Assembly (NCBI GenBank): GCA_033762255.1
Contig: JANRLT010000020.1
Location: 1 to 64,000 of the forward strand
Source: Pirellulales bacterium
GTDB lineage: Bacteria; Planctomycetota; Planctomycetia; Pirellulales; JALHPA01
Reading direction: 5' to 3'
DNA: 64,000 nt
A program made the translations under genes and the position numbers. The notes under the pieces are model-generated. The model searched no databases, had not been told where the DNA came from, and worked only from the letters and a program-made list of their open reading frames with translations. Positions 1 to 64,000 of the stretch are shown here, piece after piece. The first letter of the stretch is position 1, and each line of letters starts with the position of its first letter.

Positions 1-411
1 AGCAATTCCCTGGTCGTAAGCTTCTTTCCAAACGGGAGTCATTACGAGCAGCGTCAGAAAAAGCGCAATGGATGTTAGAACCTGACTGGGGGGCAATTGT
101 TGCGTACCCAGGGCCTGCCGCAATAGTCCTAGTACAACAATCACTCGCACAAAACAAGTTGTCATGAGCAAAACCGCTGGGGCCAAACTGAGCACGGTCA
201 ACAGCAGCATCACCTGCAACGCACTGGACAGCCCATCCGGACTGGCCCAGGCCTCGGGACCAGCGGCCAATCCCGAGGGAAGCCCCAATGTGGTTCCCGT
301 GTTGGCCCCTTCCTGGGCCGTGGCGGGCAATTCGCTCATCAACCACGCGCCCAAGCCCAGCATTAATGGGGCAAGCAGTGCGGGTCGAAGTTTGAAGCAA
401 CAATTGGCCAT
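1..411 (-). CDS. fliP: Flagellar export gate protein FliP (5' part, runs off left edge)
   Basis: FliP is a core subunit of the inner-membrane type III export gate of the flagellum (FliPQR with FlhB and FlhA). Only the first 137 codons are in the window. They show a cleavable signal peptide ending around ATAQE, as is usual for FliP, then the first hydrophobic helix and the family stretch [19 protein letters not shown] followed by QLPPSQVL. The ATG at 411 has GGGAGG a few bases upstream. It follows fliO by 51 bp and should be co-transcribed with it; fliQ, fliR and flhB are expected beyond the left edge, which is inference from canonical order. Confidence 0.93.
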
Positions 412-462
412 CCTGGCCTCCCGTTTCCTTTTGAATACGTGGTATTTTTGTTAATTGATCCC

Positions 463-1575
463 TTAGCTGAGCAACCGCGTCGCCATACCCAGCTTGTTTC
501 TCGCGCTTTCCAATTGACTATCGGCAAATGATCCTGGCCCGAGGGGGCTGGTCCCCCCTGCGGCGCGCCCCGCTGTCCCCCCGCTGTTTGGCTGAATGCC
601 GCTCGTGGCCAGAACGCCTGGGGATGCGGATGGTTGCGGGGGGTAGGATTGCGTTGCGGAGGACTGTGGCGCTGCATCATCCAGGTCGGCATCTTTGCCG
701 GCGCGCCCCGTTCCCCACTGGGCCAATAATTCACCAAACACGCGGCTAGAGCTGTCTTTGCGCCGCTGTTCGCACAGCCCCGCCAAGCGATCGATTTCCA
801 GGGGATCGGTGATTTCGGTTAAGGTGTCGCATCCCGCGGGAGATACCGCCACCAGGAGGAGTTTATTGCCAAAGCGGATCACTTGCAGCGACTGCCGCCC
901 CTGCCAGGGAACTTGTCCCAATAAGCCGACTACATCGCTTCCCAGCTTTTGCCCGGCGGCGGGTAGCGTTCGCTTGAGCAACTGCATGCAAATCAAAAAC
1001 AGGCCAATCACCAGTCCCAGGCTTAGCAGCATCGTCACCCAGCCGCTGGAGCTTTTTGCCACTGGGGGCGTGGCGGCGGGTCCGGCCAAAACCAGGGGAG
1101 TCGTCTTTGCCGGCGACTGCCGCGGGAGTGGTGTCGCGGCCGGTGATGAGGGGGGGCGATTGTGCGAAGTGCCCGTCAAATTGGCGCTACTGTGCGTAAC
1201 AGCCTGGTCAGATGGATGTTGCGGCAGGGGACGGGGGGTGGGTCCGACGGAGGGGAGGATGCGTGGCGGAGATACGGGGCTCGTGGCTTGTGCTTTGTCC
1301 GTAGAGGACCGCTGTTGCAAGATAGACAAGAATTGAGCCGAATCGGCGGGAGTGTCCGAGGGCGGCGTCGCGTTTGACCCCGGAGTGGCCGCAACTCCCG
1401 GCTGCCTCGTCGTTTCCACCGTCCCGGATCGTTTCCAAGGTGTCACTTCCTGGGCCTGCAATCCAATTGCCCGCCAGGGATAAGCCGCTAAAGCTACGCA
1501 GCAGGCCAGCACTATCCGCCAGTGGTTTTTAAAACGTCGGGAAACGAGGTTGGGCGATAATTCTGTGCGGGACAT
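463..1575 (-). CDS. fliO: Flagellar biosynthesis protein FliO family
   Basis: FliO assists assembly of the FliP ring of the flagellar export gate. This 370-residue protein is much longer than typical FliO (about 100-150). A hydrophobic N-terminal segment (residues 20-38, probable signal peptide) is followed by a Pro/Ser/Thr-rich stretch to about 175, one transmembrane helix at about 179-199, then the FliO-type beta domain (about 213-270; VVGLLGQVPWQGRQSLQVIR, GNKLLLVAVSPAG). The last 100 residues are low-complexity Gly/Ala/Pro. Position between fliN and fliP supports the call; sequence similarity of FliO is weak in general. Confidence 0.85.
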   Translation of the reverse strand: MSRTELSPNLVSRRFKNHWRIVLACCVALAAYPWRAIGLQAQEVTPWKRSGTVETTRQPGVAATPGSNATPPSDTPADSAQFLSILQQRSSTDKAQATSPVSPPRILPSVGPTPRPLPQHPSDQAVTHSSANLTGTSHNRPPSSPAATPLPRQSPAKTTPLVLAGPAATPPVAKSSSGWVTMLLSLGLVIGLFLICMQLLKRTLPAAGQKLGSDVVGLLGQVPWQGRQSLQVIRFGNKLLLVAVSPAGCDTLTEITDPLEIDRLAGLCEQRRKDSSSRVFGELLAQWGTGRAGKDADLDDAAPQSSATQSYPPQPSASPGVLATSGIQPNSGGTAGRAAGGTSPLGPGSFADSQLESARNKLGMATRLLS

Positions 1576-1655
1576 CCGTGGCCTGCCTGTGATGATCTAA
1601 AGTTTTGTATTTTTTGTTTCCGCAAAGTCAATCCGACCGTCATCCCGTATGGCGG

Positions 1656-2240
1656 CTAGGCGACAGCCTGTTCCCCCGCGACCAATTCGGCCACGCGCAC
1701 GCAGAAATTGTCATTAAGAATCAACACCTCGCCCCGGGCTATCAAACGGCCGTTGACATAAATATCAACGGGATCCCCCGCCAGCCGATCCAAAGGGACC
1801 ACCGCGCCGCGGTTGAGTTTGAGCACGTCCTCCAAGTACATTTGCGAGCGTCCCAACTCGATCTTTACCTCGAGTTCGACATCGCGCAGCAGATCGAGCG
1901 TGGTGCTTTCTGTATTGGCGGGGGTGCCCGCGAATTCCGGCAGTCGAAATGGCACCACATCCGGCGGCGCGGGAACGGCGGCATTAATGGATGCCAGGGC
2001 CTGTTCCGCTTGTTGAAAGAGCAGATCAATGTCGCTACCCAACTCGGGAGCGGGGGAGGGTGATGCCTTGGGGGGAGCACTGGTTGCCGCGCTCCTTGGG
2101 GAAGGCTCGCTCGCGGCCGGGGCGTCTGGCGTAGACGCGGACCCCGCGCTCGACGGGGGAGAAGCTGTGCTGGCGGGCGCGGTTTGCGCTAAGAGTTGTT
2201 CTATTTCCGCCTGACTGAGGCGCATGGAGTCATCGGCCAT
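1656..2240 (-). CDS. fliN: Flagellar motor switch protein FliN with FliM/FliY-like N-terminal peptide
   Basis: FliN forms the lower C-ring of the flagellar switch. The C-terminal SpoA/FliN domain (residues about 117-187) is typical: LRDVELEVKIELGRSQM, EDVLKLNRGAVVPLD, VDIYVNGRLIARGEVLI. The N-terminus (residues 7-19, RLSQAEIEQLLAQ) matches the CheY-P-binding peptide normally found at the start of FliM (ILSQAEIDALLNG in E. coli) or Bacillus FliY. Between them is a 75-residue Ala/Pro/Ser linker and no FliM middle (CheC-like) domain. ATG at 2240 is preceded by AAAGGA at good spacing. No fliM lies between this gene and fliL, so this protein may carry part of the FliM role; that is inference. Confidence 0.92.
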   Translation of the reverse strand: MADDSMRLSQAEIEQLLAQTAPASTASPPSSAGSASTPDAPAASEPSPRSAATSAPPKASPSPAPELGSDIDLLFQQAEQALASINAAVPAPPDVVPFRLPEFAGTPANTESTTLDLLRDVELEVKIELGRSQMYLEDVLKLNRGAVVPLDRLAGDPVDIYVNGRLIARGEVLILNDNFCVRVAELVAGEQAVA

Positions 2241-2349
2241 GGGAATCCTTTCCCGCGAAATTATTTTCGTCCGTAGCGGTAATTCCCGGCGCGGGGGTCT
2301 ATGATACCACGTTCGGCGGGTATCATGGACCGCAACTGGCGGGCGGGAC

Positions 2350-3054
2350 TTACTGCTGCACGACGGAAAAGTCGCTAAAAATCATCTCTTTGAGCAAGGG
2401 TTCGCCCAAGAGGGAGTTAGTTTTCGCTAAAATCTGTCGTTTGATCAATCCCAATGCGGGGTCCGAAAGGTCCACGCTGGAAGAATTACGAATGGTGACA
2501 ATCACCGTGTCGCGAAAACGATGCTTATGCTTTTTTAGCAATTTGCCAAATTTGCTATCATCCTCCGGTTCTGCACCCGGTTTGCTAGCAGGGGCGCCAT
2601 GCCCTCCGCCATGGCCACCATGCCCGCCGCCGTGGGCGTCGGCGGCTTCGTCCTTTTTGGTTTCCGGTTCGGCTTCGACCGTGCCATACAGGTGAAAATC
2701 AATCAAAATCGTGCTATTGGTCGATTGGTCAAACGAGGTGATGGAGTACTTGCCCAGGTCCACCTCGCGGGTTTCGGCCTTGTGGCCGCCATGGGCGTCA
2801 TGGCCATGCCCATGCTCGTCGCCGTGGCTATCCCCGTGGCCTTCCGCGGCATGTTCGCCGGAGCCGTGCTCGGCATCGGTTTTTTGCTCGGTCGCGGCGG
2901 CCGTGGGGGCCGCGGGCAACAAAAAATACGCCAGTCCGCACTGCATGAGCACGATCCCGGCGATAATGCCGCCAACTTTTAGCTGGCCCATGATCCCGGG
3001 CTTGCCAGCGGCGGCGGGGGCTTCGGCTTTGGCGTCGTGGGCGGCGTTGCTCAT
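2350..3054 (-). CDS. fliL: Flagellar basal body-associated protein FliL, His-rich
   Basis: FliL is a single-pass inner-membrane protein that surrounds or stabilises stator units. The 234 residues show a cytoplasmic N-terminus, one transmembrane helix (about 27-46), a periplasmic linker, and a C-terminal FliL domain ending LLKEMIFSDFSVVQQ. Two histidine/glycine-rich tracts interrupt it: residues 63-91 (GDSHGDEHGHGHDAHGGH) just after the membrane helix and 140-153 (AHGGGHGGHGGGHG) inside the domain. These could bind metal or simply be flexible linkers. It lies 109 bp upstream of fliN, where fliM would normally intervene. Confidence 0.85.
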   Translation of the reverse strand: MSNAAHDAKAEAPAAAGKPGIMGQLKVGGIIAGIVLMQCGLAYFLLPAAPTAAATEQKTDAEHGSGEHAAEGHGDSHGDEHGHGHDAHGGHKAETREVDLGKYSITSFDQSTNSTILIDFHLYGTVEAEPETKKDEAADAHGGGHGGHGGGHGAPASKPGAEPEDDSKFGKLLKKHKHRFRDTVIVTIRNSSSVDLSDPALGLIKRQILAKTNSLLGEPLLKEMIFSDFSVVQQ

Positions 3055-3241
3055 GGGAAATGATTTAGCGCAAACAGGTGGGGGTGGGGCGGGGTAAAAA
3101 ATCGACGGCGGACCGGCGCATTCTTATTACCGCGCGGCTTATCATGTCAAAACTAGCTTGCGACTGGGAGGCAGGCAAACGGCGAACCGGTGTCGCCTTA
3201 TCCGCGGAGGGGATCGAGGGCAGTTAAGCCGATTGTGCCGG

Positions 3242-3490
3242 TTAGGCGGGCCATTCTCCGCCGGTCAAAGAGCGATTCTTGGCGATGGCGGAACTAACGA
3301 TCGGGGGCAAAAGCACTTTGGCCCGTTGATAATCCAATGCCAACCGCAAGACTTCCTCTTGCGACTCGCGCACGACCAACCGGTCGCCATCGGTCAGGGT
3401 GATGGAAGTGTCGGGGAGCGATTCGATGTAGCGGATCAATTCGGCATTCAAGATGAATTGCTGGCCGTTGATGCGCGTCAGGCGGATCAT
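3242..3490 (-). CDS. flbD: FlbD/SwrD family flagellar protein
   Basis: Small soluble protein of 82 residues with the FlbD family signature at the N-terminus: MIRLTRINGQQFILNAELI, followed by IESLPDTSITLTDG and a C-terminal helix. In Bacillus the homologue SwrD raises motor power, and the gene normally sits between flgE and motA. Here it sits between flgE and fliL with no motAB after it. The exact function in planctomycetes is unknown. Confidence 0.9.
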   Translation of the reverse strand: MIRLTRINGQQFILNAELIRYIESLPDTSITLTDGDRLVVRESQEEVLRLALDYQRAKVLLPPIVSSAIAKNRSLTGGEWPA

Positions 3491-3634
3491 GGGTTTTATA
3501 ATGTGGATGGTAAATTTACGGTCGAATTCTACCTCTAGCCCCGCTGAAGGGGCCAGACACCCCCTCCTTACTCATTCTGCCCGTTCCCAGACTTGTGTCA
3601 ATCAACGGCGTGGGTAAATCGGATGCTCTCCTGG

Positions 3635-6073
3635 TTACCGTTGCAGATTTAACAACTCGTCCAGCAACTGCTGGGCTGTGGTGACGACCCGGGTGTTTCC
3701 CCGATATTGGGAAGAAGCCAGAATCAAATCAATCAAATTCTTGCCAATGTCGGTGTTGGACAGCTCGATCGCCCCGGCGATGATGCTGCCGATCCCTTGC
3801 TCGCCGGGACGTCCCTGAATGGGCAGCCCGGAGTTGACGCCGGTGGAGTACAAATTTTCCCCTTTTTGCTCCAAACCGGTGGGATTTGCAAACCGCGCTA
3901 AGACAATCTGGCCCAGATCGCGGGAGGTGCCGTTGCTAAACACGCCGCGGATGATGCCATCCTCGCCGATGATAAAGCTGGATAACTCCCCCGCTCCCGA
4001 CCCATCCTGCCGCGAAGCCGACAACGTGCTGCGGTTAGCGGCCAAACCGGAAAGTTTGGAAAAATCGAGATCAAATTCCAGGGGCGATACAGAGGAAACA
4101 TTTCTGCGGTCGATGGAGACCGTGTTTTCATCAAAGGAAATCACGTTCCCTTCGCCGTCAAAGCGAATTGTGCCGGTTCCCACGGCAATCTTAGTCCCCG
4201 TCAGCGGATCATTATCCGGCGAATCGGCAAACCAACGATACGTGGTGGAGGTGCTGTCCCGGCTTTCCATCACCGCCGTGACCCGCACGTTGAGAGGGAT
4301 ACCCAGCGAGTCGTACACGATAAAGTCCGACACGGCGGATTGCCCCTTGGCGGTTTGAGTGGAGGTAAACCCCATATCGGGCGTTTCGACCTCGTTTGAT
4401 CCCGTGGGGGTAAATTTGAAACCGGACAGACCGATATCCAGCGCGTTATCCACGCCATTGTTTCCTATAAATTGAATCCGTCCCGAGGTTAGCACGCTCC
4501 CCCCAGGCTGGGCTCCGGTGATGTCGACGGGGATGCCATTGGAACTGTCGGGCAACTGAATGCCAAAAGAATCCTGCATAAAATTCACCAGATCTTGGAC
4601 CGTCGTAGCCGCGGTAATGGTCAGGGTTTTGGCATCCAGCGTGCGTCCCCCTTTGATCCCCTCAAAGGAAAGCGTCCCCGGACCAAACAAGTTTTCATAA
4701 TTGCTGCCGTCGCGGCTCACCACATTGGACAAGAGCGTGCCGGAATTGATCTTTGGCCCGTCAAAGTCCAGCACCGGATTGGCTATGATCGCCGAATCGA
4801 GGGCGTTATCCACAAAGACTTCGCCGGTCGTCGTGGTCGTGGGATCAATCGTGGCCAGTCGGTAGTACGTGGTTGTCTGGCTGCTGGTGTTGCGGTAAAT
4901 ATTAATCCTAGCCCCGGGTCCGGCAAATTCCCCCGTGGGGGCTGGCAGATTATCCAGGCGGATCCGGTCGCCTGTGACGTTAATCGGTCCCACGATCGCG
5001 GAGGGGCGGCTTTCCAGGGTCCCCAGGCTGGTATTGGAAAATGTCACATAGTACTGATACTGGCCCGTAAGGAGATTCGTATTTTGCAGGCTGCCGGTTA
5101 CGAGCGCGGCGTCGGTGGTTGTGTCGTTAAAGCTAGTGGTCGTTTGATTAGCCAGATCGGCCACCAAATAAGCGGGGCTGGTTGTGGTCCCCCCCACGGG
5201 AGTCCGATAAATCCGGCGGCCGGTGTAATCCCCCGTTCCATCAGTGGGAATGCTGGTCAAATTGATGCCGGAGGAAGCCCCGCCAAGTGTCACGGGAATC
5301 GTGGTGGAGGACGTTTCAGTGCCGTTCTTGCCGTAATACACCACTCGATAAATATAAGTCCCCGCCGCCAGGGCCGCCCCCGCTCCCGCGCTGGCACCGG
5401 CAAAAGCGCCCGCTGTCGGCGGATTGGCCACCAATATATCCGTAGATGACGTCGGATATGACGGATGATCATACAGCGCGTCGCCCAAGATGCCGCTTTG
5501 GATAATTTCCGCCGTGTTCGCCACATCTCCCGTCGGCGTGAGTGTCCCTTCAAAAAAAACATTCGCTGTCGCCTGCGCCACGGCTTCCGACCCGAGGGGA
5601 ATCACCAGCGGCTGCAGGGTGGTGGATTGAATGTCAAAGTTTTGATCCACCCCGTAGCCTAGCAATTTTTGGCCTGTAATCGTGACCAATTCGTTCGAGG
5701 CGTTCGTCTTGAAGATGCCGTTGCGGGTATAAAACTGATCGCTGCCGGTATTGGAAACAATAAAGAACCCATCTCCCTGAATGGCCAAATCAGAGGGGCT
5801 GGAACTAACCTGGATCGTCCCTTGCGAAAAATCCGGGGTAATTTCGGCGACTTGCACGCCCAGACCGATTTGACGGGGGTTGGTGCCGCCGGATTGGTCG
5901 CTGGGACCGGACCCCAAGCTGCGCGTTTGCAAAAACTGCGTGGCAAAGTTGGCTTCGCTGGCCTTAAAGCCCACGGTGCCGGCATTGGCCAGGTTATTAC
6001 CCACCACGTCGATCGTCGTTTCCGAGGCGTTCAGTCCGGTGAGGGCGGTATTGAGGGCGGATGCGAGACCCAT
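3635..6073 (-). CDS. flgE: Flagellar hook protein FlgE, enlarged
   Basis: Subunit of the flagellar hook. The N-terminus has the rod/hook helix and signature (ALNTALTGLNASETTIDVVG, NNLANAGTVGFK) and the C-terminus ends with the matching helix (IGKNLIDLILASSQYRGNTR ... ELLNLQR). At 812 residues it is about twice the usual size. The extra mass is a Ser/Thr-rich region at about 205-435 holding two tandem beta-type repeats: one from TYIYRVVYYGKNGTETSS to TSFNDTTTDAAL, the other from QYQYYVTFSNTSLGTLESRP to GEVFVDNALDSA. Each has a GRRIYRT/ARINIYRNT strand near its middle. Such domains would probably be displayed on the outer hook surface (inference). Gap to flgD is 145 bp. Confidence 0.93.
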   Translation of the reverse strand: MGLASALNTALTGLNASETTIDVVGNNLANAGTVGFKASEANFATQFLQTRSLGSGPSDQSGGTNPRQIGLGVQVAEITPDFSQGTIQVSSSPSDLAIQGDGFFIVSNTGSDQFYTRNGIFKTNASNELVTITGQKLLGYGVDQNFDIQSTTLQPLVIPLGSEAVAQATANVFFEGTLTPTGDVANTAEIIQSGILGDALYDHPSYPTSSTDILVANPPTAGAFAGASAGAGAALAAGTYIYRVVYYGKNGTETSSTTIPVTLGGASSGINLTSIPTDGTGDYTGRRIYRTPVGGTTTSPAYLVADLANQTTTSFNDTTTDAALVTGSLQNTNLLTGQYQYYVTFSNTSLGTLESRPSAIVGPINVTGDRIRLDNLPAPTGEFAGPGARINIYRNTSSQTTTYYRLATIDPTTTTTGEVFVDNALDSAIIANPVLDFDGPKINSGTLLSNVVSRDGSNYENLFGPGTLSFEGIKGGRTLDAKTLTITAATTVQDLVNFMQDSFGIQLPDSSNGIPVDITGAQPGGSVLTSGRIQFIGNNGVDNALDIGLSGFKFTPTGSNEVETPDMGFTSTQTAKGQSAVSDFIVYDSLGIPLNVRVTAVMESRDSTSTTYRWFADSPDNDPLTGTKIAVGTGTIRFDGEGNVISFDENTVSIDRRNVSSVSPLEFDLDFSKLSGLAANRSTLSASRQDGSGAGELSSFIIGEDGIIRGVFSNGTSRDLGQIVLARFANPTGLEQKGENLYSTGVNSGLPIQGRPGEQGIGSIIAGAIELSNTDIGKNLIDLILASSQYRGNTRVVTTAQQLLDELLNLQR

Positions 6074-6218
6074 GGCGGTAACCTTCTGCGGTAAATGGTG
6101 TTAAGGGATGGGGGACGGATGGAATAGGTACGGACAACCTGAATTCAAATGGCAATATATATTCACGGGGTGGTTGAAATGGCGGAATAAACCAGTCCGC
6201 CACAACCGATATGGGCGG

Positions 6219-6641
6219 TTACGATGCCGCGTTCGTGGGTAAAATTTCACGGACGTTGGTCAAGCTCGCGGTTCGCTCGCCAATGTGGACTTTAACCACC
6301 CCCCCCGCGACGGTCACTTTGTCCACCACGCCCGACAGATCCTTCTGATCATCCCCCAGGGCGGCGATTTTTTTGCCGATCAGGTTGGTCCCGCTGGACA
6401 AATTTTGGCCCAGCAAGACCGAGTCCAACGTGGACGACAACTTATCGCTGGCCGAGACCTGACGAATCTGGCTAATCTGGGTGAGCAGTTGCGTATTGTC
6501 CGCCGGATCCAAGGGGTCCTGGTTTTGTAGTTCGGCGATCATTAGCTTCAAAAACTCGTCGGTGTCGATATTTTGCAGCGCGGTGTTGGAGGAATTGTTG
6601 GAACTGCTGGACGTGCCGCTGACGGATGAAGTGGTGGTCAT
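6219..6641 (-). CDS. flgD: Flagellar hook capping / hook assembly protein FlgD
   Basis: FlgD caps the growing hook and is needed for FlgE polymerisation. After a Ser/Thr-rich start the FlgD N-terminal motif is clear: FLKLMIAELQNQDPLDPADN followed by TQLLTQISQIRQVSASDKL. The remaining 70 residues form a short SH3/tudor-like part (NLIGKKIAALGDD, VVKVHIGE); there is no room for the Ig-like insert found in E. coli FlgD, so the 140-residue form resembles the short Bacillus type. ATG at 6641 is chosen because AGGA lies six bases upstream; a TTG 33 bp further upstream is possible but less likely. Confidence 0.9.
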   Translation of the reverse strand: MTTTSSVSGTSSSSNNSSNTALQNIDTDEFLKLMIAELQNQDPLDPADNTQLLTQISQIRQVSASDKLSSTLDSVLLGQNLSSGTNLIGKKIAALGDDQKDLSGVVDKVTVAGGVVKVHIGERTASLTNVREILPTNAAS

Positions 6642-6690
6642 GGGTAATCCTAGCGAATCGGAAAATGAATTCAAAAAATGGTCCTGGGGA

Positions 6691-8412
6691 TCAAACGATT
6701 ACATTCAATCCCCCCGGTGGATGCGGGGCGTGCACACTGCGGGTGATTGTTGACAAGTTGGCGCGGGCGGGAGTGCTTCCCTCCGGAAGCCGATTATTTC
6801 GCTGAATTTGGCGTTCCCGGGCCTGATCGGCAAAATCCCGGGCTTGACCATCGGGGGATCGCTGTTGGTCGCTTACATCAACCTCAAACGCCTCGATTCG
6901 CACGTTTTGCTCGGCCAGGCGTTCTTTTAGTTGCGGCAGACTTTCCATCAGGATATTTCGCGCGGCCGTGGTTTCCGCCTCCAGCCGGGCGGTCAAATTC
7001 CCCTCGCGATAGGTGACTTCCAGTTTGAGCGAGCCCAGCTCCGGCGGGCTTAATCGCAGGCGCAATTCGCCCACCTGGTCCTCGAGCGAATGAAACGCCC
7101 GGGCGACGCGCTGGATCAGCCGCACCCGCTCTATTTCAGTCAGATGGGAGCCGGCGGAAGCGGAAGAGCCCTGATCAGCGGCGGGATTAGTGGGTGCGGA
7201 ATGCGCTAACGCGCCCAATGGACGTGGCGGGACGCCAGCGGGTGGGGAGGGCGTGCCCCCTGGCGATGCGGGGGTGGCAACGGGGTTTGCGTGCGCGGAA
7301 GTCTCTTTGCTCGTGGCGTCCGACGCTGTGTCCGTATTCTGTGTGGCGACGCTAGTGACGTCGAGTTGAGTGGCCAGCGCTTGAACCAGCTCCGCGGCGG
7401 CTAACTCGGCCTCGGTGGAAGAGTCACCCTCGCCACGGGATTTGGCTTTTTTCAGCAATTCGGCGGTGGTGGGGACGGGCTCATCCGTTGAATCCGGGGA
7501 GGCTGGATCCGTGGTGGATTTGCCCGCTAAGGAAAGGTTACCCGCGACCGCTAGCGGCAACGCGGCAGGATCAGAACCAGGGGACTGACTGGGAGGGTTT
7601 TGATCGGTGGGTGTGGCTTTCGCCGGCAGCGCAGGATTTGCGTGGGGCTGGAGCAGTGGGTTGGACTCGCTCGGGGTAACACCAACGGCGGAACTCGCCA
7701 GGGAATCAGGCGCGGCAATCTCTATGCCTGATTCCGTCCCCTCCGTTAACACCAATTCGGTAGTGGAAAGTTCTGGGTCAGTGGTTTCCTCGCCCGGCAA
7801 CGCAAGATTGGCGGGAGTGGATGCGGTGGGTGCTAGTGCGGCCAAACTGGCTGCTAGTTCCACCGCGGTTGACTCAGCCACTGTATCACTTTCTAAGGCC
7901 GCATCGACCGGTTTCAGACTGGCGTTGACGGGCTGGTTGGTAATCCCCGCCCCGTCGTCCCCTTTAGTAGCCTGGTTGGTATCGGCCTCCTCCCCAACGG
8001 GTCGACCAGCGTCCGTCGAGGCGGGCTGGCCCCCGTTTGCGGAAGCTACGTCGTGGTGGGATGTTGGAGCCTGGGAGTCGCGGGTCGATTGTGTCTGTTC
8101 CGGCTGGGCGTCATTTTCCCGTCGTGGTCCCTGTTTTGCTGTTGCCGCACGCTCAGAAGCGGTTGGCGGCGGGTTATTAGCGGGGCGGTTGTTGCGGGCG
8201 GATTGCAGGGTAGAGGCGAATTCCCGTTCCCGCTCGTCACGGTTTCGCTCGACCCGCGGGGTTGCCCCCCTCATCTCGCGAGGGGAAGCAGTGGGGGGAG
8301 GGGCGGCATGGGACAAGGTTTCGGCGCGCGCAACTGTTGTCGTGGCCTGGCCCGGCAACGCGCGCAGTCGTTGAAAAGCGGTACTCGCGCCGGTCAAAGT
8401 AAAATCCGCCAT
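6691..8412 (-). CDS. fliK: Flagellar hook-length control protein FliK
   Basis: Secreted molecular ruler that sets hook length and switches export specificity through FlhB. It has about 573 residues: a long Ala/Pro/Ser/Thr-rich N-terminal ruler region of low complexity and a C-terminal FliK domain at the end (LRLRLSPPELGSLKLEVTY, LTARLEAETTAARNILMES, LPQLKERLAEQNVRIEAFEV). It lies in the usual place between the ylxF-like gene and flgD. The ATG at 8412 (MADFTLTG) is preferred; an in-frame upstream extension to 8499 looks unlike a FliK start. Confidence 0.88.
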   Translation of the reverse strand: MADFTLTGASTAFQRLRALPGQATTTVARAETLSHAAPPPTASPREMRGATPRVERNRDEREREFASTLQSARNNRPANNPPPTASERAATAKQGPRRENDAQPEQTQSTRDSQAPTSHHDVASANGGQPASTDAGRPVGEEADTNQATKGDDGAGITNQPVNASLKPVDAALESDTVAESTAVELAASLAALAPTASTPANLALPGEETTDPELSTTELVLTEGTESGIEIAAPDSLASSAVGVTPSESNPLLQPHANPALPAKATPTDQNPPSQSPGSDPAALPLAVAGNLSLAGKSTTDPASPDSTDEPVPTTAELLKKAKSRGEGDSSTEAELAAAELVQALATQLDVTSVATQNTDTASDATSKETSAHANPVATPASPGGTPSPPAGVPPRPLGALAHSAPTNPAADQGSSASAGSHLTEIERVRLIQRVARAFHSLEDQVGELRLRLSPPELGSLKLEVTYREGNLTARLEAETTAARNILMESLPQLKERLAEQNVRIEAFEVDVSDQQRSPDGQARDFADQARERQIQRNNRLPEGSTPARANLSTITRSVHAPHPPGGLNVIV

Positions 8413-8570
8413 GTTAATAATCCATGCGCAAATGGTAAATGTGTCAGGCCCGCGTGTCAGGGTGTTAAGCGGGGAAAACAAAGCTTTAATGCCAAGCACC
8501 CCGCATCATGAATAACTCCCAAAATATTTGAACGGTGAATCCCTAACATTCGTTCCTGCTATGAGTCGCT

Positions 8571-9269
8571 CTAACTTCCCGCCGCGCCGGGTGAAACCGA
8601 AGGTTCGGGCGCGGACTCGGTGGTCTCTCCATCAAAGGTTGGCAACGATTGTCGGTCGAGTCGCAATAACCGCAGGAGTTCGTCGATTTTGATTTGATCC
8701 TCGGGCGTCTTGAATTCGGCGATGATCTTGGCTTGCTTGGCGATCGGCATAAAGCTAAAGATGCGGGCGACTTCCTCGTTCTCTCCTTTATTAATCATCG
8801 TCAACATCAGTTCCTTGGCTTGCTTCGGTTTGACCGATTCCCAAATTTGCCGAATCGCCGCCCGTCCCTCATCTTCTTTGGTGGTGATCAACTTATTCAG
8901 GTTTTCGGAGTAAAACCGCTTTTCCGCCGCAAAATTTTCGATCTTTTCCAACAGCTTGAGCCGCTCCCCCTCCAGCAGCAGCGACTCGCTTTTGATCGCT
9001 TGCTCACGCAGGTCGAGGTCTTTTTCGCGAACCTGGTTTTGACGCTCCCACTCCGCGAATGTTTTGGGTTTGTCATCCACTTTCTGCGCGGGTTGGGCGG
9101 CGGCGTTGGGCAGGGCTTCTCCCCGCGCGACGGCCAGCATCATCGCCACCTTTTGCGGCTCCAGGTATCCCTGGGACTTGGCATAGACCGCCAACAGGCC
9201 CAGCGTGATCATGGAAGCCACGCAAAAGTACACCATGACGGTGCCGAATAAACCCAATAATTTTCCCAT
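8571..9269 (-). CDS. YlxF/MotE-type flagellar protein with MgtE-N-like domain
   Basis: A 232-residue protein with one N-terminal transmembrane helix (about 9-30), a charged coiled-coil middle (about 75-150; KDLDLREQAIKSESLLLEGE), and a C-terminal helical repeat typical of MotE/YlxF and the MgtE N-domain (MINKGENEEVARIFSFMPIA, KQAKIIAEFKTPED). In Bacillus ylxF occupies the same position between fliJ and fliK. MotE of Rhizobia is a periplasmic chaperone for MotC; the role of YlxF is not established. It begins 3 bp after fliJ ends, so translation is probably coupled. Confidence 0.75.
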   Translation of the reverse strand: MGKLLGLFGTVMVYFCVASMITLGLLAVYAKSQGYLEPQKVAMMLAVARGEALPNAAAQPAQKVDDKPKTFAEWERQNQVREKDLDLREQAIKSESLLLEGERLKLLEKIENFAAEKRFYSENLNKLITTKEDEGRAAIRQIWESVKPKQAKELMLTMINKGENEEVARIFSFMPIAKQAKIIAEFKTPEDQIKIDELLRLLRLDRQSLPTFDGETTESAPEPSVSPGAAGS

Positions 9270-9272
9270 GTT

Positions 9273-9746
9273 TTAGTCTCCGCCGGCTTGGCGAGCGGGA
9301 ATTTCCCGTTGCCCGCTGACGCGCAAGGCCAATTCGTCAAACAGTTGCTGTTCACCGCGCAACTCCCCGGCCCGCCACTGTTCCCACTGGTTTTCCCGCA
9401 GGCGTTCCAGCACCCGCACTTCCTGGTCGGCGCGGGCTAGTCGTTCGCGCCGCTGTTCGATCTCGGCCAGGATCAACTGCCGCTGCTGTTCGGTGGCGGC
9501 GCGTTCCGCCGTTAATTGATATTCGTACCTCTGCCGCTCCACCAAGGTATCGACATTTACCGTCCCCCGGGCCAGCTCTTGCCGGCTGGCTTGGCGGGTA
9601 GCGGCGGTTTCGCGGTCCAGCGCGCGCACTCGCTCATGAACGATTTCTTCCGCTTGCAGCGCGGCCGCCAGTTCCGCGCGTTTGTCATCGCGGTCCGCTT
9701 CGCGCAGCCGTAACAGGGTTTGCAGGCGAAATTGAAACGGCGGCAT
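9273..9746 (-). CDS. fliJ: Flagellar export chaperone/stalk protein FliJ
   Basis: FliJ is the central stalk-like coiled coil of the FliI ATPase ring. The 157 residues start MPPFQFRLQTLLRLREADRD, the usual FliJ opening (FxFRLQxLLxLR), and are almost entirely charged heptad helix rich in Arg, Glu and Gln. The start is one base after the fliI stop, and the ylxF-like gene follows after 3 bp, showing tight translational coupling. Confidence 0.88.
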   Translation of the reverse strand: MPPFQFRLQTLLRLREADRDDKRAELAAALQAEEIVHERVRALDRETAATRQASRQELARGTVNVDTLVERQRYEYQLTAERAATEQQRQLILAEIEQRRERLARADQEVRVLERLRENQWEQWRAGELRGEQQLFDELALRVSGQREIPARQAGGD

Positions 9747-9747
9747 C

Positions 9748-11079
9748 TTAATTCACCGTTTTGAGGTTGAGCCGGGCTTGGATTTTGGTGTGCAACTGTG
9801 CCAGCGACGCCTGGGCATCGGCCAGGGTGACGCGCTCATCCACGCGCTGCCGCAGGAACTTGTGCATTTCATCCAAAAGGTCGATCGCCGCGTCCACCTG
9901 GCGATTGGCCCCTTTGCGATAGGCGCCAATACTGATCAAATCCTCGTGATCGCGATACGCGGCCAGCAATTCGCGCAGGGCCAATGCCCCGTCCAAGTGC
10001 GTCCGGGGGACGATGTCATTCATTAAACGGCTTAAACTGACCAGACAGTCGATTGCCGGATAATGCCCCCTCCCGGCCAGCTTGCGCGATAGCCACGTAT
10101 GCCCATCCAGCAGCCCCCGCATCGTGTCGGCAATCGGTTCCTGCGGGTCGTCTCCTTCGACCAAGACCGAATAAAACCCCGTGATACTTCCCAGGGGGGA
10201 CCGTCCCGCGCGCTCGACCAATCGCGGCAAGAGGGCAAACACCGACGGCGGATAGCCGCGAGTGGTGGGGGGTTCTCCCGCCGCCAGGCCAATTTCGCGC
10301 TGGGCCATGGCAAACCGCGTTACCGAATCCATCAATAAGAGCACGTCTTTTCCCTGGTCGCGAAACGCCTCGGCAATGGCGGTGGCGGTATATGCGGCTT
10401 GCACGCGACGCAAGGCCGGTTCGTCGCTGGTGGCAACAACCACCACGCTGCGCGCCAATCCGGCGGGACCTAAATCCCGCTCGATGAATTCATTGACCTC
10501 GCGCCCCCGTTCGCCGATCAGGCCGATGACGATCACATCCGCCGCTGTATAGCGGGACATCATGCCCAGGGTGACGCTTTTTCCCACGCCCGATCCGGCA
10601 AAGATCCCCATCCGTTGACCTTTGCCGCAGGTCAGCAAACCATCCACCGCCCGAATTCCAGTCCCCAAGGGGGTATCGATCCGGGGACGGCTGGTGGCCA
10701 GGGGAGGATTACGATCAAGCGGCACGCGCTGGCTGAGCGCGGGCTGCGGCCGCCCGTCAATGCACTCGCCTCCGGCATCCACCACCCGCCCTAACAATTG
10801 ATCTCCGACCCGCAGCCAGCGGGCGGTCCTGACCAGCCGGACGTTATTGCCATGCCGCACGCCACCCAAGGCCGCATACGGGTACAATAGCGTCAGTTCA
10901 TCCTGAAAGCCGATCACTTCGGCGCGCAACGGCCCTTCGTGGGCGCGGTCAATTTCGACCAAGGCCCCCACGGGAGCGGGAAAATCCGCCACCGCCGCCG
11001 TCATGCCGACCGTCCGCACCACTTTACCCGTGAGCATGGTCGGCAAAATGCGTTCGAGTTGTTCCAAAAGTTCTGTCAT
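9748..11079 (-). CDS. fliI: Flagellum-specific ATPase FliI
   Basis: ATPase of the flagellar type III export apparatus, related to the F1 beta subunit. The 443 residues have normal length. Visible motifs are the Walker A loop GIFAGSGVGKSVTLGMM, IGLIGERGREVNEFIERDLG, the Walker B region KDVLLLMDSVTRFAMAQREI, and the segment GLAAGEPPTTRGYPPSVFAL characteristic of FliI/SctN. The gene is separated from fliH by a 357-bp spacer with palindromic repeats, unlike the tight joints downstream, so a promoter or a processing site in that spacer is conceivable. Confidence 0.96.
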   Translation of the reverse strand: MTELLEQLERILPTMLTGKVVRTVGMTAAVADFPAPVGALVEIDRAHEGPLRAEVIGFQDELTLLYPYAALGGVRHGNNVRLVRTARWLRVGDQLLGRVVDAGGECIDGRPQPALSQRVPLDRNPPLATSRPRIDTPLGTGIRAVDGLLTCGKGQRMGIFAGSGVGKSVTLGMMSRYTAADVIVIGLIGERGREVNEFIERDLGPAGLARSVVVVATSDEPALRRVQAAYTATAIAEAFRDQGKDVLLLMDSVTRFAMAQREIGLAAGEPPTTRGYPPSVFALLPRLVERAGRSPLGSITGFYSVLVEGDDPQEPIADTMRGLLDGHTWLSRKLAGRGHYPAIDCLVSLSRLMNDIVPRTHLDGALALRELLAAYRDHEDLISIGAYRKGANRQVDAAIDLLDEMHKFLRQRVDERVTLADAQASLAQLHTKIQARLNLKTVN

Positions 11080-11207
11080 ACGCTTCGATCCGCGATTTAT
11101 TTGTGCCGCTAACCGTTGAATACTATGCTTGTTCGGATATTTGTTTGTTATCCAAGTCCTTGAGGGCCGATGGCGTCAATTGCTTAATAGCCGACAACGT
11201 TTGATCC

Positions 11208-11310
11208 CTGCGGGCCAAAGGCCCGACCTATCCCAGCCTAGGGCAAGCGCAGCGTCGCCCTAGGTAATTGGGAATTAAATCATGGTTGGGCCAACGGCCC
11301 GGTTCATAAC
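11208..11310. repeat. REP-like block of three hairpins in the fliH-fliI spacer
   Basis: The 357-bp spacer between fliH and fliI has no gene but contains three consecutive perfect short inverted repeats: GGGCC-aaa-GGCCC (11212-11224), CCTAGGGC-12 bases-GCCCTAGG (11237-11264), and GGGCC-aac-GGCCC (11288-11300). The layout looks like a mobile REP/BIME-type element rather than a terminator, as no T-run follows. It sits inside what should be one transcript. The rest of the spacer shows nothing recognisable. Confidence 0.6.
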
Positions 11311-11436
11311 TTTCACGTCCCTCCCTAGCAACACACAGGATTCGCGAGTCTTCTTCACCTATGTCCACTTATTAACTACAGTTTCACCGTGTCAGGCTCC
11401 CGACCCCGCAAGCCGTACTTGTGGCGGTGTTTGTTC

Positions 11437-12102
11437 TCAACTTTCGTTTTGGCCCGTTAGTTCGCTAATGATGCGCTCTAGTTGGGCGGAGATGGTTTGA
11501 TCGATCATTCCGTGTTGGGTCAGGATGCGGCAACCCCCGGCGCTAATCGCGGGATCGGGCACAATCTCGGCCTGGGCGATCCGGCGAAACTCCCCCGTAA
11601 TTTGCGAAATTTGGGGGCCCAGCGCGGCGTGGTCCTGGGGATTTAGCAAAATTCGAATCTGGGTCGCGCCCGTCGCCATATCCAGCGCCTCGCGCACCAA
11701 TTTGACCGGCAAATCGGGTTGTTGGGTTAATTCAGCGCGGAGCAGTTTTTCGGCGATCTTGGCGGCCAGGGTGACCGCGGTCGCTTCCCAATGCCGCAGC
11801 CAGGATTGCTTTTCATCCGCTAGTTCGGCAATGACCTGCCGCAGGGCCGGCAACAGGTGTTCCAGTTTGTGCGAAATTTTTTCATCCAGGATCTTTTCGG
11901 CGGCGACGCGCGCGGCGTTCTGACCCTCCGTCTGCGCCCGGGACTTTAATAACTCCGCCTGCTTCTGGGCTTCCACCACAATCTGGGCGGCCTGGACGCG
12001 CACTTGCTCAAGATAAGTTTGGGCCTGCTGGCTCAAATCATCCAGATTAAACGCCATTCGTTGGACGGCGCGGCCGGTCCCGCTTTTGATGACGGTGGAC
12101 AT
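11437..12102 (-). CDS. fliH: Flagellar assembly protein FliH
   Basis: FliH is the peripheral stalk and negative regulator of FliI. The 221 residues show an N-terminal extension, a long helix rich in Gln/Ala/Glu with small-residue spacing (QTYLEQVRVQAAQIVVEAQK), and the C-terminal FliH/V-ATPase E-subunit-like domain (ILLNPQDHAALGPQISQI, DPAISAGGCRILTQHGMIDQ). The last motif, GGCxIxTxxGxIDxxIxxQLxxI, is typical of the family. fliG ends 78 bp upstream. Confidence 0.88.
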   Translation of the reverse strand: MSTVIKSGTGRAVQRMAFNLDDLSQQAQTYLEQVRVQAAQIVVEAQKQAELLKSRAQTEGQNAARVAAEKILDEKISHKLEHLLPALRQVIAELADEKQSWLRHWEATAVTLAAKIAEKLLRAELTQQPDLPVKLVREALDMATGATQIRILLNPQDHAALGPQISQITGEFRRIAQAEIVPDPAISAGGCRILTQHGMIDQTISAQLERIISELTGQNES

Positions 12103-12180
12103 AGGGGATAAATCTTGCTCTGGCGGTCAAAAAATGGTTGTAAAAAAATCTCTTTCGGCGCGGCGCTAATCTGGAGCCGA

Positions 12181-13314
12181 TTAAGCAGCCAACTGGCGCG
12201 GTTTATCTGGGTACGCGGCGGCGGGCCCAGCGCGCAAATAACCTAACTCCAACGCGGTGCGAATCACCGCCGCCTGGGCAGCGGCACGCTCCGCCGCGGT
12301 CGCCTGCCCCACCTGGCGAATCGCGTCCAACAACTGGACGGCCTGGTGTCTGGGCAATTCCCGACCCACGGATTGGACAAAATCGGCCTCCGCGCTGGCC
12401 AAGGCCAGGACGGCGTCCCCGGGATCGGAAATTTGCAGAACATGCAGCGCGTGCCGGGGGTCCAGCCGTTGAAAATCCGCAAACAACGCGCGAGTGGAAA
12501 CCCGCTGGTCCCGCAGTGAGTCCAGGGGTGCTGCGCGGGGAGCGCGGAGTACCCGCAGCCGGGGTGCCAGCTCTTCGCGCAAATGGGGCAAATTTTGTAG
12601 TACCTGGTGTTCGGTGGTTTCGGCGGAGACAGCTAAAATTTCAGCCAGGCGATGCACGCCGCTGGCGCGGCGGCGCTGTTGCCGCGTGTGCTGTTCGACT
12701 TCGCGGGTAAAGACCGCCGCGATCTCTTGCAACACCGCCGAGTCGGTCACATCCAGGTCGATCATCCGCCGGGCCAGATCCACTTGCTGCCGCTGGGGCA
12801 ATTTGGCCAGCAATTCCGCAGCGCGGGAAGGGGGTAAATGGGCCAACACCACCGCCACCGTCTGGGGTTGTTCCCGTTCCAGTAGTCGCAGCAGCAAATC
12901 GCTTTCGGCCGCATGCAACGCGGCGAATGGATCCACCGGCCGCGCCGACGAACCGGGCCACGCCGCCGAAACATCCCCCTCATATGTGACCGCCGGCTGT
13001 TCATTATGATGCAGCGAAAGTTCCACGCCGCCGGGACCAGAGGTGTAGGTTACTTCGTCTTCGGTAAATTCCTCCTCCAACGGTGATATCTTCGCGGTGG
13101 TGGTCCCTATCGCGGGAGCGCCCCCTAAAAATTCCGCCAACACCGCTTGTTGCGTCTCGGGGGAAATATCATCCAAATCCAAAACCGCCCGCCGCACCAA
13201 CTGGGCCTGGGCGGGCGTCATTTGCTCGAGCAGTCGATCGGCCGAATCCCGATCCAATGTCGAGATCAACACGGCGGCTTTTTCCAGGGGTGTCAAGGTT
13301 GTCAAGGATGGCAT
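12181..13314 (-). CDS. fliG: Flagellar motor switch protein FliG (diverged C-terminus)
   Basis: FliG links the FliF ring to the C-ring and carries the surface touched by the stator. The N-terminal domain is recognisable (LTPLEKAAVLISTLDRDSAD), as is the middle domain with EQPQTVAVVLAHLPPSRAAE, equivalent to the EHPQ motif that contacts FliM. The C-terminal motor domain is present (LFADFQRLDPRHALHVLQIS ... ELPRHQAVQLLDAIRQVG) but, by eye, several charged positions of the classical torque helix (the LKGA lysine and the first Asp of the RDD element of E. coli) are not conserved. Length of 377 is somewhat above the usual 330-350 because of a linker after residue 65. Confidence 0.88.
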   Translation of the reverse strand: MPSLTTLTPLEKAAVLISTLDRDSADRLLEQMTPAQAQLVRRAVLDLDDISPETQQAVLAEFLGGAPAIGTTTAKISPLEEEFTEDEVTYTSGPGGVELSLHHNEQPAVTYEGDVSAAWPGSSARPVDPFAALHAAESDLLLRLLEREQPQTVAVVLAHLPPSRAAELLAKLPQRQQVDLARRMIDLDVTDSAVLQEIAAVFTREVEQHTRQQRRRASGVHRLAEILAVSAETTEHQVLQNLPHLREELAPRLRVLRAPRAAPLDSLRDQRVSTRALFADFQRLDPRHALHVLQISDPGDAVLALASAEADFVQSVGRELPRHQAVQLLDAIRQVGQATAAERAAAQAAVIRTALELGYLRAGPAAAYPDKPRQLAA

Positions 13315-13422
13315 ATCGTATTAAAGCTCCGGCAAGGCCCTCCGGCAGAAGGGTCACAATTTTTGGGCAAACAATCGCTGGACGACGCTGAACGTGTTGG
13401 GGGAAAAAAATGGTTCAGGTGT

Positions 13423-15123
13423 TTAGGGACCGCTGATCCAACTGCGCAAGACATTGGCCGCGGTATCGGGATCTTCGCGGACGATTTCCACCAGTTCCTC
13501 GCGCAGGGAATTTCCGGATTTATTGCGACGAAGCAGGCGTTTAACTTGATTGGCCGGATTGGCGGCGGGATCACCCCCAGCGGGAGTTTCACCGGTGGGG
13601 TTGGCCGCGGAGGCCGCCGCCGGGGCGGGTTCGGGTTCGGGAGGGGCCGGAGGAGTGGGAATACCCCGCACCAGCGACCGCAGCATGACCAAACCCATCA
13701 GGCCCAAGAATCCCGTCCCTAGACTGCTCCAATTTTTCTCCAGCCAGGATAACGCCGTGGCGGACAGTTCGGGCGCGGGGATCTCGGCCTGGGGCAGATC
13801 ATGAAACATGGTGACCTGGACCAGATTGGTCGTGTCCTTATCGGGATCGACGCCTTCTTTGTATGGCAGCAGTTTACGCACAAAGTTTACGATCTTGGTC
13901 CGTTCGGTGGTTTCGATTTGGTTAAGTTCATTAATCGTGGGCTTACGCGCGGGCTGGCCGGCGGCGGGGGGATTTTGTTGCTGCCACAGTTTTTCGTAAT
14001 AGCTGGCGGGCACGCCAATGCTGACCGTGACCACGCTGGGGGTCAGGGGGGCCCGTTTGATGACGGTGTCGCTGCCGGGGGTGGCATAGCGGTTATTCAC
14101 CGTGCTTATTTCCTTCTCGTTGCGGCCCGCGGCGCTGGCGGCCGCGGCCAGGCTTTGCGGAGCGTTGCTGACTCCCCCCTGGGCGGCCAGGCCGGGACGC
14201 CCCGTGTTGGCGGGAAGCACCTGCGTGCTGGTTTCGGAGTTTTCTTGCTGGGTGAGCAAGATCGTCTTGGAATCAAGGCTGGTCTTGCGCTCGGTTTCCT
14301 CCAATTGCGGATTGAGCTGCACATTGACCGCGACCACGGCCCCCGGCACATACGCCAAGGCCTGGCGTATCTTTTCATGCCAGTTGCGCTCGTGGGCCAG
14401 CTTGGTCTGGTTGTAGGGGTCGAGGCTGCCACTGGCCACCTCTCCCGCGCGCCCGGCGGGATAAACGCGATTGTTGGCCAAGTCGGTCACGGCGACGCTT
14501 TCGGGTTGCATGCCGGCAAAGGCCGCCGCCACCAGGTGGCGTATGGCCTGGACGCGCTCTTCCTCCAGGGCCACGCCGCCAATGGTCTTGACCCCGACGG
14601 AGGCCGAATAAATTTTGCGGCGGGTCAAGCCCCCTTCTTCCTTGATGTCATACAGGACGCTGCCGCTTTCGATTCCCTGCATCTTGCTGATCAGTTGGGT
14701 CAACTCCATCTGCATGCCGTACTTGAGCCGTTCGGACTGCTTGGATTTACTTTCCCAAAAGCCGCCGTCATCCAGTGATTTTTTGATATAAGACAGCGCA
14801 TTGGCGGGGAGGGCGTTCGCATCGGCCAGCGCCGCCATATAGGTGGAGGCCTCGCCTTGTGGCACGCGGATGCGGTTCCCCTCCAACACATAGTTTTTCA
14901 GCCCCGCCTTGCCAAACGCGGCCTCGATCGCGCCGATTTCGCTGGAACTGACCGCCTCCCCCCCAAACAAAAACGAATTGGGCGGGGTCAATTGGTTATT
15001 AAAAAGATAGGCCGTGCCAATCACGACCACCGCCAAGAGCAGCGTCACCACAATCCGTGCGCCGACGGACAGCGAGCGGTACACGCTATTCATCTGCGCC
15101 AGCAACTGATTCAAAACGTCCAT
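13423..15123 (-). CDS. fliF: Flagellar MS-ring protein FliF
   Basis: FliF builds the MS ring in the inner membrane. The 566 residues have a transmembrane helix near the N-terminus (about 22-43; ARIVVTLLLAVVVIGTAYLF), two periplasmic ring-building modules (SSSEIGAIEAAFGKAGLKNY; GVALEEERVQAIRHLVAAAF, MQPESVAVTDLANNRVYP), a linker, a second membrane helix at about 467-488, and a cytoplasmic tail whose last helix (LVEIVREDPDTAANVLRSWI) is the FliG-binding segment. The order flgB-flgC-fliE-fliF-fliG is canonical. Confidence 0.95.
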   Translation of the reverse strand: MDVLNQLLAQMNSVYRSLSVGARIVVTLLLAVVVIGTAYLFNNQLTPPNSFLFGGEAVSSSEIGAIEAAFGKAGLKNYVLEGNRIRVPQGEASTYMAALADANALPANALSYIKKSLDDGGFWESKSKQSERLKYGMQMELTQLISKMQGIESGSVLYDIKEEGGLTRRKIYSASVGVKTIGGVALEEERVQAIRHLVAAAFAGMQPESVAVTDLANNRVYPAGRAGEVASGSLDPYNQTKLAHERNWHEKIRQALAYVPGAVVAVNVQLNPQLEETERKTSLDSKTILLTQQENSETSTQVLPANTGRPGLAAQGGVSNAPQSLAAAASAAGRNEKEISTVNNRYATPGSDTVIKRAPLTPSVVTVSIGVPASYYEKLWQQQNPPAAGQPARKPTINELNQIETTERTKIVNFVRKLLPYKEGVDPDKDTTNLVQVTMFHDLPQAEIPAPELSATALSWLEKNWSSLGTGFLGLMGLVMLRSLVRGIPTPPAPPEPEPAPAAASAANPTGETPAGGDPAANPANQVKRLLRRNKSGNSLREELVEIVREDPDTAANVLRSWISGP

Positions 15124-15266
15124 GTTTTGACCAAAATAAAAGGGGCTTAGCCGGTGTTTCTTGCCATGACCAAAACTCGGTGTGTGTAATTACTCTCTGC
15201 CCCGGTACGGTGCGGGTTATCCCTGGCTGACGCGGCGGGCTAGGGACGGTGCCTGCTACTTACGAA

Positions 15267-15575
15267 TTACACGCGAATGTTTTTAATCTCATCGTATGCC
15301 GCCATCAACTTATTGCGAATCTGCATCATCGTGCGAAAAGCCAGGTCGGCTTTTTGCACCGCCGTCAACACTTCGGCCGGGTTTCCCCCTTGTCCAGTAA
15401 ATAAGGCCTCGACCGCGCGGTCCGCGTCCTGCTGCAGGTTATTCACCTGCTGTAGCGAATTCAGCAGCGTGTCCGCGAACTGGCCATTGGCCGTTTTAGC
15501 CTGTTGCAAGCTCGACAAACTGGTCACGCCGCTGACCAGGCTGGAGCCGGATAAATTGGTGTGAATACTGTTCAT
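15267..15575 (-). CDS. fliE: Flagellar hook-basal body adaptor FliE
   Basis: FliE joins the MS ring to the proximal rod. The 102-residue protein has the expected size and the C-terminal family motif: VLTAVQKADLAFRTMMQIRN followed by KLMAAYDEIKNIRV. The N-terminal half is Ser/Gln-rich. ATG at 15575 (MNSIHTN) is chosen over a TTG nine bases upstream. flgC ends 77 bp before it. Confidence 0.93.
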   Translation of the reverse strand: MNSIHTNLSGSSLVSGVTSLSSLQQAKTANGQFADTLLNSLQQVNNLQQDADRAVEALFTGQGGNPAEVLTAVQKADLAFRTMMQIRNKLMAAYDEIKNIRV

Positions 15576-15652
15576 GGCTACCAAGGCTGTTGATTTTTCT
15601 TACCTGGCCGCTGGGAAAACCCGCGGCCCCCCGCTGGCGTATGCAGCGGTGT

Positions 15653-16075
15653 TTAACCGAGTATCTTTAACGTCGCCTGGCCCAGTGATTTGGTCATTTC
15701 GATCACGCCCACATTCGCTTCATACGCGCGGGTCGCTTCCAGGGCGTCAACGGATTGCTCAACCAGATTGATATCCGGATAAGCCACCCATCCCTGGCGG
15801 GCACCCTGGGTTTGGGCGTCGGGATGTCCGGGCTGGTACTTCCAGCGCGGCTCGCTGGCCACTGTTTCAATTCCCGCCACTCGCACGCCGGCGGCTCCCT
15901 CCGGAGTGTGCACCGCCCCATCCGTCTGAAAGACCGCGAACTTCGGCTGAAAGGGGACCGCCTCGCCCAGTTCATTGTGGGTGGTGCTGAGGTTGGCCAT
16001 GTTGCTGGCAATGGTATTAAGCCGGACGCGCTGCGCGACCAGGGCGCTGGTGCTAATATCCAGGGCGGTGTACAT
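15653..16075 (-). CDS. flgC: Flagellar basal-body rod protein FlgC
   Basis: Proximal rod component. The N-terminus has the rod-protein helix and motif (ALDISTSALVAQRVRLNTIA, SNMANLSTTHN) and the C-terminus has the FlgC signature VAYPDINLVEQSVDALEATR followed by AYEANVGVIEMTKSLGQATL. The 140 residues match the family length. The start at 16075 is 189 bp after the flgB stop. Confidence 0.94.
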   Translation of the reverse strand: MYTALDISTSALVAQRVRLNTIASNMANLSTTHNELGEAVPFQPKFAVFQTDGAVHTPEGAAGVRVAGIETVASEPRWKYQPGHPDAQTQGARQGWVAYPDINLVEQSVDALEATRAYEANVGVIEMTKSLGQATLKILG

Positions 16076-16264
16076 GGGGTGTTCCCTTGGGACCGAGGAT
16101 CGCCGCCTGACACAGGGCGGCTAGAAAAGCGGCGAATTATGCCGCAAACCGGCGGGCGATCGCAAGGGAGAAATTTACAAAAGAGCCCGCTAGCAAACGG
16201 GATTCTTTATTAGTTCTTTTTATTTTCTGATTTTTTAGCAGCAACACGCCTATCAGGGGCGTAA

Positions 16265-16678
16265 CTAGGCCCGCTCGCTGATCGCCGCCTGCAATAGTCG
16301 AAATTGACTGGTCATGATGGAAATTGCCAGGTTGTGCTGCATCTGGTTTTTGGAAAGCTGGGCGATCTGCTCTTCCAGCGTCACATCGACCAGATCGTGT
16401 CGCATCACCGTTCCCCAGGCTAGGTCGGAATTGCGGCCGCTCCCCGCCAACTCGGGCAACATGCTAGCGGAGTCGGTCTCTAGCGCGGGCTGGCGCCGTT
16501 CCTCCACCAGTTGTTGCAGGTGGCTTTCAAATTGGGTGGTCGACAAATCCCGCGCTTGATAGCCGGGAGTGTCCAAGTTCGCGATATTTCCCGCCAACAG
16601 GTTGTGTCGCGCCTGGGAAAAATTCACCACCTGCTCCAAGATCGGCACGGTCGTGTTTTGCAATAAGCCATTGAGCAT
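16265..16678 (-). CDS. flgB: Flagellar basal-body rod protein FlgB
   Basis: Proximal rod component; first gene of the structural flagellar run. The 137 residues include the rod motif VNFSQARHNLLAGNIANLDT-PGYQARDL and the C-terminal segment VTLEEQIAQLSKNQMQHNLA followed by ISIMTSQFRLLQAAISE, both typical of FlgB. A sigma-54-type promoter lies about 125 bp upstream of its start, suggesting that transcription of the rod, ring and export genes begins here. Confidence 0.94.
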   Translation of the reverse strand: MLNGLLQNTTVPILEQVVNFSQARHNLLAGNIANLDTPGYQARDLSTTQFESHLQQLVEERRQPALETDSASMLPELAGSGRNSDLAWGTVMRHDLVDVTLEEQIAQLSKNQMQHNLAISIMTSQFRLLQAAISERA

Positions 16679-16803
16679 GCATTAACCTCCCCGGCAAGAA
16701 ACGTCATTTAATGTGCGAAATATTACTCCGCGACAAGATCAAACGAATTAGCAAGTCAGCATGTTCTAGCAAGTCGTATTGTCAAAGAGCCTGCTAACTC
16801 TTT

Positions 16804-16819
16804 GGCAAACCGCATGCCA
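16804..16819 (-). promoter_or_regulatory. Predicted sigma-54 (-24/-12) promoter of the flgB operon
   Basis: On the minus strand the sequence TGGCATGCGGTTTGCC matches the RpoN consensus TGGCAC-N5-TTGCW at 5 of 6 and 4 of 5 positions, with the required ten bases between the GG and GC doublets. Transcription would begin near 16792, giving a leader of about 115 bases before flgB. A sigma-54 activator is encoded immediately upstream (17036-18553), which makes a functional site plausible. The rest of the 357-bp spacer 16679-17035 shows no gene. Confidence 0.6.
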
Positions 16820-17035
16820 GCCCGACAAAAAAGCAACTCGGCTCCAGCCGATGGGGAAAATGCTCGGGGATTTTTATGGGGAAATTTGCGGAAATAAGCC
16901 AATCTGCCTCTTTTCACGCTTTTTCGTTACCTTGTCAAACCGCCCCGCATGCCAAGTTTGTGTATCTTGTTGAGCGGCAGGTTTTGCCATGCACCCATGC
17001 TAAAAATCTCCGCTAGCGGCGGAAATTGCCGATCG

Positions 17036-18553
17036 TCAGGCCGCGCTGGCCCTCGCCGCCGACGCCGGTGGCTTGGACCGGGGGGTATAACCATACAATT
17101 TAAGTTTGCCGGAGAGGGTGCGCACGCCAATGCCCAGCGCCGCTGCTGTTTTGGCCCGATGCCCCTCAAATCTTTCCAGCGTTTCTTCGATCAGTTGTCG
17201 TTCCATCTCGTGCATGCTTAGCGGGGCCGCGGGAATAGCGCGGGGCGGGTCGCAACTGGATGGGGTCAAAGGCCGGGCCATACCCGCCTGCGGCACAACC
17301 GCCGCCGGAGGGTGTTCGGCCAAAGCGTGTCTGGGTTCGCGGGAGTTTTGCGGCGCGGAAATCAGCCAATCGCGTAAATCGTCTGCCCGCACGGCGTCTC
17401 CCTGGCACAGCACGGTCGCGCGGGTCATCAGGTTTTCCAGCTCGCGCACATTGCCGGGCCAGGCATGTTCGGTCAGGACCCGCAGCGCGTCCGGGGTCAA
17501 TTCGACGACGGACCGCTGCATCCGCTGGGCCGCGGCTTGTAAAAAGTGCGCGGCCAATTCGGGCACATCGGCGAGGCGCGTGCGTAGGGGAGGCAACTCC
17601 AGCGGCACGACCGCCAGCCGGTAATACAAATCTTCGCGAAAACGGCCCGCCTGGATTTCAGCCGGCAGATTGCGGTTGCTTGTCGCCAGCACTCGCACAT
17701 CCACGGTTTGAGTTTTACTCGCGCCGACCCGTTCAAAACAGCGTTCCTGCAGCACGCGCAATAACTTGGCCTGCACCGGCAATTCAATCTCGGAAATTTC
17801 ATCCAACAAAATTGTCCCCTGATCGGCCAATTCAAACCGCCCCACCCGCGGCGCATCGGCCCCGGTAAAGGCTCCCTTTTCATGGCCAAACAGTTCGCTC
17901 TCGAGCAATTGAGCGGACAGCACCGGGCAATTCAAGCTAATCAGCGGGGCCGCCGAGCGGCCGCTAAGAGAGTGAATGGCCCGCGCGACCAGTTCCTTGC
18001 CGGTGCCGCTTTCCCCGGTGATCAGGACGGTGGCCGGGGTGTCGGCGACAGCGGCGATGCGTTCGCGCAGCCGGCACATGGCCGGACTATCTCCCAGCAA
18101 CTGCGGCGCGACGGGGGTCGCCTGCGCGGCTGCCAGGGGCGCCTGGTCCCAGGACGCGCCATGCGCGAGCGCCCGCTCCACGACTTGTTCAAGCTGCGTC
18201 AGGCCAAACGGTTTTTCCAAATAATCAAAGGCCCCATGCCGCATCGCGGCCACGGCGGTCGCCACCGAAGCATGCGCGGTGACCATGATGATTTGCGCGC
18301 CATGCGGACATTGCCGCAGCGCCTGCACAAACTCTAGCCCATTCATGCCGGGCATTTGCAGGTCGGTGATGATAATGTCGTACGCCTCGTGTGACAGTTT
18401 TTCCAGGGCCACGGGCGCGCTGGCCGCGCCGGCGACATGGTAACCAACGGAGGTCAGCACGTCGGCCATCGAGTTGCGCGCGGCATCGTGGTCATCCACC
18501 ACCAAGATACGCGGCGACTGGGACGAGGGGGATTTGGCCAATAATCGACTCAT
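17036..18553 (-). CDS. Sigma-54-dependent response regulator, FlrC/FleR/NtrC type
   Basis: Activator of RpoN promoters, probably for the flagellar genes beside it. Three domains are visible in 505 residues: a receiver domain with phospho-acceptor Asp64 (IIITDLQMPGMNG); a central AAA+ domain with Walker A GESGTGKELVARAIH, the sigma-54 contact loop GAFTGA, LLDEI and the R-finger region; and a C-terminal Fis-type helix-turn-helix (HRAKTAAALGIGVRTLSGKL). Its ATG overlaps the kinase stop codon (ATGA), so the pair is translationally coupled. The gene is upstream of flgB on the same strand. Confidence 0.93.
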   Translation of the reverse strand: MSRLLAKSPSSQSPRILVVDDHDAARNSMADVLTSVGYHVAGAASAPVALEKLSHEAYDIIITDLQMPGMNGLEFVQALRQCPHGAQIIMVTAHASVATAVAAMRHGAFDYLEKPFGLTQLEQVVERALAHGASWDQAPLAAAQATPVAPQLLGDSPAMCRLRERIAAVADTPATVLITGESGTGKELVARAIHSLSGRSAAPLISLNCPVLSAQLLESELFGHEKGAFTGADAPRVGRFELADQGTILLDEISEIELPVQAKLLRVLQERCFERVGASKTQTVDVRVLATSNRNLPAEIQAGRFREDLYYRLAVVPLELPPLRTRLADVPELAAHFLQAAAQRMQRSVVELTPDALRVLTEHAWPGNVRELENLMTRATVLCQGDAVRADDLRDWLISAPQNSREPRHALAEHPPAAVVPQAGMARPLTPSSCDPPRAIPAAPLSMHEMERQLIEETLERFEGHRAKTAAALGIGVRTLSGKLKLYGYTPRSKPPASAARASAA

Positions 18554-19533
18554 GCCACTTTCTCCCGAAGGTGCGAAGGTTGCGTTCCCGGCTGGTAAGG
18601 GGGAATAGCGGTGGTGCGCGGCGCGGAATGATTCCTCAATAAAGAGGGATGCGGCAACGTGTGTGGCGCATCATCCCCCGCGTGATATTCCCCGGCGCGG
18701 GACGCCGGAAGGCAAATCGTCACCGCCGCCCCTCCTTCGGGACAATTGTGCAACAGCAACTCTCCGCGATGCGCGGTGACAATCCGTTCCACAATGGCCA
18801 ATCCCAGGCCGGTCCCGTGGGCCTTGGTGGTAAAAAACGGCTCGGTCGCGCGCCGTAGTTGCTCCGTCGTCCAGCCGGGCCCATTATCGGCGATCTCTAA
18901 TTCCCAGCCGCGACTGGTGCTGACGGCCGTCACGGTGATCTCCCCTCCCCGGGGAAGCACATCCAGCGCATTGAGGGCCAAGTTTAACAGCGCGCGGCGC
19001 AGTAAATCGGGATCGGCCCACAATAGGCGGTCCACGCCCAAGTCGCGATGACAAACGACCCGCTGGGCCGCGAACTGCGGGGCCAAGGAGTCCAGCGTCG
19101 CGTCGATCAGCGGCAACACGGCGAATTCCACCGCTTGTACTTCCCGTTCGACCGTAAAGTGAAGCAGGTCCTGCACCGTGGATTCGAGCGCGGTCAGCCC
19201 CGCTTGAATTTGTTCTAGTTGCCGCATCCCTTCGGCATCCTCGCGCAGCCTTCGTTCCAGCAGGCTGACGTATAATCGGACCGGCATCAAGGTATTGCGC
19301 ACCTCATGGGCGATATGCGCGGCCATTTGGCCCAGGTCGGCCAGCCGGTTTTTGCGGGCCAATTCGCGATTTTTTATTTCTAGTTCCGCCGTCAGGCGAT
19401 GCACTTCGCCCCGGAGTGTTTCGTGGGTTTGTTCCAGGCGCTGGGTCGCGCCTTGCCAGGCCTCCAGGATCAAACGCAAATCCTGATCCGGGGGGGACGC
19501 GCCCAGGTTTACATTGGTTTGCGGAATTGGCAT
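18550..19533 (-). CDS. Cytosolic sensor histidine kinase, FlrB/FleS type
   Basis: Partner kinase of the adjacent sigma-54 regulator. The 327 residues have no transmembrane helix. An N-terminal coiled coil (about 30-65) is followed by the HisKA helix with the H-box MAAHIAHEVRNTLMPVRLYV (phospho-His about 76) and a HATPase_c domain with N-box LNLALNALDVLP, G1 IADNGPGW and G2 GTGLGLAIVE. The lack of a membrane sensor and of an obvious PAS domain suits the FlrB/FleS kinases that monitor flagellar assembly. The N-terminal region is too short to name a signal. Confidence 0.9.
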   Translation of the reverse strand: MPIPQTNVNLGASPPDQDLRLILEAWQGATQRLEQTHETLRGEVHRLTAELEIKNRELARKNRLADLGQMAAHIAHEVRNTLMPVRLYVSLLERRLREDAEGMRQLEQIQAGLTALESTVQDLLHFTVEREVQAVEFAVLPLIDATLDSLAPQFAAQRVVCHRDLGVDRLLWADPDLLRRALLNLALNALDVLPRGGEITVTAVSTSRGWELEIADNGPGWTTEQLRRATEPFFTTKAHGTGLGLAIVERIVTAHRGELLLHNCPEGGAAVTICLPASRAGEYHAGDDAPHTLPHPSLLRNHSAPRTTAIPPYQPGTQPSHLREKVA

Positions 19534-19597
19534 GGCGGGGAGCTTTCGAAAAAAAATTATAAGATCCGTCTGATTGTGTCAAAGCTAACAATGTGTG

Positions 19598-19645
19598 TCG
19601 GGCAAATCAGCCGCCGGGCGCTGTCCATCGGTTTTTTTGCCTTTA
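19598..19645. repeat. Truncated copy of the 135-bp MITE-like repeat
   Basis: The stretch from tcgggcaaatcagccgcc through the T-run to 19645 matches the left arm and centre of the intact copy at 23074-23209. The right arm is missing and the match stops at the last codons of the FlgN-like gene. It occupies most of the 109-bp spacer between that gene and the kinase. Confidence 0.55.
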
Positions 19646-20116
19646 GCCATCCGCGCACAAATCGAGCTGCGCGGGTAGTTCACCAGCGGGGGTTTCTTGC
19701 GCGTCATACGCCTGCCGCGCGGCCAGAGTTTGCTCCAGACCCAATAATTGGGACGCCACCGAATCACGCCGGGAGATCATTTGCGTTTCGCAGTACTGCT
19801 CTTGGGCCATGATCAGCCGCAACAACTCTTCGCACCGGGTTACACTCGCCTGACACTCTTCCTGTTCGGTCGCGGAATTCCACACCCGCTGGGCGGGGTC
19901 TTGCCGTTGCCATTCGGCCAAATCCCGCTGCAAACTTCCCAGTCCACCCAACAACCGCTGCTTCACACCCAGCAATTTGAACAATTCCGTAAAATCCTCG
20001 TTCTGGACCAGTTCCATCTGCCGCTGGCCCAATTCCCAAAGCCGCTCCAAGAGCGCAACCTTCAGCCGCAAAAGTTCGGCAGCGGCGACGGGGATGGTAT
20101 GGGGGGTGGGCATCAT
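19643..20116 (-). CDS. FlgN-like coiled-coil protein, putative flagellar export chaperone
   Basis: A 157-residue, all-helical soluble protein with Leu/Gln/Glu heptads (LKVALLERLWELGQRQMELV; KQRLLGGLGSLQRDLAEWQR). Size, composition and location beside flagellar regulatory and rod genes fit the FlgN/FliT class of chaperones for hook-junction proteins, but these diverge too much to be sure by eye. It lies 40 bp downstream of the TPR gene and upstream of the kinase. It could equally be an unrelated coiled-coil protein. Confidence 0.5.
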   Translation of the reverse strand: MMPTPHTIPVAAAELLRLKVALLERLWELGQRQMELVQNEDFTELFKLLGVKQRLLGGLGSLQRDLAEWQRQDPAQRVWNSATEQEECQASVTRCEELLRLIMAQEQYCETQMISRRDSVASQLLGLEQTLAARQAYDAQETPAGELPAQLDLCADG

Positions 20117-20156
20117 GAATCACTGATTAAAATCGCGAAAATTGCACGGTCGAGGG

Positions 20157-22907
20157 TTATAACTGGATCATCCACTGAATGATGCGGGACCATTCTTCCC
20201 GTGTATGATTTGACGTGCTTAAAAACTCCTGATCGCTTTTGTCGATTCGCGATAGCACGACCCGCGCTTGCTCCAAGGTCAGGCGGGCTTCGTCCTTGCG
20301 TCCCAGTTTTCGTTGGGATTGGGCCAGTTGCAAAAACGCCTCCAAAACTTCTGGCTCTCCCTGATACCGATTTATCAGCCCCGTGTAAATGCTGATTGCC
20401 TCTTCATCCCGGTCCATTTCGGCCAGGGACGAACCTAGCGAGTAATAGCAATTCCTCAAGAGAGAGTGTTCCAATTCGTTTAAGGGAAGGTCTTCGCGGC
20501 GGTTTGCCAGAATTTCTTGGATTTGCTGATATTGCTCCATGGCCGCCAGCAGCAGCCGCCGAAGTTCCTTGGTGTATTCATCGCGGGCGGTGCGAATCGT
20601 GACCGACTTGAGCCGCTCCCGCGGGTAAGCCGCCAGCGCCCGGTAGGATTCGGCGATAATATAACGGGTGGTGATAATTTGGTGGGAATCGGGGTAACGC
20701 TCGACCGCTTCCCCCAGTCGGCGGATCGCTTCGCGATAGCGTTCCTGGGCTTGCAATTGCTCCGGCGCAAGCGTGCCGGCGGCCAGATTGGCTTTGGCGC
20801 CGCGGGATTCGAGCTTTTGGGCTTCTTCAAACAAAAGCGAACCCAGGGCAAACAGCGCGTCGCGCCATTCAATGCTAGCGGGCGTGAGCTGCGTGCTTTC
20901 CAGATTGGCCAGGTACAGCCTTTTGGCGTTTTCCAGGTCTCCCTGATTTTGAAATGCCTGCGCGGTTAGCAGCCGCGCGCGGTAGCTGGCGGCGTCGCGG
21001 GGAAAACTGTTGATACATTCCTGCAAGGTCGTGAGCGCTTGCTTGGGCTGACCGATTTGGATTTGACACTCCCCCAGGTTAAGCAGCGCCAAGGGGCGGC
21101 GGTCGCGCAGTTCATAGCGCAGGTAGTCCGTGAACATCTCCGCCGCGGCGGCATATTCCTGGCCCAACAGCAGATATTCCCCCGCCCGCCAGACTTCATT
21201 GTTATAGCGGGGTGAATCAAACCGCAGGCGGGCTAGTTCGGCATAGGCCTGGCCCGCCAAAAGAAATTCCGCCCGGGCGAGGAGCATGGTTTTATCCGCC
21301 TGGGGGGCGATTTGCGATTGGGATTCCGCCTCCAACTGCCGACCGCGCGACACGTGCGCGCTGGCGGTCATCTCCAGGCTTAGCTCGGGATTAAATATTT
21401 GGCGAAAGCTGGCGGCCAGGCGGGCGGCGGCGGCGAATTCCTGGTTATCGACCAGCGCGCGGTAAGCTCCCAGGAGCTGCGTCTGCAACTCTGACAGTGG
21501 CAATAGCGGGTTGTCGTATTCGGCCGCCGCTCCCGCCTGCTGAATGCATTCGATCAATGTGGGAATAATATCTCCGTGCAGATTGAGCCGTTCACAAAGC
21601 ATGGCCTCGGCCAGGCAGGCCGAAATCCCCTCGGGCGTCTGCGGAAATTGCGTCCGCGTCCGCTGAAATGTTTCCCAAGCTTTTTTATCCTCCCCCAGCT
21701 CGCGGTGGCAAACCGCCATCAGGTAGTAGGCCCGGCGGGCGATCGCCTCCCGTCCCTGGCCCAGCGCCAGTGCCTCGCGCAAATGGTCCAGGCTCTCTTG
21801 GATTAACTGGGCGGCCTCCGCGCGCTGTTCTGCGGTGGGAGAATCCGTGGCCGCGACTCGTTCCCTGGCTGTGCGCAGGCCCAATTCCGCCTGCAATAAC
21901 AACCCATCCAGGGCGGCCTCGCTATCGCTGCGGATTTCCCGCAGTGCGTCGCGGCAATCGTCATTGGCGCGTTGTTCAAAAAAAATCCTCGCCCGGGCGA
22001 GCAAGGCTTGCTGCCGCTCGGTAATGGGTAAATCCGGCAGGGCCAGCAAACGGGAGTTATAGTCGAGCGCCTGCCGCAGGTCGGGGCTGGGCTGCTGAAA
22101 AAACGCCTCGGTTGCCAGCTTGAGCAGCGTTATCGCGGAGGCGGGATTTTGCGACAGCGCGCTGGAGATGTAGGGGCGCGCGGCGGCTCCTTGGCCGGAA
22201 ACAACCAAGGCTTCGCACAACAGCGCCAGCCCCTGCGCCTCACGCCCCGACGGCCAGCCGCGGGTGCGCGCTTGTTGCAAATATTTCGCCGCCTGGCGGG
22301 CATGGCGGACTTGATCCGCCTCCCACATCCGCCGGGAAATATCCACTAGGATCGCCCCCCGCACAAAATCCGGCGCGCCTTGTTCGGCGGCGGTTAGCGT
22401 TCCCCCCGCCTCCGCCCGGGCCAACAAGTCCTCCGCCTGGCGGGTCAAGCCGCGATCCAAGGCGTCCAATACCACCGAGAGGGGAACGCGCGGCGGGGGT
22501 GTCGGTAACAGCGGGTTAAGCCGGTGGTAAGAGACATACCAGGTCAACGGGATCAGGGTGAGCGAACTGACCAGGGACACCACCACAATCATACGTTGTT
22601 GCGAATTTAATCCGGGGAGCGCCGCCAGATGAATCAAACCCCGGCAGGTCCGCCACAATAATCGTCCCGTGCCGCGCGTCAGCCCCGCCAAGCGTCCCAG
22701 CCAACCGGGGGGACGCGGCGGGATAGCGGCGAGCGTGGCGACGGCCGGCGCGGGTTCCGCCGGCGCATCCAGCCCGGCCAGCGCGCCGCTTAGCTCATCA
22801 ATCCGCGCCAGCGGATCAAGCTCGGCGGGGGTTGTTGCAGACGGTCCAGAAGACGCTGAACCCGCGGCGGGAGTGTTTTCGGCGGTATCGGGAACGACCG
22901 ATGACAT
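20157..22907 (-). CDS. TPR-repeat membrane protein
   Basis: A 916-residue protein with an Ala/Pro-rich cytoplasmic N-terminus, one transmembrane helix around IVVVSLVSSLTLIPLTWYVS, and then a long array of tetratricopeptide-like helical repeats to the C-terminus (for example LLNLGECQIQIGQPKQALTT and AFLQLAQSQRKLGRKDEARL). The repeats would lie outside the cytoplasmic membrane and serve as a protein-binding scaffold. No catalytic motif was seen. It is the first gene of the minus-strand run leading into the flagellar regulators, but a flagellar role is only suggested by position. ATG at 22907 (MSSVVPD) is preferred over an in-frame start at 22946. Confidence 0.75.
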   Translation of the reverse strand: MSSVVPDTAENTPAAGSASSGPSATTPAELDPLARIDELSGALAGLDAPAEPAPAVATLAAIPPRPPGWLGRLAGLTRGTGRLLWRTCRGLIHLAALPGLNSQQRMIVVVSLVSSLTLIPLTWYVSYHRLNPLLPTPPPRVPLSVVLDALDRGLTRQAEDLLARAEAGGTLTAAEQGAPDFVRGAILVDISRRMWEADQVRHARQAAKYLQQARTRGWPSGREAQGLALLCEALVVSGQGAAARPYISSALSQNPASAITLLKLATEAFFQQPSPDLRQALDYNSRLLALPDLPITERQQALLARARIFFEQRANDDCRDALREIRSDSEAALDGLLLQAELGLRTARERVAATDSPTAEQRAEAAQLIQESLDHLREALALGQGREAIARRAYYLMAVCHRELGEDKKAWETFQRTRTQFPQTPEGISACLAEAMLCERLNLHGDIIPTLIECIQQAGAAAEYDNPLLPLSELQTQLLGAYRALVDNQEFAAAARLAASFRQIFNPELSLEMTASAHVSRGRQLEAESQSQIAPQADKTMLLARAEFLLAGQAYAELARLRFDSPRYNNEVWRAGEYLLLGQEYAAAAEMFTDYLRYELRDRRPLALLNLGECQIQIGQPKQALTTLQECINSFPRDAASYRARLLTAQAFQNQGDLENAKRLYLANLESTQLTPASIEWRDALFALGSLLFEEAQKLESRGAKANLAAGTLAPEQLQAQERYREAIRRLGEAVERYPDSHQIITTRYIIAESYRALAAYPRERLKSVTIRTARDEYTKELRRLLLAAMEQYQQIQEILANRREDLPLNELEHSLLRNCYYSLGSSLAEMDRDEEAISIYTGLINRYQGEPEVLEAFLQLAQSQRKLGRKDEARLTLEQARVVLSRIDKSDQEFLSTSNHTREEWSRIIQWMIQL

Positions 22908-23073
22908 GCGACCCAATCGGAAAAAGCATCCGGCGGCGAATGTCAAATCAATTCAGCGGACGCCGCGCGAAATATGGCGGCGTAATCATGCCCGGACCCG
23001 CGGCGCGGGTCAAGAGTGGCTGCCCCCGGAATAAAACCGGGCTAATTACAAAAAGCACAATGCGCGCGGCGGA

Positions 23074-23209
23074 CTAGTGCTGTGTCAACGTTAAAGATTC
23101 GAGTCAGGCAAATCAGCCGCTGGGCGCTAGCCCACGCTTTTTGCCGCACTAACCGTGGGCTAGCGCTCTACGGCTCATCCGAAAAACGAAATCGTTGACA
23201 GAGCGCTAG
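23074..23209. repeat. MITE-like palindromic element, copy A (intact)
   Basis: A 136-bp element with terminal inverted repeats ctagtgctgtgtcaacg and its near complement cgttgacagagcgctag, bounded by CTAG on both sides. The interior forms a long hairpin from gggcgctagcccacg to cgtgggctagcgct around a T-run loop. No coding capacity. A second full copy lies in the opposite orientation at 33598-33731. CTAG or TA could be the duplicated target. The element end supplies the stop codon of the adjacent hydrolase-like gene. Confidence 0.75.
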
Positions 23210-24045
23210 GATGTTAATTCCGTGGGGGCCCAAGCCTGCGCGGCCGATACGGAACGGCGCGGTTGGTTGATTTGCTCCATCAACCAGCGATCCATGTCTG
23301 CTAGCATCAGGTCGGTCAAGCCATCCTCGCCCGGATATTGGCGCAGCATCATGTTTAAGCCTGCGGCATGAAACAGCCGGAGTTGCTCGCAGACTTGGTG
23401 TTCGGGATAAAGCTGGCTCTCTTTGCAGGTGGTGATAAACAGGGGTAGTTCGCGGGCCTCGTGCAGTTTGGCCAAGGGAGCCGCCGAATCGGGAAACGCC
23501 CCCCCCAGGGACAATCCCCCCGCAAACAGCCGCGGCTGCCGCAACGCCAGCCGCAACGCCATCGTCCCGCCGGACTCCAGCCCCGCCACAAAAATCCGCC
23601 GCCGGGAGATATGAAATTTTTGCGCGGCCAGCTCTAAACAACGCAGCACCCGCTGCTCCGCCTGCTCCACGCCACGGGGCGAATGATCCCAGGTAAATCC
23701 CCCAACGCCCAGGGGCGCATGCGGGTGGTTATCCGGGGCGGTGCCGCGCGGGCCCACGGCGACATAATTTCGCAGACTGATGTGGGGCATCACTTGGCGA
23801 AGTTGCTGCTCTTGATCTTGGGGACCATGCAACCAGATTAACAGGGGATAGGCATAATTGCGTTCATAATGCAGCGGAGCAAATAAGGCAAAATGCAGCG
23901 GTTCCCGCGCGGAATCACCGGACTGGCGGTCCGCGTCCCCTATTTCAATCGCCCGAAGGTCGTGTGCCTGGGTGTTACAGGCGTCAACGTCGGAATCGGT
24001 TAAACCCGCCAGGGTGCGAAGTGAACCAGGATGGCGATGAAGCAT
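23206..24045 (-). CDS. Alpha/beta hydrolase-fold protein, probably catalytically inactive
   Basis: A 279-residue protein resembling the phospholipase/carboxylesterase branch of the alpha/beta hydrolases: YPLLIWLHGPQDQEQQLRQV, NYVAVGPRGT, RIFVAGLESGGTMALRLALR. In active relatives the elbow reads GFSQGG; here it is GLESGG, so the nucleophile Ser is Glu156. The usual catalytic Asp region (here TTCKESQLYP) and His region (here YPGEDGLTDLML) also lack the expected residues. No signal peptide. The stop codon TAG at 23206-23208 lies in the terminal repeat of MITE-like copy A. It may act as a binding protein, or the enzymatic residues may be placed differently. Confidence 0.75.
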   Translation of the reverse strand: MLHRHPGSLRTLAGLTDSDVDACNTQAHDLRAIEIGDADRQSGDSAREPLHFALFAPLHYERNYAYPLLIWLHGPQDQEQQLRQVMPHISLRNYVAVGPRGTAPDNHPHAPLGVGGFTWDHSPRGVEQAEQRVLRCLELAAQKFHISRRRIFVAGLESGGTMALRLALRQPRLFAGGLSLGGAFPDSAAPLAKLHEARELPLFITTCKESQLYPEHQVCEQLRLFHAAGLNMMLRQYPGEDGLTDLMLADMDRWLMEQINQPRRSVSAAQAWAPTELTS

Positions 24046-24724
24046 GGGTACGATTTGTAAAGAGAAAGCGATTAACGGTAATCGCCGAAATGGATGGGAT
24101 GATAAGACTCACTCTGACGCGACCGCAACAGTCAGCGAATTTTTAATCCACGGTGCTGTCATTAAACCCTTTCCGCGGGCAAGAGTTTCTCACAAAAATC
24201 GCCATTGAACCGGGGCAGCCCCGGGAGCAACAAACCGGCGAACAAACCAGCCCTCAACAATCGCTGACCAGACGCGGTAACTGTCGTGGCGGAAATATAA
24301 CTGTCGTGAAAAAACGGAACTGTCGTGACACAAACAAAACTGTGGTGATAAGGTGGGAACGGTCCTCGCCAAGCTTCTGCAATTGCAAGTAGAACATCCC
24401 TGTTGTCGTGGACTGTACTGGAATGTCAGGACAATTGTCAATCGCAAACATTACGCATGGCATCCCATGATAGTTTGCTACGAACCAAAATTAATTGCTA
24501 GCATCGCAGAGGCATAAGAATAACTCATCCGTCAAACACAAAAATTGAATGGATGCTGCGGTTTGCTAGCGAAACCATGCGCTGCCTGCTCCGCGCCTTT
24601 AACCAGATTTGGCAAAAAACAAAGCAGAATGCGCGACCGCGATGACTAGCACCACGAGCAGCAAACAATGGCAAGTTACATCCACGCGACCCGTCGCAAG
24701 CCCACAATCTAACCGGTAAGCTTG
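24046..24724. other. Gene-free 680-bp spacer with AT-rich decay
   Basis: No convincing coding sequence lies between the hydrolase-like gene and malate dehydrogenase. The only structure is the direct-repeat array at 24279-24347, an isolated further ttgtcgtgg at 24403, and the palindrome GACAATTGTC at 24430-24439. Base composition is lower in GC than the surrounding genes. Confidence 0.6.
24279..24347. repeat. Four direct repeats of AACTGTCGTG at 19-20 bp spacing
   Basis: The decamer AACTGTCGTG begins at 24279, 24299 and 24318, and as AACTGTGGTG at 24338, so the spacing is 20, 19 and 20 bp, about two helical turns. A third-unit extension reads TGTCGTGACA. Regular arrays of TGTCGTGACA-like sites are characteristic of TnsB/TniA binding sites at the ends of Tn7- and Tn5053-related transposons; iterons or a regulator array are alternatives. 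No transposase or replication gene lies nearby. Confidence 0.6.
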
Positions 24725-25720
<996 letters not shown>

Positions 25721-25965
25721 TTACCAAACAGTTCCACCGCGCCGGGCTTTGAACAACTGCAAACTACCCCACAAAATTTCCTTTGAACAGGGGTAAAAAA
25801 AGAATTCTCCGGTTGAAGCGAGAAACCACTTGACAAGTACCAGGACGCTATTACACAACCCTGATTAAGACGAGCAAGCCGTTCCAGGGGATTCTTAGAA
25901 AAGAGCGAAATTTTATCAAGAGTAAACGCAGTGAACGATGGTTCGATGTTAGAAGAAACACGCGG

Positions 25966-26252
25966 CATTCAACCTACTTTGTTTCCTTTGTTAATTTTTA
26001 TTCACAGTAACATGCGACGCGACGTTTGTTCACACAGTCCGTTTTTTGTGTCTCCGCTAGCTCCGTTTCTTCCTATTCAAAATGTCTTACAGGATTGTTT
26101 TATACAGGAGGAAGCAGAGGCAGCGGAAAATACATGGATGCTTACAAAGAGGAACCGTAGCGAATGAATCGCTTGATGTCAAAAGAGATACGCGGTGCCC
26201 AACTTTCGTTGTTAACTTTGTGCATTAATATTCGCATTTTAAGTATTTCACG
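25966..26252. repeat. Intergenic Ttt/Agg-biased repeat region, copy 1
   Basis: The 590-bp space between mdh and the next gene has no plausible gene. It contains text such as tttgtttcctttgttaat, tccgctagctccgtttcttc and acaggaggaagcagaggcag, which recurs in two other spacers (37229-37405 and 38083-38236). The element reads as a pyrimidine-rich arm followed by its purine-rich near complement, so it can fold back on itself. Confidence 0.45.
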
Positions 26253-26267
26253 TGCGAATAGCCCGGG

Positions 26268-27842
26268 CTATTGTTCCGCGGGCGGGGGAAGCTCTATCTT
26301 TACCGGCGTGGAAGGGACCGGTGAACCGCCCGCCGCGCGGGACTGGGCGTACAAAACCGCCGCCAGGATAATTCCCGCGGCCAATACGCCCAGGATAATC
26401 CAGCCCTGCGCGGCGTCATCTCTTTTTCCCGCTTGAAAATCTTGCAGCGGCTCCGGCATGCGCCCAAACAGGCAGGGACTGTAAAGCATCACGCGGCGAT
26501 TGTTATGGACCTGCAATTCACTGCGGAAAGGAATATTTTTATAAAAGTAGCCCGCCACCCGCACGCTTTGTTGCCGCAGTTTTTCGGGTGTCAGCCCCCG
26601 TGGTAATTCGCGGGCATTAAAAATGAATTGCAGTGTTCCCAATTTTTGTTTTTCAAATCGAATTTGCGGCGGTTCGCCAGCCTGCGCGGCGGGTTCGGAC
26701 ACGGCAATTTTTAATTCCACCTCCCGCGGCAGCATTTGGGATATGCCTAATTGATAGTAATGGTCAAAACCTAGTTCGGCGACTCGTTCGGGATCATTGA
26801 TCGGTTGGCGTATCACCCAATCCACAACGCCGGTCAACACCTGCGGTTTTCCCCGTTGATCCGCGGGACTTTCCAAAAGCTGGACCAAATCGCGATTAGC
26901 GTCGGCGGGCAGGGCGGAGGACAGGGGGGCCGACTGGGCAACGGCCAACAAGGCATAGAACGCGTCGTTTTCCGCCAGATGCAAATCCGCGTTGGGTTTG
27001 ACACTGTCCCACAAGCCATGATCAAAGCCTAACTTGCCCAAATCTGTCGGCGGCAACCACGCCAGATTCGCCGCGACAAAGTACAGGTCGCCGCCGTCCG
27101 CCTTAAGAAACGTTCCCCGCGTCCGCACCAGATCTTCCAACGGGACCAGCGCGTTCCACGCTTGCGGCGCTTGGCGGGTAAAAACAAAAATCCGCGCGCC
27201 CTTTTCCGGAACTGATAGCTCGCTCAGATAAATCCCCTCCAGGTCCCCGCGCTGGGCCAATTGCGTCAAATAATCCCAGTCCCGCAATCGCGGATTGGGT
27301 GCTTGGGCGGGATCGGCGGGCCGCGACTGGTCCTCAGAAAGGGGGAATTTGGTTCCGGGGCTAAGGTTCACATATCCCCGCAACCGTCCCTCCAACAGAA
27401 AGCTTCCCCCCTGCCAGGTTTGCGGTTGGCTTTGGAATGCCTGCCAGCCGGGAACGGCTTGGGTCAGTTCACGCAAGCGACCGGAGGGAATCTTGGGCAG
27501 AAATCGCAAAAATTTTAACAGAACTTCATACTCTTGATCCTGGATCGCCGTGTTTTGCTCCACACGCCGCAGCAAACTGTCATCTATGTCGAGTTCTCGC
27601 CAAAATTCCCGCGCTGCTTTTACTTGGGCGTTGGCCGCGGGAAGGGCATCATCATTCATCGAGATGCCACTGTCATGATCCGACGGAACTAATCCCGCGG
27701 CAGTCCCGCCCGGGTTGGAGGTAGCGCCGGGCGTATCTGGCGAGCTAGCAGCCGGAGGACTTTCCTGGCTGTACACTCCTCCCAGACAAAACAGGCTGGC
27801 CAAGCAAACCGCAAGAGACACGCAAAAAAAAGTTTGCCGCAT
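26268..27842 (-). CDS. Exported single-pass membrane protein, paralogue of the upstream gene
   Basis: A 524-residue protein of unknown function. A signal peptide (RQTFFCVSLAVCLASLFCLG) is followed by a large extracytoplasmic part and a C-terminal transmembrane helix (GWIILGVLAAGIILAAVLYA) with a short Pro-rich tail. Its distal domain has YYQLGISQML, LQFIFNARELPRGL and RVAGYFYKNIPF, which parallel YYEVGLGLQD, VFVYCLELPPDLP and SVTGIFYKLLIYK in the upstream gene. ATG at 27842 lies 10 bp after that gene's stop, supporting a two-gene operon. An internal upstream start at 27911 would overlap and lacks a signal peptide. Confidence 0.65.
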   Translation of the reverse strand: MRQTFFCVSLAVCLASLFCLGGVYSQESPPAASSPDTPGATSNPGGTAAGLVPSDHDSGISMNDDALPAANAQVKAAREFWRELDIDDSLLRRVEQNTAIQDQEYEVLLKFLRFLPKIPSGRLRELTQAVPGWQAFQSQPQTWQGGSFLLEGRLRGYVNLSPGTKFPLSEDQSRPADPAQAPNPRLRDWDYLTQLAQRGDLEGIYLSELSVPEKGARIFVFTRQAPQAWNALVPLEDLVRTRGTFLKADGGDLYFVAANLAWLPPTDLGKLGFDHGLWDSVKPNADLHLAENDAFYALLAVAQSAPLSSALPADANRDLVQLLESPADQRGKPQVLTGVVDWVIRQPINDPERVAELGFDHYYQLGISQMLPREVELKIAVSEPAAQAGEPPQIRFEKQKLGTLQFIFNARELPRGLTPEKLRQQSVRVAGYFYKNIPFRSELQVHNNRRVMLYSPCLFGRMPEPLQDFQAGKRDDAAQGWIILGVLAAGIILAAVLYAQSRAAGGSPVPSTPVKIELPPPAEQ

Positions 27843-27852
27843 AATCGCGTCG

Positions 27853-29109
27853 CTACAGAGGAAGGTCTTTGGCCTCCGCCAATTTACGCAAAGCCTCGCG
27901 GGGGTCTTCATCGACCACCGGTTCTATACCCAGCTTTTGGCGTCGCATTTGGTCTCCAGCCTGTGGAATTTCAAACGTGGTTTTCTTGCGCCAAAAAAAC
28001 CAAAACAATCCAACGAATACAACTCCACTGATTAACAGAGCCGCAAATAACCACTGCTCGGGACTGACGGAGGGGGCGGGGAGGGGGGCTTTTTCGGCTG
28101 TGGGTTCGCGCGCGGCGGCCAGACTGACGGTCTGCGCAAGCATCGCGGGGGCCTTGCGCTCTTCATCCACGGCTTTATAAATCAACAACTTATAAAAAAT
28201 CCCCGTCACCGAAATTCGGGGGGGCTTTTGGGGAAAATGAAAACGTCGCGGCAACGTGGGGTCCGCCACTCCCCTTGGTAAATCGGGGGGTAATTCCAGG
28301 CAATAGACAAAGACGGGCGTATCTTTTTGATCCTGCAAACCCAGGCCCACCTCGTAATATTTATCTAAGCCCAGCGGATTATCCGCTCCGGCGGGCATTT
28401 CCTGATACCAGATCAAATGCCCCCGCAACTGAATCGCCCGGCCCCGAAACGTACCGGGATTGGTGTATAGCTCGCGAAATAAGCGCACCGGCGTGGCCTC
28501 TGCCGTCAATTGCTCTGGGGTGGTTTTGGATAATACTCCTAAGATGTGATACCACACGTCGTATTCGGCAGCGCGGGTAAAGGTGGAATCCTTGATCATG
28601 GCCAGTTTTGCCGGGTCTAGGCCGGTAAAAATTTGCGCCATGACCGGTTGTTTCTCTCCTGGTTGTTTCTCTCCTGGTTGTTTCTCTGCCGGTTGTGGTT
28701 GTGCTGGTTGTGGCTGTGCTGGTGGCAGGTTCGCCGCTGGTTGCGCCTGCGGGGGATCGGCCTGGAGGGGAGCCGTTTGTTGCAACGGGGCGTTACTATC
28801 GGCGGCAGGGTTTTCAGCCGCAAAATCCCCGGCAAGAGAGGCGCTGTCAAAAGGTTGCAGGGCGACCGTCCCCGGCAGGGGGGGCAACGCGGGTTGCCTT
28901 GATTCTGACTTGACCCGTGTGTCTAGTGGTGCGGGAGGATTCTTGAAACTGTGGGTCAAAAACAAAATATCATTAAAACGCAGTAAGAATATCAATAGCA
29001 GCCCCCCACCCACCACGGCATAGGTCAAATGCCGCCGATCCCGCCCCACCAGATAATTGCGGGCACGATAGGGAGACTGCAATCGGGCACGATTAAAATC
29101 GATTTGCAT
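27853..29109 (-). CDS. Membrane protein, paralogue of the downstream gene
   Basis: A 418-residue protein of unknown function. It has a cytoplasmic start (MQIDFNRARLQSPYRARNYL), a transmembrane helix (LTYAVVGGGLLLIFLLRFND), a Pro/Gln-rich linker, an extracytoplasmic domain with YYEVGLGLQDQKDTPVFVYC and ISVTGIFYKLLIYKA, a second helix near the C-terminus (WLFAALLISGVVFVGLFWFF) and a basic cytoplasmic tail. ATG at 29109 is chosen because the region upstream reads as non-coding; an open frame extends to 29325. It forms an operon with the following paralogue. Confidence 0.65.
   Translation of the reverse strand: MQIDFNRARLQSPYRARNYLVGRDRRHLTYAVVGGGLLLIFLLRFNDILFLTHSFKNPPAPLDTRVKSESRQPALPPLPGTVALQPFDSASLAGDFAAENPAADSNAPLQQTAPLQADPPQAQPAANLPPAQPQPAQPQPAEKQPGEKQPGEKQPVMAQIFTGLDPAKLAMIKDSTFTRAAEYDVWYHILGVLSKTTPEQLTAEATPVRLFRELYTNPGTFRGRAIQLRGHLIWYQEMPAGADNPLGLDKYYEVGLGLQDQKDTPVFVYCLELPPDLPRGVADPTLPRRFHFPQKPPRISVTGIFYKLLIYKAVDEERKAPAMLAQTVSLAAAREPTAEKAPLPAPSVSPEQWLFAALLISGVVFVGLFWFFWRKKTTFEIPQAGDQMRRQKLGIEPVVDEDPREALRKLAEAKDLPL
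28647..28735. repeat. In-frame minisatellite in the membrane-protein linker
   Basis: On the plus strand ggttgtttctctcct is repeated three times and then degenerates to ggttgtggttgtgct. It encodes a Gln-Pro-Gly-Glu-Lys and then Pro-Ala-Gln-Pro linker in the membrane protein on the minus strand. All units are multiples of three bases, so copy-number change would preserve the frame and vary the linker length. Confidence 0.7.
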
Positions 29110-29359
29110 TACAGACCAAAAGATACGTGGCGACTGGCTTATAGGAAAAAAAGCCAGATGAGCGGGCGGACCTCGACGAGGATGCGCCCCAGCGGTTGCC
29201 CGCCTGGCGACGGACGGCGGCCCTCCCCAAGGAAAATACCCGCCTCCAACGGCCTCCGGGACGTCGGCTGTGATATGAGTTCTCGAATCTAAATCAATTT
29301 TATTCCCTAAATGCTTTGCGGGCAAGGAAATACCGCTTAACCATTCGATTTTTCAACCT

Positions 29360-29872
29360 TTACCGACGCAATTGCACCCGCTGCGCGCGGGCGAGGCTCT
29401 GCAGGGCCAACTGTAGGGTCCCGCTAACTTGGCCAAACGGCTGAAAGCCGACCAATCGGCCAATTTCATGCCCCTGGGGATTGAGCAGCAACAGCGTGGG
29501 ATAACTACCGACCCGGTATTGCTGGCAAATCCGGGGAAATTGATCGCAATCCAGTTCCACGCAGACAAACTGATTTGTCAAAGAACGGATTTGTCCCTGA
29601 CATAGCACTTCGTCCGCTAACTGATGGCAATATTTGCACCATTCAGCCGTAAAAAATACCAATATCGGCTTTCCCTCCGTGCGGGCTTGCAGGCGGGCTT
29701 GCTCCAGATCGGTCAAATAACCCAGGCTGGGAAGCGCGGGAGCGCTGGGGGTGGATGGGGGAGTGTGCGGATTTTGGGCCTGCTCGCAGCCGGTCAAATG
29801 AATGGCGACATAGGCCAAGCTGACAGCCACCAACCAAGACAGCAAACTAAACACACCCTGGCGAGCCCGCAT
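29360..29872 (-). CDS. Thioredoxin-like lipoprotein
   Basis: A 170-residue protein with a lipoprotein signal (VAIHLTGCEQ; lipidation Cys about 22 residues in), a Pro-rich linker, and a thioredoxin fold: ILVFFTAEWCKYCHQLADEV with active-site CKYC, ELDCDQFPRICQQYRV, and the cis-proline motif SYPTLLLLNPQG. It is likely an envelope thiol reductase or folding factor. ATG at 29872 follows AAGGGA at good spacing. The two paralogous membrane proteins lie 250 bp downstream on the same strand. Confidence 0.85.
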   Translation of the reverse strand: MRARQGVFSLLSWLVAVSLAYVAIHLTGCEQAQNPHTPPSTPSAPALPSLGYLTDLEQARLQARTEGKPILVFFTAEWCKYCHQLADEVLCQGQIRSLTNQFVCVELDCDQFPRICQQYRVGSYPTLLLLNPQGHEIGRLVGFQPFGQVSGTLQLALQSLARAQRVQLRR

Positions 29873-30189
29873 AGGATAATCCCTTGATGTTAGCGACATG
29901 AATGCGTGCGTATGGCGGTTGGTTGGACTGCCCTGTTATCGGTTAGAGGTGGCCCGCTCTTGACGCCAATCCGCACAAATGACAAATGCGCCGTCGAAAT
30001 GATTCATCCTTCCCCGGCGCAGTGGCGCGAACATCTGTGGGACACGCGGGAACCGGGCAAGTTCACGATGCTAGCGGCGCAAAAGCGATCTGGACCGCGA
30101 ACGAGAGTTTCGCTACGTTTTGCGGGCCTCCCCCTCCGCGATTTGGCGGATGGGGCAATTGCAGCTCCATTCAAAATTGCCCGCGCCGT
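29873..30189. other. Divergent spacer between thioredoxin-like gene and flhA
   Basis: This 317-bp spacer should hold the promoters of both divergent genes. I searched it for GG-N10-GC sigma-54 doublets on the flhA strand and found none that match. The flhA frame is open back to 29986 but reads as non-conserved text before 30190. Nothing else is recognisable. Confidence 0.5.
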
Positions 30190-32283
30190 ATGTCCGTCAG
30201 CGAAGCAAATCCCGATTCCGCGCTCCCTTTTTGGGCCCGCGCGCAGGATTTTTTGCTGCCATTGGCGGTAATAGCCAGCGTGCTGGTGATCATGATTCCG
30301 CTGCCGCCGGCGCTGTTGGATATTCTGCTAGCCTGCAATATCGCGGTCGCGGTCATTGTGCTACTGACGACGATTTATGTGCGGGTACCGCTAGAATTTA
30401 GCGTCTTTCCCTCGCTACTCCTGGCCACCACGCTGGCCCGGCTGGTCCTCAATGTCGCCACCACCAGGCTAATTTTGACCCGCGCGCCGCGGGACGGGGC
30501 CTTGGCTGCGGGGCATGTGGTTAAGGAATTTGGCGAATTTGTCGCCGGTAACGACCTGGTGGTCGGCATTATTATCTTTGTCATCATCGTGGTGATTCAG
30601 TTTATTGTCATTACCAAGGGCGCGACGCGGATCAGCGAGGTCGCCGCGCGGTTTGCCTTGGACGGCATGCCCGGCCGCCAAATGGCTATCGACGCCGACC
30701 TGAACGCCGGAATCATCGACGAAAACGAGGCCCAACGCCGTCGGCAAGAGGTCTCGCGGCAGGCGGACTTTTACGGGGCGATGGATGGCGCCAGCAAATT
30801 CGTCCGGGGGGACGCCATTGCCGGCATTCTCATCACGATCATCAATATTGTCGGCGGTTTGGTCATCGGCATGTGGGAAGGGGGGATGTCCCTGGGCCAG
30901 GCGGCGTCGGTATTTACCAAGCTCACCATCGGAGATGGGCTGGTCAGCCAGGTCCCCGCGTTTTTAATCTCCCTCGCCGCGGGCTTGCTCACCACCCGTT
31001 CCAGCCATGACAGCAACCTGCCAAAGGAGTTTGTTGGGCAGTTGTTTTCCCGCCCCCAGGCGTTGTATGTCGCGGGTGGGTTTTTAGGCCTCCTGGCGTT
31101 TTCCAACCTTCCCCCCATACCGCTACTCACCCTGGGGGGGGGATGTGTCATGTTGGCGGTTTCCCTGGGGCGTCAGAAAAAACAAGCCACCGCCGCCGCC
31201 CAAACCAAGGCCCAGGTGGAAGCGGCCAAGCCCCCGGAAGAACGGATCGAGGATTTTTTATCGACCGATCCCATGGAGATCGAAATTGGCGTCGGTCTGA
31301 TCAAATTGGCCGATCCCAAGCGGGGGGGGGACCTGTTACAACGGATTCAGCGCGTGCGGCAAAACGTGGCGGGCGAGATTGGCATTATCATGCCCAAGGT
31401 CCGTATTCGCGATAATGTCCGGCTAGAACAAAATCAGTACCGGATCAAAATCGCCGATGTGGCCGTGGCCGAGGGACAGCTCGAGCCGTACAAGCTACTG
31501 GCGATGGATTCGGGAGTGACCACGGGTAAAGTAGGGGGGTTGGAAACACGTGAGCCGGCCTTTGGCACGCCCGCTACCTGGATCGATCCCGGACAACGGA
31601 GCCAGGCGGAATTGCATGGTTACACCATTGTCGAACCAGCGGCCGTGTTGGCCACCCACTTGACCGAGACCGTCCGTAAACACGCCGACGAAATCCTCAC
31701 CCGCGACGCGACCAAGCACCTGGTCGAGGAACTAAAGAAATCACAGCCCGCCACCGTCGAGGAACTCATCCCCGGCCAAATGAAACTGGCCGAGGTGCAG
31801 CGCATCCTGCAAGCCCTCTTGCGGGAACAAGTCCCCATCAAGCTGCTGGGGCCCATATTGGAAACGCTGGGAGATTATGCCAGCCGGACCAAGGACCCCA
31901 TTTTGCTGGCGGAATACGTGCGGCACCGCCTGGCACGGGCGATTTGTTCGCGCTATCGCGATAAAGAAAACCGGTTGTACGTGGTGACGCTGGATCCCGC
32001 GGTGGAAGACCGGATCAAGGCGGGACTAGAGCATAACGAACGGGGCCTGACTGTCCGCATGTCCCCCCCCGCGATCGATGCCACGTGCCGGGTCATAGCC
32101 CGTGAGATCGACAAATTAACGCAAAAACACAAACCGCCGGTGTTGCTGGTCAGTCCGCAAATCCGCGTGGGACTAAAGCAGTTGACCTCCGCGCAATTGC
32201 CTCGGCTGGTGGTGCTCAGCTTTAACGAAGTGACCCGCGATACCGTGATTGAATCCATTGGTATGGTAGTGGACGGAAAATAA
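30190..32283 (+). CDS. flhA: Flagellar export gate protein FlhA
   Basis: FlhA is the large export-gate protein that forms the cytoplasmic ring docking export substrates. From ATG 30190 it has 697 residues, the normal length. The N-terminal half carries about eight membrane helices with the FHIPEP family stretch (VPLEFSVFPSLLLATTLARL, VLNVATTRLIL) and the loop FALDGMPGRQMAIDADLNAG. The C-terminal half is the soluble FlhA-C domain (LLREQVPIKLLGPILETLGD, EPDRIK-like end RVGLKQLTSAQLPRLVVLSF). This starts a plus-strand flagellar run flhA-flhF-small membrane gene-fliA. Confidence 0.96.
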   Translation: MSVSEANPDSALPFWARAQDFLLPLAVIASVLVIMIPLPPALLDILLACNIAVAVIVLLTTIYVRVPLEFSVFPSLLLATTLARLVLNVATTRLILTRAPRDGALAAGHVVKEFGEFVAGNDLVVGIIIFVIIVVIQFIVITKGATRISEVAARFALDGMPGRQMAIDADLNAGIIDENEAQRRRQEVSRQADFYGAMDGASKFVRGDAIAGILITIINIVGGLVIGMWEGGMSLGQAASVFTKLTIGDGLVSQVPAFLISLAAGLLTTRSSHDSNLPKEFVGQLFSRPQALYVAGGFLGLLAFSNLPPIPLLTLGGGCVMLAVSLGRQKKQATAAAQTKAQVEAAKPPEERIEDFLSTDPMEIEIGVGLIKLADPKRGGDLLQRIQRVRQNVAGEIGIIMPKVRIRDNVRLEQNQYRIKIADVAVAEGQLEPYKLLAMDSGVTTGKVGGLETREPAFGTPATWIDPGQRSQAELHGYTIVEPAAVLATHLTETVRKHADEILTRDATKHLVEELKKSQPATVEELIPGQMKLAEVQRILQALLREQVPIKLLGPILETLGDYASRTKDPILLAEYVRHRLARAICSRYRDKENRLYVVTLDPAVEDRIKAGLEHNERGLTVRMSPPAIDATCRVIAREIDKLTQKHKPPVLLVSPQIRVGLKQLTSAQLPRLVVLSFNEVTRDTVIESIGMVVDGK

Positions 32284-32340
32284 ATTGTTCCCGGCGCATG
32301 ATTGACGCCAGGGCGGCCCTAGGTTCAGCAGGATGCAGGA

Positions 32341-33552
32341 ATGACAGCAGCACGCGATTTGCGCAAATCCGACATTCGCACGTTTCAGGCCGGCTCACTG
32401 CGCGAAGCCCTGGAATACGTGCGTCAAGAGTTCGGCCCCGCCGCCCAGATAGTCCGCACGCGCGAAATACCCGCCGGTGGACTGTGGAACCGACTGGCGG
32501 GCAGGACCCAAATCGAAATTTCGGCCCAGGCCGCCCAACTGGCGGAAGAAGCGGTGGTTTATGAACCCGCCGCCGCGCCGCTGGATCTCGGTTTGGATCT
32601 ACAGGATCCGCGCTGGCAATTGGCACAACGCTTTGCCCCCGCAACCTCCGATGGCCCCGCCCCGCCATCCCTCCCGCCCGTCCCAACCCGGCAAACATCC
32701 ACCCCCACCGCCCAGTCCGGCTCTACCCGCGCTGAACAAGCCCGCGCGTCTTGGGCGTGGCCGGCGGAAGCCTCTTTGTTATACGCCGAACTGGTTGCCG
32801 CCGAAGTCGACCCCACGGCGGCGCATCAACTCATCACCGAGGCCCTAAGAATTTCAACCTCCACCGCGTCCACGCCTGAACGTTCGCTCCGCCAAGCGCT
32901 ACTCCGTTGTCTCGAGTGGGAATTCCCCGTTGATGGCCCCATCCAGCTTCCACCGGGGGAGCAGCGGCTGGTGGCGTTTATCGGGCCTACCGGTGTGGGA
33001 AAAACCACCACCCTCGCTAAACTGGCCGCCCATTTTCATTTGCGACAGCGGCGGCGCGTGGGCCTGGTGACCCTGGACACTTATCGCGTGGCGGCGGTGG
33101 AACAACTGCGGATTTATGCCGAAATTTTGGATGTCCCCCTGGCCGTGGCCAGCACCGCCGCCGAAGTCCCCGCCGCGCTGCTAAAAATGGCGGATCGCGA
33201 TTTGGTCCTGATCGATACCGCGGGACGCGCTCCCCAGGACAACTTACGCATGGCGGAGTTGCAGGGGCTGTTGGCGGCGATTCGCCCCGCCGAGACCCAT
33301 TTGGTGCTAAGCCTGGCCCAAGGCGCGCGCGGTCTCATGCAAGCGGCCGAGGGCTTTGCCGCGGTTCCCTATACGCGGCTGTTGCTGACCAAACGGGATG
33401 AAGCGGCCACCTGGGGAGGCTTGCTAGGCGTTTGTCGCCGGACCGGAAAGGGGATCGGTTATCTGTCTACTGGCCAAAATGTTCCCGCCGACTTAATACT
33501 GGCCGATAGCCGCGAGCTGGCACGGGGCATTCTGGGGGAACCGCAAGCTTAG
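32341..33552 (+). CDS. flhF: Flagellar SRP-like GTPase FlhF
   Basis: FlhF is an SRP54-type GTPase that determines flagellar position and number, often at a pole. The 403 residues show the N-terminal basic region (IRTFQAGSLREALEYVRQEF), a Pro-rich linker, an N-like helical domain and the G domain with G1 GPTGVGKTTTLAKLAA, G2 DTYRVAAVEQLRIYA, G3 DTAGRAPQD, and TKRDEA in place of the usual TKxDE. It begins 57 bp after flhA. The partner ATPase FlhG, usually next, is not present. Confidence 0.93.
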   Translation: MTAARDLRKSDIRTFQAGSLREALEYVRQEFGPAAQIVRTREIPAGGLWNRLAGRTQIEISAQAAQLAEEAVVYEPAAAPLDLGLDLQDPRWQLAQRFAPATSDGPAPPSLPPVPTRQTSTPTAQSGSTRAEQARASWAWPAEASLLYAELVAAEVDPTAAHQLITEALRISTSTASTPERSLRQALLRCLEWEFPVDGPIQLPPGEQRLVAFIGPTGVGKTTTLAKLAAHFHLRQRRRVGLVTLDTYRVAAVEQLRIYAEILDVPLAVASTAAEVPAALLKMADRDLVLIDTAGRAPQDNLRMAELQGLLAAIRPAETHLVLSLAQGARGLMQAAEGFAAVPYTRLLLTKRDEAATWGGLLGVCRRTGKGIGYLSTGQNVPADLILADSRELARGILGEPQA

Positions 33553-33597
33553 CGGGTTGACGCGCGCGAAGTTCCCTTTACCCGGAAATCTGTTTCA

Positions 33598-33731
33598 CTA
33601 GTGCCTTGTCAACGATACGTTTTCGGATGAGCCGTAGGGCGCTCGCCCACGGTTTGAGCGGCAAAAACCGTGGGCTAGCGCCCAGCGGCTGATTGGCCTA
33701 ACTCGAATCTTTAAATTTTACAAAGTACTAG
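33598..33731. repeat. MITE-like palindromic element, copy B (intact, inverted)
   Basis: A 134-bp element bounded by CTAG with terminal arms ctagtgccttgtcaacg and ttttacaaagtactag. It is the reverse complement of copy A at 23074-23209 with about a dozen differences. The centre is a long hairpin (gggcgctcgcccacggttt pairing with aaaccgtgggctagcgccc). Lying 46 bp after flhF it could act as a transcription terminator. The remaining 344 bp up to 34075 contain nothing recognisable. Confidence 0.75.
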
Positions 33732-34075
33732 GGAAACAGCTTAATGTGAGGCCCACTTGTCTTTCACCGCTAGCTTAGTCCGCCGCGAAACGGAACGGTG
33801 TTGCGGACTTCCGCCAGAAATTCCGTGGAAGTACCCAGCTTCACTTGACATTCATGGGGGCATCTTCGTACTCTTCCGCCCAAATTGGCTAGCGCGCTTG
33901 GCAAAATCTTCCGCGCTGGCCCAAGCGAACAAAATTTGGAATTTTACCGCGGTTCCCCTGCAGAAAGGACGCCCCGACAACCGATACATTCACTGCCCCT
34001 GTCCCTACCCCGGGTTGGTAAACTTTGCGGGTTGCAAAAGGGATAACGGGAAGAACCCTTTACGGTGCGCTAACG

Positions 34076-34333
34076 ATGCAGATGGCACGGCAATACGCGG
34101 TCATCCTGGGCTTATTGGCGTTTACCGTGACAATGGCCAGAAGCTTATGGCACTATGCCGACGGCCTGGCCAATGTGTGGATGGCGCTTGGTTGGATGGC
34201 GGGGTTTGCCTGCCTGGGGGCGATTGTCGGCGGGTTGGCGGATTGGATGTTGGGGGACGCGCTGCGGCGGGAATTGTCCCAGGCGTTGGCCGCCCAGACG
34301 GAGGCGGGAAGCACCGTCAAACCGGGAACCTAA
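34076..34333 (+). CDS. Small two-helix membrane protein between flhF and fliA
   Basis: An 85-residue protein with two predicted transmembrane helices (QYAVILGLLAFTVTMARSLW and LGWMAGFACLGAIVGGLADW) and a short charged tail. I do not recognise the family. It occupies the place of flhG in the flhA-flhF-flhG-fliA order and is on the same strand. Candidate starts are ATG 34076 and ATG 34082; neither has a strong ribosome binding site. The name is not justified, but position suggests a flagellar accessory. Confidence 0.6.
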   Translation: MQMARQYAVILGLLAFTVTMARSLWHYADGLANVWMALGWMAGFACLGAIVGGLADWMLGDALRRELSQALAAQTEAGSTVKPGT

Positions 34334-34495
34334 GCAACATACCTTTAGACGGCCTACATAGTCGCTGGCGGCGCGATAGACTTATCCGATCGAGACTTCT
34401 CATCGTTCACGCGCTGCGCCGGTTGACAACGGAAATCACGCGACGGGAAACAAGATGTTTCCGCCACGTCGTAAAAAAACTCATTGGAGGAGTGC

Positions 34496-35296
34496 ATGGC
34501 GACGATCACCGGCTCGGGCACGATTGCGGACATTGCGGAACTGTGGCAACGATTCAAGGCCGACCCCAATAACCAGGACTTGCGCAATCTGCTGGTGGAA
34601 AACTATCTGCCGCTGGTCAAATACAATGGCGAACGCATCTGGGCCCGCCTGCCCGAAGGGGTGGAACTGGACGATTTAATTTCCGCCGGGATTTTTGGCC
34701 TGATGGACGCGATCGACGCGTTTGACCTGTCGCGCGGGGTAAAGTTTGAAACGTATTGCGTCCCCCGCATCCGCGGCGCGATGTTGGACGAACTGCGGAC
34801 GATGGATTGGGTGCCCCGGCTGGTACGCTCCAAGGCTAGCAAACTGAACGAAGCGGTAAAAACCCTCGAGGCAAAGCTGGGACGCAGCCCCACCGAGGTG
34901 GAACTGGCCGAGCAAATGCAGATCTCCGTCGCCGAGCTGGAAAAGCACATGCTGGACGCCAGCGCGGTCAACCTGATCAGCCTGAATAAAAAATGGTACG
35001 AGACCGACAGCTACAAGGATGTCCGCGAAATCGACATCCTGGAGGATAAAAAAGGGGAAGACCCCACCCGCCGGATTCAAAAGAACGACCTCATGCGGCT
35101 GGTGACCAAGGGGCTGAACCGCAATGAGCGGTTGATTATCATTCTGTATTATTATGAAGAATTGACCATGAAGGAGATCGGCGCGACGCTGGATCTCAGC
35201 GAAAGCCGCGTCAGCCAAATGCACTCTAGCATCATGCAACGCCTGCAACAGCAGTTGGGCCGCCGCAGACCGGAATTCGCCGGCGGCGCGCAGTAA
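34496..35296 (+). CDS. fliA: RNA polymerase sigma factor FliA/WhiG family
   Basis: Sigma-28-type factor for late flagellar genes. The 266 residues carry region 2 (DLISAGIFGLMDAIDAFDLS, GVKFETYCVPRIRGAMLDEL), region 3 (LGRSPTEVELAEQMQISVAE) and region 4 with a helix-turn-helix (YYYEELTMKEIGATLDLSES, RVSQMHSSIMQRL). WVPRLVRSK following region 2 is the usual FliA/WhiG feature. ATG at 34496 follows GGAGGAG, an excellent ribosome binding site. No flgM anti-sigma gene is adjacent. Confidence 0.93.
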   Translation: MATITGSGTIADIAELWQRFKADPNNQDLRNLLVENYLPLVKYNGERIWARLPEGVELDDLISAGIFGLMDAIDAFDLSRGVKFETYCVPRIRGAMLDELRTMDWVPRLVRSKASKLNEAVKTLEAKLGRSPTEVELAEQMQISVAELEKHMLDASAVNLISLNKKWYETDSYKDVREIDILEDKKGEDPTRRIQKNDLMRLVTKGLNRNERLIIILYYYEELTMKEIGATLDLSESRVSQMHSSIMQRLQQQLGRRRPEFAGGAQ

Positions 35297-35605
35297 GAAA
35301 TGATTTTGGTTTTTGGTTTTTGGATTATGGTTTATGGATTTGAAATCTAAAATTTTTGTATCTGAGATTTCAAATTTGTGATTTCAAATTTGAGATTTGA
35401 GATCGTATCCGGTGTGTTGCACACGTTAAAAACTACTTAACCCGCAAAATTAGCATTAAGCTGAAAGTTCGCCTAAGCCGAACATCTTAGTTAGCAGTCA
35501 ACTGCGTGGACGCGGATTCATGGTAGTTTCTCAACTACAATCCGCGCAAATGAAAAATGCCTGATCAACCGGAGCCAGCGGAGATCAATCTAGCTGATTT
35601 GAGCG
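35297..35605. other. AT-rich low-complexity spacer after fliA
   Basis: This 309-bp spacer holds no gene. Its first part is repetitive text (tttggtttttggattatgg, then several gatttcaaatttgagattt units), the same kind of filler seen at 42050-42110, 42325-42365 and 57575-57615. It can form AT-rich hairpins (aaatttgagattt type). The second part should contain the porin promoter, which I could not place. Confidence 0.5.
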
Positions 35606-37195
35606 ATGCGCATGCTCCGAATCCTACCGACAGGCTTCATTTGCGGTCTCTGGCTGCTAGCCAGCGTAAGGTTGCTAGCGGAAGAGTCCCATCAAACTCC
35701 AGCGGATACCCTCACCGCCATCGAAGCCCGCCTGGCCGAACAACAGGCCGAAATTTCCTCCCTCCGCGGCGAATTGCGAGCCCTGCGCCAAGCGGACGCA
35801 TTGGATGCAAGCCGGACGGCAATTTCCGGGCCGCCACCGGAACCTCCGCTGGCAAGTCAACTGCTATTGATTAGCTACGAACAAGATTCCGCGAAAGGGA
35901 ATAACGCCGATGGCGAAGCCGAAAAGAAAGCCCCCGCCGATCCGCAAACAGAGATCGCCGACCTAAAAAAACGCCTGGAAAAACTCGAGTCCGCCGCCGC
36001 CAAATCCTCCAAGGAAAAAAAAGAGGCGGATGATTGGGTGGACGTCTCAAAGGAAAAATGGACCGTCAAATTGGGGGGGCATATCCAGATGGATTATGTC
36101 ACCTGGGCCCAGGCCGATCCCGCGATCATCGGCGCGCAAAATTATTTCAACTTTCGCCGCTTGCGGCTGGTGGCCGACGGCACCGGTTACGGCGTGTACG
36201 ACTTTCGCCTGCAGATGACGCTGGAACCGGGGCAGGGAATCAACCAAAGCCAGTTCGCCTCTCCCGATGTCAAGGACGCCTATGTGTCGATGAATGAAAT
36301 CCCCTGGTTGGGGCGTTTTCGGATCGGCAACTTTTTTGTCCCCTTTAGCCTGGAGCAAGTCACCAACGACACCAATAACATTTTTCTGGAACGCTCTATC
36401 CCCACCCAAGGGATCTTTGCCGCTGACCGCGAGGTGGGCGTGGCCTTTTACAATTGCACGGCCGACCAAAATATCACTTGGTGCGGAGGTATGTTTTTTG
36501 ATGATATCAACGATACGGAAAAAACCCGCTTTGACGATAACCAAGGGTATCGGCTGAGCGGCCGGCTCACCTGGCTTCCCTATTACGATGAACCGTCCAA
36601 CGGACGCTATCTTGTGCATACCGGCGTGGGCGTGTTGCACACCAACGATTTTGACGACCGCGTTTCGTTTCGCGCTCGACCCCAGGTGCAGCGCGGGCCG
36701 ATCCTCATCAACAGCGGCACGCTGTTGGCGGATACCTATACCACGGGCAATCTGGAACTGGCGATCGTCTGGGGCCGGGTTACCCTGCAAAATGAGGCGT
36801 TTATTTCCAGCGTGGACCTAGACTCGGGCGACACCGAGCAAGTTGGCGGGGCATATTCGCATATTAGCTACTTTCTGACGGGTGAAAATCGCGTGTTCGA
36901 GCGGTTTGGGCAGCATGGAGCGCAATTTGCCCGCAACGTCCCCTATACCAATTTTTTTGCCACGCCGGGGGGGTGGGGATCGGGGGCCTGGGAAGCAAAG
37001 GCCCGCTGGTCCTACCTGGACTTGGCAAATACCGACAGCGGCCAATACAACGACCTGACCGTGGGCTTTAACTGGTACTGGACCGACCGAATGCGGATCA
37101 TGTTTGACTGGATCCATCCCGTGACCACATCCGAGACCGTGTTTGGCGCGACCGAATCCGACCTGATCGCCATGCGCTACGATGTGAATTGGTAA
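35606..37195 (+). CDS. Outer-membrane porin, phosphate-selective OprO/OprP type
   Basis: A 529-residue exported beta-barrel. Signal peptide (ILPTGFICGLWLLASVRLLA), coiled coil at about 30-60 (IEARLAEQQAEISSLRGELR), a charged linker with a second coil (about 112-140), then a long run of amphipathic strands with aromatic girdles: WTVKLGGHIQMDYVTWAQAD, FRRLRLVADGTGYGVYDFRL and a last strand ending in Trp (LIAMRYDVNW). The GGHIQ-DY opening of the barrel and FNFRRLR are typical of porin O/P. The N-terminal coiled coil could trimerise and cross the periplasm. Substrate is unknown. Confidence 0.85.
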   Translation: MRMLRILPTGFICGLWLLASVRLLAEESHQTPADTLTAIEARLAEQQAEISSLRGELRALRQADALDASRTAISGPPPEPPLASQLLLISYEQDSAKGNNADGEAEKKAPADPQTEIADLKKRLEKLESAAAKSSKEKKEADDWVDVSKEKWTVKLGGHIQMDYVTWAQADPAIIGAQNYFNFRRLRLVADGTGYGVYDFRLQMTLEPGQGINQSQFASPDVKDAYVSMNEIPWLGRFRIGNFFVPFSLEQVTNDTNNIFLERSIPTQGIFAADREVGVAFYNCTADQNITWCGGMFFDDINDTEKTRFDDNQGYRLSGRLTWLPYYDEPSNGRYLVHTGVGVLHTNDFDDRVSFRARPQVQRGPILINSGTLLADTYTTGNLELAIVWGRVTLQNEAFISSVDLDSGDTEQVGGAYSHISYFLTGENRVFERFGQHGAQFARNVPYTNFFATPGGWGSGAWEAKARWSYLDLANTDSGQYNDLTVGFNWYWTDRMRIMFDWIHPVTTSETVFGATESDLIAMRYDVNW

Positions 37196-37228
37196 GCCTG
37201 GATAAAAGAGTTGAGCAGACAGTTTACA

Positions 37229-37405
37229 AAAGTTAACAAAGAAAACGAAAGAAGACTGGGGTAATTTTTTCCCTCTTCGTTCCCTTTTGTTTTAGAAACA
37301 AGAATGCATTGAACAAGAGTTAGCAGAGGTAGCGGAGGGGGAGAGCTAGGCAGTCCGGCCTCTGCTCTCTCTGCTTCCTCCTGTTAAAAATATTTCATTT
37401 GATAC
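37229..37405. repeat. Intergenic fold-back repeat, copy 2
   Basis: The 301-bp spacer after the porin contains a purine-rich then pyrimidine-rich block: aagttaacaaagaaaacgaa, tccctcttcgttccctttt, aacaagagttagcagaggta, then tctgctctctctgcttcctc. It shares this arrangement with 38083-38236 and more loosely with 25966-26252. It has no coding potential. Confidence 0.5.
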
Positions 37406-37496
37406 CTCATGTTACAGAAATCCGCCGCGCGCTAGGGGCCAAAGATCTCCCGACCGCGACGTTCATCCATTTTTCTCCAACAAAGAAAGTGCCGCC

Positions 37497-38024
37497 ATGT
37501 TCCGCTTATTGCGAATGTTCGTTCGACTGACACTGCTGCTGGCGTTCTGCGCGACAAACCGACTGGCACTGGCGGCTTGTCCGCACTGCGGCGGCAATGT
37601 CCCCTGCCATTCCGTCTGCCGCTTGGTCTGCGAAGAGAAAAAAGTGGAAGTCGTCTGCTGGGGCTGCCAAGTCGAGGAATTTTGTCTGCCGGGACCCAGC
37701 CACCCCGGCTGTCAGCATGCCGAAACGGTGTGTGACTTTTGTGATGAAGCGGCGGAAAAAAATCCCACCCATTCTAAGCCAAAATTGTTTGTCTGGACCG
37801 ACTGGATTCCCGGTTGCGCGACGGTTCACACAAGAAAAAAGCTCATGAAGCGGACCATCACCCGCACGGTCCCCAGCTATAAGTGGGTGCTGGAGGATAT
37901 CTGCGACCAGTGCGAGTCCAAGCTGCCGCAGGCGCCGGTCCCCGCCACGGCCAGCATCCCCGCTCCCCCCCAACTGGCGGCGCCGGTCAAAGTATTGCCC
38001 GTGGTGCGGGAACAGACAAAATAA
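37497..38024 (+). CDS. Cys-rich secreted protein of planctomycete type
   Basis: A 175-residue exported protein. The signal peptide (RLTLLLAFCATNRLALA) is followed by a mature part with about sixteen cysteines, many in CxxC or CxxxC spacing (CPHCGGNVPCHSVCRLVC, VCWGCQVEEFC, VCDFCDE), a basic strand segment (RKKLMKRTITRTVPSYKWVL) and a final CDQCE before a Pro-rich tail. Similar short Cys-rich exported proteins with the KK-R-T-K-LMK pattern are, to my knowledge, frequent in planctomycetes and unassigned. It may be a metal-binding or disulfide-crosslinked wall protein (inference). Confidence 0.75.
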   Translation: MFRLLRMFVRLTLLLAFCATNRLALAACPHCGGNVPCHSVCRLVCEEKKVEVVCWGCQVEEFCLPGPSHPGCQHAETVCDFCDEAAEKNPTHSKPKLFVWTDWIPGCATVHTRKKLMKRTITRTVPSYKWVLEDICDQCESKLPQAPVPATASIPAPPQLAAPVKVLPVVREQTK

Positions 38025-38082
38025 GTTCTTGGCGATAATATTCAGACTACAAGCAAAAGATTGAACAAAAGTAAACGATGTC

Positions 38083-38236
38083 AGACCGGAGGATTTTTTT
38101 CCCTCTTCGTTCCCTTCGTTCCCTTTGTTTAAAAAATAAGAATGAATTAAACAGGAGGTAGCAAAGTTAACAGAGGGGGGAATAACTGATGCATTTTCTC
38201 CGTTCCCTCCGCTCCCTCCTGTTCAAAAAAAATTTA
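38083..38236. repeat. Intergenic fold-back repeat, copy 3
   Basis: The 293-bp spacer before the lipoprotein gene contains tttccctcttcgttccctt, aacaggaggtagcaaagtta and ctccgttccctccgctccct. It is the clearest relative of 37229-37405: the same order of pyrimidine-rich and purine-rich blocks with the same aagaatg-a-tt-aacA core. The pairs are self-complementary. Confidence 0.5.
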
Positions 38237-38317
38237 TATTCACCCCGCGCTGATTGACCCTTGCCAAAAAACCGAGTTAAATAAGTTGGTCAATCCTTCT
38301 TTACTCCGGGGTGTGCT

Positions 38318-39544
38318 ATGCGCTTGGCCAAGTTGAATCGCACGTGGGCGTGTCTGTATCTATGCGGGTTGTTTGCGCTAGCGGGTTGTGGCGCCAAGCC
38401 CGCCGCCAATCCCAACGCCCCGGTCCAAGCCATGACCAATCACGGCGCTCCCGTGACCATGGCCGAGGCGGAGGAATTTACCAAAAAACTCGATGCGGCG
38501 CTCCTGGCCAGTGATATGGCGGCCTTGAATGAACTCATTCCCACCGAGGAAATCCTCCTGCACGGGGTTAAAGGGCTGAATGCTTCGGATGCATCCATCC
38601 AAGGCTTTATCCGGGGGATGCGCAAATCCGGCGGCATGAGCACGCAATTAGCCGATGTGGTTCAATCTGGCGGAGTGTACAAACTCTTGCGAATTCGCGA
38701 CGTCAACCGCCGCCCCCAACCCATCTATCGCATGCAAACGCCTGATGGAGCTGTCAATTACCATGAATATTCACTGATTCGATATCCCAATGGCAACATC
38801 GGGGCGGAAGATGTGTACATCATGCTCATGGGCGAAACCTTTGGGCAGTTCATGCGCCGGTTGGCGATCATGGGCATGGCGATTGACAACAAAAGCATCT
38901 TTGCCAGCTTTTCCCCGGAAGATCAGTTGTATGTGAAGCATCAAAAGGAAATCATGCGCGTCCTGGAGGGTATAAAAAGCGCGGGCCCGCCCACGGGCGC
39001 TTACCAGAATTTCCGCGCTTTGCCAGTGGAACTACAAAAAAGCAAGGCATTTCAGGTTATTGGATTGCAACTGGCCCAAAAGGTGGGAAACGATGAATAC
39101 CTGCAGCAAATGAAGGATTATCAACAATTTTTTCCCGATGATCCGTCGCTCTCCCTGGTGCAGATCGATTATTTTATCTTAAACAACATGAACCAGGAAT
39201 TGTATGATAATGTGGTCAAATTGGAGACTGCGCTCGGGGGAGACCCGTATTTAAAACTATATAAAGCTTATGCGCTGTATGCCCTGGATAAAGCCGCGGA
39301 AGGTCAAAAGGTATTTGCCGACGCTTTCGCGGAAGATAGCTCGCTGCAATCCCATCTAGTTAATTATGTGGGCTTGCTTATTATGCAAAAGAAGCACGCC
39401 GCCGCCGTGCAATTGATCAAATGGGGAGAAGGTGAAAAATTTTTAGAACTTGACTTGGCGAATTTACGTGAAAATCCCGAAGCAAGCGACTTTGTCGCAT
39501 CACCGGAGTTCGCTGATTTGGAAAAATGGTACACTGAGAATTAA
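38318..39544 (+). CDS. Lipoprotein of unknown function
   Basis: A 408-residue protein with a lipoprotein signal (CLYLCGLFALAGC, lipobox LAGC at about 26). The mature part is mostly helical. The first half has ITKKLD-like helices and a mixed strand region (YRMQTPDGAVNYHEYSLIRY); the second half (about 210-400) looks like helical repeats (LQLAQKVGNDEYLQQMKDYQ, LYDNVVKLETALGGDPYLKL) of the TPR type. I do not recognise a named family. It precedes the esterase gene by 49 bp and may be co-transcribed with it. Confidence 0.7.
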   Translation: MRLAKLNRTWACLYLCGLFALAGCGAKPAANPNAPVQAMTNHGAPVTMAEAEEFTKKLDAALLASDMAALNELIPTEEILLHGVKGLNASDASIQGFIRGMRKSGGMSTQLADVVQSGGVYKLLRIRDVNRRPQPIYRMQTPDGAVNYHEYSLIRYPNGNIGAEDVYIMLMGETFGQFMRRLAIMGMAIDNKSIFASFSPEDQLYVKHQKEIMRVLEGIKSAGPPTGAYQNFRALPVELQKSKAFQVIGLQLAQKVGNDEYLQQMKDYQQFFPDDPSLSLVQIDYFILNNMNQELYDNVVKLETALGGDPYLKLYKAYALYALDKAAEGQKVFADAFAEDSSLQSHLVNYVGLLIMQKKHAAAVQLIKWGEGEKFLELDLANLRENPEASDFVASPEFADLEKWYTEN

Positions 39545-39593
39545 TCAAAGAGCCAGGAACTTTTCTCACATCTCACTCAACTTAATAATTGCC

Positions 39594-41864
39594 ATGCGCA
39601 GCTTATTCGTATTCATTTGCTGCTGTTTGGCAGTAATTGAATCGCACAAATCAACGTTCGCCGCAGATTCACCCCCGCCAACGGCCACCGCACGATCCGC
39701 CGCGCACTCTGCACCTCCCCCCCTCACGACCCTCGACTCCTATTTCCCGTTTGCCGTCCCCCCCGACCTGCCCGCGTGGGAGGCTCGCCGCAAATCCCTG
39801 CGCCACCAGTTGCAGATTTCGCTGGGCCTGTGGCCCTGGCCCACGGTGCGGCCACTACCCCCTGTAACGGTCCACGGCAAAGTCGAACGCCCAGAGTACA
39901 CGGTCGAGCGGGTCATTCTGCAGTCCTTTCCCGGTCATTTTGTCACCGGTTCGCTCTATCGACCGCGGAACAAATCAGGCCGACTCCCCGCGGTCCTCTC
40001 GCCGCATGGGCACTGGCAAAACGGGCGGTTTTATGCCGCGCCTGAAAATGAAATCGCGGCCCAACTCAAAAACGGGGCGGAGGAACTGGAAAACGCCGCC
40101 CGGCACCCCTTGCAGGCCCGCTGCGTCCATTTGGCCCGCTTGGGTTGTGTGGTATTTCATTATGACATGCTGGGCTATGCCGATAGCGCGCAAATTCCGC
40201 AGGAGGTGGCGCACGGCTTTCGCGCGCGGCGCAAAGCCGCCGAACAGCCTGACAACTACGCGTTTTTTAGCCCCCAGGCCGAATCCCGCCTGCAAACGAT
40301 CACCGGCCTACAAACGTGGAACTCGTTGCGGGCACTCGACTGGTTGGCCAGTTTGCCGGATGTGGACCGCCAGCGGATCGGCGTGACCGGCGCCAGCGGC
40401 GGCGGCACACAGACGTTTCTTTTAACCGCGCTGGACGACCGACCCGCCGCGGCCTTTCCCGCCGTGATGGTCAGCACCGCCATGCAGGGGGGCTGCACCT
40501 GCGAAAACTGCGCGTACCTGCGCGTCGGGACCGGGAACATCGAACTGGCCGCCCTTACCGCCCCGCGACCCCTGGGCCTGACTGCCGCGGACGATTGGAC
40601 CAAGGAAATGGAGACCAAGGGCTTTCCCGAACTGAAACAACTCTATGGCCTGTATGAAAAAACCGACCGCGTGGAACTGCATCCGTTTTTACAGTTTGGG
40701 CACAACTATAATTCGCCCAGTAGACATGCGATGTACGCATTTTTTAATAAGCACCTCAAACTCGGGGCCGCCGATCCGATCCGCGAGCGCGATTTTCAGC
40801 CGCTGACGATCGAAGAAATGACGGTCTGGAGCGGAACACACAAGCGCCCGCTCCCAAGTGTGGAGCATGAGGTGGATTTATTGCGTGTCTGGCGGGAGCG
40901 GGACGAGCAATTGCTGCGGCCGCTGTTGGATGTGCGCGACAAGAATGCTTGGCTGCGATTTAAGCAAGAGTTGGGCGGGGCGTGGCGGGTGCTACTAAAC
41001 CTCCAGCCCAATGAATCCCACGTGAAAGCCGTCATAAAGCCCACTTGGACGGAAATCTCGCGAACTCCGGGCGTGCTGGTCACCCTGCGGGGGGAGATCG
41101 AATCGCTTGCCGGGACATCGGTTGAAAAGACTTCCCCTGATAAAACTAGAAGAACATCCGTAACCCGGTTGCAACCCCCGCGGGTGGAACGAGTGGTGGT
41201 GTATGCCACGCCCCGGGCCTGGGACGCCGCGGAGCATGAGCAACGCTTGGCGGAACTGCTGCACGCCAACTGTGAAGTCTGGATTCCCGACTACGCCGAG
41301 CGCGCCGCGCAAGCCGCTGCTGGAGAAACGTTTCGCCAGCGCCGCGTCCCCCAGGATCGCGACTACGCGGGATACACGTTTGGCTATAATCCGCCGCTGT
41401 TAGCGCAACGGTCAGGGGAACTGGCCAGTGTGATTACCGCCGCCAACCAGGAGCATGCCCAGTTGCCTATCATATTATGGTGCGAGCCGCTGGCCGCGCC
41501 GGCGGGCCTGGCCGCGCGGGCCATCGCGAGAGAACAGCTTTCGGCCAGTGTGATCGAAACCGGAGGGTTTCGGTTTAATGCATTAGCCGATTTTGATCAT
41601 GCGGACTTTTTGCCCGGCGATGTCAAGTACGGCGACGTACCGGTCTTGGCCGCGCTGGGCGCGCCGAGCGCGCTCTGGCTGGTGGAGGAACCGGCGGTTG
41701 GGGATAATCCAGCGAATACACCACCAAGGGCCAACGAATGGCAAATCACCCGCGCGGCGTATAAGGCTCAGGACCGGGCCAAGTTCTTACGTATTGAACT
41801 ATTGCCGGATAACGCCAAGCAAGCTGCCACAGCGGTGCTAGACTGGATGCAAAGCGTGAAGTGA
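39594..41864 (+). CDS. Secreted acetylxylan-esterase-like alpha/beta hydrolase, two-domain
   Basis: A 756-residue exported protein. After the signal peptide the first alpha/beta hydrolase domain shows LPAVLSPHGHWQNGR, VVFHYDMLGYADSAQ, the nucleophile elbow RIGVTGASGGGTQTFLLTAL (Ser in GASGG) and a candidate catalytic His in HPFLQFGHNYNSP. The second half (about 420-756) repeats an alpha/beta-like order (VERVVVYATPRAWD, LLHANCEVWIPDY, LPIILWCEPLAAPAGLAAR) but shows no GxSxG. The first part resembles the putative acetyl xylan esterase group of Abhydrolase_7. Probable role: removal of ester groups from environmental polysaccharide (inference). Confidence 0.8.
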   Translation: MRSLFVFICCCLAVIESHKSTFAADSPPPTATARSAAHSAPPPLTTLDSYFPFAVPPDLPAWEARRKSLRHQLQISLGLWPWPTVRPLPPVTVHGKVERPEYTVERVILQSFPGHFVTGSLYRPRNKSGRLPAVLSPHGHWQNGRFYAAPENEIAAQLKNGAEELENAARHPLQARCVHLARLGCVVFHYDMLGYADSAQIPQEVAHGFRARRKAAEQPDNYAFFSPQAESRLQTITGLQTWNSLRALDWLASLPDVDRQRIGVTGASGGGTQTFLLTALDDRPAAAFPAVMVSTAMQGGCTCENCAYLRVGTGNIELAALTAPRPLGLTAADDWTKEMETKGFPELKQLYGLYEKTDRVELHPFLQFGHNYNSPSRHAMYAFFNKHLKLGAADPIRERDFQPLTIEEMTVWSGTHKRPLPSVEHEVDLLRVWRERDEQLLRPLLDVRDKNAWLRFKQELGGAWRVLLNLQPNESHVKAVIKPTWTEISRTPGVLVTLRGEIESLAGTSVEKTSPDKTRRTSVTRLQPPRVERVVVYATPRAWDAAEHEQRLAELLHANCEVWIPDYAERAAQAAAGETFRQRRVPQDRDYAGYTFGYNPPLLAQRSGELASVITAANQEHAQLPIILWCEPLAAPAGLAARAIAREQLSASVIETGGFRFNALADFDHADFLPGDVKYGDVPVLAALGAPSALWLVEEPAVGDNPANTPPRANEWQITRAAYKAQDRAKFLRIELLPDNAKQAATAVLDWMQSVK

Positions 41865-41888
41865 GTCAGGCGATCGCACGCGGATAAA

Positions 41889-42438
41889 ACTACGATAGAA
41901 CGGGGATGATACAGATCGGATAGATTTGCATGGATCAGATGTGAGATAGTAGTTTCATAAGCAAATTTTGTCATTTGGTTTTAAATCCGCGCATATCGGT
42001 GTATAAAAAACTTTAGCCACGGATCGACACTGGTTTGCACGGATCAGAAATGAGATTTAAAATTTCAAATTTGAGATTTCAGATTCGAGTACCTTGTGCC
42101 GAGCCTACCCCTGATCAGTGTGAATCTATATTATCAGCGTCATCCGAGTTCCAGTCTTAAGAAATACGATAGAACGGGGATGATACAGATCGGATAGAAT
42201 TGCATGGATCAGATGTGAGATAGTAGTTTCATAAGCAAATTTTGTCCATTCGTGTTTCATCCGCGCCTATCCGTGGCTAAAAAACTTTAGCCACGGATCG
42301 ACACTGGTTTGCACGGATCAGAAATGAGATTAAAAATTTCAAATTTGAGATTTCAGATTTATGTACCGCATTTCCGGTATTCTTCTGATCTGTGTCAATC
42401 AATAAAATCAGTCTAATCAGTGTCCTAGTCTTAATTGA
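41889..42438. repeat. Two-copy tandem duplication with 274-bp period
   Basis: The 582-bp spacer between the esterase and comEC consists almost entirely of two consecutive copies. tacgatagaacggggatgat occurs at 41891 and 42165; agccacggatcgacactgg and aatttcaaatttgagattt recur at the same offset; ccagtcttaa at 42151 matches ctagtcttaa at 42425. The offset is 274 bp throughout. Copies differ mainly in the middle and last 70 bases. No gene is encoded. Confidence 0.85.
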
Positions 42439-42446
42439 GGCAGCGG

Positions 42447-45089
42447 TTACCACGGCTCCTGCCGCCAGCCGCGGACTTCCAGCCCCACGTCGGTCCAGCG
42501 GATACGGACCGCCCCCACTTTGGCCAGGTGCAGCGTTTTTGCTCCCGCCGACTCATAAACGGCGATGGTGCGGTCAATGACATCGTACAGCCCGCTGCAA
42601 AAAATCACATACCTCGGTGCGGCCCACTTGGCCAGTCCCTCGGGATCATGGCCGTAGCTGCCGTGATGCGGAGCCTGAAGCACAGCGGCGGTTAGTGGCG
42701 GTTGCTCCAGCATCCGGGCCAGGCCCGTATCCTCTAGGTCGCCGGTCAGCAACACGCGCTGGCCCGCGTGCTCGATTGCTAGGACCAGGCTATTGGCGTT
42801 GTCGGTTTCGCGATTGGTGCGCGAGGCCCCGACGCCGCCGGTGGGGGGGTGCAACACCCGCAGGCGAATATCATTATCGCCGGGATAAAGCTCCATTCCT
42901 CCCCGCACGATCGTGACCAGCGCGCCGGAATCCGCGATCGATTGTTGCAAAATTTCCACTGCGGGAGCTATCGTGCCATCCGCGCGAGGTTGCCAGAGCT
43001 GCTCGGTCGTGATGATTTGCGTGACGGAAAACCGCCGCAATAGTTCCGGCACGCCGTTATAATGATCGGTGTCCGCGTGGGAAATGATGACCGCATCCAA
43101 CCGCCGCACGCCTCGGCTGCGCAGGACCCCCTCGACGGAGCGTTGCGCCTGGATTGGCGCGCCGATTCGGCCGCAATCGTACAACAGCGTCCGTCCGTCG
43201 GGATACTCAATAATCGTTCCCCCGCCATGCCCCACCGCGACAAAAGTCACCCGCAACCCAGGCTCGCGCTCTCGTCGCCAGAGTGCTTCTCCCCAGCCCG
43301 CCGCGCAGTACACTATTAGGCACGCCCCGGCCCACTTCCATCCCACCCAATAGCGGAACGCCGCCCACAGCGCCAATAGCGTATAAAAGCCAATCAACCA
43401 CGCGTCGCTGGGACCGCTGGTCCAAAAGTGGCTGCCGGGGGTCCGCGCGGCCAGATGGACCGTGTGGCTAATGATGCCCAGCGCGGTGTCGCTGAGCCAG
43501 CCAAACAAACTGGCCAGCCACGGCGCCCACCAGCCAGTGGCGAGCACTAAAAATCCGCAGATCATCGCGACCGACACAACCAGGCTGAGCGCGAGGTTCA
43601 AAAACAATCCCGCGGGTGAGACCAAGTAAAACCGGCTCATTGTCAGGGGCAGGGTCACCAGCCAAATCAGCACGCCGCTGATGATCCCAAACAGCAGCCA
43701 CAGGCCCAGCCGCATCCCCCAACGTTCCAGCGGAGATCTGAGCCGCAGCACCAACCGCTCTAAAGCCGAATATTGCGTCGGCCCCGACCACACATCCGCC
43801 AGCCAACAAAGCACCCCCATCGACAAAAAAGATAATTGCGGCCCGGTGCGGAATAAATCGTTGGGGTTGAGCAGCAACACAATCATCGCCGCCAAGCCCA
43901 GCGAATTAAACGCCAACCCCGGTCGGCCAATCAATAACGATAAACAGACTATCCAGACCAGCACGGTGGCCCTTAGCGCGGGGGGTTCACTATCGGTCAT
44001 CAGCGTGTACAACATCGTCAACGCCGCCACCAGGAAGAGTGCCCATCCCCGCGGCAGCCATCCGATCCGCAATCCCCAAAACAGCCCCCAGGCCAACAAA
44101 CCCACGTGCAAGCCGGAAATGGACAGAATATGGATTGTGCCGGTTACCAAAAATTCCTCGGTTTGTTCCTGGGGGAGGAGTTCGCGGCTGCCCAGCAGAA
44201 CCGCGCTGGCCAGTCCGGCCTGCTCGTGCGACAGATGTTCCCACAGTAGTTGATTGCCAAATTGTCGCATCCGCGCCAGCCAGGTGGTGGGCCAGTACCA
44301 CTGCGCCCGCTTGCGAATGGTGATCCCCCCTAACATGTCGCTTTTGATCCGGCAAAGCTGCCAATCCCCGCGCGCATGCGCGGCAAAATCAAATTCCCCC
44401 GGATTCAGGGGAGGCGCGATCGCCTCGATGAATCCCAAGATGCGGACCTGATCCCCCGGCTCCAACTGGCTAAGCAAGGTTTGATACCTGGTAATGGCCG
44501 CGTTATCCGGGGAAGCGTCTGGCAGGCGAAAATCGAGCTGGGTTTCGACTTGGCAAATGGCCCGGCCCGAGGCCTCGCGCATGGAAAGTCCATCGCGCAG
44601 GGCAATGGCCGATATTTCAAAGCGGGTGCGCGTGCTGGCCGCGGCGGGGGCCAGGGGGTTTTTGAGTCCCGGAGGGGCCACGCGGGGCGCGGTCAAAATT
44701 TCCGCCTCGAGCACAATCGGCTGCGACAGTTCGGTCGCGTACAAGCCGATCTCGGTCGCGGGATAGACGCGCCAGCATTGGATTTGCCAGGCGCCGCCGG
44801 CGGCCGCAATCGAGCATAACAGCGCCCCCGAGCCAAACGTAACCCAGCCAATCTTGCGGATAAAAAAGGAAACCACCGCCAGCGCCGCGGCCGCGGTCCA
44901 CCACGCCCAATAGTCGCCTCCCAGCGCGCGGCTGGCGGCGATACCCAGGATGAATACGGTGGCCACCAAGACCAACGGCTGAGCGCGGGGCGGGCGGCGC
45001 AAACGGGCTAAAAGTTCGCGCCACCACCAGACCCAGGGATTGCCAGAGGATTCAGCCGTGGCTGGTTCGAGCTGGTCCCCGATCCCCAT
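42447..45089 (-). CDS. comEC: ComEC/Rec2 family DNA uptake channel
   Basis: A competence-type inner-membrane channel for single-stranded DNA. The 880 residues show an N-terminal membrane and OB-type (DUF4131) region, the competence domain with many helices (HILSISGLHVGLLAWGLFWG, the family hallmark), and a C-terminal metallo-beta-lactamase domain: VGHGGGTIIEYPDGRTLLYD, HADTDHYNG zinc motif, LLTGDLED, and LQAPHHGS. All key zinc ligands are visible. No comEA or pilus genes are in the window. The gene is convergent to the esterase and followed upstream by ltaE on the same strand after 80 bp. Confidence 0.92.
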   Translation of the reverse strand: MGIGDQLEPATAESSGNPWVWWWRELLARLRRPPRAQPLVLVATVFILGIAASRALGGDYWAWWTAAAALAVVSFFIRKIGWVTFGSGALLCSIAAAGGAWQIQCWRVYPATEIGLYATELSQPIVLEAEILTAPRVAPPGLKNPLAPAAASTRTRFEISAIALRDGLSMREASGRAICQVETQLDFRLPDASPDNAAITRYQTLLSQLEPGDQVRILGFIEAIAPPLNPGEFDFAAHARGDWQLCRIKSDMLGGITIRKRAQWYWPTTWLARMRQFGNQLLWEHLSHEQAGLASAVLLGSRELLPQEQTEEFLVTGTIHILSISGLHVGLLAWGLFWGLRIGWLPRGWALFLVAALTMLYTLMTDSEPPALRATVLVWIVCLSLLIGRPGLAFNSLGLAAMIVLLLNPNDLFRTGPQLSFLSMGVLCWLADVWSGPTQYSALERLVLRLRSPLERWGMRLGLWLLFGIISGVLIWLVTLPLTMSRFYLVSPAGLFLNLALSLVVSVAMICGFLVLATGWWAPWLASLFGWLSDTALGIISHTVHLAARTPGSHFWTSGPSDAWLIGFYTLLALWAAFRYWVGWKWAGACLIVYCAAGWGEALWRREREPGLRVTFVAVGHGGGTIIEYPDGRTLLYDCGRIGAPIQAQRSVEGVLRSRGVRRLDAVIISHADTDHYNGVPELLRRFSVTQIITTEQLWQPRADGTIAPAVEILQQSIADSGALVTIVRGGMELYPGDNDIRLRVLHPPTGGVGASRTNRETDNANSLVLAIEHAGQRVLLTGDLEDTGLARMLEQPPLTAAVLQAPHHGSYGHDPEGLAKWAAPRYVIFCSGLYDVIDRTIAVYESAGAKTLHLAKVGAVRIRWTDVGLEVRGWRQEPW

Positions 45090-45169
45090 GTTTCAGTATC
45101 CGCGCCTAGGTGAATTGCCGCTACCGCCGCTAAGCAGCCGCTTGCCTGAAAGATGTAAAAAAGCCAATA

Positions 45170-46225
45170 TTAAATGGGCCGAGCCGCCAGTTGTCGCCAC
45201 ACGTTTTGCAGGATGCGTCCCGCCGCCGCGGTATCCTCCGCGGTCACATCCAAATGCGTCACCGCCCGAATCATTTGCGGCCCCAAGGAGAGCACTAATA
45301 ACCCCTGTTCGCCGCACAATCGTGAGATCTCCGCCCCCGTGGCTAACACGGGGTCAATCTCAAATATCACAATATTTGTCTCCACCCGCGGTGGATGCAA
45401 ACGGCACCCCGGCAACGTGGCGACTATCTCCGCCAGTTGCCGCGCATGCTCATGATCCTGGGCCAGACGGTCGATATGGTGTTCGAGCGCGTACGTCGCG
45501 GCGGCGGCCAGCACGCCCGCCTGGCGCATCGCCCCGCCAAATAGCTTGCGGTGCCGCCGGGCTTGCTTGATCAAATCCCGTGGGCCAGCCAGCGCGGAAC
45601 CGACCGGACAGCCCAGCCCCTTGCTAAAGCAAATACTGACAGTGTCAAAATGGCTAGCCCAATCACGCGCGGAAATGCCGCTGGCGACGACCGCGTTAAA
45701 AAGCCTGGCCCCATCTAAATGCGTGGCCAGGCCATTTTGGCGCGCCCAGGCGACGCAATCGGTCAGCGCCACCAGCGGCCAAACCTTTCCGCCGCCGCGA
45801 TTGTGGGTGTTTTCCAGACTGAGCAGCCGCGTGCGGACGCAATGGTCGTTTTCGGGGCGGACCAGGCCAGTTAACTGAGCCGGATGAAGGACGCCGTATT
45901 CGCCGGGAAGCGTGCGGATGGCCAGCCCGCTCAGTTGGGCGTAGGCCCCTTGCTCATAATTGTAAATATGGCAACCGCTATCACAAATAAACTCATCCCC
46001 CGGTTGGCAGTGCAGTCGCAGGCCAATTTGGTTGGACATGGTCCCCGACGGCATAAAGAGCGCGGCTTCCTTGCCCAAAATGTCCGCCACCCGAGCTTGC
46101 AATTCATGCAAACTGGGATCGTCGTCAAAGACATCGTCGCCGACCCGCGCGGCGGACATGGCGGCCAGCATCCCCGGCGTGGGCCGGGTGACCGTGTCGC
46201 TGCGAAAATCGAGGGGGCGGGTCAT
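45170..46225 (-). CDS. ltaE: Low-specificity threonine aldolase
   Basis: PLP enzyme cleaving threonine and allo-threonine to glycine and acetaldehyde. The 351 residues begin DFRSDTVTRPTPGMLAAMSA and continue ARVGDDVFDDDPSLHELQAR and FMPSGTMSNQIGLRLHCQPG, the N-terminal signature of the family; the PLP lysine is in ICFSKGLGCPVGS; LHLDGAR-like Asp (THLDGARLFNA) is present. Length is typical. It lies 80 bp before comEC on the same strand; a functional link is not apparent. Confidence 0.93.
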   Translation of the reverse strand: MTRPLDFRSDTVTRPTPGMLAAMSAARVGDDVFDDDPSLHELQARVADILGKEAALFMPSGTMSNQIGLRLHCQPGDEFICDSGCHIYNYEQGAYAQLSGLAIRTLPGEYGVLHPAQLTGLVRPENDHCVRTRLLSLENTHNRGGGKVWPLVALTDCVAWARQNGLATHLDGARLFNAVVASGISARDWASHFDTVSICFSKGLGCPVGSALAGPRDLIKQARRHRKLFGGAMRQAGVLAAAATYALEHHIDRLAQDHEHARQLAEIVATLPGCRLHPPRVETNIVIFEIDPVLATGAEISRLCGEQGLLVLSLGPQMIRAVTHLDVTAEDTAAAGRILQNVWRQLAARPI

Positions 46226-46749
46226 TGTGTTGTAGGTTCCGTCCGCCGGACGGGACTGACGGGAGATGGGGGATGTGGCATGAGCATCTTGCCCATGAGA
46301 GACAGGGGACGGAAGGGGTGCGAGGGGGGCAGGGTGGTAGCTTGGGCTTTAGCTCGTAGCAGAGTGAGGGGAGTAACTTGTGGTTTTCAATTCGTAATTT
46401 GTAATTCGTAATTCACCATTAAGATACCCCGCTGGTAGTCCGTGACACAAGGATTTTGTCGTTCCAGAGTGAACATTTTTTCGGGGGAGAGTGCTCTTTA
46501 TGGTAAACCACGACTCCGCCTGTAAATTTCAGCAAACTTGCATTAAAATGTGCCCAAAGCACGGACTTGCCGATTGTTTATCCTTATCGCAATTTACCAG
46601 CGGACTGACGTCCGCCGCTCGCCACATTCCTCCCGTCTCTCACCCCCGACCCCTCTCCCCTGCCTCACTAACTCCCGCCTCCCGTACCTACATACCAAAT
46701 CCCGTCAGGCGGACGGGACCTACTACCTTACCCCTAGCCCCTCCCACAC
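46226..46749. other. Divergent ltaE-ilvD spacer flanked by inverted GTCCGCCGGAC repeats
   Basis: This 524-bp spacer has no gene. tgtaggttccgtccgccgga (46231 on) and cccgtcaggcggacgggac (46701 on) are related palindromes in opposite orientation near each end. Between them is AT-rich text with direct repeats (attcgtaatttgtaattcg around 46388-46412). Promoters for both genes should lie here but none could be placed. Confidence 0.5.
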
Positions 46750-48438
46750 ATGCCCCTCAACAAATATTCCGCCCGGATCACCCAACCCAAGTCCCAGGGA
46801 GCATCACAGGCCATGCTGTACGGCACCGGCCTACAACCCGCTGATATGGACAAGGCGCAGGTCGGCATCGCCAGCATGTGGTACGACGGAAACACCTGCA
46901 ACATGCACCTGAATCAACTGGCCGATGAGGTCAAAGTTGGCGTGCAGGCCGCGGGCATGGTCGGGATGCGGTTTAACACGATCGGCGTGAGCGATGGTAT
47001 TTCCATGGGGACCGAGGGGATGAGCTTTTCCCTGCAGTCGCGCGATCTAATCGCCGATTCGATCGAAACCGTCATGGGTGCCCAGTGGTACGATGCCCTG
47101 GTGGCGATCCCCGGTTGTGATAAGAACATGCCCGGTTGTGTGATGGCGATGGGCCGGCTGAACCGTCCGGCGATCATGCTCTATGGCGGCACAATCAAGC
47201 CCGGCTATACGGGGGATACGCCGCTGGACGTGGTGAGCGCGTTTCAGTGCTTTGGCGAGTGGCTGGCCGGACGCATTAGCGAGGAAAAACGCCAAGAGAT
47301 CGTTCGCTGTAGTATTCCCGGCGCGGGGGCCTGCGGCGGCATGTACACCGCCAACACCATGGCCAGCGCGATCGAGGCCCTGGGCATGTCGCTCCCCTAT
47401 AGCAGTTCCACGCCGGCGGTTGATCCGCTCAAGCGGGACGAATGCCGGCGAGCGGGGGCCGCCATCAAAAAACTGCTGGAACTGGACCTCAAGCCGCGCG
47501 ACATCATGACCCGCGCCGCGTTTGAAAACGCCATGGTCGTGGTCATGGCGACCGGTGGCTCCACGAATGCGGTATTGCACCTCATCGCCATGGCCAAAAG
47601 CGTGGATGTCCCCCTGACGATTGACGATTTCCAACGCGTCAGCGACCGCATCCCCTATTTGTGCGATCTCAAGCCCAGCGGCAAGTATGTCTTTGAGGAT
47701 TTGCACAAGGTGGGTGGCGTCCCCGCGCTCATGAAATACTTGTTGGCCCAGGGTCTGTTGGACGGCTCGTGTATGACCTGCACGGGAGTGACGATGGCCG
47801 AAAATCTGCGCGCGGTGCCGGATTTGTCCGCGGGACAGACCGTGGTGCACCCGCTGGAAAATCCGATCAAGCCGACGGGGCATATCCGCATCCTGCGCGG
47901 CAACCTAGCCCCCGGCGGCGCGGTGGCCAAAATTACCGGCAAAGAGGGGCTAACTTTTACCGGCACGGCCCGCGTGTACGATAGCGAAGAAGCGATGCTG
48001 GCGGGGCTGGAAAACAACGAAATCGTCAAAGGGGATGTCATTATTATCCGCTATGAAGGCCCCAAGGGGGGGCCTGGCATGCCGGAAATGCTCACACCCA
48101 CGAGCGCGATCATGGGCGCGGGGTTGGGGGCGGATGTGGCACTGGTGACGGATGGGCGGTTTAGCGGCGGTTCGCACGGTTTTTTGATTGGGCATGTCAC
48201 ACCGGAAGCGCAAGAGGGGGGGCCAATTGCGCTGGTGCGGACGGGGGACCGGATCACGATTGACGCGGCGGCGAACACGATGGACGTGGAACTAGGGGAC
48301 GCGCGGAAGACCGAGCAGGAACTGGCCGCCCGCCGCGCGGCGTGGAAGGCCCCGCCGCTGAAGGCGACCCGCGGCACGCTGTATAAATATATCAAGAATG
48401 TGCAAAACGCGAGCGCAGGTTGCGTGACGGATGAATGA
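46750..48438 (+). CDS. ilvD: Dihydroxy-acid dehydratase
   Basis: Iron-sulfur enzyme of branched-chain amino acid and CoA biosynthesis. The 562 residues show the opening [19 protein letters not shown], the cluster cysteines in [30 protein letters not shown] and [17 protein letters not shown], and the C-terminal [20 protein letters not shown]. Length and motifs are those of an intact enzyme. ATG at 46750 lacks a ribosome binding site, so the true start may be a little downstream, although [18 protein letters not shown] looks like a normal start. Confidence 0.96.
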
Positions 48439-48439
48439 A

Positions 48440-48705
48440 TGTAGTAGGCACGGTCCCCGTGCCGTCTTGCATCGTACTAGGCACGATTTTCTTGCCGTTA
48501 ACTGACGAAAATGACAATCACACGACGGCTGCGGGACGCAGCCTGCTATTTTTACGTAGCAGGCACGGTCCCCGTGCCGTCTTGCATAGTACTAGGCACA
48601 ATTTCCTTGCCGTTTACTGACGAAAATTACAATCACACGACGGCTGTGGGACGCAGCCTGCTACTTTTTACGTAGCAGACATCGTCCGGATGCCGTTCGG
48701 TATTG
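48440..48705. repeat. Tandem repeat of 115-bp units rich in hairpins
   Basis: Two full and one partial unit follow ilvD. GGCACGGtcCCCGTGCC, a perfect hairpin, recurs with a 115-bp shift (48447 and 48562); cgtagcaggc recurs at 48555 and 48671. Each unit also contains ctaggcac-N-ttgccgt and gacggctgcgggacgcagcc, so three stem-loops per unit are possible. The third unit is truncated after about 35 bases and more diverged. No coding potential. Confidence 0.8.
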
Positions 48706-48977
48706 TTTTCAGTTACATTTTTTGAGCCATCATCGAGCTGGGGCTAAGGCAGTCCATGTGCCGTTTGAGTGATTTTTGGCCTAAAATCACGCATAGCCAA
48801 TTTGCGGCGGTGGGTAGCCTACCAAATTGAGAAAATTTCCTTGCATCCCGCCGCGTCGCGCGGTATGGTAATTTTGCTTTTCTGACTGGCGTTTCTCCGT
48901 CGCCGGTTTTGTTTGTGGAGTTGATCGGCGTTGGGTTGGGGCGATTCTTTCCTTTCTCGGAACAGTCAGGAGAAGTT

Positions 48978-50204
48978 ATGCGCACGCGTTCTTGGACAAT
49001 GATGGCGGCGGTCGCGGTGATTCTATGCGGGTTGGCGGTCAACTTTTGGCCGCAAGGGCTGGCCGTTGGGCAGAGCCAAGCAGTGGAACAGGGCCAAGCA
49101 GTAGAGCAGGGGGGTCTTACGCCACCGGCGGGGACATTTTCCCCGGCGGGGAGCGATCCGTTTGGCTCGCCGGGTGGTTTGCCACAACAACCCACGGCAC
49201 AACAACCGGCAGTACAACCCGCTGCGCCGCAGCCCCCCGCCGTCCCGCCGCAACTAGTGGATGGGATCGGCTTTGTCGGGGTCAAGCCGCAGGATAGCCC
49301 CGATTGGGCGGAACTGACCGACGAGGAAAAAATCGAACGAGTGCTGGACGCGCGGGTGGTCGTGGAGTGGCAGGAACTGCCGCTGTGGGAAATAGGCGTC
49401 ATCCTCACCCAAGCGACCGGCGTCAATGTATTGCCGGACAAGAAAGCCCTGGCGGATGAAAGTTACGAATTGGATAAGCCGCTCTCCATCACGATCCGCC
49501 ATCCGCTGCCTCTCAGGCAGGTGCTGGCGGATTTATTGGCCGAGCACGATTTGGCGTTTGTTATCAAGCATGGCATGGTGAAACTAACAACTCTTAATTC
49601 CGCCACAAATCACCTCATCACAAAAGTGTATCTAGTTCATGATTTGATAAACCATCCATCTCCTGACAATCCCTATGACCATGACGAAATCATCGAACTT
49701 ATCACCAACACGATCCGCCCGGATGTCTGGAAAGAAAATGGCGGCCAAGGCAATCTTGGTCCGCATGAAAATTCCGACAGTTTGGTGGTTTCCACACAGG
49801 AGCACGTCCACCGCGACATAGCCGAACTCCTAGAGGAACTTCGCGCAAAACAGGCGGAGTTGAAAGCCGACGGCAAAACCACCCAAGCGCCCCCCATCGA
49901 TCCCAATACCCCCGTGCAACGCATCTATGAATTAAATTTGATTGAAATCAAAGATTCGGGCATGGTGGCCGACCGCATGATTGCGATTGCCGAAAATCTG
50001 AAGAAAGTTGTGGCTCCCGCGTCTTGGGAGTTTGCCGATAACCGACTGCATATTATTGAACGGTCGCTTGTGATCCAGCAAACCCCCGCGATCCACGAGA
50101 AAATCAAAAAGCTCCTGAGTGAGTTAAAATTAACTCCCCATAGTGTTCCAACCTACCCGAACTCAGCTTATCAGTATCAAGATTTTAATTTTAGCGGTAA
50201 ATAA
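48978..50204 (+). CDS. Exported protein with secretin-type N-domain (STN), no secretin channel
   Basis: A 408-residue exported protein. A signal peptide (AAVAVILCGLAVNFWPQGLA) is followed by Gln/Pro-rich repeats (two QAVEQGQ units, QQPTAQQPAVQP) and, at about 130-225, an STN-like module (LPLWEIGVILTQATGVNVLP, PLRQVLADLLAEHDLAFVIK). The rest contains GspD-like N-domain features (LITKVYLVHDLI, SLVVSTQEHVHRDIAELLEE), but the secretin barrel is absent. ATG at 48978 has AGGAG six bases upstream. Planctomycetes have many such orphan proteins; the function is unknown. A longer frame from 48909 is unlikely. Confidence 0.75.
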   Translation: MRTRSWTMMAAVAVILCGLAVNFWPQGLAVGQSQAVEQGQAVEQGGLTPPAGTFSPAGSDPFGSPGGLPQQPTAQQPAVQPAAPQPPAVPPQLVDGIGFVGVKPQDSPDWAELTDEEKIERVLDARVVVEWQELPLWEIGVILTQATGVNVLPDKKALADESYELDKPLSITIRHPLPLRQVLADLLAEHDLAFVIKHGMVKLTTLNSATNHLITKVYLVHDLINHPSPDNPYDHDEIIELITNTIRPDVWKENGGQGNLGPHENSDSLVVSTQEHVHRDIAELLEELRAKQAELKADGKTTQAPPIDPNTPVQRIYELNLIEIKDSGMVADRMIAIAENLKKVVAPASWEFADNRLHIIERSLVIQQTPAIHEKIKKLLSELKLTPHSVPTYPNSAYQYQDFNFSGK

Positions 50205-50330
50205 TTCACGAGTCGGGCGCTCAACTACTCCGCGCAACGAAGGCGGTATTTTTAACACACCCGAACCGACGTCCGTTAACAAGTGAGCAATCCTCGTCTG
50301 GACCAACCGCATGCCCTGCAGCAAATTAGC

Positions 50331-50455
50331 CGCTGGGCTCTAGCCCCGGTTGTACAACGGCAAAATCCATTCCAACCGCCACTTGCGCGGGTCGGCTGAA
50401 TACCCACCGCACTTTATGTTAAATCAGCCGTCATGCGCTAACCTCGGTTGTATGC
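50331..50455. repeat. Two degenerate fragments of the MITE-like repeat
   Basis: gcaaattagccgctgggctc followed by tagccccggttgta (from 50331) and aaatcagccgtcatgcgcta followed by acctcggttgta (from 50421) both match the left arm and loop of the element at 23074-23209, with decay. Ends are not recognisable. Confidence 0.4.
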
Positions 50456-50603
50456 GGGAATTACGAATGAAAAATTAAGAGATGCATTCGGCCATTCCGC
50501 TTTCTTCATTCCTACTTCTCATTTCCCCCACGGGGGGCTTGGCGCGTCCCGCGCACCTCCGCTCCCCCGCACCCCGCAACCAGTTTTTCCCACCCCTGCC
50601 AGG

Positions 50604-50706
50604 CCTGATTCGGCAACAGAGTTGCCTCCTACAAATTAACGTCGCTTGACCGATCATCATCCGAAGAGGCATCCACCTGATTCGGCAACAGAGTTACCTC
50701 CTACAG
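50604..50706. repeat. Two direct copies of a CTGATTCGGCAACAGAGTT repeat
   Basis: ctgattcggcaacagagttg followed by cctcctaca at 50604-50633 and again (one substitution) at 50676-50706. An inverted third copy, tgtaggaggcaactccattg, lies at 62189-62214 just upstream of hisC. GGCAAC-AGA-GTTGCC is a perfect palindrome. Confidence 0.65.
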
Positions 50707-50721
50707 ATTAACACCGTTCCT

Positions 50722-50807
50722 CGTTCCCGCCCGGCGGGCTGGACCTACCCCATTCCCGTCCGGCAGACGGGATCTACAATGCGTTCCCGTCCGGCGGACG
50801 GGATCTA
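50722..50807. repeat. Three tandem palindromes of GTCCGGCGGAC type
   Basis: gttcccgcccggcgggctgg, attcccgtccggcagacggg and gttcccgtccggcggacggg, each followed by ac/atctac, lie in a row. Similar units occur at 46231, 46701 and 55051. The last one overlaps the stop codon of the DUF1080 gene: TAG at 50805-50807 is part of the repeat's GATCTAC end. Confidence 0.7.
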
Positions 50808-51542
50808 CTTTAGCTCCCGAATCCGGATATTCCGGAATCGCATTTCGCTGCCGTGCGTTTGCAGTTGGATCGGACCGGTTTTGGCCAGCGGTTTGCCCCG
50901 TTCGTAGTAATTGTCCATCGTCGCGTTATCGACTACTAGCTTGTCGTTCAGATACACCGTGACATGCTCGCCGGTCATTTTGATCCGCATGGTGTTCCAT
51001 TCGCCGATCGGGTTGTCCGCCTTGACCAGCGGAAATTTGCCATTCTGGACATCGCTATTGTTCCATAGCGCCCCCGAGCCTTTGTCGGCCCCGTTGGTCC
51101 GCTCGTTGGCGTTCCCCGGATCCCAAATTTGCACTTGCGGATACCCCCGCAGGTAAATACCGCTATCCCCCCCCGCGGCCATCATTTTCCATTCCAGTTC
51201 CAGTTCAAAATCGCCATAGTCTTTTTCCGTGGTCAGATACACCCCGTGGCCATCATTGACGATCTCGTCATTTTCCACCTTCCAGTGCTGCATCTTGTCA
51301 GCATTGGCCGACTTCTGCGCGGCGGCCCGTTGGGCCGGGTCCATTGCCTGCCATTCCAGCGGGTTCACCATCCCCTGCCCCCGCCAGCCCTGCAGGTCCT
51401 TGCCATTAAAGAGCACCACCCACTCCGGCTCGGCGGCGGTGGCGGCCGAGGGGGCCCAGCCCAGCGGGCTAAATAAACCGGTGAGGCACGGAGGGACGAT
51501 CATCAGCATCATCCCCAGAACAAGCGTTTTTGCAGCCGACAT
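50805..51542 (-). CDS. Exported DUF1080 (3-keto-disaccharide hydrolase-like) protein
   Basis: A 245-residue secreted protein of the DUF1080 beta-sandwich family, some members of which hydrolyse 3-keto-disaccharides. Signal peptide, then VVLFNGKDLQGWRGQG, WKVENDEIVNDGHG, YGDFELELEWKMMAAGGDSG, IYLRGYPQVQIWDP and the C-terminal PIQLQTHGSEMRFRNIRIRE, the usual end of the family. ATG at 51542 follows GGGAG at seven bases. It is common in planctomycetes in sugar-use contexts, but no such genes are adjacent. The stop codon lies within a palindromic repeat. Confidence 0.9.
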   Translation of the reverse strand: MSAAKTLVLGMMLMIVPPCLTGLFSPLGWAPSAATAAEPEWVVLFNGKDLQGWRGQGMVNPLEWQAMDPAQRAAAQKSANADKMQHWKVENDEIVNDGHGVYLTTEKDYGDFELELEWKMMAAGGDSGIYLRGYPQVQIWDPGNANERTNGADKGSGALWNNSDVQNGKFPLVKADNPIGEWNTMRIKMTGEHVTVYLNDKLVVDNATMDNYYERGKPLAKTGPIQLQTHGSEMRFRNIRIRELK

Positions 51543-52020
51543 TGGTTTTCTCCCGTTGGGCGTAATAATTGTGGGTTTCCGGACATAAAGGGCCGTTGCC
51601 GAGGTTCTCTTGGCCAGCCCCGGCTGCGTACCAGTTCGCCGTGAAGGCCGTTTTCCTGTTTTTTGGCGACCCGGCAACGCCGTATCTTAAAATGTCACCC
51701 CGCCGATCGCAAATCAATTTTTTACCATCCCAATGGGGAAAATTTGCTATTAAGGGGGCATTTTAGGAAAAGGTCGGAACAAAAAAGTTTGCCCGGCGTC
51801 AAATTTTTTGGCCTTATAGGGCAAGATGGGGCCTCCTAGAGCGAAAAATTTGCCGAAAAAGCCGAAGGAGGGCTCTACCTTGTCAAAATTTGCCCCCCTG
51901 CTTATCCCGCTTTGTGCAAACTCTTTACCAAGAAGTTACACTAGTATGGTGGTATTTTCGTTCACCCCATGAGACGATTAATTCCTGCCTCTGTTATTGC
52001 ATAGAAACCTAAGGTGCGGC
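51543..52020. other. Divergent 478-bp spacer
   Basis: This spacer separates the DUF1080 gene from the divergent PA-IL-like gene. It contains no coding sequence that I can support. Around 51834-51885 a short imperfect inverted arrangement (gggcctcctagagc ... ggagggctctacc) may fold. No promoter could be assigned. Confidence 0.4.
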
Positions 52021-53271
52021 ATGAAACGCGTTTTTCGCATGACTCAGTTGGATGGTTTATCACTTTCGCTGGCTGCGGCCGTGCTCTTGGGCTGTTGGCA
52101 GGCGGTAACCCTGCACGCCCAGGTGGCGGAACTTCAGGTCATCCAGGTGCAGGCCGCGCCGGCGGATGCGCCGCTGCCTCCTCCCCTCGCTGGGCCAGGT
52201 GACCCAGTTGTGGGCCCCCCGACAGACGCAGTGCCCGCGGAAACGCCCGGTGAACATGCCCCGGACAATTCCGCCGAAAAGCCCTCCTCTGAAAATAATC
52301 AAGAAACCGAACCAGAGCCAATGCCGGCGATCATGACGCCGCCGCAAGATCCAGACGTTATCAAATTGAGCCTGATGGACGGCTCGATTCTCACGGGCAA
52401 GCTGGCATTAAAGGAATTGATCGTAGAGACCCAATACGGCCAGCTCAATGTCCCCGTGACCAATATTCGCAGCTTTACGCCGGGTCTTTCCAGCCATCCC
52501 GCCCTGGGCAAGCAAGTGGCAACCTGGATTGCGGATTTAGGCTCGGCAAATTTTAACGATCGCGAGAAAGCCCAAAAAGGCCTGTCCAAGCTGGGGCCCA
52601 GTATTCGCCAAGAACTGGAAAAATACCAGGCGGATAGCGACACCGAGCGCAAGAACCGCGTGTTGGCGCTCTTGTCCGAATTTGACGAACTGGCCGAGGC
52701 GGATGCCATGCTGGGGGCACAAGATGCCGCGTGGAACGTCCAGCAGCGCGACGTGATCGAAACGGTGGACTTTACCATCGTGGGCAAGATCGTCCCGCAG
52801 TCCTTTGCCGTGACCAGTCAATATGGCAATCTGACGATCCAACTAAGCGACATTCGCAAGGCCCACCGCGAGCAAGTCCGCAAAGAAGACATTCGCCAGA
52901 ACCTCTCGATTGACGCGTCGCACTTTGCCCTTAAAAATCCCCTTAGTACACCGATCAAGCTGGAGCGCGGGGATCAGGTCTTTATCACCGCCGAGGGGAC
53001 CTTGCACATGCAACCGTGGGGAAACGGGGCCAGCTCCAATCCCGATGGCAACCAAAATTACGGTTGGTTCATGGGGAATCAGATTCCCATGGCGGCACTC
53101 GTGGGCCGGGTAGGAAATAGCGACCAATTTGTCAAATTTGGCAGCAAGCACAACTTTACCGCGGAAAAGGCGGGCGTTTTGCAACTGGCCATCGGCATGC
53201 AAAACGACTATCAGGAAAGCCAATTCCCCGGCAAATATAACGTGAAGATCCGCGTGGTGAAGAAGCAGTAG
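52021..53271 (+). CDS. Exported protein with HEAT-like segment and PA-IL-like C-terminal domain
   Basis: A 416-residue exported protein. Signal peptide (LSLSLAAAVLLGCWQAVTLH), a Pro/Glu-rich linker, two copies of an SM/beta-type module (VIKLSLMDGSILTGKLALKE ... TQYGQLNVPVTNIRSFTP; TVDFTIVGKIVPQSFAVTSQ ... YGNLTIQLSDIRKAH), and between them a helical segment (WIADLGSANFNDREKAQKGL) often seen in planctomycete proteins. The last 120 residues (RGDQVFITAEGTLHMQPWGN; QIPMAALVGRVGNSDQFVKF) resemble the PA-IL galactose-lectin fold. Binding of a sugar is inference. ATG at 52021 follows AAGGTG. Confidence 0.75.
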   Translation: MKRVFRMTQLDGLSLSLAAAVLLGCWQAVTLHAQVAELQVIQVQAAPADAPLPPPLAGPGDPVVGPPTDAVPAETPGEHAPDNSAEKPSSENNQETEPEPMPAIMTPPQDPDVIKLSLMDGSILTGKLALKELIVETQYGQLNVPVTNIRSFTPGLSSHPALGKQVATWIADLGSANFNDREKAQKGLSKLGPSIRQELEKYQADSDTERKNRVLALLSEFDELAEADAMLGAQDAAWNVQQRDVIETVDFTIVGKIVPQSFAVTSQYGNLTIQLSDIRKAHREQVRKEDIRQNLSIDASHFALKNPLSTPIKLERGDQVFITAEGTLHMQPWGNGASSNPDGNQNYGWFMGNQIPMAALVGRVGNSDQFVKFGSKHNFTAEKAGVLQLAIGMQNDYQESQFPGKYNVKIRVVKKQ

Positions 53272-53276
53272 TATGG

Positions 53277-53343
53277 GAGTTTGGAGTAGTGGAGAACTAG
53301 AGTAATGGAGAAAAAGCATACTCCATTCCTCCAAACTCCACTC
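53277..53343. terminator. Inverted repeat between convergent genes
   Basis: ggagtttggagtagtggag and ctccaaactccactcctcc are near complements around a 25-base loop. They lie between the stop of the PA-IL-like gene and the stop of ettA, which converge. The hairpin could end transcription in both directions, though there is no strong T-run. Confidence 0.45.
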
Positions 53344-53349
53344 CTCCAC

Positions 53350-55023
53350 CTAGTGCCGCAGCTTCTTATACTTAAACCGATGCGGTTCATCGGCGGCCAT
53401 TCCCAGGCGTTCCTTGCGCTGGGTCTCGTAAGCGTCAAAGTTGCCGTCGCACACATGGACATAACCGTCCCCTTCAAAGGCGATGATGTGCGTCGCCAGG
53501 CGGTCGAGAAACCACCGGTCGTGGCTGATGACAACCACGCAGCCGGCAAAGTTTTGAATCGCTTCCTCCAGCGCGCGGAGGGTGTCCACGTCCAGGTCGT
53601 TGGTCGGTTCGTCCAGTAACAGCAAATTGCAACCCCGTCGCAGCAGCTTGGCCAGGTGGACGCGGTTGCGCTCCCCGCCGCTCAGGTTGCCGACCTTTTT
53701 TTGCTGATCCTGGCCGGTAAAGTTGAACCGGGCCAGGTACGCGCGGGAGTTGATCTTACGCCCCCCCATTTCCAGCATGTCCAGCCCGCCGCTGACCTCT
53801 TCCCAAACGTTTTTATCTGGGTCGAGGGCGTCGCGATTTTGGTCCACATAACCGATCTCGACGGAATCGCCCACGCGAAATTCGCCGCTGTCGGGCTTTT
53901 CCTGGCCGGTGATCATTTTAAAGAGCGTCGTCTTGCCCGCGCCATTGGGACCGATAATACCCACAATGCCGCCGGGAGGCAGCCGGAACGAAAGATTCTC
54001 GATCAGCACATTATCGTCAAAGGATTTGCTGATATTTTTCGCTTCGACGACGAGCGTGCCGAGCGGCTTGCCCGGGGGGATTTGAATTTCAAATTCCTGG
54101 TCGCGATCCTCAAACTTTTCAGCGGCCATTTTTTCGTAGGCGCTGATGCGGGCCTTGCTCTTTGCCTGGCGGGCCTTGGGAGAGCTGCGAATCCATTCCA
54201 ACTCGCGCTCCAGGGTCTTTTGCCGGGCGGCGCTCGCTTTTTCCTCTTGGGCCAGGCGTTTTTGCTTTTGTTCCAGCCAACTGCTGTAGTTCCCTTCCCA
54301 GGGGATACCGCGGCCGCGGTCGATTTCCAGGATCCATTTGGCCACATTGTCCAGAAAATAGCGATCGTGCGTCACGGCGACGACCGTGCCCGGGTATTCG
54401 GCCAAGTGGTGCTCCAGCCAGAGGATGCTTTCGGCGTCGAGGTGGTTGGTCGGTTCGTCCAAGAGCAACAGGTCAGGCCGTTCGAGCAGGATTTTGCACA
54501 GGGCCACGCGCCGCCGCTCGCCGCCGCTCAGCTTGGACACATCCGCGTCACCGGGGGGAAGGTTCATCGCGTCCATCGCTATTTCCACCGTCCGGTCGAG
54601 TTCCCAGGCGTTGTGGAACTCAATTTGATCCAGCACACGGGCCTGCTCATTGAGCAGTTTTTCCATCGCGTCAGGTTCCAGCGGCTCGCCCAATTGGGCG
54701 TTGATTTCGTCATAGCGGCGCAGGATGGCGCGGACGGTTTCGACCCCTTCCTGGACATTGCCAAAGACGTCCTTGTCGGGATTGAGGCGGGGTTCTTGCG
54801 GCAGGTAGCCGCGGGTAAAGCCATCCGTCAGGCGGGATTCACCGTCAAAGTCCTGGTCCCAACCCGCCATGATTCGTAAAAGCGTGCTTTTACCAGAGCC
54901 ATTTCGTCCCAGCACGCCAATCTTGGCACCCGGATAAAACGACAGCCAGACATTTTTTAGGATTTCTTTTTGGCCATGCTTTTTGACCAAATCGCACAAT
55001 TGATAAATATATTGGGTGGACAT
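53350..55023 (-). CDS. ettA: Energy-dependent translational throttle protein EttA (ABC-F)
   Basis: Ribosome-associated ABC-F ATPase that senses the ATP/ADP ratio and gates the first elongation steps. The 557 residues are the normal length and start [20 protein letters not shown]. Two ABC domains are visible: Walker [10 protein letters not shown] and GPNGAGKTT, signatures [15 protein letters not shown] and [15 protein letters not shown], and Walker [13 protein letters not shown] and [12 protein letters not shown]. The inter-domain linker is charged (about 250-315). An upstream in-frame extension to 55128 is unlikely. Confidence 0.95.
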
Positions 55024-55307
55024 AAGGGGGCACTTGGCGAAAGGGGGTAATCCCATCCGCCGGACGGGACAGGAGTTGCGGGAAGGACGTGATAGGGTCT
55101 TATAGCGAAGGTACGTAATTTTAGCCAAAGTAGCAGGGGACTGGCGAGGGGGCGGGAGCGAGGTGTACAGGAAGAGGCGGGAAATAGCGTCAACCCCTCA
55201 CGCGGGGTGGAGGGCGACTTTCCCCTTGCCAGACGCCCCGTTGCTACCCCACAATACTATTCTGCATCCCACTTATACAAAACTTCCCGGCGAACGGAGT
55301 CAGTCTG

Positions 55308-57533
55308 ATGCCCTTCCGCGATCAATCCTTACAATCCACAAGTTCATGGGTGGTGTGGGAATCATGCCTGCCACGATTATCCACCCCGTGGTTCTCTCGT
55401 CTGACTCAGGCTGGGCTTTTGTGCCTATGGGCCATGTACCCGCTTGCGCTTTCCGCACAAAGAACTGGCCCAGCGACAGCAAAAACCGCCAAGCCCACTC
55501 CTTTAGCAAACCAAGCCCCCATGAATCTGCCCACGCCCACCGCCACCGGCCCCGCCACGGGATTGATTCCCCGCGCGGTTTTGTTTGGCAATCCTGACAA
55601 GGCCGCCGCCCGCATCAGTCCCGATGGCAAACGGCTGAGTTTTTTAGCCCCGGTGGATAATGTGCTAAACATCTGGGTGGGGCCGATTGACGATCCCGAC
55701 GCGGCCAAACCGGTGACACAGGATAAAAAGCGGGGGATTCGCTCGTACTTTTGGGCCTTTACCAATGAACATTTGCTGTACACGCAGGACGCTGACGGCA
55801 ATGAGGACTGGAACGTCTACGTGGTGGACCTAAAAACGGGCAAAACCACGAACTTGACCCCCATTAAGGGGGTGCGGGCGGAAATTCAGGAAGTCAGTTA
55901 TAAGTTTCCCAACGAAATCTTGATCGGGTTGAACCAGCGCGATCCGCAATACCATGATTTGTACCGGCTGAATATTCTTACCGGCGAGAAAACACTCATA
56001 CAAGAAAACCCCGACTTTGCGGGTTTTCTTACCGATGAGGATTATCGCGTGCGCTTTGCCAGCAAGCTGACGCCCGATGGCGGATCGCTCTTGTTTGAGC
56101 CGGATGGCCAAGGGGGCTGGAAAGACTTTATGAAAGTCGGGATGGAGGACGTGATGACCACTTCTCCCGCCGGTTTTGACAAGACTGGCAAAATTATGTA
56201 CCTCATTGACAGCCGGGGGCGGGATACCGGCGCGCTCAAGACCGTGGACCTAAAAACGGGCAAGGAAACCCTGGTAGCGGAGGATCCCCGCTGCGACACC
56301 GGCGGCATCATGGCCCACCCGACGGAAAACACGATCCAAGGGGTTTCGTTTACCTATGATCGGACGATTTGGAAGTTTTTTGACAAGGCCGTGGAAGCGG
56401 ACTTTGCCGTATTGCGTAAAGTGGCCAATGGCGAAATCACCGTCAGCAGCCGGACGCTGGATGATAAAGTTTGGATCGTGGCGTTTCTCATGGATAATGG
56501 GCCGGTACGCTATTATGTGTATGACCGCGCGACACAAACGGCCCGGTTTTTATTTACCAACCGCAAAGCGCTCGAGGGACTCCCCCTGCAGCCGATGCAA
56601 TCGCACGTGATCAAGTCGCGCGACGGCCTGAGCCTGGTCAGTTACCTGACCCTTCCCCCTGGCAGTGACGCCGACCAGGACGGCATTCCTGATAAACCGG
56701 TCCCCATGATCTTAAATGTGCATGGCGGTCCCTGGGCCCGCGATGGCTGGGGATTTGACCCCGAACACCAACTGCTGGCCAATCGCGGTTACGCGGTGCT
56801 GAGCGTCAACTTTCGCGGCTCGACCGGCTTTGGCAAGGGGTTTGGCAATGCCGGAAATAAGGAATGGGCGGCTAAAATGCACGACGACCTGCTGGACGCC
56901 GTCGATTGGGCGGTGGAGAGAAAAGTCGCCGATCAGGATAAAGTGTGCATCATGGGGGGGAGCTATGGGGGCTACGCCACACTGGTAGGGTTGACCTTTA
57001 CTCCCGAGAAATTTGCCTGCGGCGTGGATATTGTCGGTCCGTCCAACATTGTCACCCTGCTCAACACCATTCCTCCTTATTGGGCGTCGGGGTTGCAAAT
57101 GTTCAAGGACCGCGTCGGGGACCACACCACCGACGAAGGGAAAAAGTTTTTGGAATCGCGCTCGCCGCTGAACTTTGTCGAGCGGATCAAACGTCCGCTG
57201 CTGATCGCGCAAGGGGCCAACGACCCGCGCGTCAAACAAAGCGAAGCGGATCAAATAGTGAACGCCATGACCAAAAAACACATCCCCGTGACGTATGTGT
57301 TGTTTCCCGATGAGGGGCACGGCTTTGCCCGGCCCAACAACAGTCTGGCGTTCAATGCCGTGACCGAGGCTTTCTTGGCCGTCCACCTCGGGGGCCGGTT
57401 CGAGGCGATCGGCGACGCTTTTGCCGGTTCGACGATCCAGGTTCCCACCGGCGCGGCGGCGGTTCCAGGTCTAGTCCAGGCATTGGAACAGCAGAAACAG
57501 CAACCCGCGGCGGACTTGCCGGAACCAAAGTAA
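55308..57533 (+). CDS. S9 family prolyl oligopeptidase-like serine peptidase
   Basis: Exported peptidase with a seven-bladed propeller followed by an alpha/beta hydrolase domain. After a hydrophobic N-terminal segment (residues about 34-50) the propeller repeats are visible (ISPDGKRLSFLAPVDNVLNI; HLLYTQDADGNEDWNVYVVD). The catalytic part has ILNVHGGPWARDGWGFDPEH, VNFRGSTGFGKGFGNAG, nucleophile GGSYGGYATLVGLT, a likely Asp in AQGANDPRVK and His in PDEGHGF. This is the dipeptidyl-peptidase IV/acylaminoacyl peptidase group. It is 741 residues long. A role in peptide degradation in the periplasm is likely. Confidence 0.93.
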   Translation: MPFRDQSLQSTSSWVVWESCLPRLSTPWFSRLTQAGLLCLWAMYPLALSAQRTGPATAKTAKPTPLANQAPMNLPTPTATGPATGLIPRAVLFGNPDKAAARISPDGKRLSFLAPVDNVLNIWVGPIDDPDAAKPVTQDKKRGIRSYFWAFTNEHLLYTQDADGNEDWNVYVVDLKTGKTTNLTPIKGVRAEIQEVSYKFPNEILIGLNQRDPQYHDLYRLNILTGEKTLIQENPDFAGFLTDEDYRVRFASKLTPDGGSLLFEPDGQGGWKDFMKVGMEDVMTTSPAGFDKTGKIMYLIDSRGRDTGALKTVDLKTGKETLVAEDPRCDTGGIMAHPTENTIQGVSFTYDRTIWKFFDKAVEADFAVLRKVANGEITVSSRTLDDKVWIVAFLMDNGPVRYYVYDRATQTARFLFTNRKALEGLPLQPMQSHVIKSRDGLSLVSYLTLPPGSDADQDGIPDKPVPMILNVHGGPWARDGWGFDPEHQLLANRGYAVLSVNFRGSTGFGKGFGNAGNKEWAAKMHDDLLDAVDWAVERKVADQDKVCIMGGSYGGYATLVGLTFTPEKFACGVDIVGPSNIVTLLNTIPPYWASGLQMFKDRVGDHTTDEGKKFLESRSPLNFVERIKRPLLIAQGANDPRVKQSEADQIVNAMTKKHIPVTYVLFPDEGHGFARPNNSLAFNAVTEAFLAVHLGGRFEAIGDAFAGSTIQVPTGAAAVPGLVQALEQQKQQPAADLPEPK

Positions 57534-57691
57534 TTACGAATTAAAAAATTACTAATTACTATTGGGGTATCTCAAATTTGAGATCTGAAATTTGAGATCT
57601 GAAATCTAAAATCCCAATTACATCGCCGTCCAAGTTGAACTTGCTATTCCACACCCCTCTTTCTTGAACTTCTTTTTCATTCGCTTTAATT

Positions 57692-58543
57692 GTGATTTCC
57701 CGCCACTCCACTGTCGGTCCGTATGCGGTCGGTCCCCAGGAGCGGTTGTTGCTCATTGCCGGTCCTTGCGTGATCGAAAGCCGCGAACTTTGCTTGGACA
57801 TTGCCCGGCGGTTGCGGGACATCTGCGCATCCTTGCCGATCAATCTGGTCTTTAAGGCCTCCTTTGACAAAGCCAACCGTTCCAGCGGCGGGTCGTATCG
57901 GGGGGTCGGTCTGGCCGCAGGGCTAGATGTCCTGGCCGCGGTGCGAGACGCCACCGGCCTGCCGGTAACGACCGACATTCACGAATCCGACCAGGCCGCT
58001 CCGGCGGCCGCGGTCTGCGATCTGCTGCAAATTCCCGCGTTTCTCTGCCGCCAAACAGACTTGCTGGTCGCCGCCGCCGCAACCGGCAAGGCCGTCAACG
58101 TCAAAAAAGGGCAGTTCGTTGCCCCCTGGGACATGAAAAATGTCGTTGCCAAACTGCACAACGCGGGCTGTCAAAACGTAATGCTATGTGAACGGGGAAC
58201 GTTTTTTGGTTATGGGCGGCTGGTGAATGACTTTCGCTCCTTGCCCGAGATGCAATCCTTTGGCGTGCCGGTGGTGTTTGACGCCACCCACAGCGTCCAG
58301 GAACCCGGGGGCCTGGGGAATGCCACCGGCGGCAACCGGGAAATGGTCGAGCCGCTCGCCCGCGCTGCCCTGGCCATTGGCGTCGAGGGGCTATTCCTGG
58401 AGACGCATCCCGATCCCGACCGTTCCCCCAGCGATGGGCCCAACATGGTGCCGCTGGATCAATTGCCGGCAGTTTTAAACCGCTTATTACGCTTTCGCGA
58501 GGCGGAATGGGAATGCCGCGGCACGCAAGCTAAATCTTCATGA
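57692..58543 (+). CDS. kdsA: 3-deoxy-8-phosphooctulonate synthase
   Basis: KdsA condenses arabinose 5-phosphate and phosphoenolpyruvate to KDO-8-phosphate, the first committed step to the KDO sugar of LPS. The 283 residues show [88 protein letters not shown], and the C-terminal [20 protein letters not shown], all standard. The frame opens with GTG at 57692; no better ATG is near the conserved part. The lipoprotein gene follows after 14 bp, probably in one operon. Confidence 0.95.
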
Positions 58544-58557
58544 AAACCTGAATATAT

Positions 58558-60666
58558 ATGTCCCCCATCCGCGCTCTGAACACTATCTTGCGATTCCCCC
58601 TTAACTGGCGGGAGATGGCCTTCGCCGGCGGTTCCTGTTCGACCTTATTCCATCCCTGGATTTGGGGGGGTGTTTTGTTTCTGGGCTGTTTTCTCCTCTC
58701 GGGTTGCACCTCTCGCCCATCAAACACCCCGTCAAAAACGATTTCTCAGCGTTCGGTCGCCCAGGACCGCCAGCAGGTGATATTAAGCCTGGTCGAAACG
58801 GTGGGAAATTGGCATTTGGCGCTGGACACTGAAAATCAGCGCAAGCTTGTGCTTGACCGGTTGAATGAATGGGCGAGCGCGTCCACCAACCAACCCAAAA
58901 GCATCAACTGGGAACCTTCGGCATTGGCGGCAAGGCTGCCTATCAACCTGCGGCAGCTACCCAGCATGGCCGATTTGGGGACCGCGCGTTTTACCAAGCC
59001 CGACGTGGATGCCATGCGCGAGGCGACTTGGCTAAATTCCATTTCCCGGCGAATTGCCGAAGCACCATTGTCAAGGCAGCCGGCCGCGACGGCGGACGAA
59101 TCATCCGCTCCGCGCGAACGCCAGGTAAAATTGGCAACGGCGCTTTTTGACTGGACGATTCGCCAAATCGCCCTGATAGAACCAGAATGGCAAGCGCAAA
59201 ACGCGTCCCCACTGGCCCGGTGGCGGGCGCAAAACGAAATTCCCCTGGACCGGCCGCAGATATTGTATACTCCCTACGAAACCGTCCTGGATGGACGGGG
59301 AACCGCCCTCATGCGCGCGGCGGTCTTTTTGGGTTTGGCCCGGCAAGCCGAATTAGACGCCGTGTTAATCGGCCTGCCCGACGAGCAAATCCTGGGACGG
59401 GTGCGCCCTTGGCTGATTGGCGTGCTAGTCTCAGGAGATTCCTCCCCACAGGCAGACAACGCACAAACAGCCGCCTCTACCGCTGACGCCACTGGCGCGG
59501 CCGCCGGTCAAACCACACCCGGCCAGGCATCCGCGCCGCTGGATGTCATTTTATTTGATCCGCTGTTGGGATTGCCGTTAACCGCCGCCAATGAAAAATA
59601 TATTACTCTGGCGGAATTGCAAAAAGATCCCGCCCTGTTGCAATCCTGGAATATCGGCGACTTCACCTATCCCGCGCCGACGGCGGAACAACTGGCCCAG
59701 GTGGTGGCGCTGATCGACGCCCCCCCCGCGACGCTTACTCGGCGAATGCGCCAGTTGCAGGCGGATTTTCCCGAGCGGTTGCGGCGAATTTTAGCCGTGG
59801 ACACGGCGCGGCTAGCCGATGCAACTCGCCAGGCGGGAATCGAGCGGGTGGAATTGTGGTGGCAGCCCTTGTTAGTGGCGGCGGCCCGCCAGCAACGAGA
59901 TCCCCGGTTGCTCAACGCCATGGGCGTCGCGCTCGAGGGATTTGAGGCCAGCATCCCCGAACCAGACGAAGACGAAAAAAACCGTCGGCGGGCCGAGGAT
60001 TTTTCGGATTGGGAAAGAATGGAAATCCTCAACAATCTCGACCCCGTCACTGGCGAGTACAAAGGAAGCGCCCGTCCGCAAAAGACTAAAAAATCGGTCA
60101 AGCTGCTGCAGCGGGGGCGACTGCTGCAATTACGCGGCGAATATTTAGGCAGCGGGAGCTTGACGGCCCAGGTCGCCGACACCCCCCATTCGGCCGAGAG
60201 CGACTATTTAACCGACCGCGGAGCGATCTTTTGGCTGCAACTCGCGCTATTGCCGCAAGAACTGGAACAGCAATTATTATTGGACCAGCAGCAATTGGGC
60301 TATTATGAATTGCGTCGCGACATGAATCTGCGCGCGACGCTGTGGCTGGGGTTAATCCAGGCCGACCGGCGGGAATACGCCGCGGCGGTCCGTTATCTGG
60401 CCGAAAACCAACAGCGCAGTTGGCTCAACTGGCGCGGCTCGGCGACTTACAATTTTGCCCGCGCGCACGCCGCGTGGGCGGAAAGCCTGCTGACAACGGA
60501 GGCTAGCGACCGTGACCACCAAGCGGCGATTGAACACTACCGGGCGGCAATAACGGCATTGCAAGGAGACAAGTCGGCCCAGCGGGAGGGAAATATGCTA
60601 TTAGCACGGAAGTATGGCGAGCGGGTGAAAGCACTCGAATCGGGCGAAGGGTTGGGCAGCGAGTAG
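58558..60666 (+). CDS. Large lipoprotein of unknown function
   Basis: A 702-residue protein with a lipoprotein signal ending LLFLGCFLLSGCTSRP-like (lipobox LLSGC at about 50). The mature part is Ala/Leu/Gln-rich and mostly helical. A transglutaminase-like segment may be hinted at around residues 225-280 (PLDRPQILYTPYETVLDGRG, TALMRAAVFLGLARQAELDA), but no convincing Cys-His-Asp triad was seen. The C-terminal part (about 560-700) looks like TPR helices (AAVRYLAENQQRSWLNWRGS, AAIEHYRAAITALQGDKSAQ). A start at an internal ATG (58615) would also give a signal peptide. It follows kdsA closely. Confidence 0.65.
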   Translation: MSPIRALNTILRFPLNWREMAFAGGSCSTLFHPWIWGGVLFLGCFLLSGCTSRPSNTPSKTISQRSVAQDRQQVILSLVETVGNWHLALDTENQRKLVLDRLNEWASASTNQPKSINWEPSALAARLPINLRQLPSMADLGTARFTKPDVDAMREATWLNSISRRIAEAPLSRQPAATADESSAPRERQVKLATALFDWTIRQIALIEPEWQAQNASPLARWRAQNEIPLDRPQILYTPYETVLDGRGTALMRAAVFLGLARQAELDAVLIGLPDEQILGRVRPWLIGVLVSGDSSPQADNAQTAASTADATGAAAGQTTPGQASAPLDVILFDPLLGLPLTAANEKYITLAELQKDPALLQSWNIGDFTYPAPTAEQLAQVVALIDAPPATLTRRMRQLQADFPERLRRILAVDTARLADATRQAGIERVELWWQPLLVAAARQQRDPRLLNAMGVALEGFEASIPEPDEDEKNRRRAEDFSDWERMEILNNLDPVTGEYKGSARPQKTKKSVKLLQRGRLLQLRGEYLGSGSLTAQVADTPHSAESDYLTDRGAIFWLQLALLPQELEQQLLLDQQQLGYYELRRDMNLRATLWLGLIQADRREYAAAVRYLAENQQRSWLNWRGSATYNFARAHAAWAESLLTTEASDRDHQAAIEHYRAAITALQGDKSAQREGNMLLARKYGERVKALESGEGLGSE

Positions 60667-61117
60667 GGGAGAACCCTCACCCCGGCCCTCTCCCGATGGA
60701 GAATTATTTCAAAAGGGAAGCCCGCGCTCGGGAGAGGGAGGAACACAAACCCTTCTCCCCCTGGGAGAAGGTGGCGAAGAATGAGCCGGATGAGGGGACG
60801 GGGGAAGTGTGAAGTACGAATGCAGAATGGAATATAAAGAATTTGCCGCGAAGCGGTAATGGATCATAGCCGTGGGTGTCAACCCACGGTTCGGAAATCC
60901 CCAGCAACACAGAGCCGCGTAGTGGCGAAGTTGTATTTGGTGGCGTTCAAATGCCGCCACGAGAATAGACTGACGCCGCCGCTGCGCGGCTAGGCATCAA
61001 ATCCATTGCGCGACCGGGGGTTTGCACCCCCGGCTAGAATCCTGCCGCCACTACGCGGCTGGGTTTACTTCATGAAGGATGTTCTCTCACTAACCACTCC
61101 CCACCATCCACTCCCCA
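60667..61117. other. Repeat-rich 451-bp spacer before hisC
   Basis: No gene is visible. ccctcaccccggccctctccc at 60671 and its partner ctcgggagagggagg, then cttctccccctgggagaagg, form stable hairpins; this ccctcaccc-type element is common in many bacterial genomes. Further on are ccgtgggtgtcaacccacgg (60871 on, a perfect 8-bp stem) and paired gccgc-acgcggct stems near 60977 and 61043. The spacer lies between convergent genes. Confidence 0.6.
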
Positions 61118-62170
61118 CTATCTCCAGACCAGCGGCGCGAGCAACATCAACAGCCCTTCAATCTGCTCGTCCGTCCCCACGGTGATCCGCAGCCCATCAC
61201 CCCAGTTGGGGTAGTTCATATAACGCACCAGAACTTGTTGGGCTTTTAGTTTTTCATACAACTCGCGGGGTGGATGCCCGGGATGGTTGCACCAGACAAA
61301 GTTGGCCTGCGAATCCAGCACCTCAAAGCCCAATTTCCGCAAACTCTCCGATAGTCGCTGGCGCGTGGCCAAAATCTTGGCGCGATTTTCGGCCAGCCAG
61401 GCTTGGTCATCGATGGCGGCCGTCGCCCCGGCAATGGAAAGCGCGTCGCAGTTGTAGCTGTCTTTGACTTTATTTAGTTCCGCGATCACCTGGGGCTGAG
61501 CCACCAAAAAGCCAAATCGTATTCCCGCCAGCGCATAAGACTTGCTGAGCGTGCGCGAGACCATGATCCGCTCATTCCGCTTGACCAATTCCAGGCAGTT
61601 CGCGTCCGCAAAGTCCCCGTACGCCTCATCGACCAAGAGCGGACAAGATAGCTTTTCCGCCAGGGCTAACACCCCCGCGGGGGGAATCAACGTGCCGCTG
61701 GGACTGTTGGGATTGGCTATACAAGCGAGCTTCAACCGGGGGTCCGCCGCGCAAAAATCCTCCCCCAACGACCAATCCGCCTGATAGGGAACCGCGTGCG
61801 CGGTCGCTCCCTGCAATTCCGCCAGGGTCGCGTACAAAATATAGCTGGGATACGGAAACCGCAAAATGTCTCCCTCCCCTACAAACGCCCGCGTGACAAT
61901 CGTCAAAATGTCGTCGCTACCATTGCCGCACAGAATCCAATCCGCGGGCACGCCCAGGATCTGGGCGGCGCGGGACCGAAAGGCTGTCGCCTGGGGGTCG
62001 GGATACTTCTGCAGCCCTTGTTGAATGGCAAAGCCTATGGCCCGCTGCACCTTGGGGGAAGAATTGTACGGATTTTCGTTGGTGTTAAGCTTGATCCATT
62101 TGCCCCCTTGCGGTTGCTCGCCGGGAACATAACCACGCATCAGGGCGATCTGGGGTCGTACCAAAGTCAT
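61118..62170 (-). CDS. hisC: Histidinol-phosphate aminotransferase
   Basis: PLP aminotransferase of histidine synthesis. The 350 residues show KLNTNENPYNSSPKVQRAI, ILCGNGSDDILTIVTRAFVG, ACIANPNSPSGTLIPPAGV, VDEAYGDFA, and the PLP lysine in SRTLSKSYALAGIRFGF. ATG at 62170 (MTLVRPQIAL) is chosen because the longer frame from 62206 would begin inside a copy of the intergenic repeat tgtaggaggcaactccattg. The gene is downstream of hisD on the same strand, separated by a 144-bp spacer. Confidence 0.95.
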   Translation of the reverse strand: MTLVRPQIALMRGYVPGEQPQGGKWIKLNTNENPYNSSPKVQRAIGFAIQQGLQKYPDPQATAFRSRAAQILGVPADWILCGNGSDDILTIVTRAFVGEGDILRFPYPSYILYATLAELQGATAHAVPYQADWSLGEDFCAADPRLKLACIANPNSPSGTLIPPAGVLALAEKLSCPLLVDEAYGDFADANCLELVKRNERIMVSRTLSKSYALAGIRFGFLVAQPQVIAELNKVKDSYNCDALSIAGATAAIDDQAWLAENRAKILATRQRLSESLRKLGFEVLDSQANFVWCNHPGHPPRELYEKLKAQQVLVRYMNYPNWGDGLRITVGTDEQIEGLLMLLAPLVWR

Positions 62171-62188
62171 GGGCAAATTCTGAAAGTT

Positions 62189-62214
62189 TGTAGGAGGCAA
62201 CTCCATTGCCGAAA
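62189..62214. repeat. Inverted third copy of the GGCAACAGAGTTGCC repeat
   Basis: tgtaggaggcaactccattg followed by ccgaa is the reverse complement of the copies at 50604 and 50676, with a few changes in the centre. It lies in the leader between hisD and hisC, 19 bp upstream of the proposed hisC start. Confidence 0.6.
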
Positions 62215-62313
62215 ATAGTTTTTAGCCGCATTCGCAAAATTGTAGCCGCATTCGCAAGAATGCGGGGGTTATAAGGTTAGCAAGTTATCACCTCGGAACT
62301 CTGGCGAGTTCCG

Positions 62314-63693
62314 CTACATTTCACCCACGCGCACATCCACGCTATACCGGTGCGCGGTTAGCCCCTCTTTATCCGCCAGGGCGCGGATATCGTCCGCCAC
62401 GGCCGCCAGCCCTTCGGCGGTGTATTGGATCACGCTTTTAGTTCGTAAAAACTGTAGCGCGGATAACCCGCTGGCCCAGCGGGCGGTGCCGCTGGTGGGG
62501 AGCACATGCGACGGCCCCGCGGCATAATCGCCTAAGGCCACCGGCGAATGCGGCCCCACAAAGACCGCTCCGGCATGGGGAATATGCGGCACCAGTTGTT
62601 CGGCATGGGCACAGGCAATATGCAAATGCTCGGGGGCGATGTCATTAGCCACGGCGCAGGCTTCCGCCGCGTCCCGCACCAGGATGAGCGCTCCGTAATC
62701 CGCCAGCGCTTGCCGAGTCAGTTCTCCGCGCGACAAACGCCTGCACTGCCGATCCAACTCCGCCGTAATGGCATCCAGCAGCGGCGCATGCCACGTTATT
62801 AAGATGCTGGCGCCGGGGGAATGTTCGGCCTGAGCCAGCATATCGGCGACGGTCTGGTCAACGGGCGTGGTTTTATCTGCGATGACCACCACTTCGCTAG
62901 GCCCCGCGATCGAATCAATATCCACCTCGCCATAGACCCGCCGCTTGGCCAAGGCCACAAACAAGTTTCCCGGACCGACGATTTTATCCACCTTGGTTAA
63001 CTGGCCGCTGCCGTCGGCTGTTCCCGCCAAGCCATACGCCAACGCGGCCACGCCCTGGGCTCCACCTAGGCGGTACACTTCGGTCACGCCCAACTCATGG
63101 CAAGTGGCCAATAGGTCGGTATTGTACGAACCAAAGGGGGTGGGAGGGGCGATCACGGCGATTTCCTCCACGCCCGCGGCCAAGGCGGGCACAACCGTCA
63201 TGAGCACAGTCGAGGGATACGCCGCCGCGCCCCCGGGAACGCATACGCCAACCCGCCGCAAGGGTAAAAAGCAGTGCCGCAGTTCTCCCCCGTGCGGAGC
63301 TGGCACGCGCACATCGCGCGGCAAGAGCGCCGATTGAAATTGCCAAATCCTCTGCCGAATGTTGCGAATTGCGGTCAAAAACGCCGGACTGGCGGCCGCG
63401 TGGGCTTGTTGTAATTCCGCTTCTTTGACGCGCAGGGACTGGGCGGAAAGCTGCGCTTGATCGAGTAGCTGTGAATACCGCAGCGCGGCGGACAACCCCT
63501 GGTCGCGAACATCGTCGCAAATACGGGCGACAACCGCCGCGGGAGAAAGCGCTTCGCCAAAGACAGCGAATGTGCGTTGCCGCCCCGAGTCGCTGACGAC
63601 TTCGCCACGCGGGCTGAGTTTTTCACGGAGCGCGGCAATGAGCGACGCGGCGTCGTCCTGGCGGGTGTCGATGCGGGGAATGGTCAGGGTCAT
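62314..63693 (-). CDS. hisD: Histidinol dehydrogenase
   Basis: Zn-dependent NAD enzyme that oxidises histidinol to histidine in two steps. The 459 residues are somewhat long because of a short N-terminal extension (IDTRQDDAASLIAALREKLS). Motifs: LRRVGVCVPGGAAAYPSTVL, GAQGVAALAYG, DKIVGPGNLFVALAKR, SIAGPSEVVVIAD, EHLHIACAHAE with catalytic His, and C-terminal KEGLTAHRYSVDVR. It heads a hisD-hisC pair on the minus strand. Confidence 0.96.
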   Translation of the reverse strand: MTLTIPRIDTRQDDAASLIAALREKLSPRGEVVSDSGRQRTFAVFGEALSPAAVVARICDDVRDQGLSAALRYSQLLDQAQLSAQSLRVKEAELQQAHAAASPAFLTAIRNIRQRIWQFQSALLPRDVRVPAPHGGELRHCFLPLRRVGVCVPGGAAAYPSTVLMTVVPALAAGVEEIAVIAPPTPFGSYNTDLLATCHELGVTEVYRLGGAQGVAALAYGLAGTADGSGQLTKVDKIVGPGNLFVALAKRRVYGEVDIDSIAGPSEVVVIADKTTPVDQTVADMLAQAEHSPGASILITWHAPLLDAITAELDRQCRRLSRGELTRQALADYGALILVRDAAEACAVANDIAPEHLHIACAHAEQLVPHIPHAGAVFVGPHSPVALGDYAAGPSHVLPTSGTARWASGLSALQFLRTKSVIQYTAEGLAAVADDIRALADKEGLTAHRYSVDVRVGEM

Positions 63694-63817
63694 GGCGTGG
63701 ATCGATTGTTTCGAAAATATACAGACATTGTACCGTAATTTCTAAAAAGATAAGGCCGCTTCAGGAAGATTTTATTCTTATGAGTAAGTCCGTAGGACTG
63801 TTAGCTTTATAGTTAAA

Positions 63818-64000
63818 TCACCTCCCCGCCGCTTTTTCTAGTTGTACCACCATTCGCTCGACCCGCTGCGACCATTTTTCGGTCGAAAGCTTCGTGGTCT
63901 GAATACGCGCCGCCCACAGCGGAAAGGCCAACGGTGTCAAACGCGGACAAAACTGAATTACCAGGTTGGCTTGGGTCATTCGCGCAAGCGCGGCCCGCAT
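63818..64000 (-). CDS. C-terminal end of a DEXH helicase, ligase-associated type (partial)
   Basis: The last 60 codons of a gene that enters from the right edge. The end reads QFCPRLTPLAFPLWAARIQT followed by STEKWSQRVERMVVQLEKAA. This closely recalls the extreme C-terminus of the ligase-associated DNA damage response DEXH-box helicases (Lhr-like superfamily 2), which end TPxAFPL...R...ST-EK..RV.RM...LE.A. The helicase core is outside the window, so the call rests only on this tail. Confidence 0.55.
   Translation of the reverse strand: MRAALARMTQANLVIQFCPRLTPLAFPLWAARIQTTKLSTEKWSQRVERMVVQLEKAAGR

Follow-up and report, generated by a model that had tools for sequence, protein, structure and literature searches.

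The flagellar hook protein of Pirellulales carries a tandem pair of Ig-like units related to domains of phage virion proteins

The hook gene of a Pirellulales bacterium raises the question of what the two repeated domains in the middle of its product are, how widely they occur and what they could do for a hook. We analysed a window of 64,000 nucleotides from contig JANRLT010000020.1 (assembly GCA_033762255.1). An ORF at 3635..6073 on its minus strand encodes a protein of 812 amino acids that is the flagellar hook protein FlgE. Hook/rod end domains (D0/D1) score over the Pfam cut-offs at both ends, as does FlgE_D2 at 4001-4387, and the solved hook proteins of Salmonella and Campylobacter match it both by sequence and by fold (Z 22-23.5 for Salmonella). 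The NCBIfam FlgE models match the protein as well, yet below their equivalog cut-offs. An ORF of 232 amino acids at 8571-9269 (minus strand) also lies among the flagellar genes, a position that suggests a part of the motor or of the export apparatus.

All parts of FlgE are read from the minus strand. The N-terminal D0/D1 part (residues 1-150; 5624..6073) is delimited by Pfam, alignment with solved FlgE and conservation, and the C-terminal D2/D1/D0 part (residues 577-812 and the stop codon; 3635..4345) by Pfam, FlgE_D2 and solved FlgE. About 400 residues between the D2 pieces are absent from Salmonella FlgE in the alignment. They include a D3-like domain in two parts: the first (residues ~184-204; 5462..5524) is defined by alignment with the sister order and by fold matches, and the second (residues ~442-576; 4346..4750) is common to the sister order. 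Over residues 184-576 the fold of this domain weakly resembles those of Campylobacter junction proteins and phage tail proteins (Z 4.7-6.6). Between its parts lies an insertion of residues ~205-441 (4751..5461), bounded by alignment with empty sites in the sister order and other classes. In a survey of 244 genomes from the phylum, alignments to the FlgE of the sister order cover residues ~1-200 and ~442-811 only. A FlgE could be read at 23 of the 26 loci taken from that order and from other classes, and at three it could not. All 23 proteins lack residues ~205-441 (a few residues are present in one) and keep the D3-like flanks; they are 562-611 amino acids long, against 812 in the window. Because the flanks are kept where the insertion is missing, the inserted units can be placed in a loop of the D3-like domain, which itself lies inside D2. 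FlgE is here a nested insertion, with D2 holding a D3-like domain whose loop holds two tandem Ig-like units.

The initial annotation had described tandem repeats at 4769-5460, which corresponds to FlgE residues ~205-435. Alignment and structural modelling set the boundaries at residues ~218-328 for unit 1 (5090..5422) and ~331-434 for unit 2 (4772..5083). The two units of the window are 27% identical. When residues 217-330 were aligned with residues 331-440, the score was 67, against a mean of 34.5 (sd 6.4) for shuffled sequences, of which 1 in 2000 scored as high; the local alignment pairs exactly the three pairs of motifs singled out in that annotation. Compared profile against profile, units 1 and 2 of 21 two-unit sequences match with a probability of 99.5 and an E value of 2.7e-23 over 94 columns. 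All 25 FlgE proteins subjected to the repeat test gave z values between 2.7 and 27.5, the lowest (7 of 300 shuffles as high) coming from L028, a multi-copy protein cut at boundaries derived from the window. Chance repetition is thus ruled out by the shuffles and the profile comparison. Over 26 units from the window and its relatives, six columns are invariant. In its own genome the unit profile finds the two FlgE copies (8.4e-24 and 1.0e-20); every other match there has an E value of 0.53 or worse.

An AlphaFold2 model was built on an alignment of 61 rows comprising the window protein and the fetched loci. The full-length model has a pLDDT of 83.5; within it, all ten-residue blocks of residues 241-440 but one reach at least 89, and residues 221-240 lie at 73-82. 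Modelled alone, the insert has a pLDDT of 92.7 and a pTM of 0.87. It is predicted to form two beta-sandwiches in tandem, each ending in a short helix, with seven strands in unit 1. Structure prediction had been posed as the test of the repeats; it returned two repeated folds distinct from the ordinary hook D1/D2 and, together with the shuffles and the profile comparison, bears the tandem arrangement out.

The repeats had been likened to fibronectin III-like domains of phage tail and adhesin proteins. The fn3 profile is absent from the Pfam matches at E values up to 1 in 20 FlgE proteins and in 26 units, and from the 25 of 27 families that were listed for 61 inserts. True fn3 domains align with unit 2 at Z 3.1-3.5 over 63-78 residues, scores so weak that they fit kinship or none. 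By profile the units fall outside the fibronectin III family, and the name is at best a loose label for them. The beta-sandwich repeats themselves and their likeness to phage proteins hold up.

That likeness leads to a different class of domain. Searched against the PDB, the insert profile matches four sequences at E < 0.001, and all are phage virion proteins: a virion-associated protein (8jov, 3.8e-7), the SPO1 capsid (9vel, 2.5e-5) and two major capsid proteins (9row and 5lii, about 1e-4, to 1.1e-4). The PDB result is the neutral one, PHROGs and the library of predicted viral structures holding viral proteins only. Phrog_511 is matched by 50 of the 61 inserts (best 1.4e-24) and the major head family phrog_752 by 18; six predicted viral structures match the insert at E < 0.001. 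The window's own insert matches neither phrog_511 nor phrog_752 at 1e-3, so its placement in the phage class comes through its relatives. By fold, unit 1 is closest to the SPO1 capsid (9vel; Z 10.2, 102 residues aligned, 2.6 A, 26% identity), followed by residues 165-288 of the crassvirus muzzle chain (Z 8.5, 104 aligned, 2.9 A, 27% identity); apart from alpha-latrotoxin, the next unrelated matches are at Z 4.5. The alpha-latrotoxin match (Z 7.9) is at a level that common arrangements attain. Among the fold matches listed, unit 2 has no separate one to a virion domain, and one match extends over both units (Z 8.2, 4.3 A). Searched by tblastn against phage genes, the units of the window gave no match and those of a relative gave one (E 3e-4). 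A 'phage stabilization protein' gene of phage record MW202744.1 (32744-33007) and the second FlgE unit of a relative (L070) share 37% identity in an alignment of 95 residues.

By profile, and for unit 1 by fold, the units belong with the Ig-like class of phage virion proteins that includes the first Ig-like domain of the muzzle, the SPO1 capsid and phrog_511; the Ig-like domains of phage capsid, tail-muzzle and stabilization proteins are nearest to them. In contrast to FlgE, the phage head and tail proteins show one aligned unit each. Ig-like domain 1 of the phi-crAss001 muzzle gp44 (7qol, 7qok), given by its authors as residues 163-292, is like the FlgE units inserted in a loop of another domain; gp44, however, is a phage tail protein, and its host domain is a beta-propeller.

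Far from being peculiar to the window genome, the insert is a mark of its order. FlgE was found in 72 of 118 genomes of the order (E up to 1e-60), and 71 of them, counted by hand from the tables of unit and FlgE matches, have the unit inside it. The sole exception (G299) is a FlgE fragment that starts at residue 417 on a truncated contig. FlgE has two units at each of the 80 named loci fetched, these loci being the best 80 among 202 hits of a query that itself has two; record titles of relatives name Pirellulales, Thermoguttaceae, Pirellulaceae and similar groups. Two copies are usual; in 12 of the 72 genomes, also counted by hand, FlgE frames of 943-986 amino acids accompany three unit hits per genome, and all four of these that were scanned directly have three units inside FlgE. 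The unit was found in 11 of the 244 genomes sampled across the phylum, six of them outside the order; in these six it occurs in ORFs of 720-6394 amino acids, none at the listed place of FlgE. A recent foreign insertion into this genome is ruled out, the insert being order-wide and having a GC content (windows of 300, 0.56-0.61) inside the range of its surroundings.

Several observations accompany this distribution. A record titled Candidatus Nealsonbacteria (L033) carries a Pirellulales-type FlgE, 58% identical, and is probably a misplaced contig in a bin. One FlgE match (G345:C42:29516-31948) has a single internal TAA, the mark of a broken gene or of a sequencing error. In some genomes of the phylum the unit is also found in very large ORFs of 4712-6832 amino acids (L144, L145, L153; G313, G357, G361), with almost no other Pfam matches in the stretches scanned.

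Within FlgE, conservation is lowest in the units. Their mean identity to the window protein is 0.32 and 0.37, whereas the two ends reach 0.71 and 0.67; mean pairwise identity is 0.42 for the second unit and 0.33 for the first. In a tree of 150 units, which is short of data at only 104 columns, a single supported set of 65 (95) takes in every one of the 61 second units, together with the last unit from each of four three-copy FlgE proteins. The duplication is therefore older than most of the order. Homogenisation of the units was considered and rejected: for neither unit in any of 61 FlgE proteins was its partner from the same genome the closest relative.

The same domain has a second home in the hook cap. 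In the window, flgD (6219..6674, minus strand; Pfam FlgD, 8.6e-18) encodes a protein of 151 amino acids in which the unit scan found no Ig-like unit. In another genome (G343), the ORF adjoining flgE is an FlgD that carries one Ig-like unit of the FlgE type. Within one family of the order (f7), all 18 genomes with an FlgD match have the unit in it (e.g., L185:3174-3956, minus strand; L188-L205); none of 12 FlgD proteins scanned from other families does, and the alignments of the remaining FlgD matches outside f7 are confined to the N-terminal part of the query. Among the 80 fetched loci, FlgD was found in 76 and the unit in 10 of them. Homology with FlgD_ig, the Ig domain usual in FlgD, found no support: Pfam listed that domain for neither of the two FlgD proteins scanned. 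In the unit tree, which includes 11 of the 18 f7 FlgD units, these form one clade (99) within a supported set (95) that also holds 47 FlgE first units and seven units of three-copy FlgE proteins. On so short a tree, this suggests a transfer between hook genes. We can offer, tentatively and with considerable doubt, a fuller history: an Ig module of the phage virion type would have entered the hook at the base of the order and been duplicated in place. In one family, FlgD would subsequently have received it from FlgE unit 1, within the hook gene cluster, giving hook and cap a common outer module through which they may dock to each other.

The closest known architecture to Pirellulales FlgE is that of the Campylobacter hook. 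In C. jejuni FlgE (5jxl, 5az4), too, about 400 residues separate the same strands of D2, and the outer domain (D4) is nested in a loop of D3, which lies inside D2; D3 is given as codons 233-262 and 439-618, around D4 (PMC5069557). The large insertion of the window FlgE is also found in the middle of D2 and nested in a D3-like domain. C. jejuni, however, belongs to another phylum, and what is nested in the Pirellulales protein consists of two phage-type Ig-like units in tandem. No match to Campylobacter D4 is among the comparisons listed for the insert, a result with which kinship would still be compatible. Caulobacter crescentus FlgE (5ay6) has a third domain at nearly the same place in D2, but it is a single domain with no tandem units; its fold is described as totally different from that of Campylobacter D3 (PMC5069557). 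By homology with the Campylobacter hook, the units would lie on the outside of the hook subunit, and the inserted, outward position first proposed for them agrees with this and with the empty sites.

What the units do there can be approached from the same comparison. Since every hook subunit carries the insert, with two Ig-like units in each, the units would add an extra outer shell to the hook, and contacts between those of neighbouring subunits would make it wider and stiffer, as D3 and D4 do in C. jejuni. We lean towards this reading by analogy, without strong conviction. Hook width is 280 A in Campylobacter and 180 A in Salmonella, and deletion of D3 and D4 in Campylobacter leaves very poor motility and broken flagella (PMC5097172). 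The site of the insert in FlgE, which is the place of D3 and D4, supports a shell. First and second units have stayed apart as sequence lineages, a pattern more in keeping with packing specific to each position than with free decoration; retention in 71 of 72 FlgE-bearing genomes, a duplication older than most of the order and the acquisition of the same domain by FlgD in one family also count in favour. Low conservation of the units, which also fits an exposed surface without partners, and their variable copy number count against it.

The main rivals to an extra shell are a variable coat and a role in assembly. The benefit might lie in surface change itself, by which the cell would evade phages or grazers able to recognise the hook, rather than in mechanics. 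The units change fastest within FlgE, and in Campylobacter the outer D3/D4 are the part that varies between strains (PMC5097172); the distinct and better-conserved sequence of the second unit nevertheless exceeds what a mere coat would need, and we consider this explanation unlikely. The initial annotation had instead suggested an adhesive or a sheath, neither of which finds support in these data, whereas mechanics can point to an experimental precedent. Ig-like domains act in binding elsewhere, and the very large ORFs that share the unit are possibly surface proteins. The conserved columns, however, resemble residues that keep the fold and are common to phage proteins, not a surface site, and no binding domain family scores over its cut-off, which makes an adhesive or binding surface improbable. 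Docking of the FlgE units, while subunits are exported and polymerise, with FlgD or the outer-membrane ring would accord with the single origin (99) of the f7 FlgD unit within the supported set (95) of the FlgE first-unit type, but FlgD has no unit in most of the order, the window included, and a role in assembly appears very improbable. Equally slim is the chance that a promiscuous Ig-like domain was captured and merely tolerated: such domains do recur in unrelated phage and bacterial proteins and the hooks of the sister order manage without the insert, but some 237 residues have been kept over dozens of genera with no intact loss seen, which is hard to explain without selection.

A hook with outer domains is of a known kind; what is new here is the module, its kinship with phage proteins and its second home in the hook cap. 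Among the matches listed in a literature search by title and abstract, which took in few subscription papers, none treats Ig-like domains in planctomycete hooks. The finding indicates that the hook proteins of separate lineages gain outer shells from unrelated domains, in this case from a class best known from phage particles. The sister order with its empty site, the two- and three-copy forms and the family that bears the unit in its cap make a natural comparison set for the effect of outer domains on the width, stiffness and assembly of the hook.
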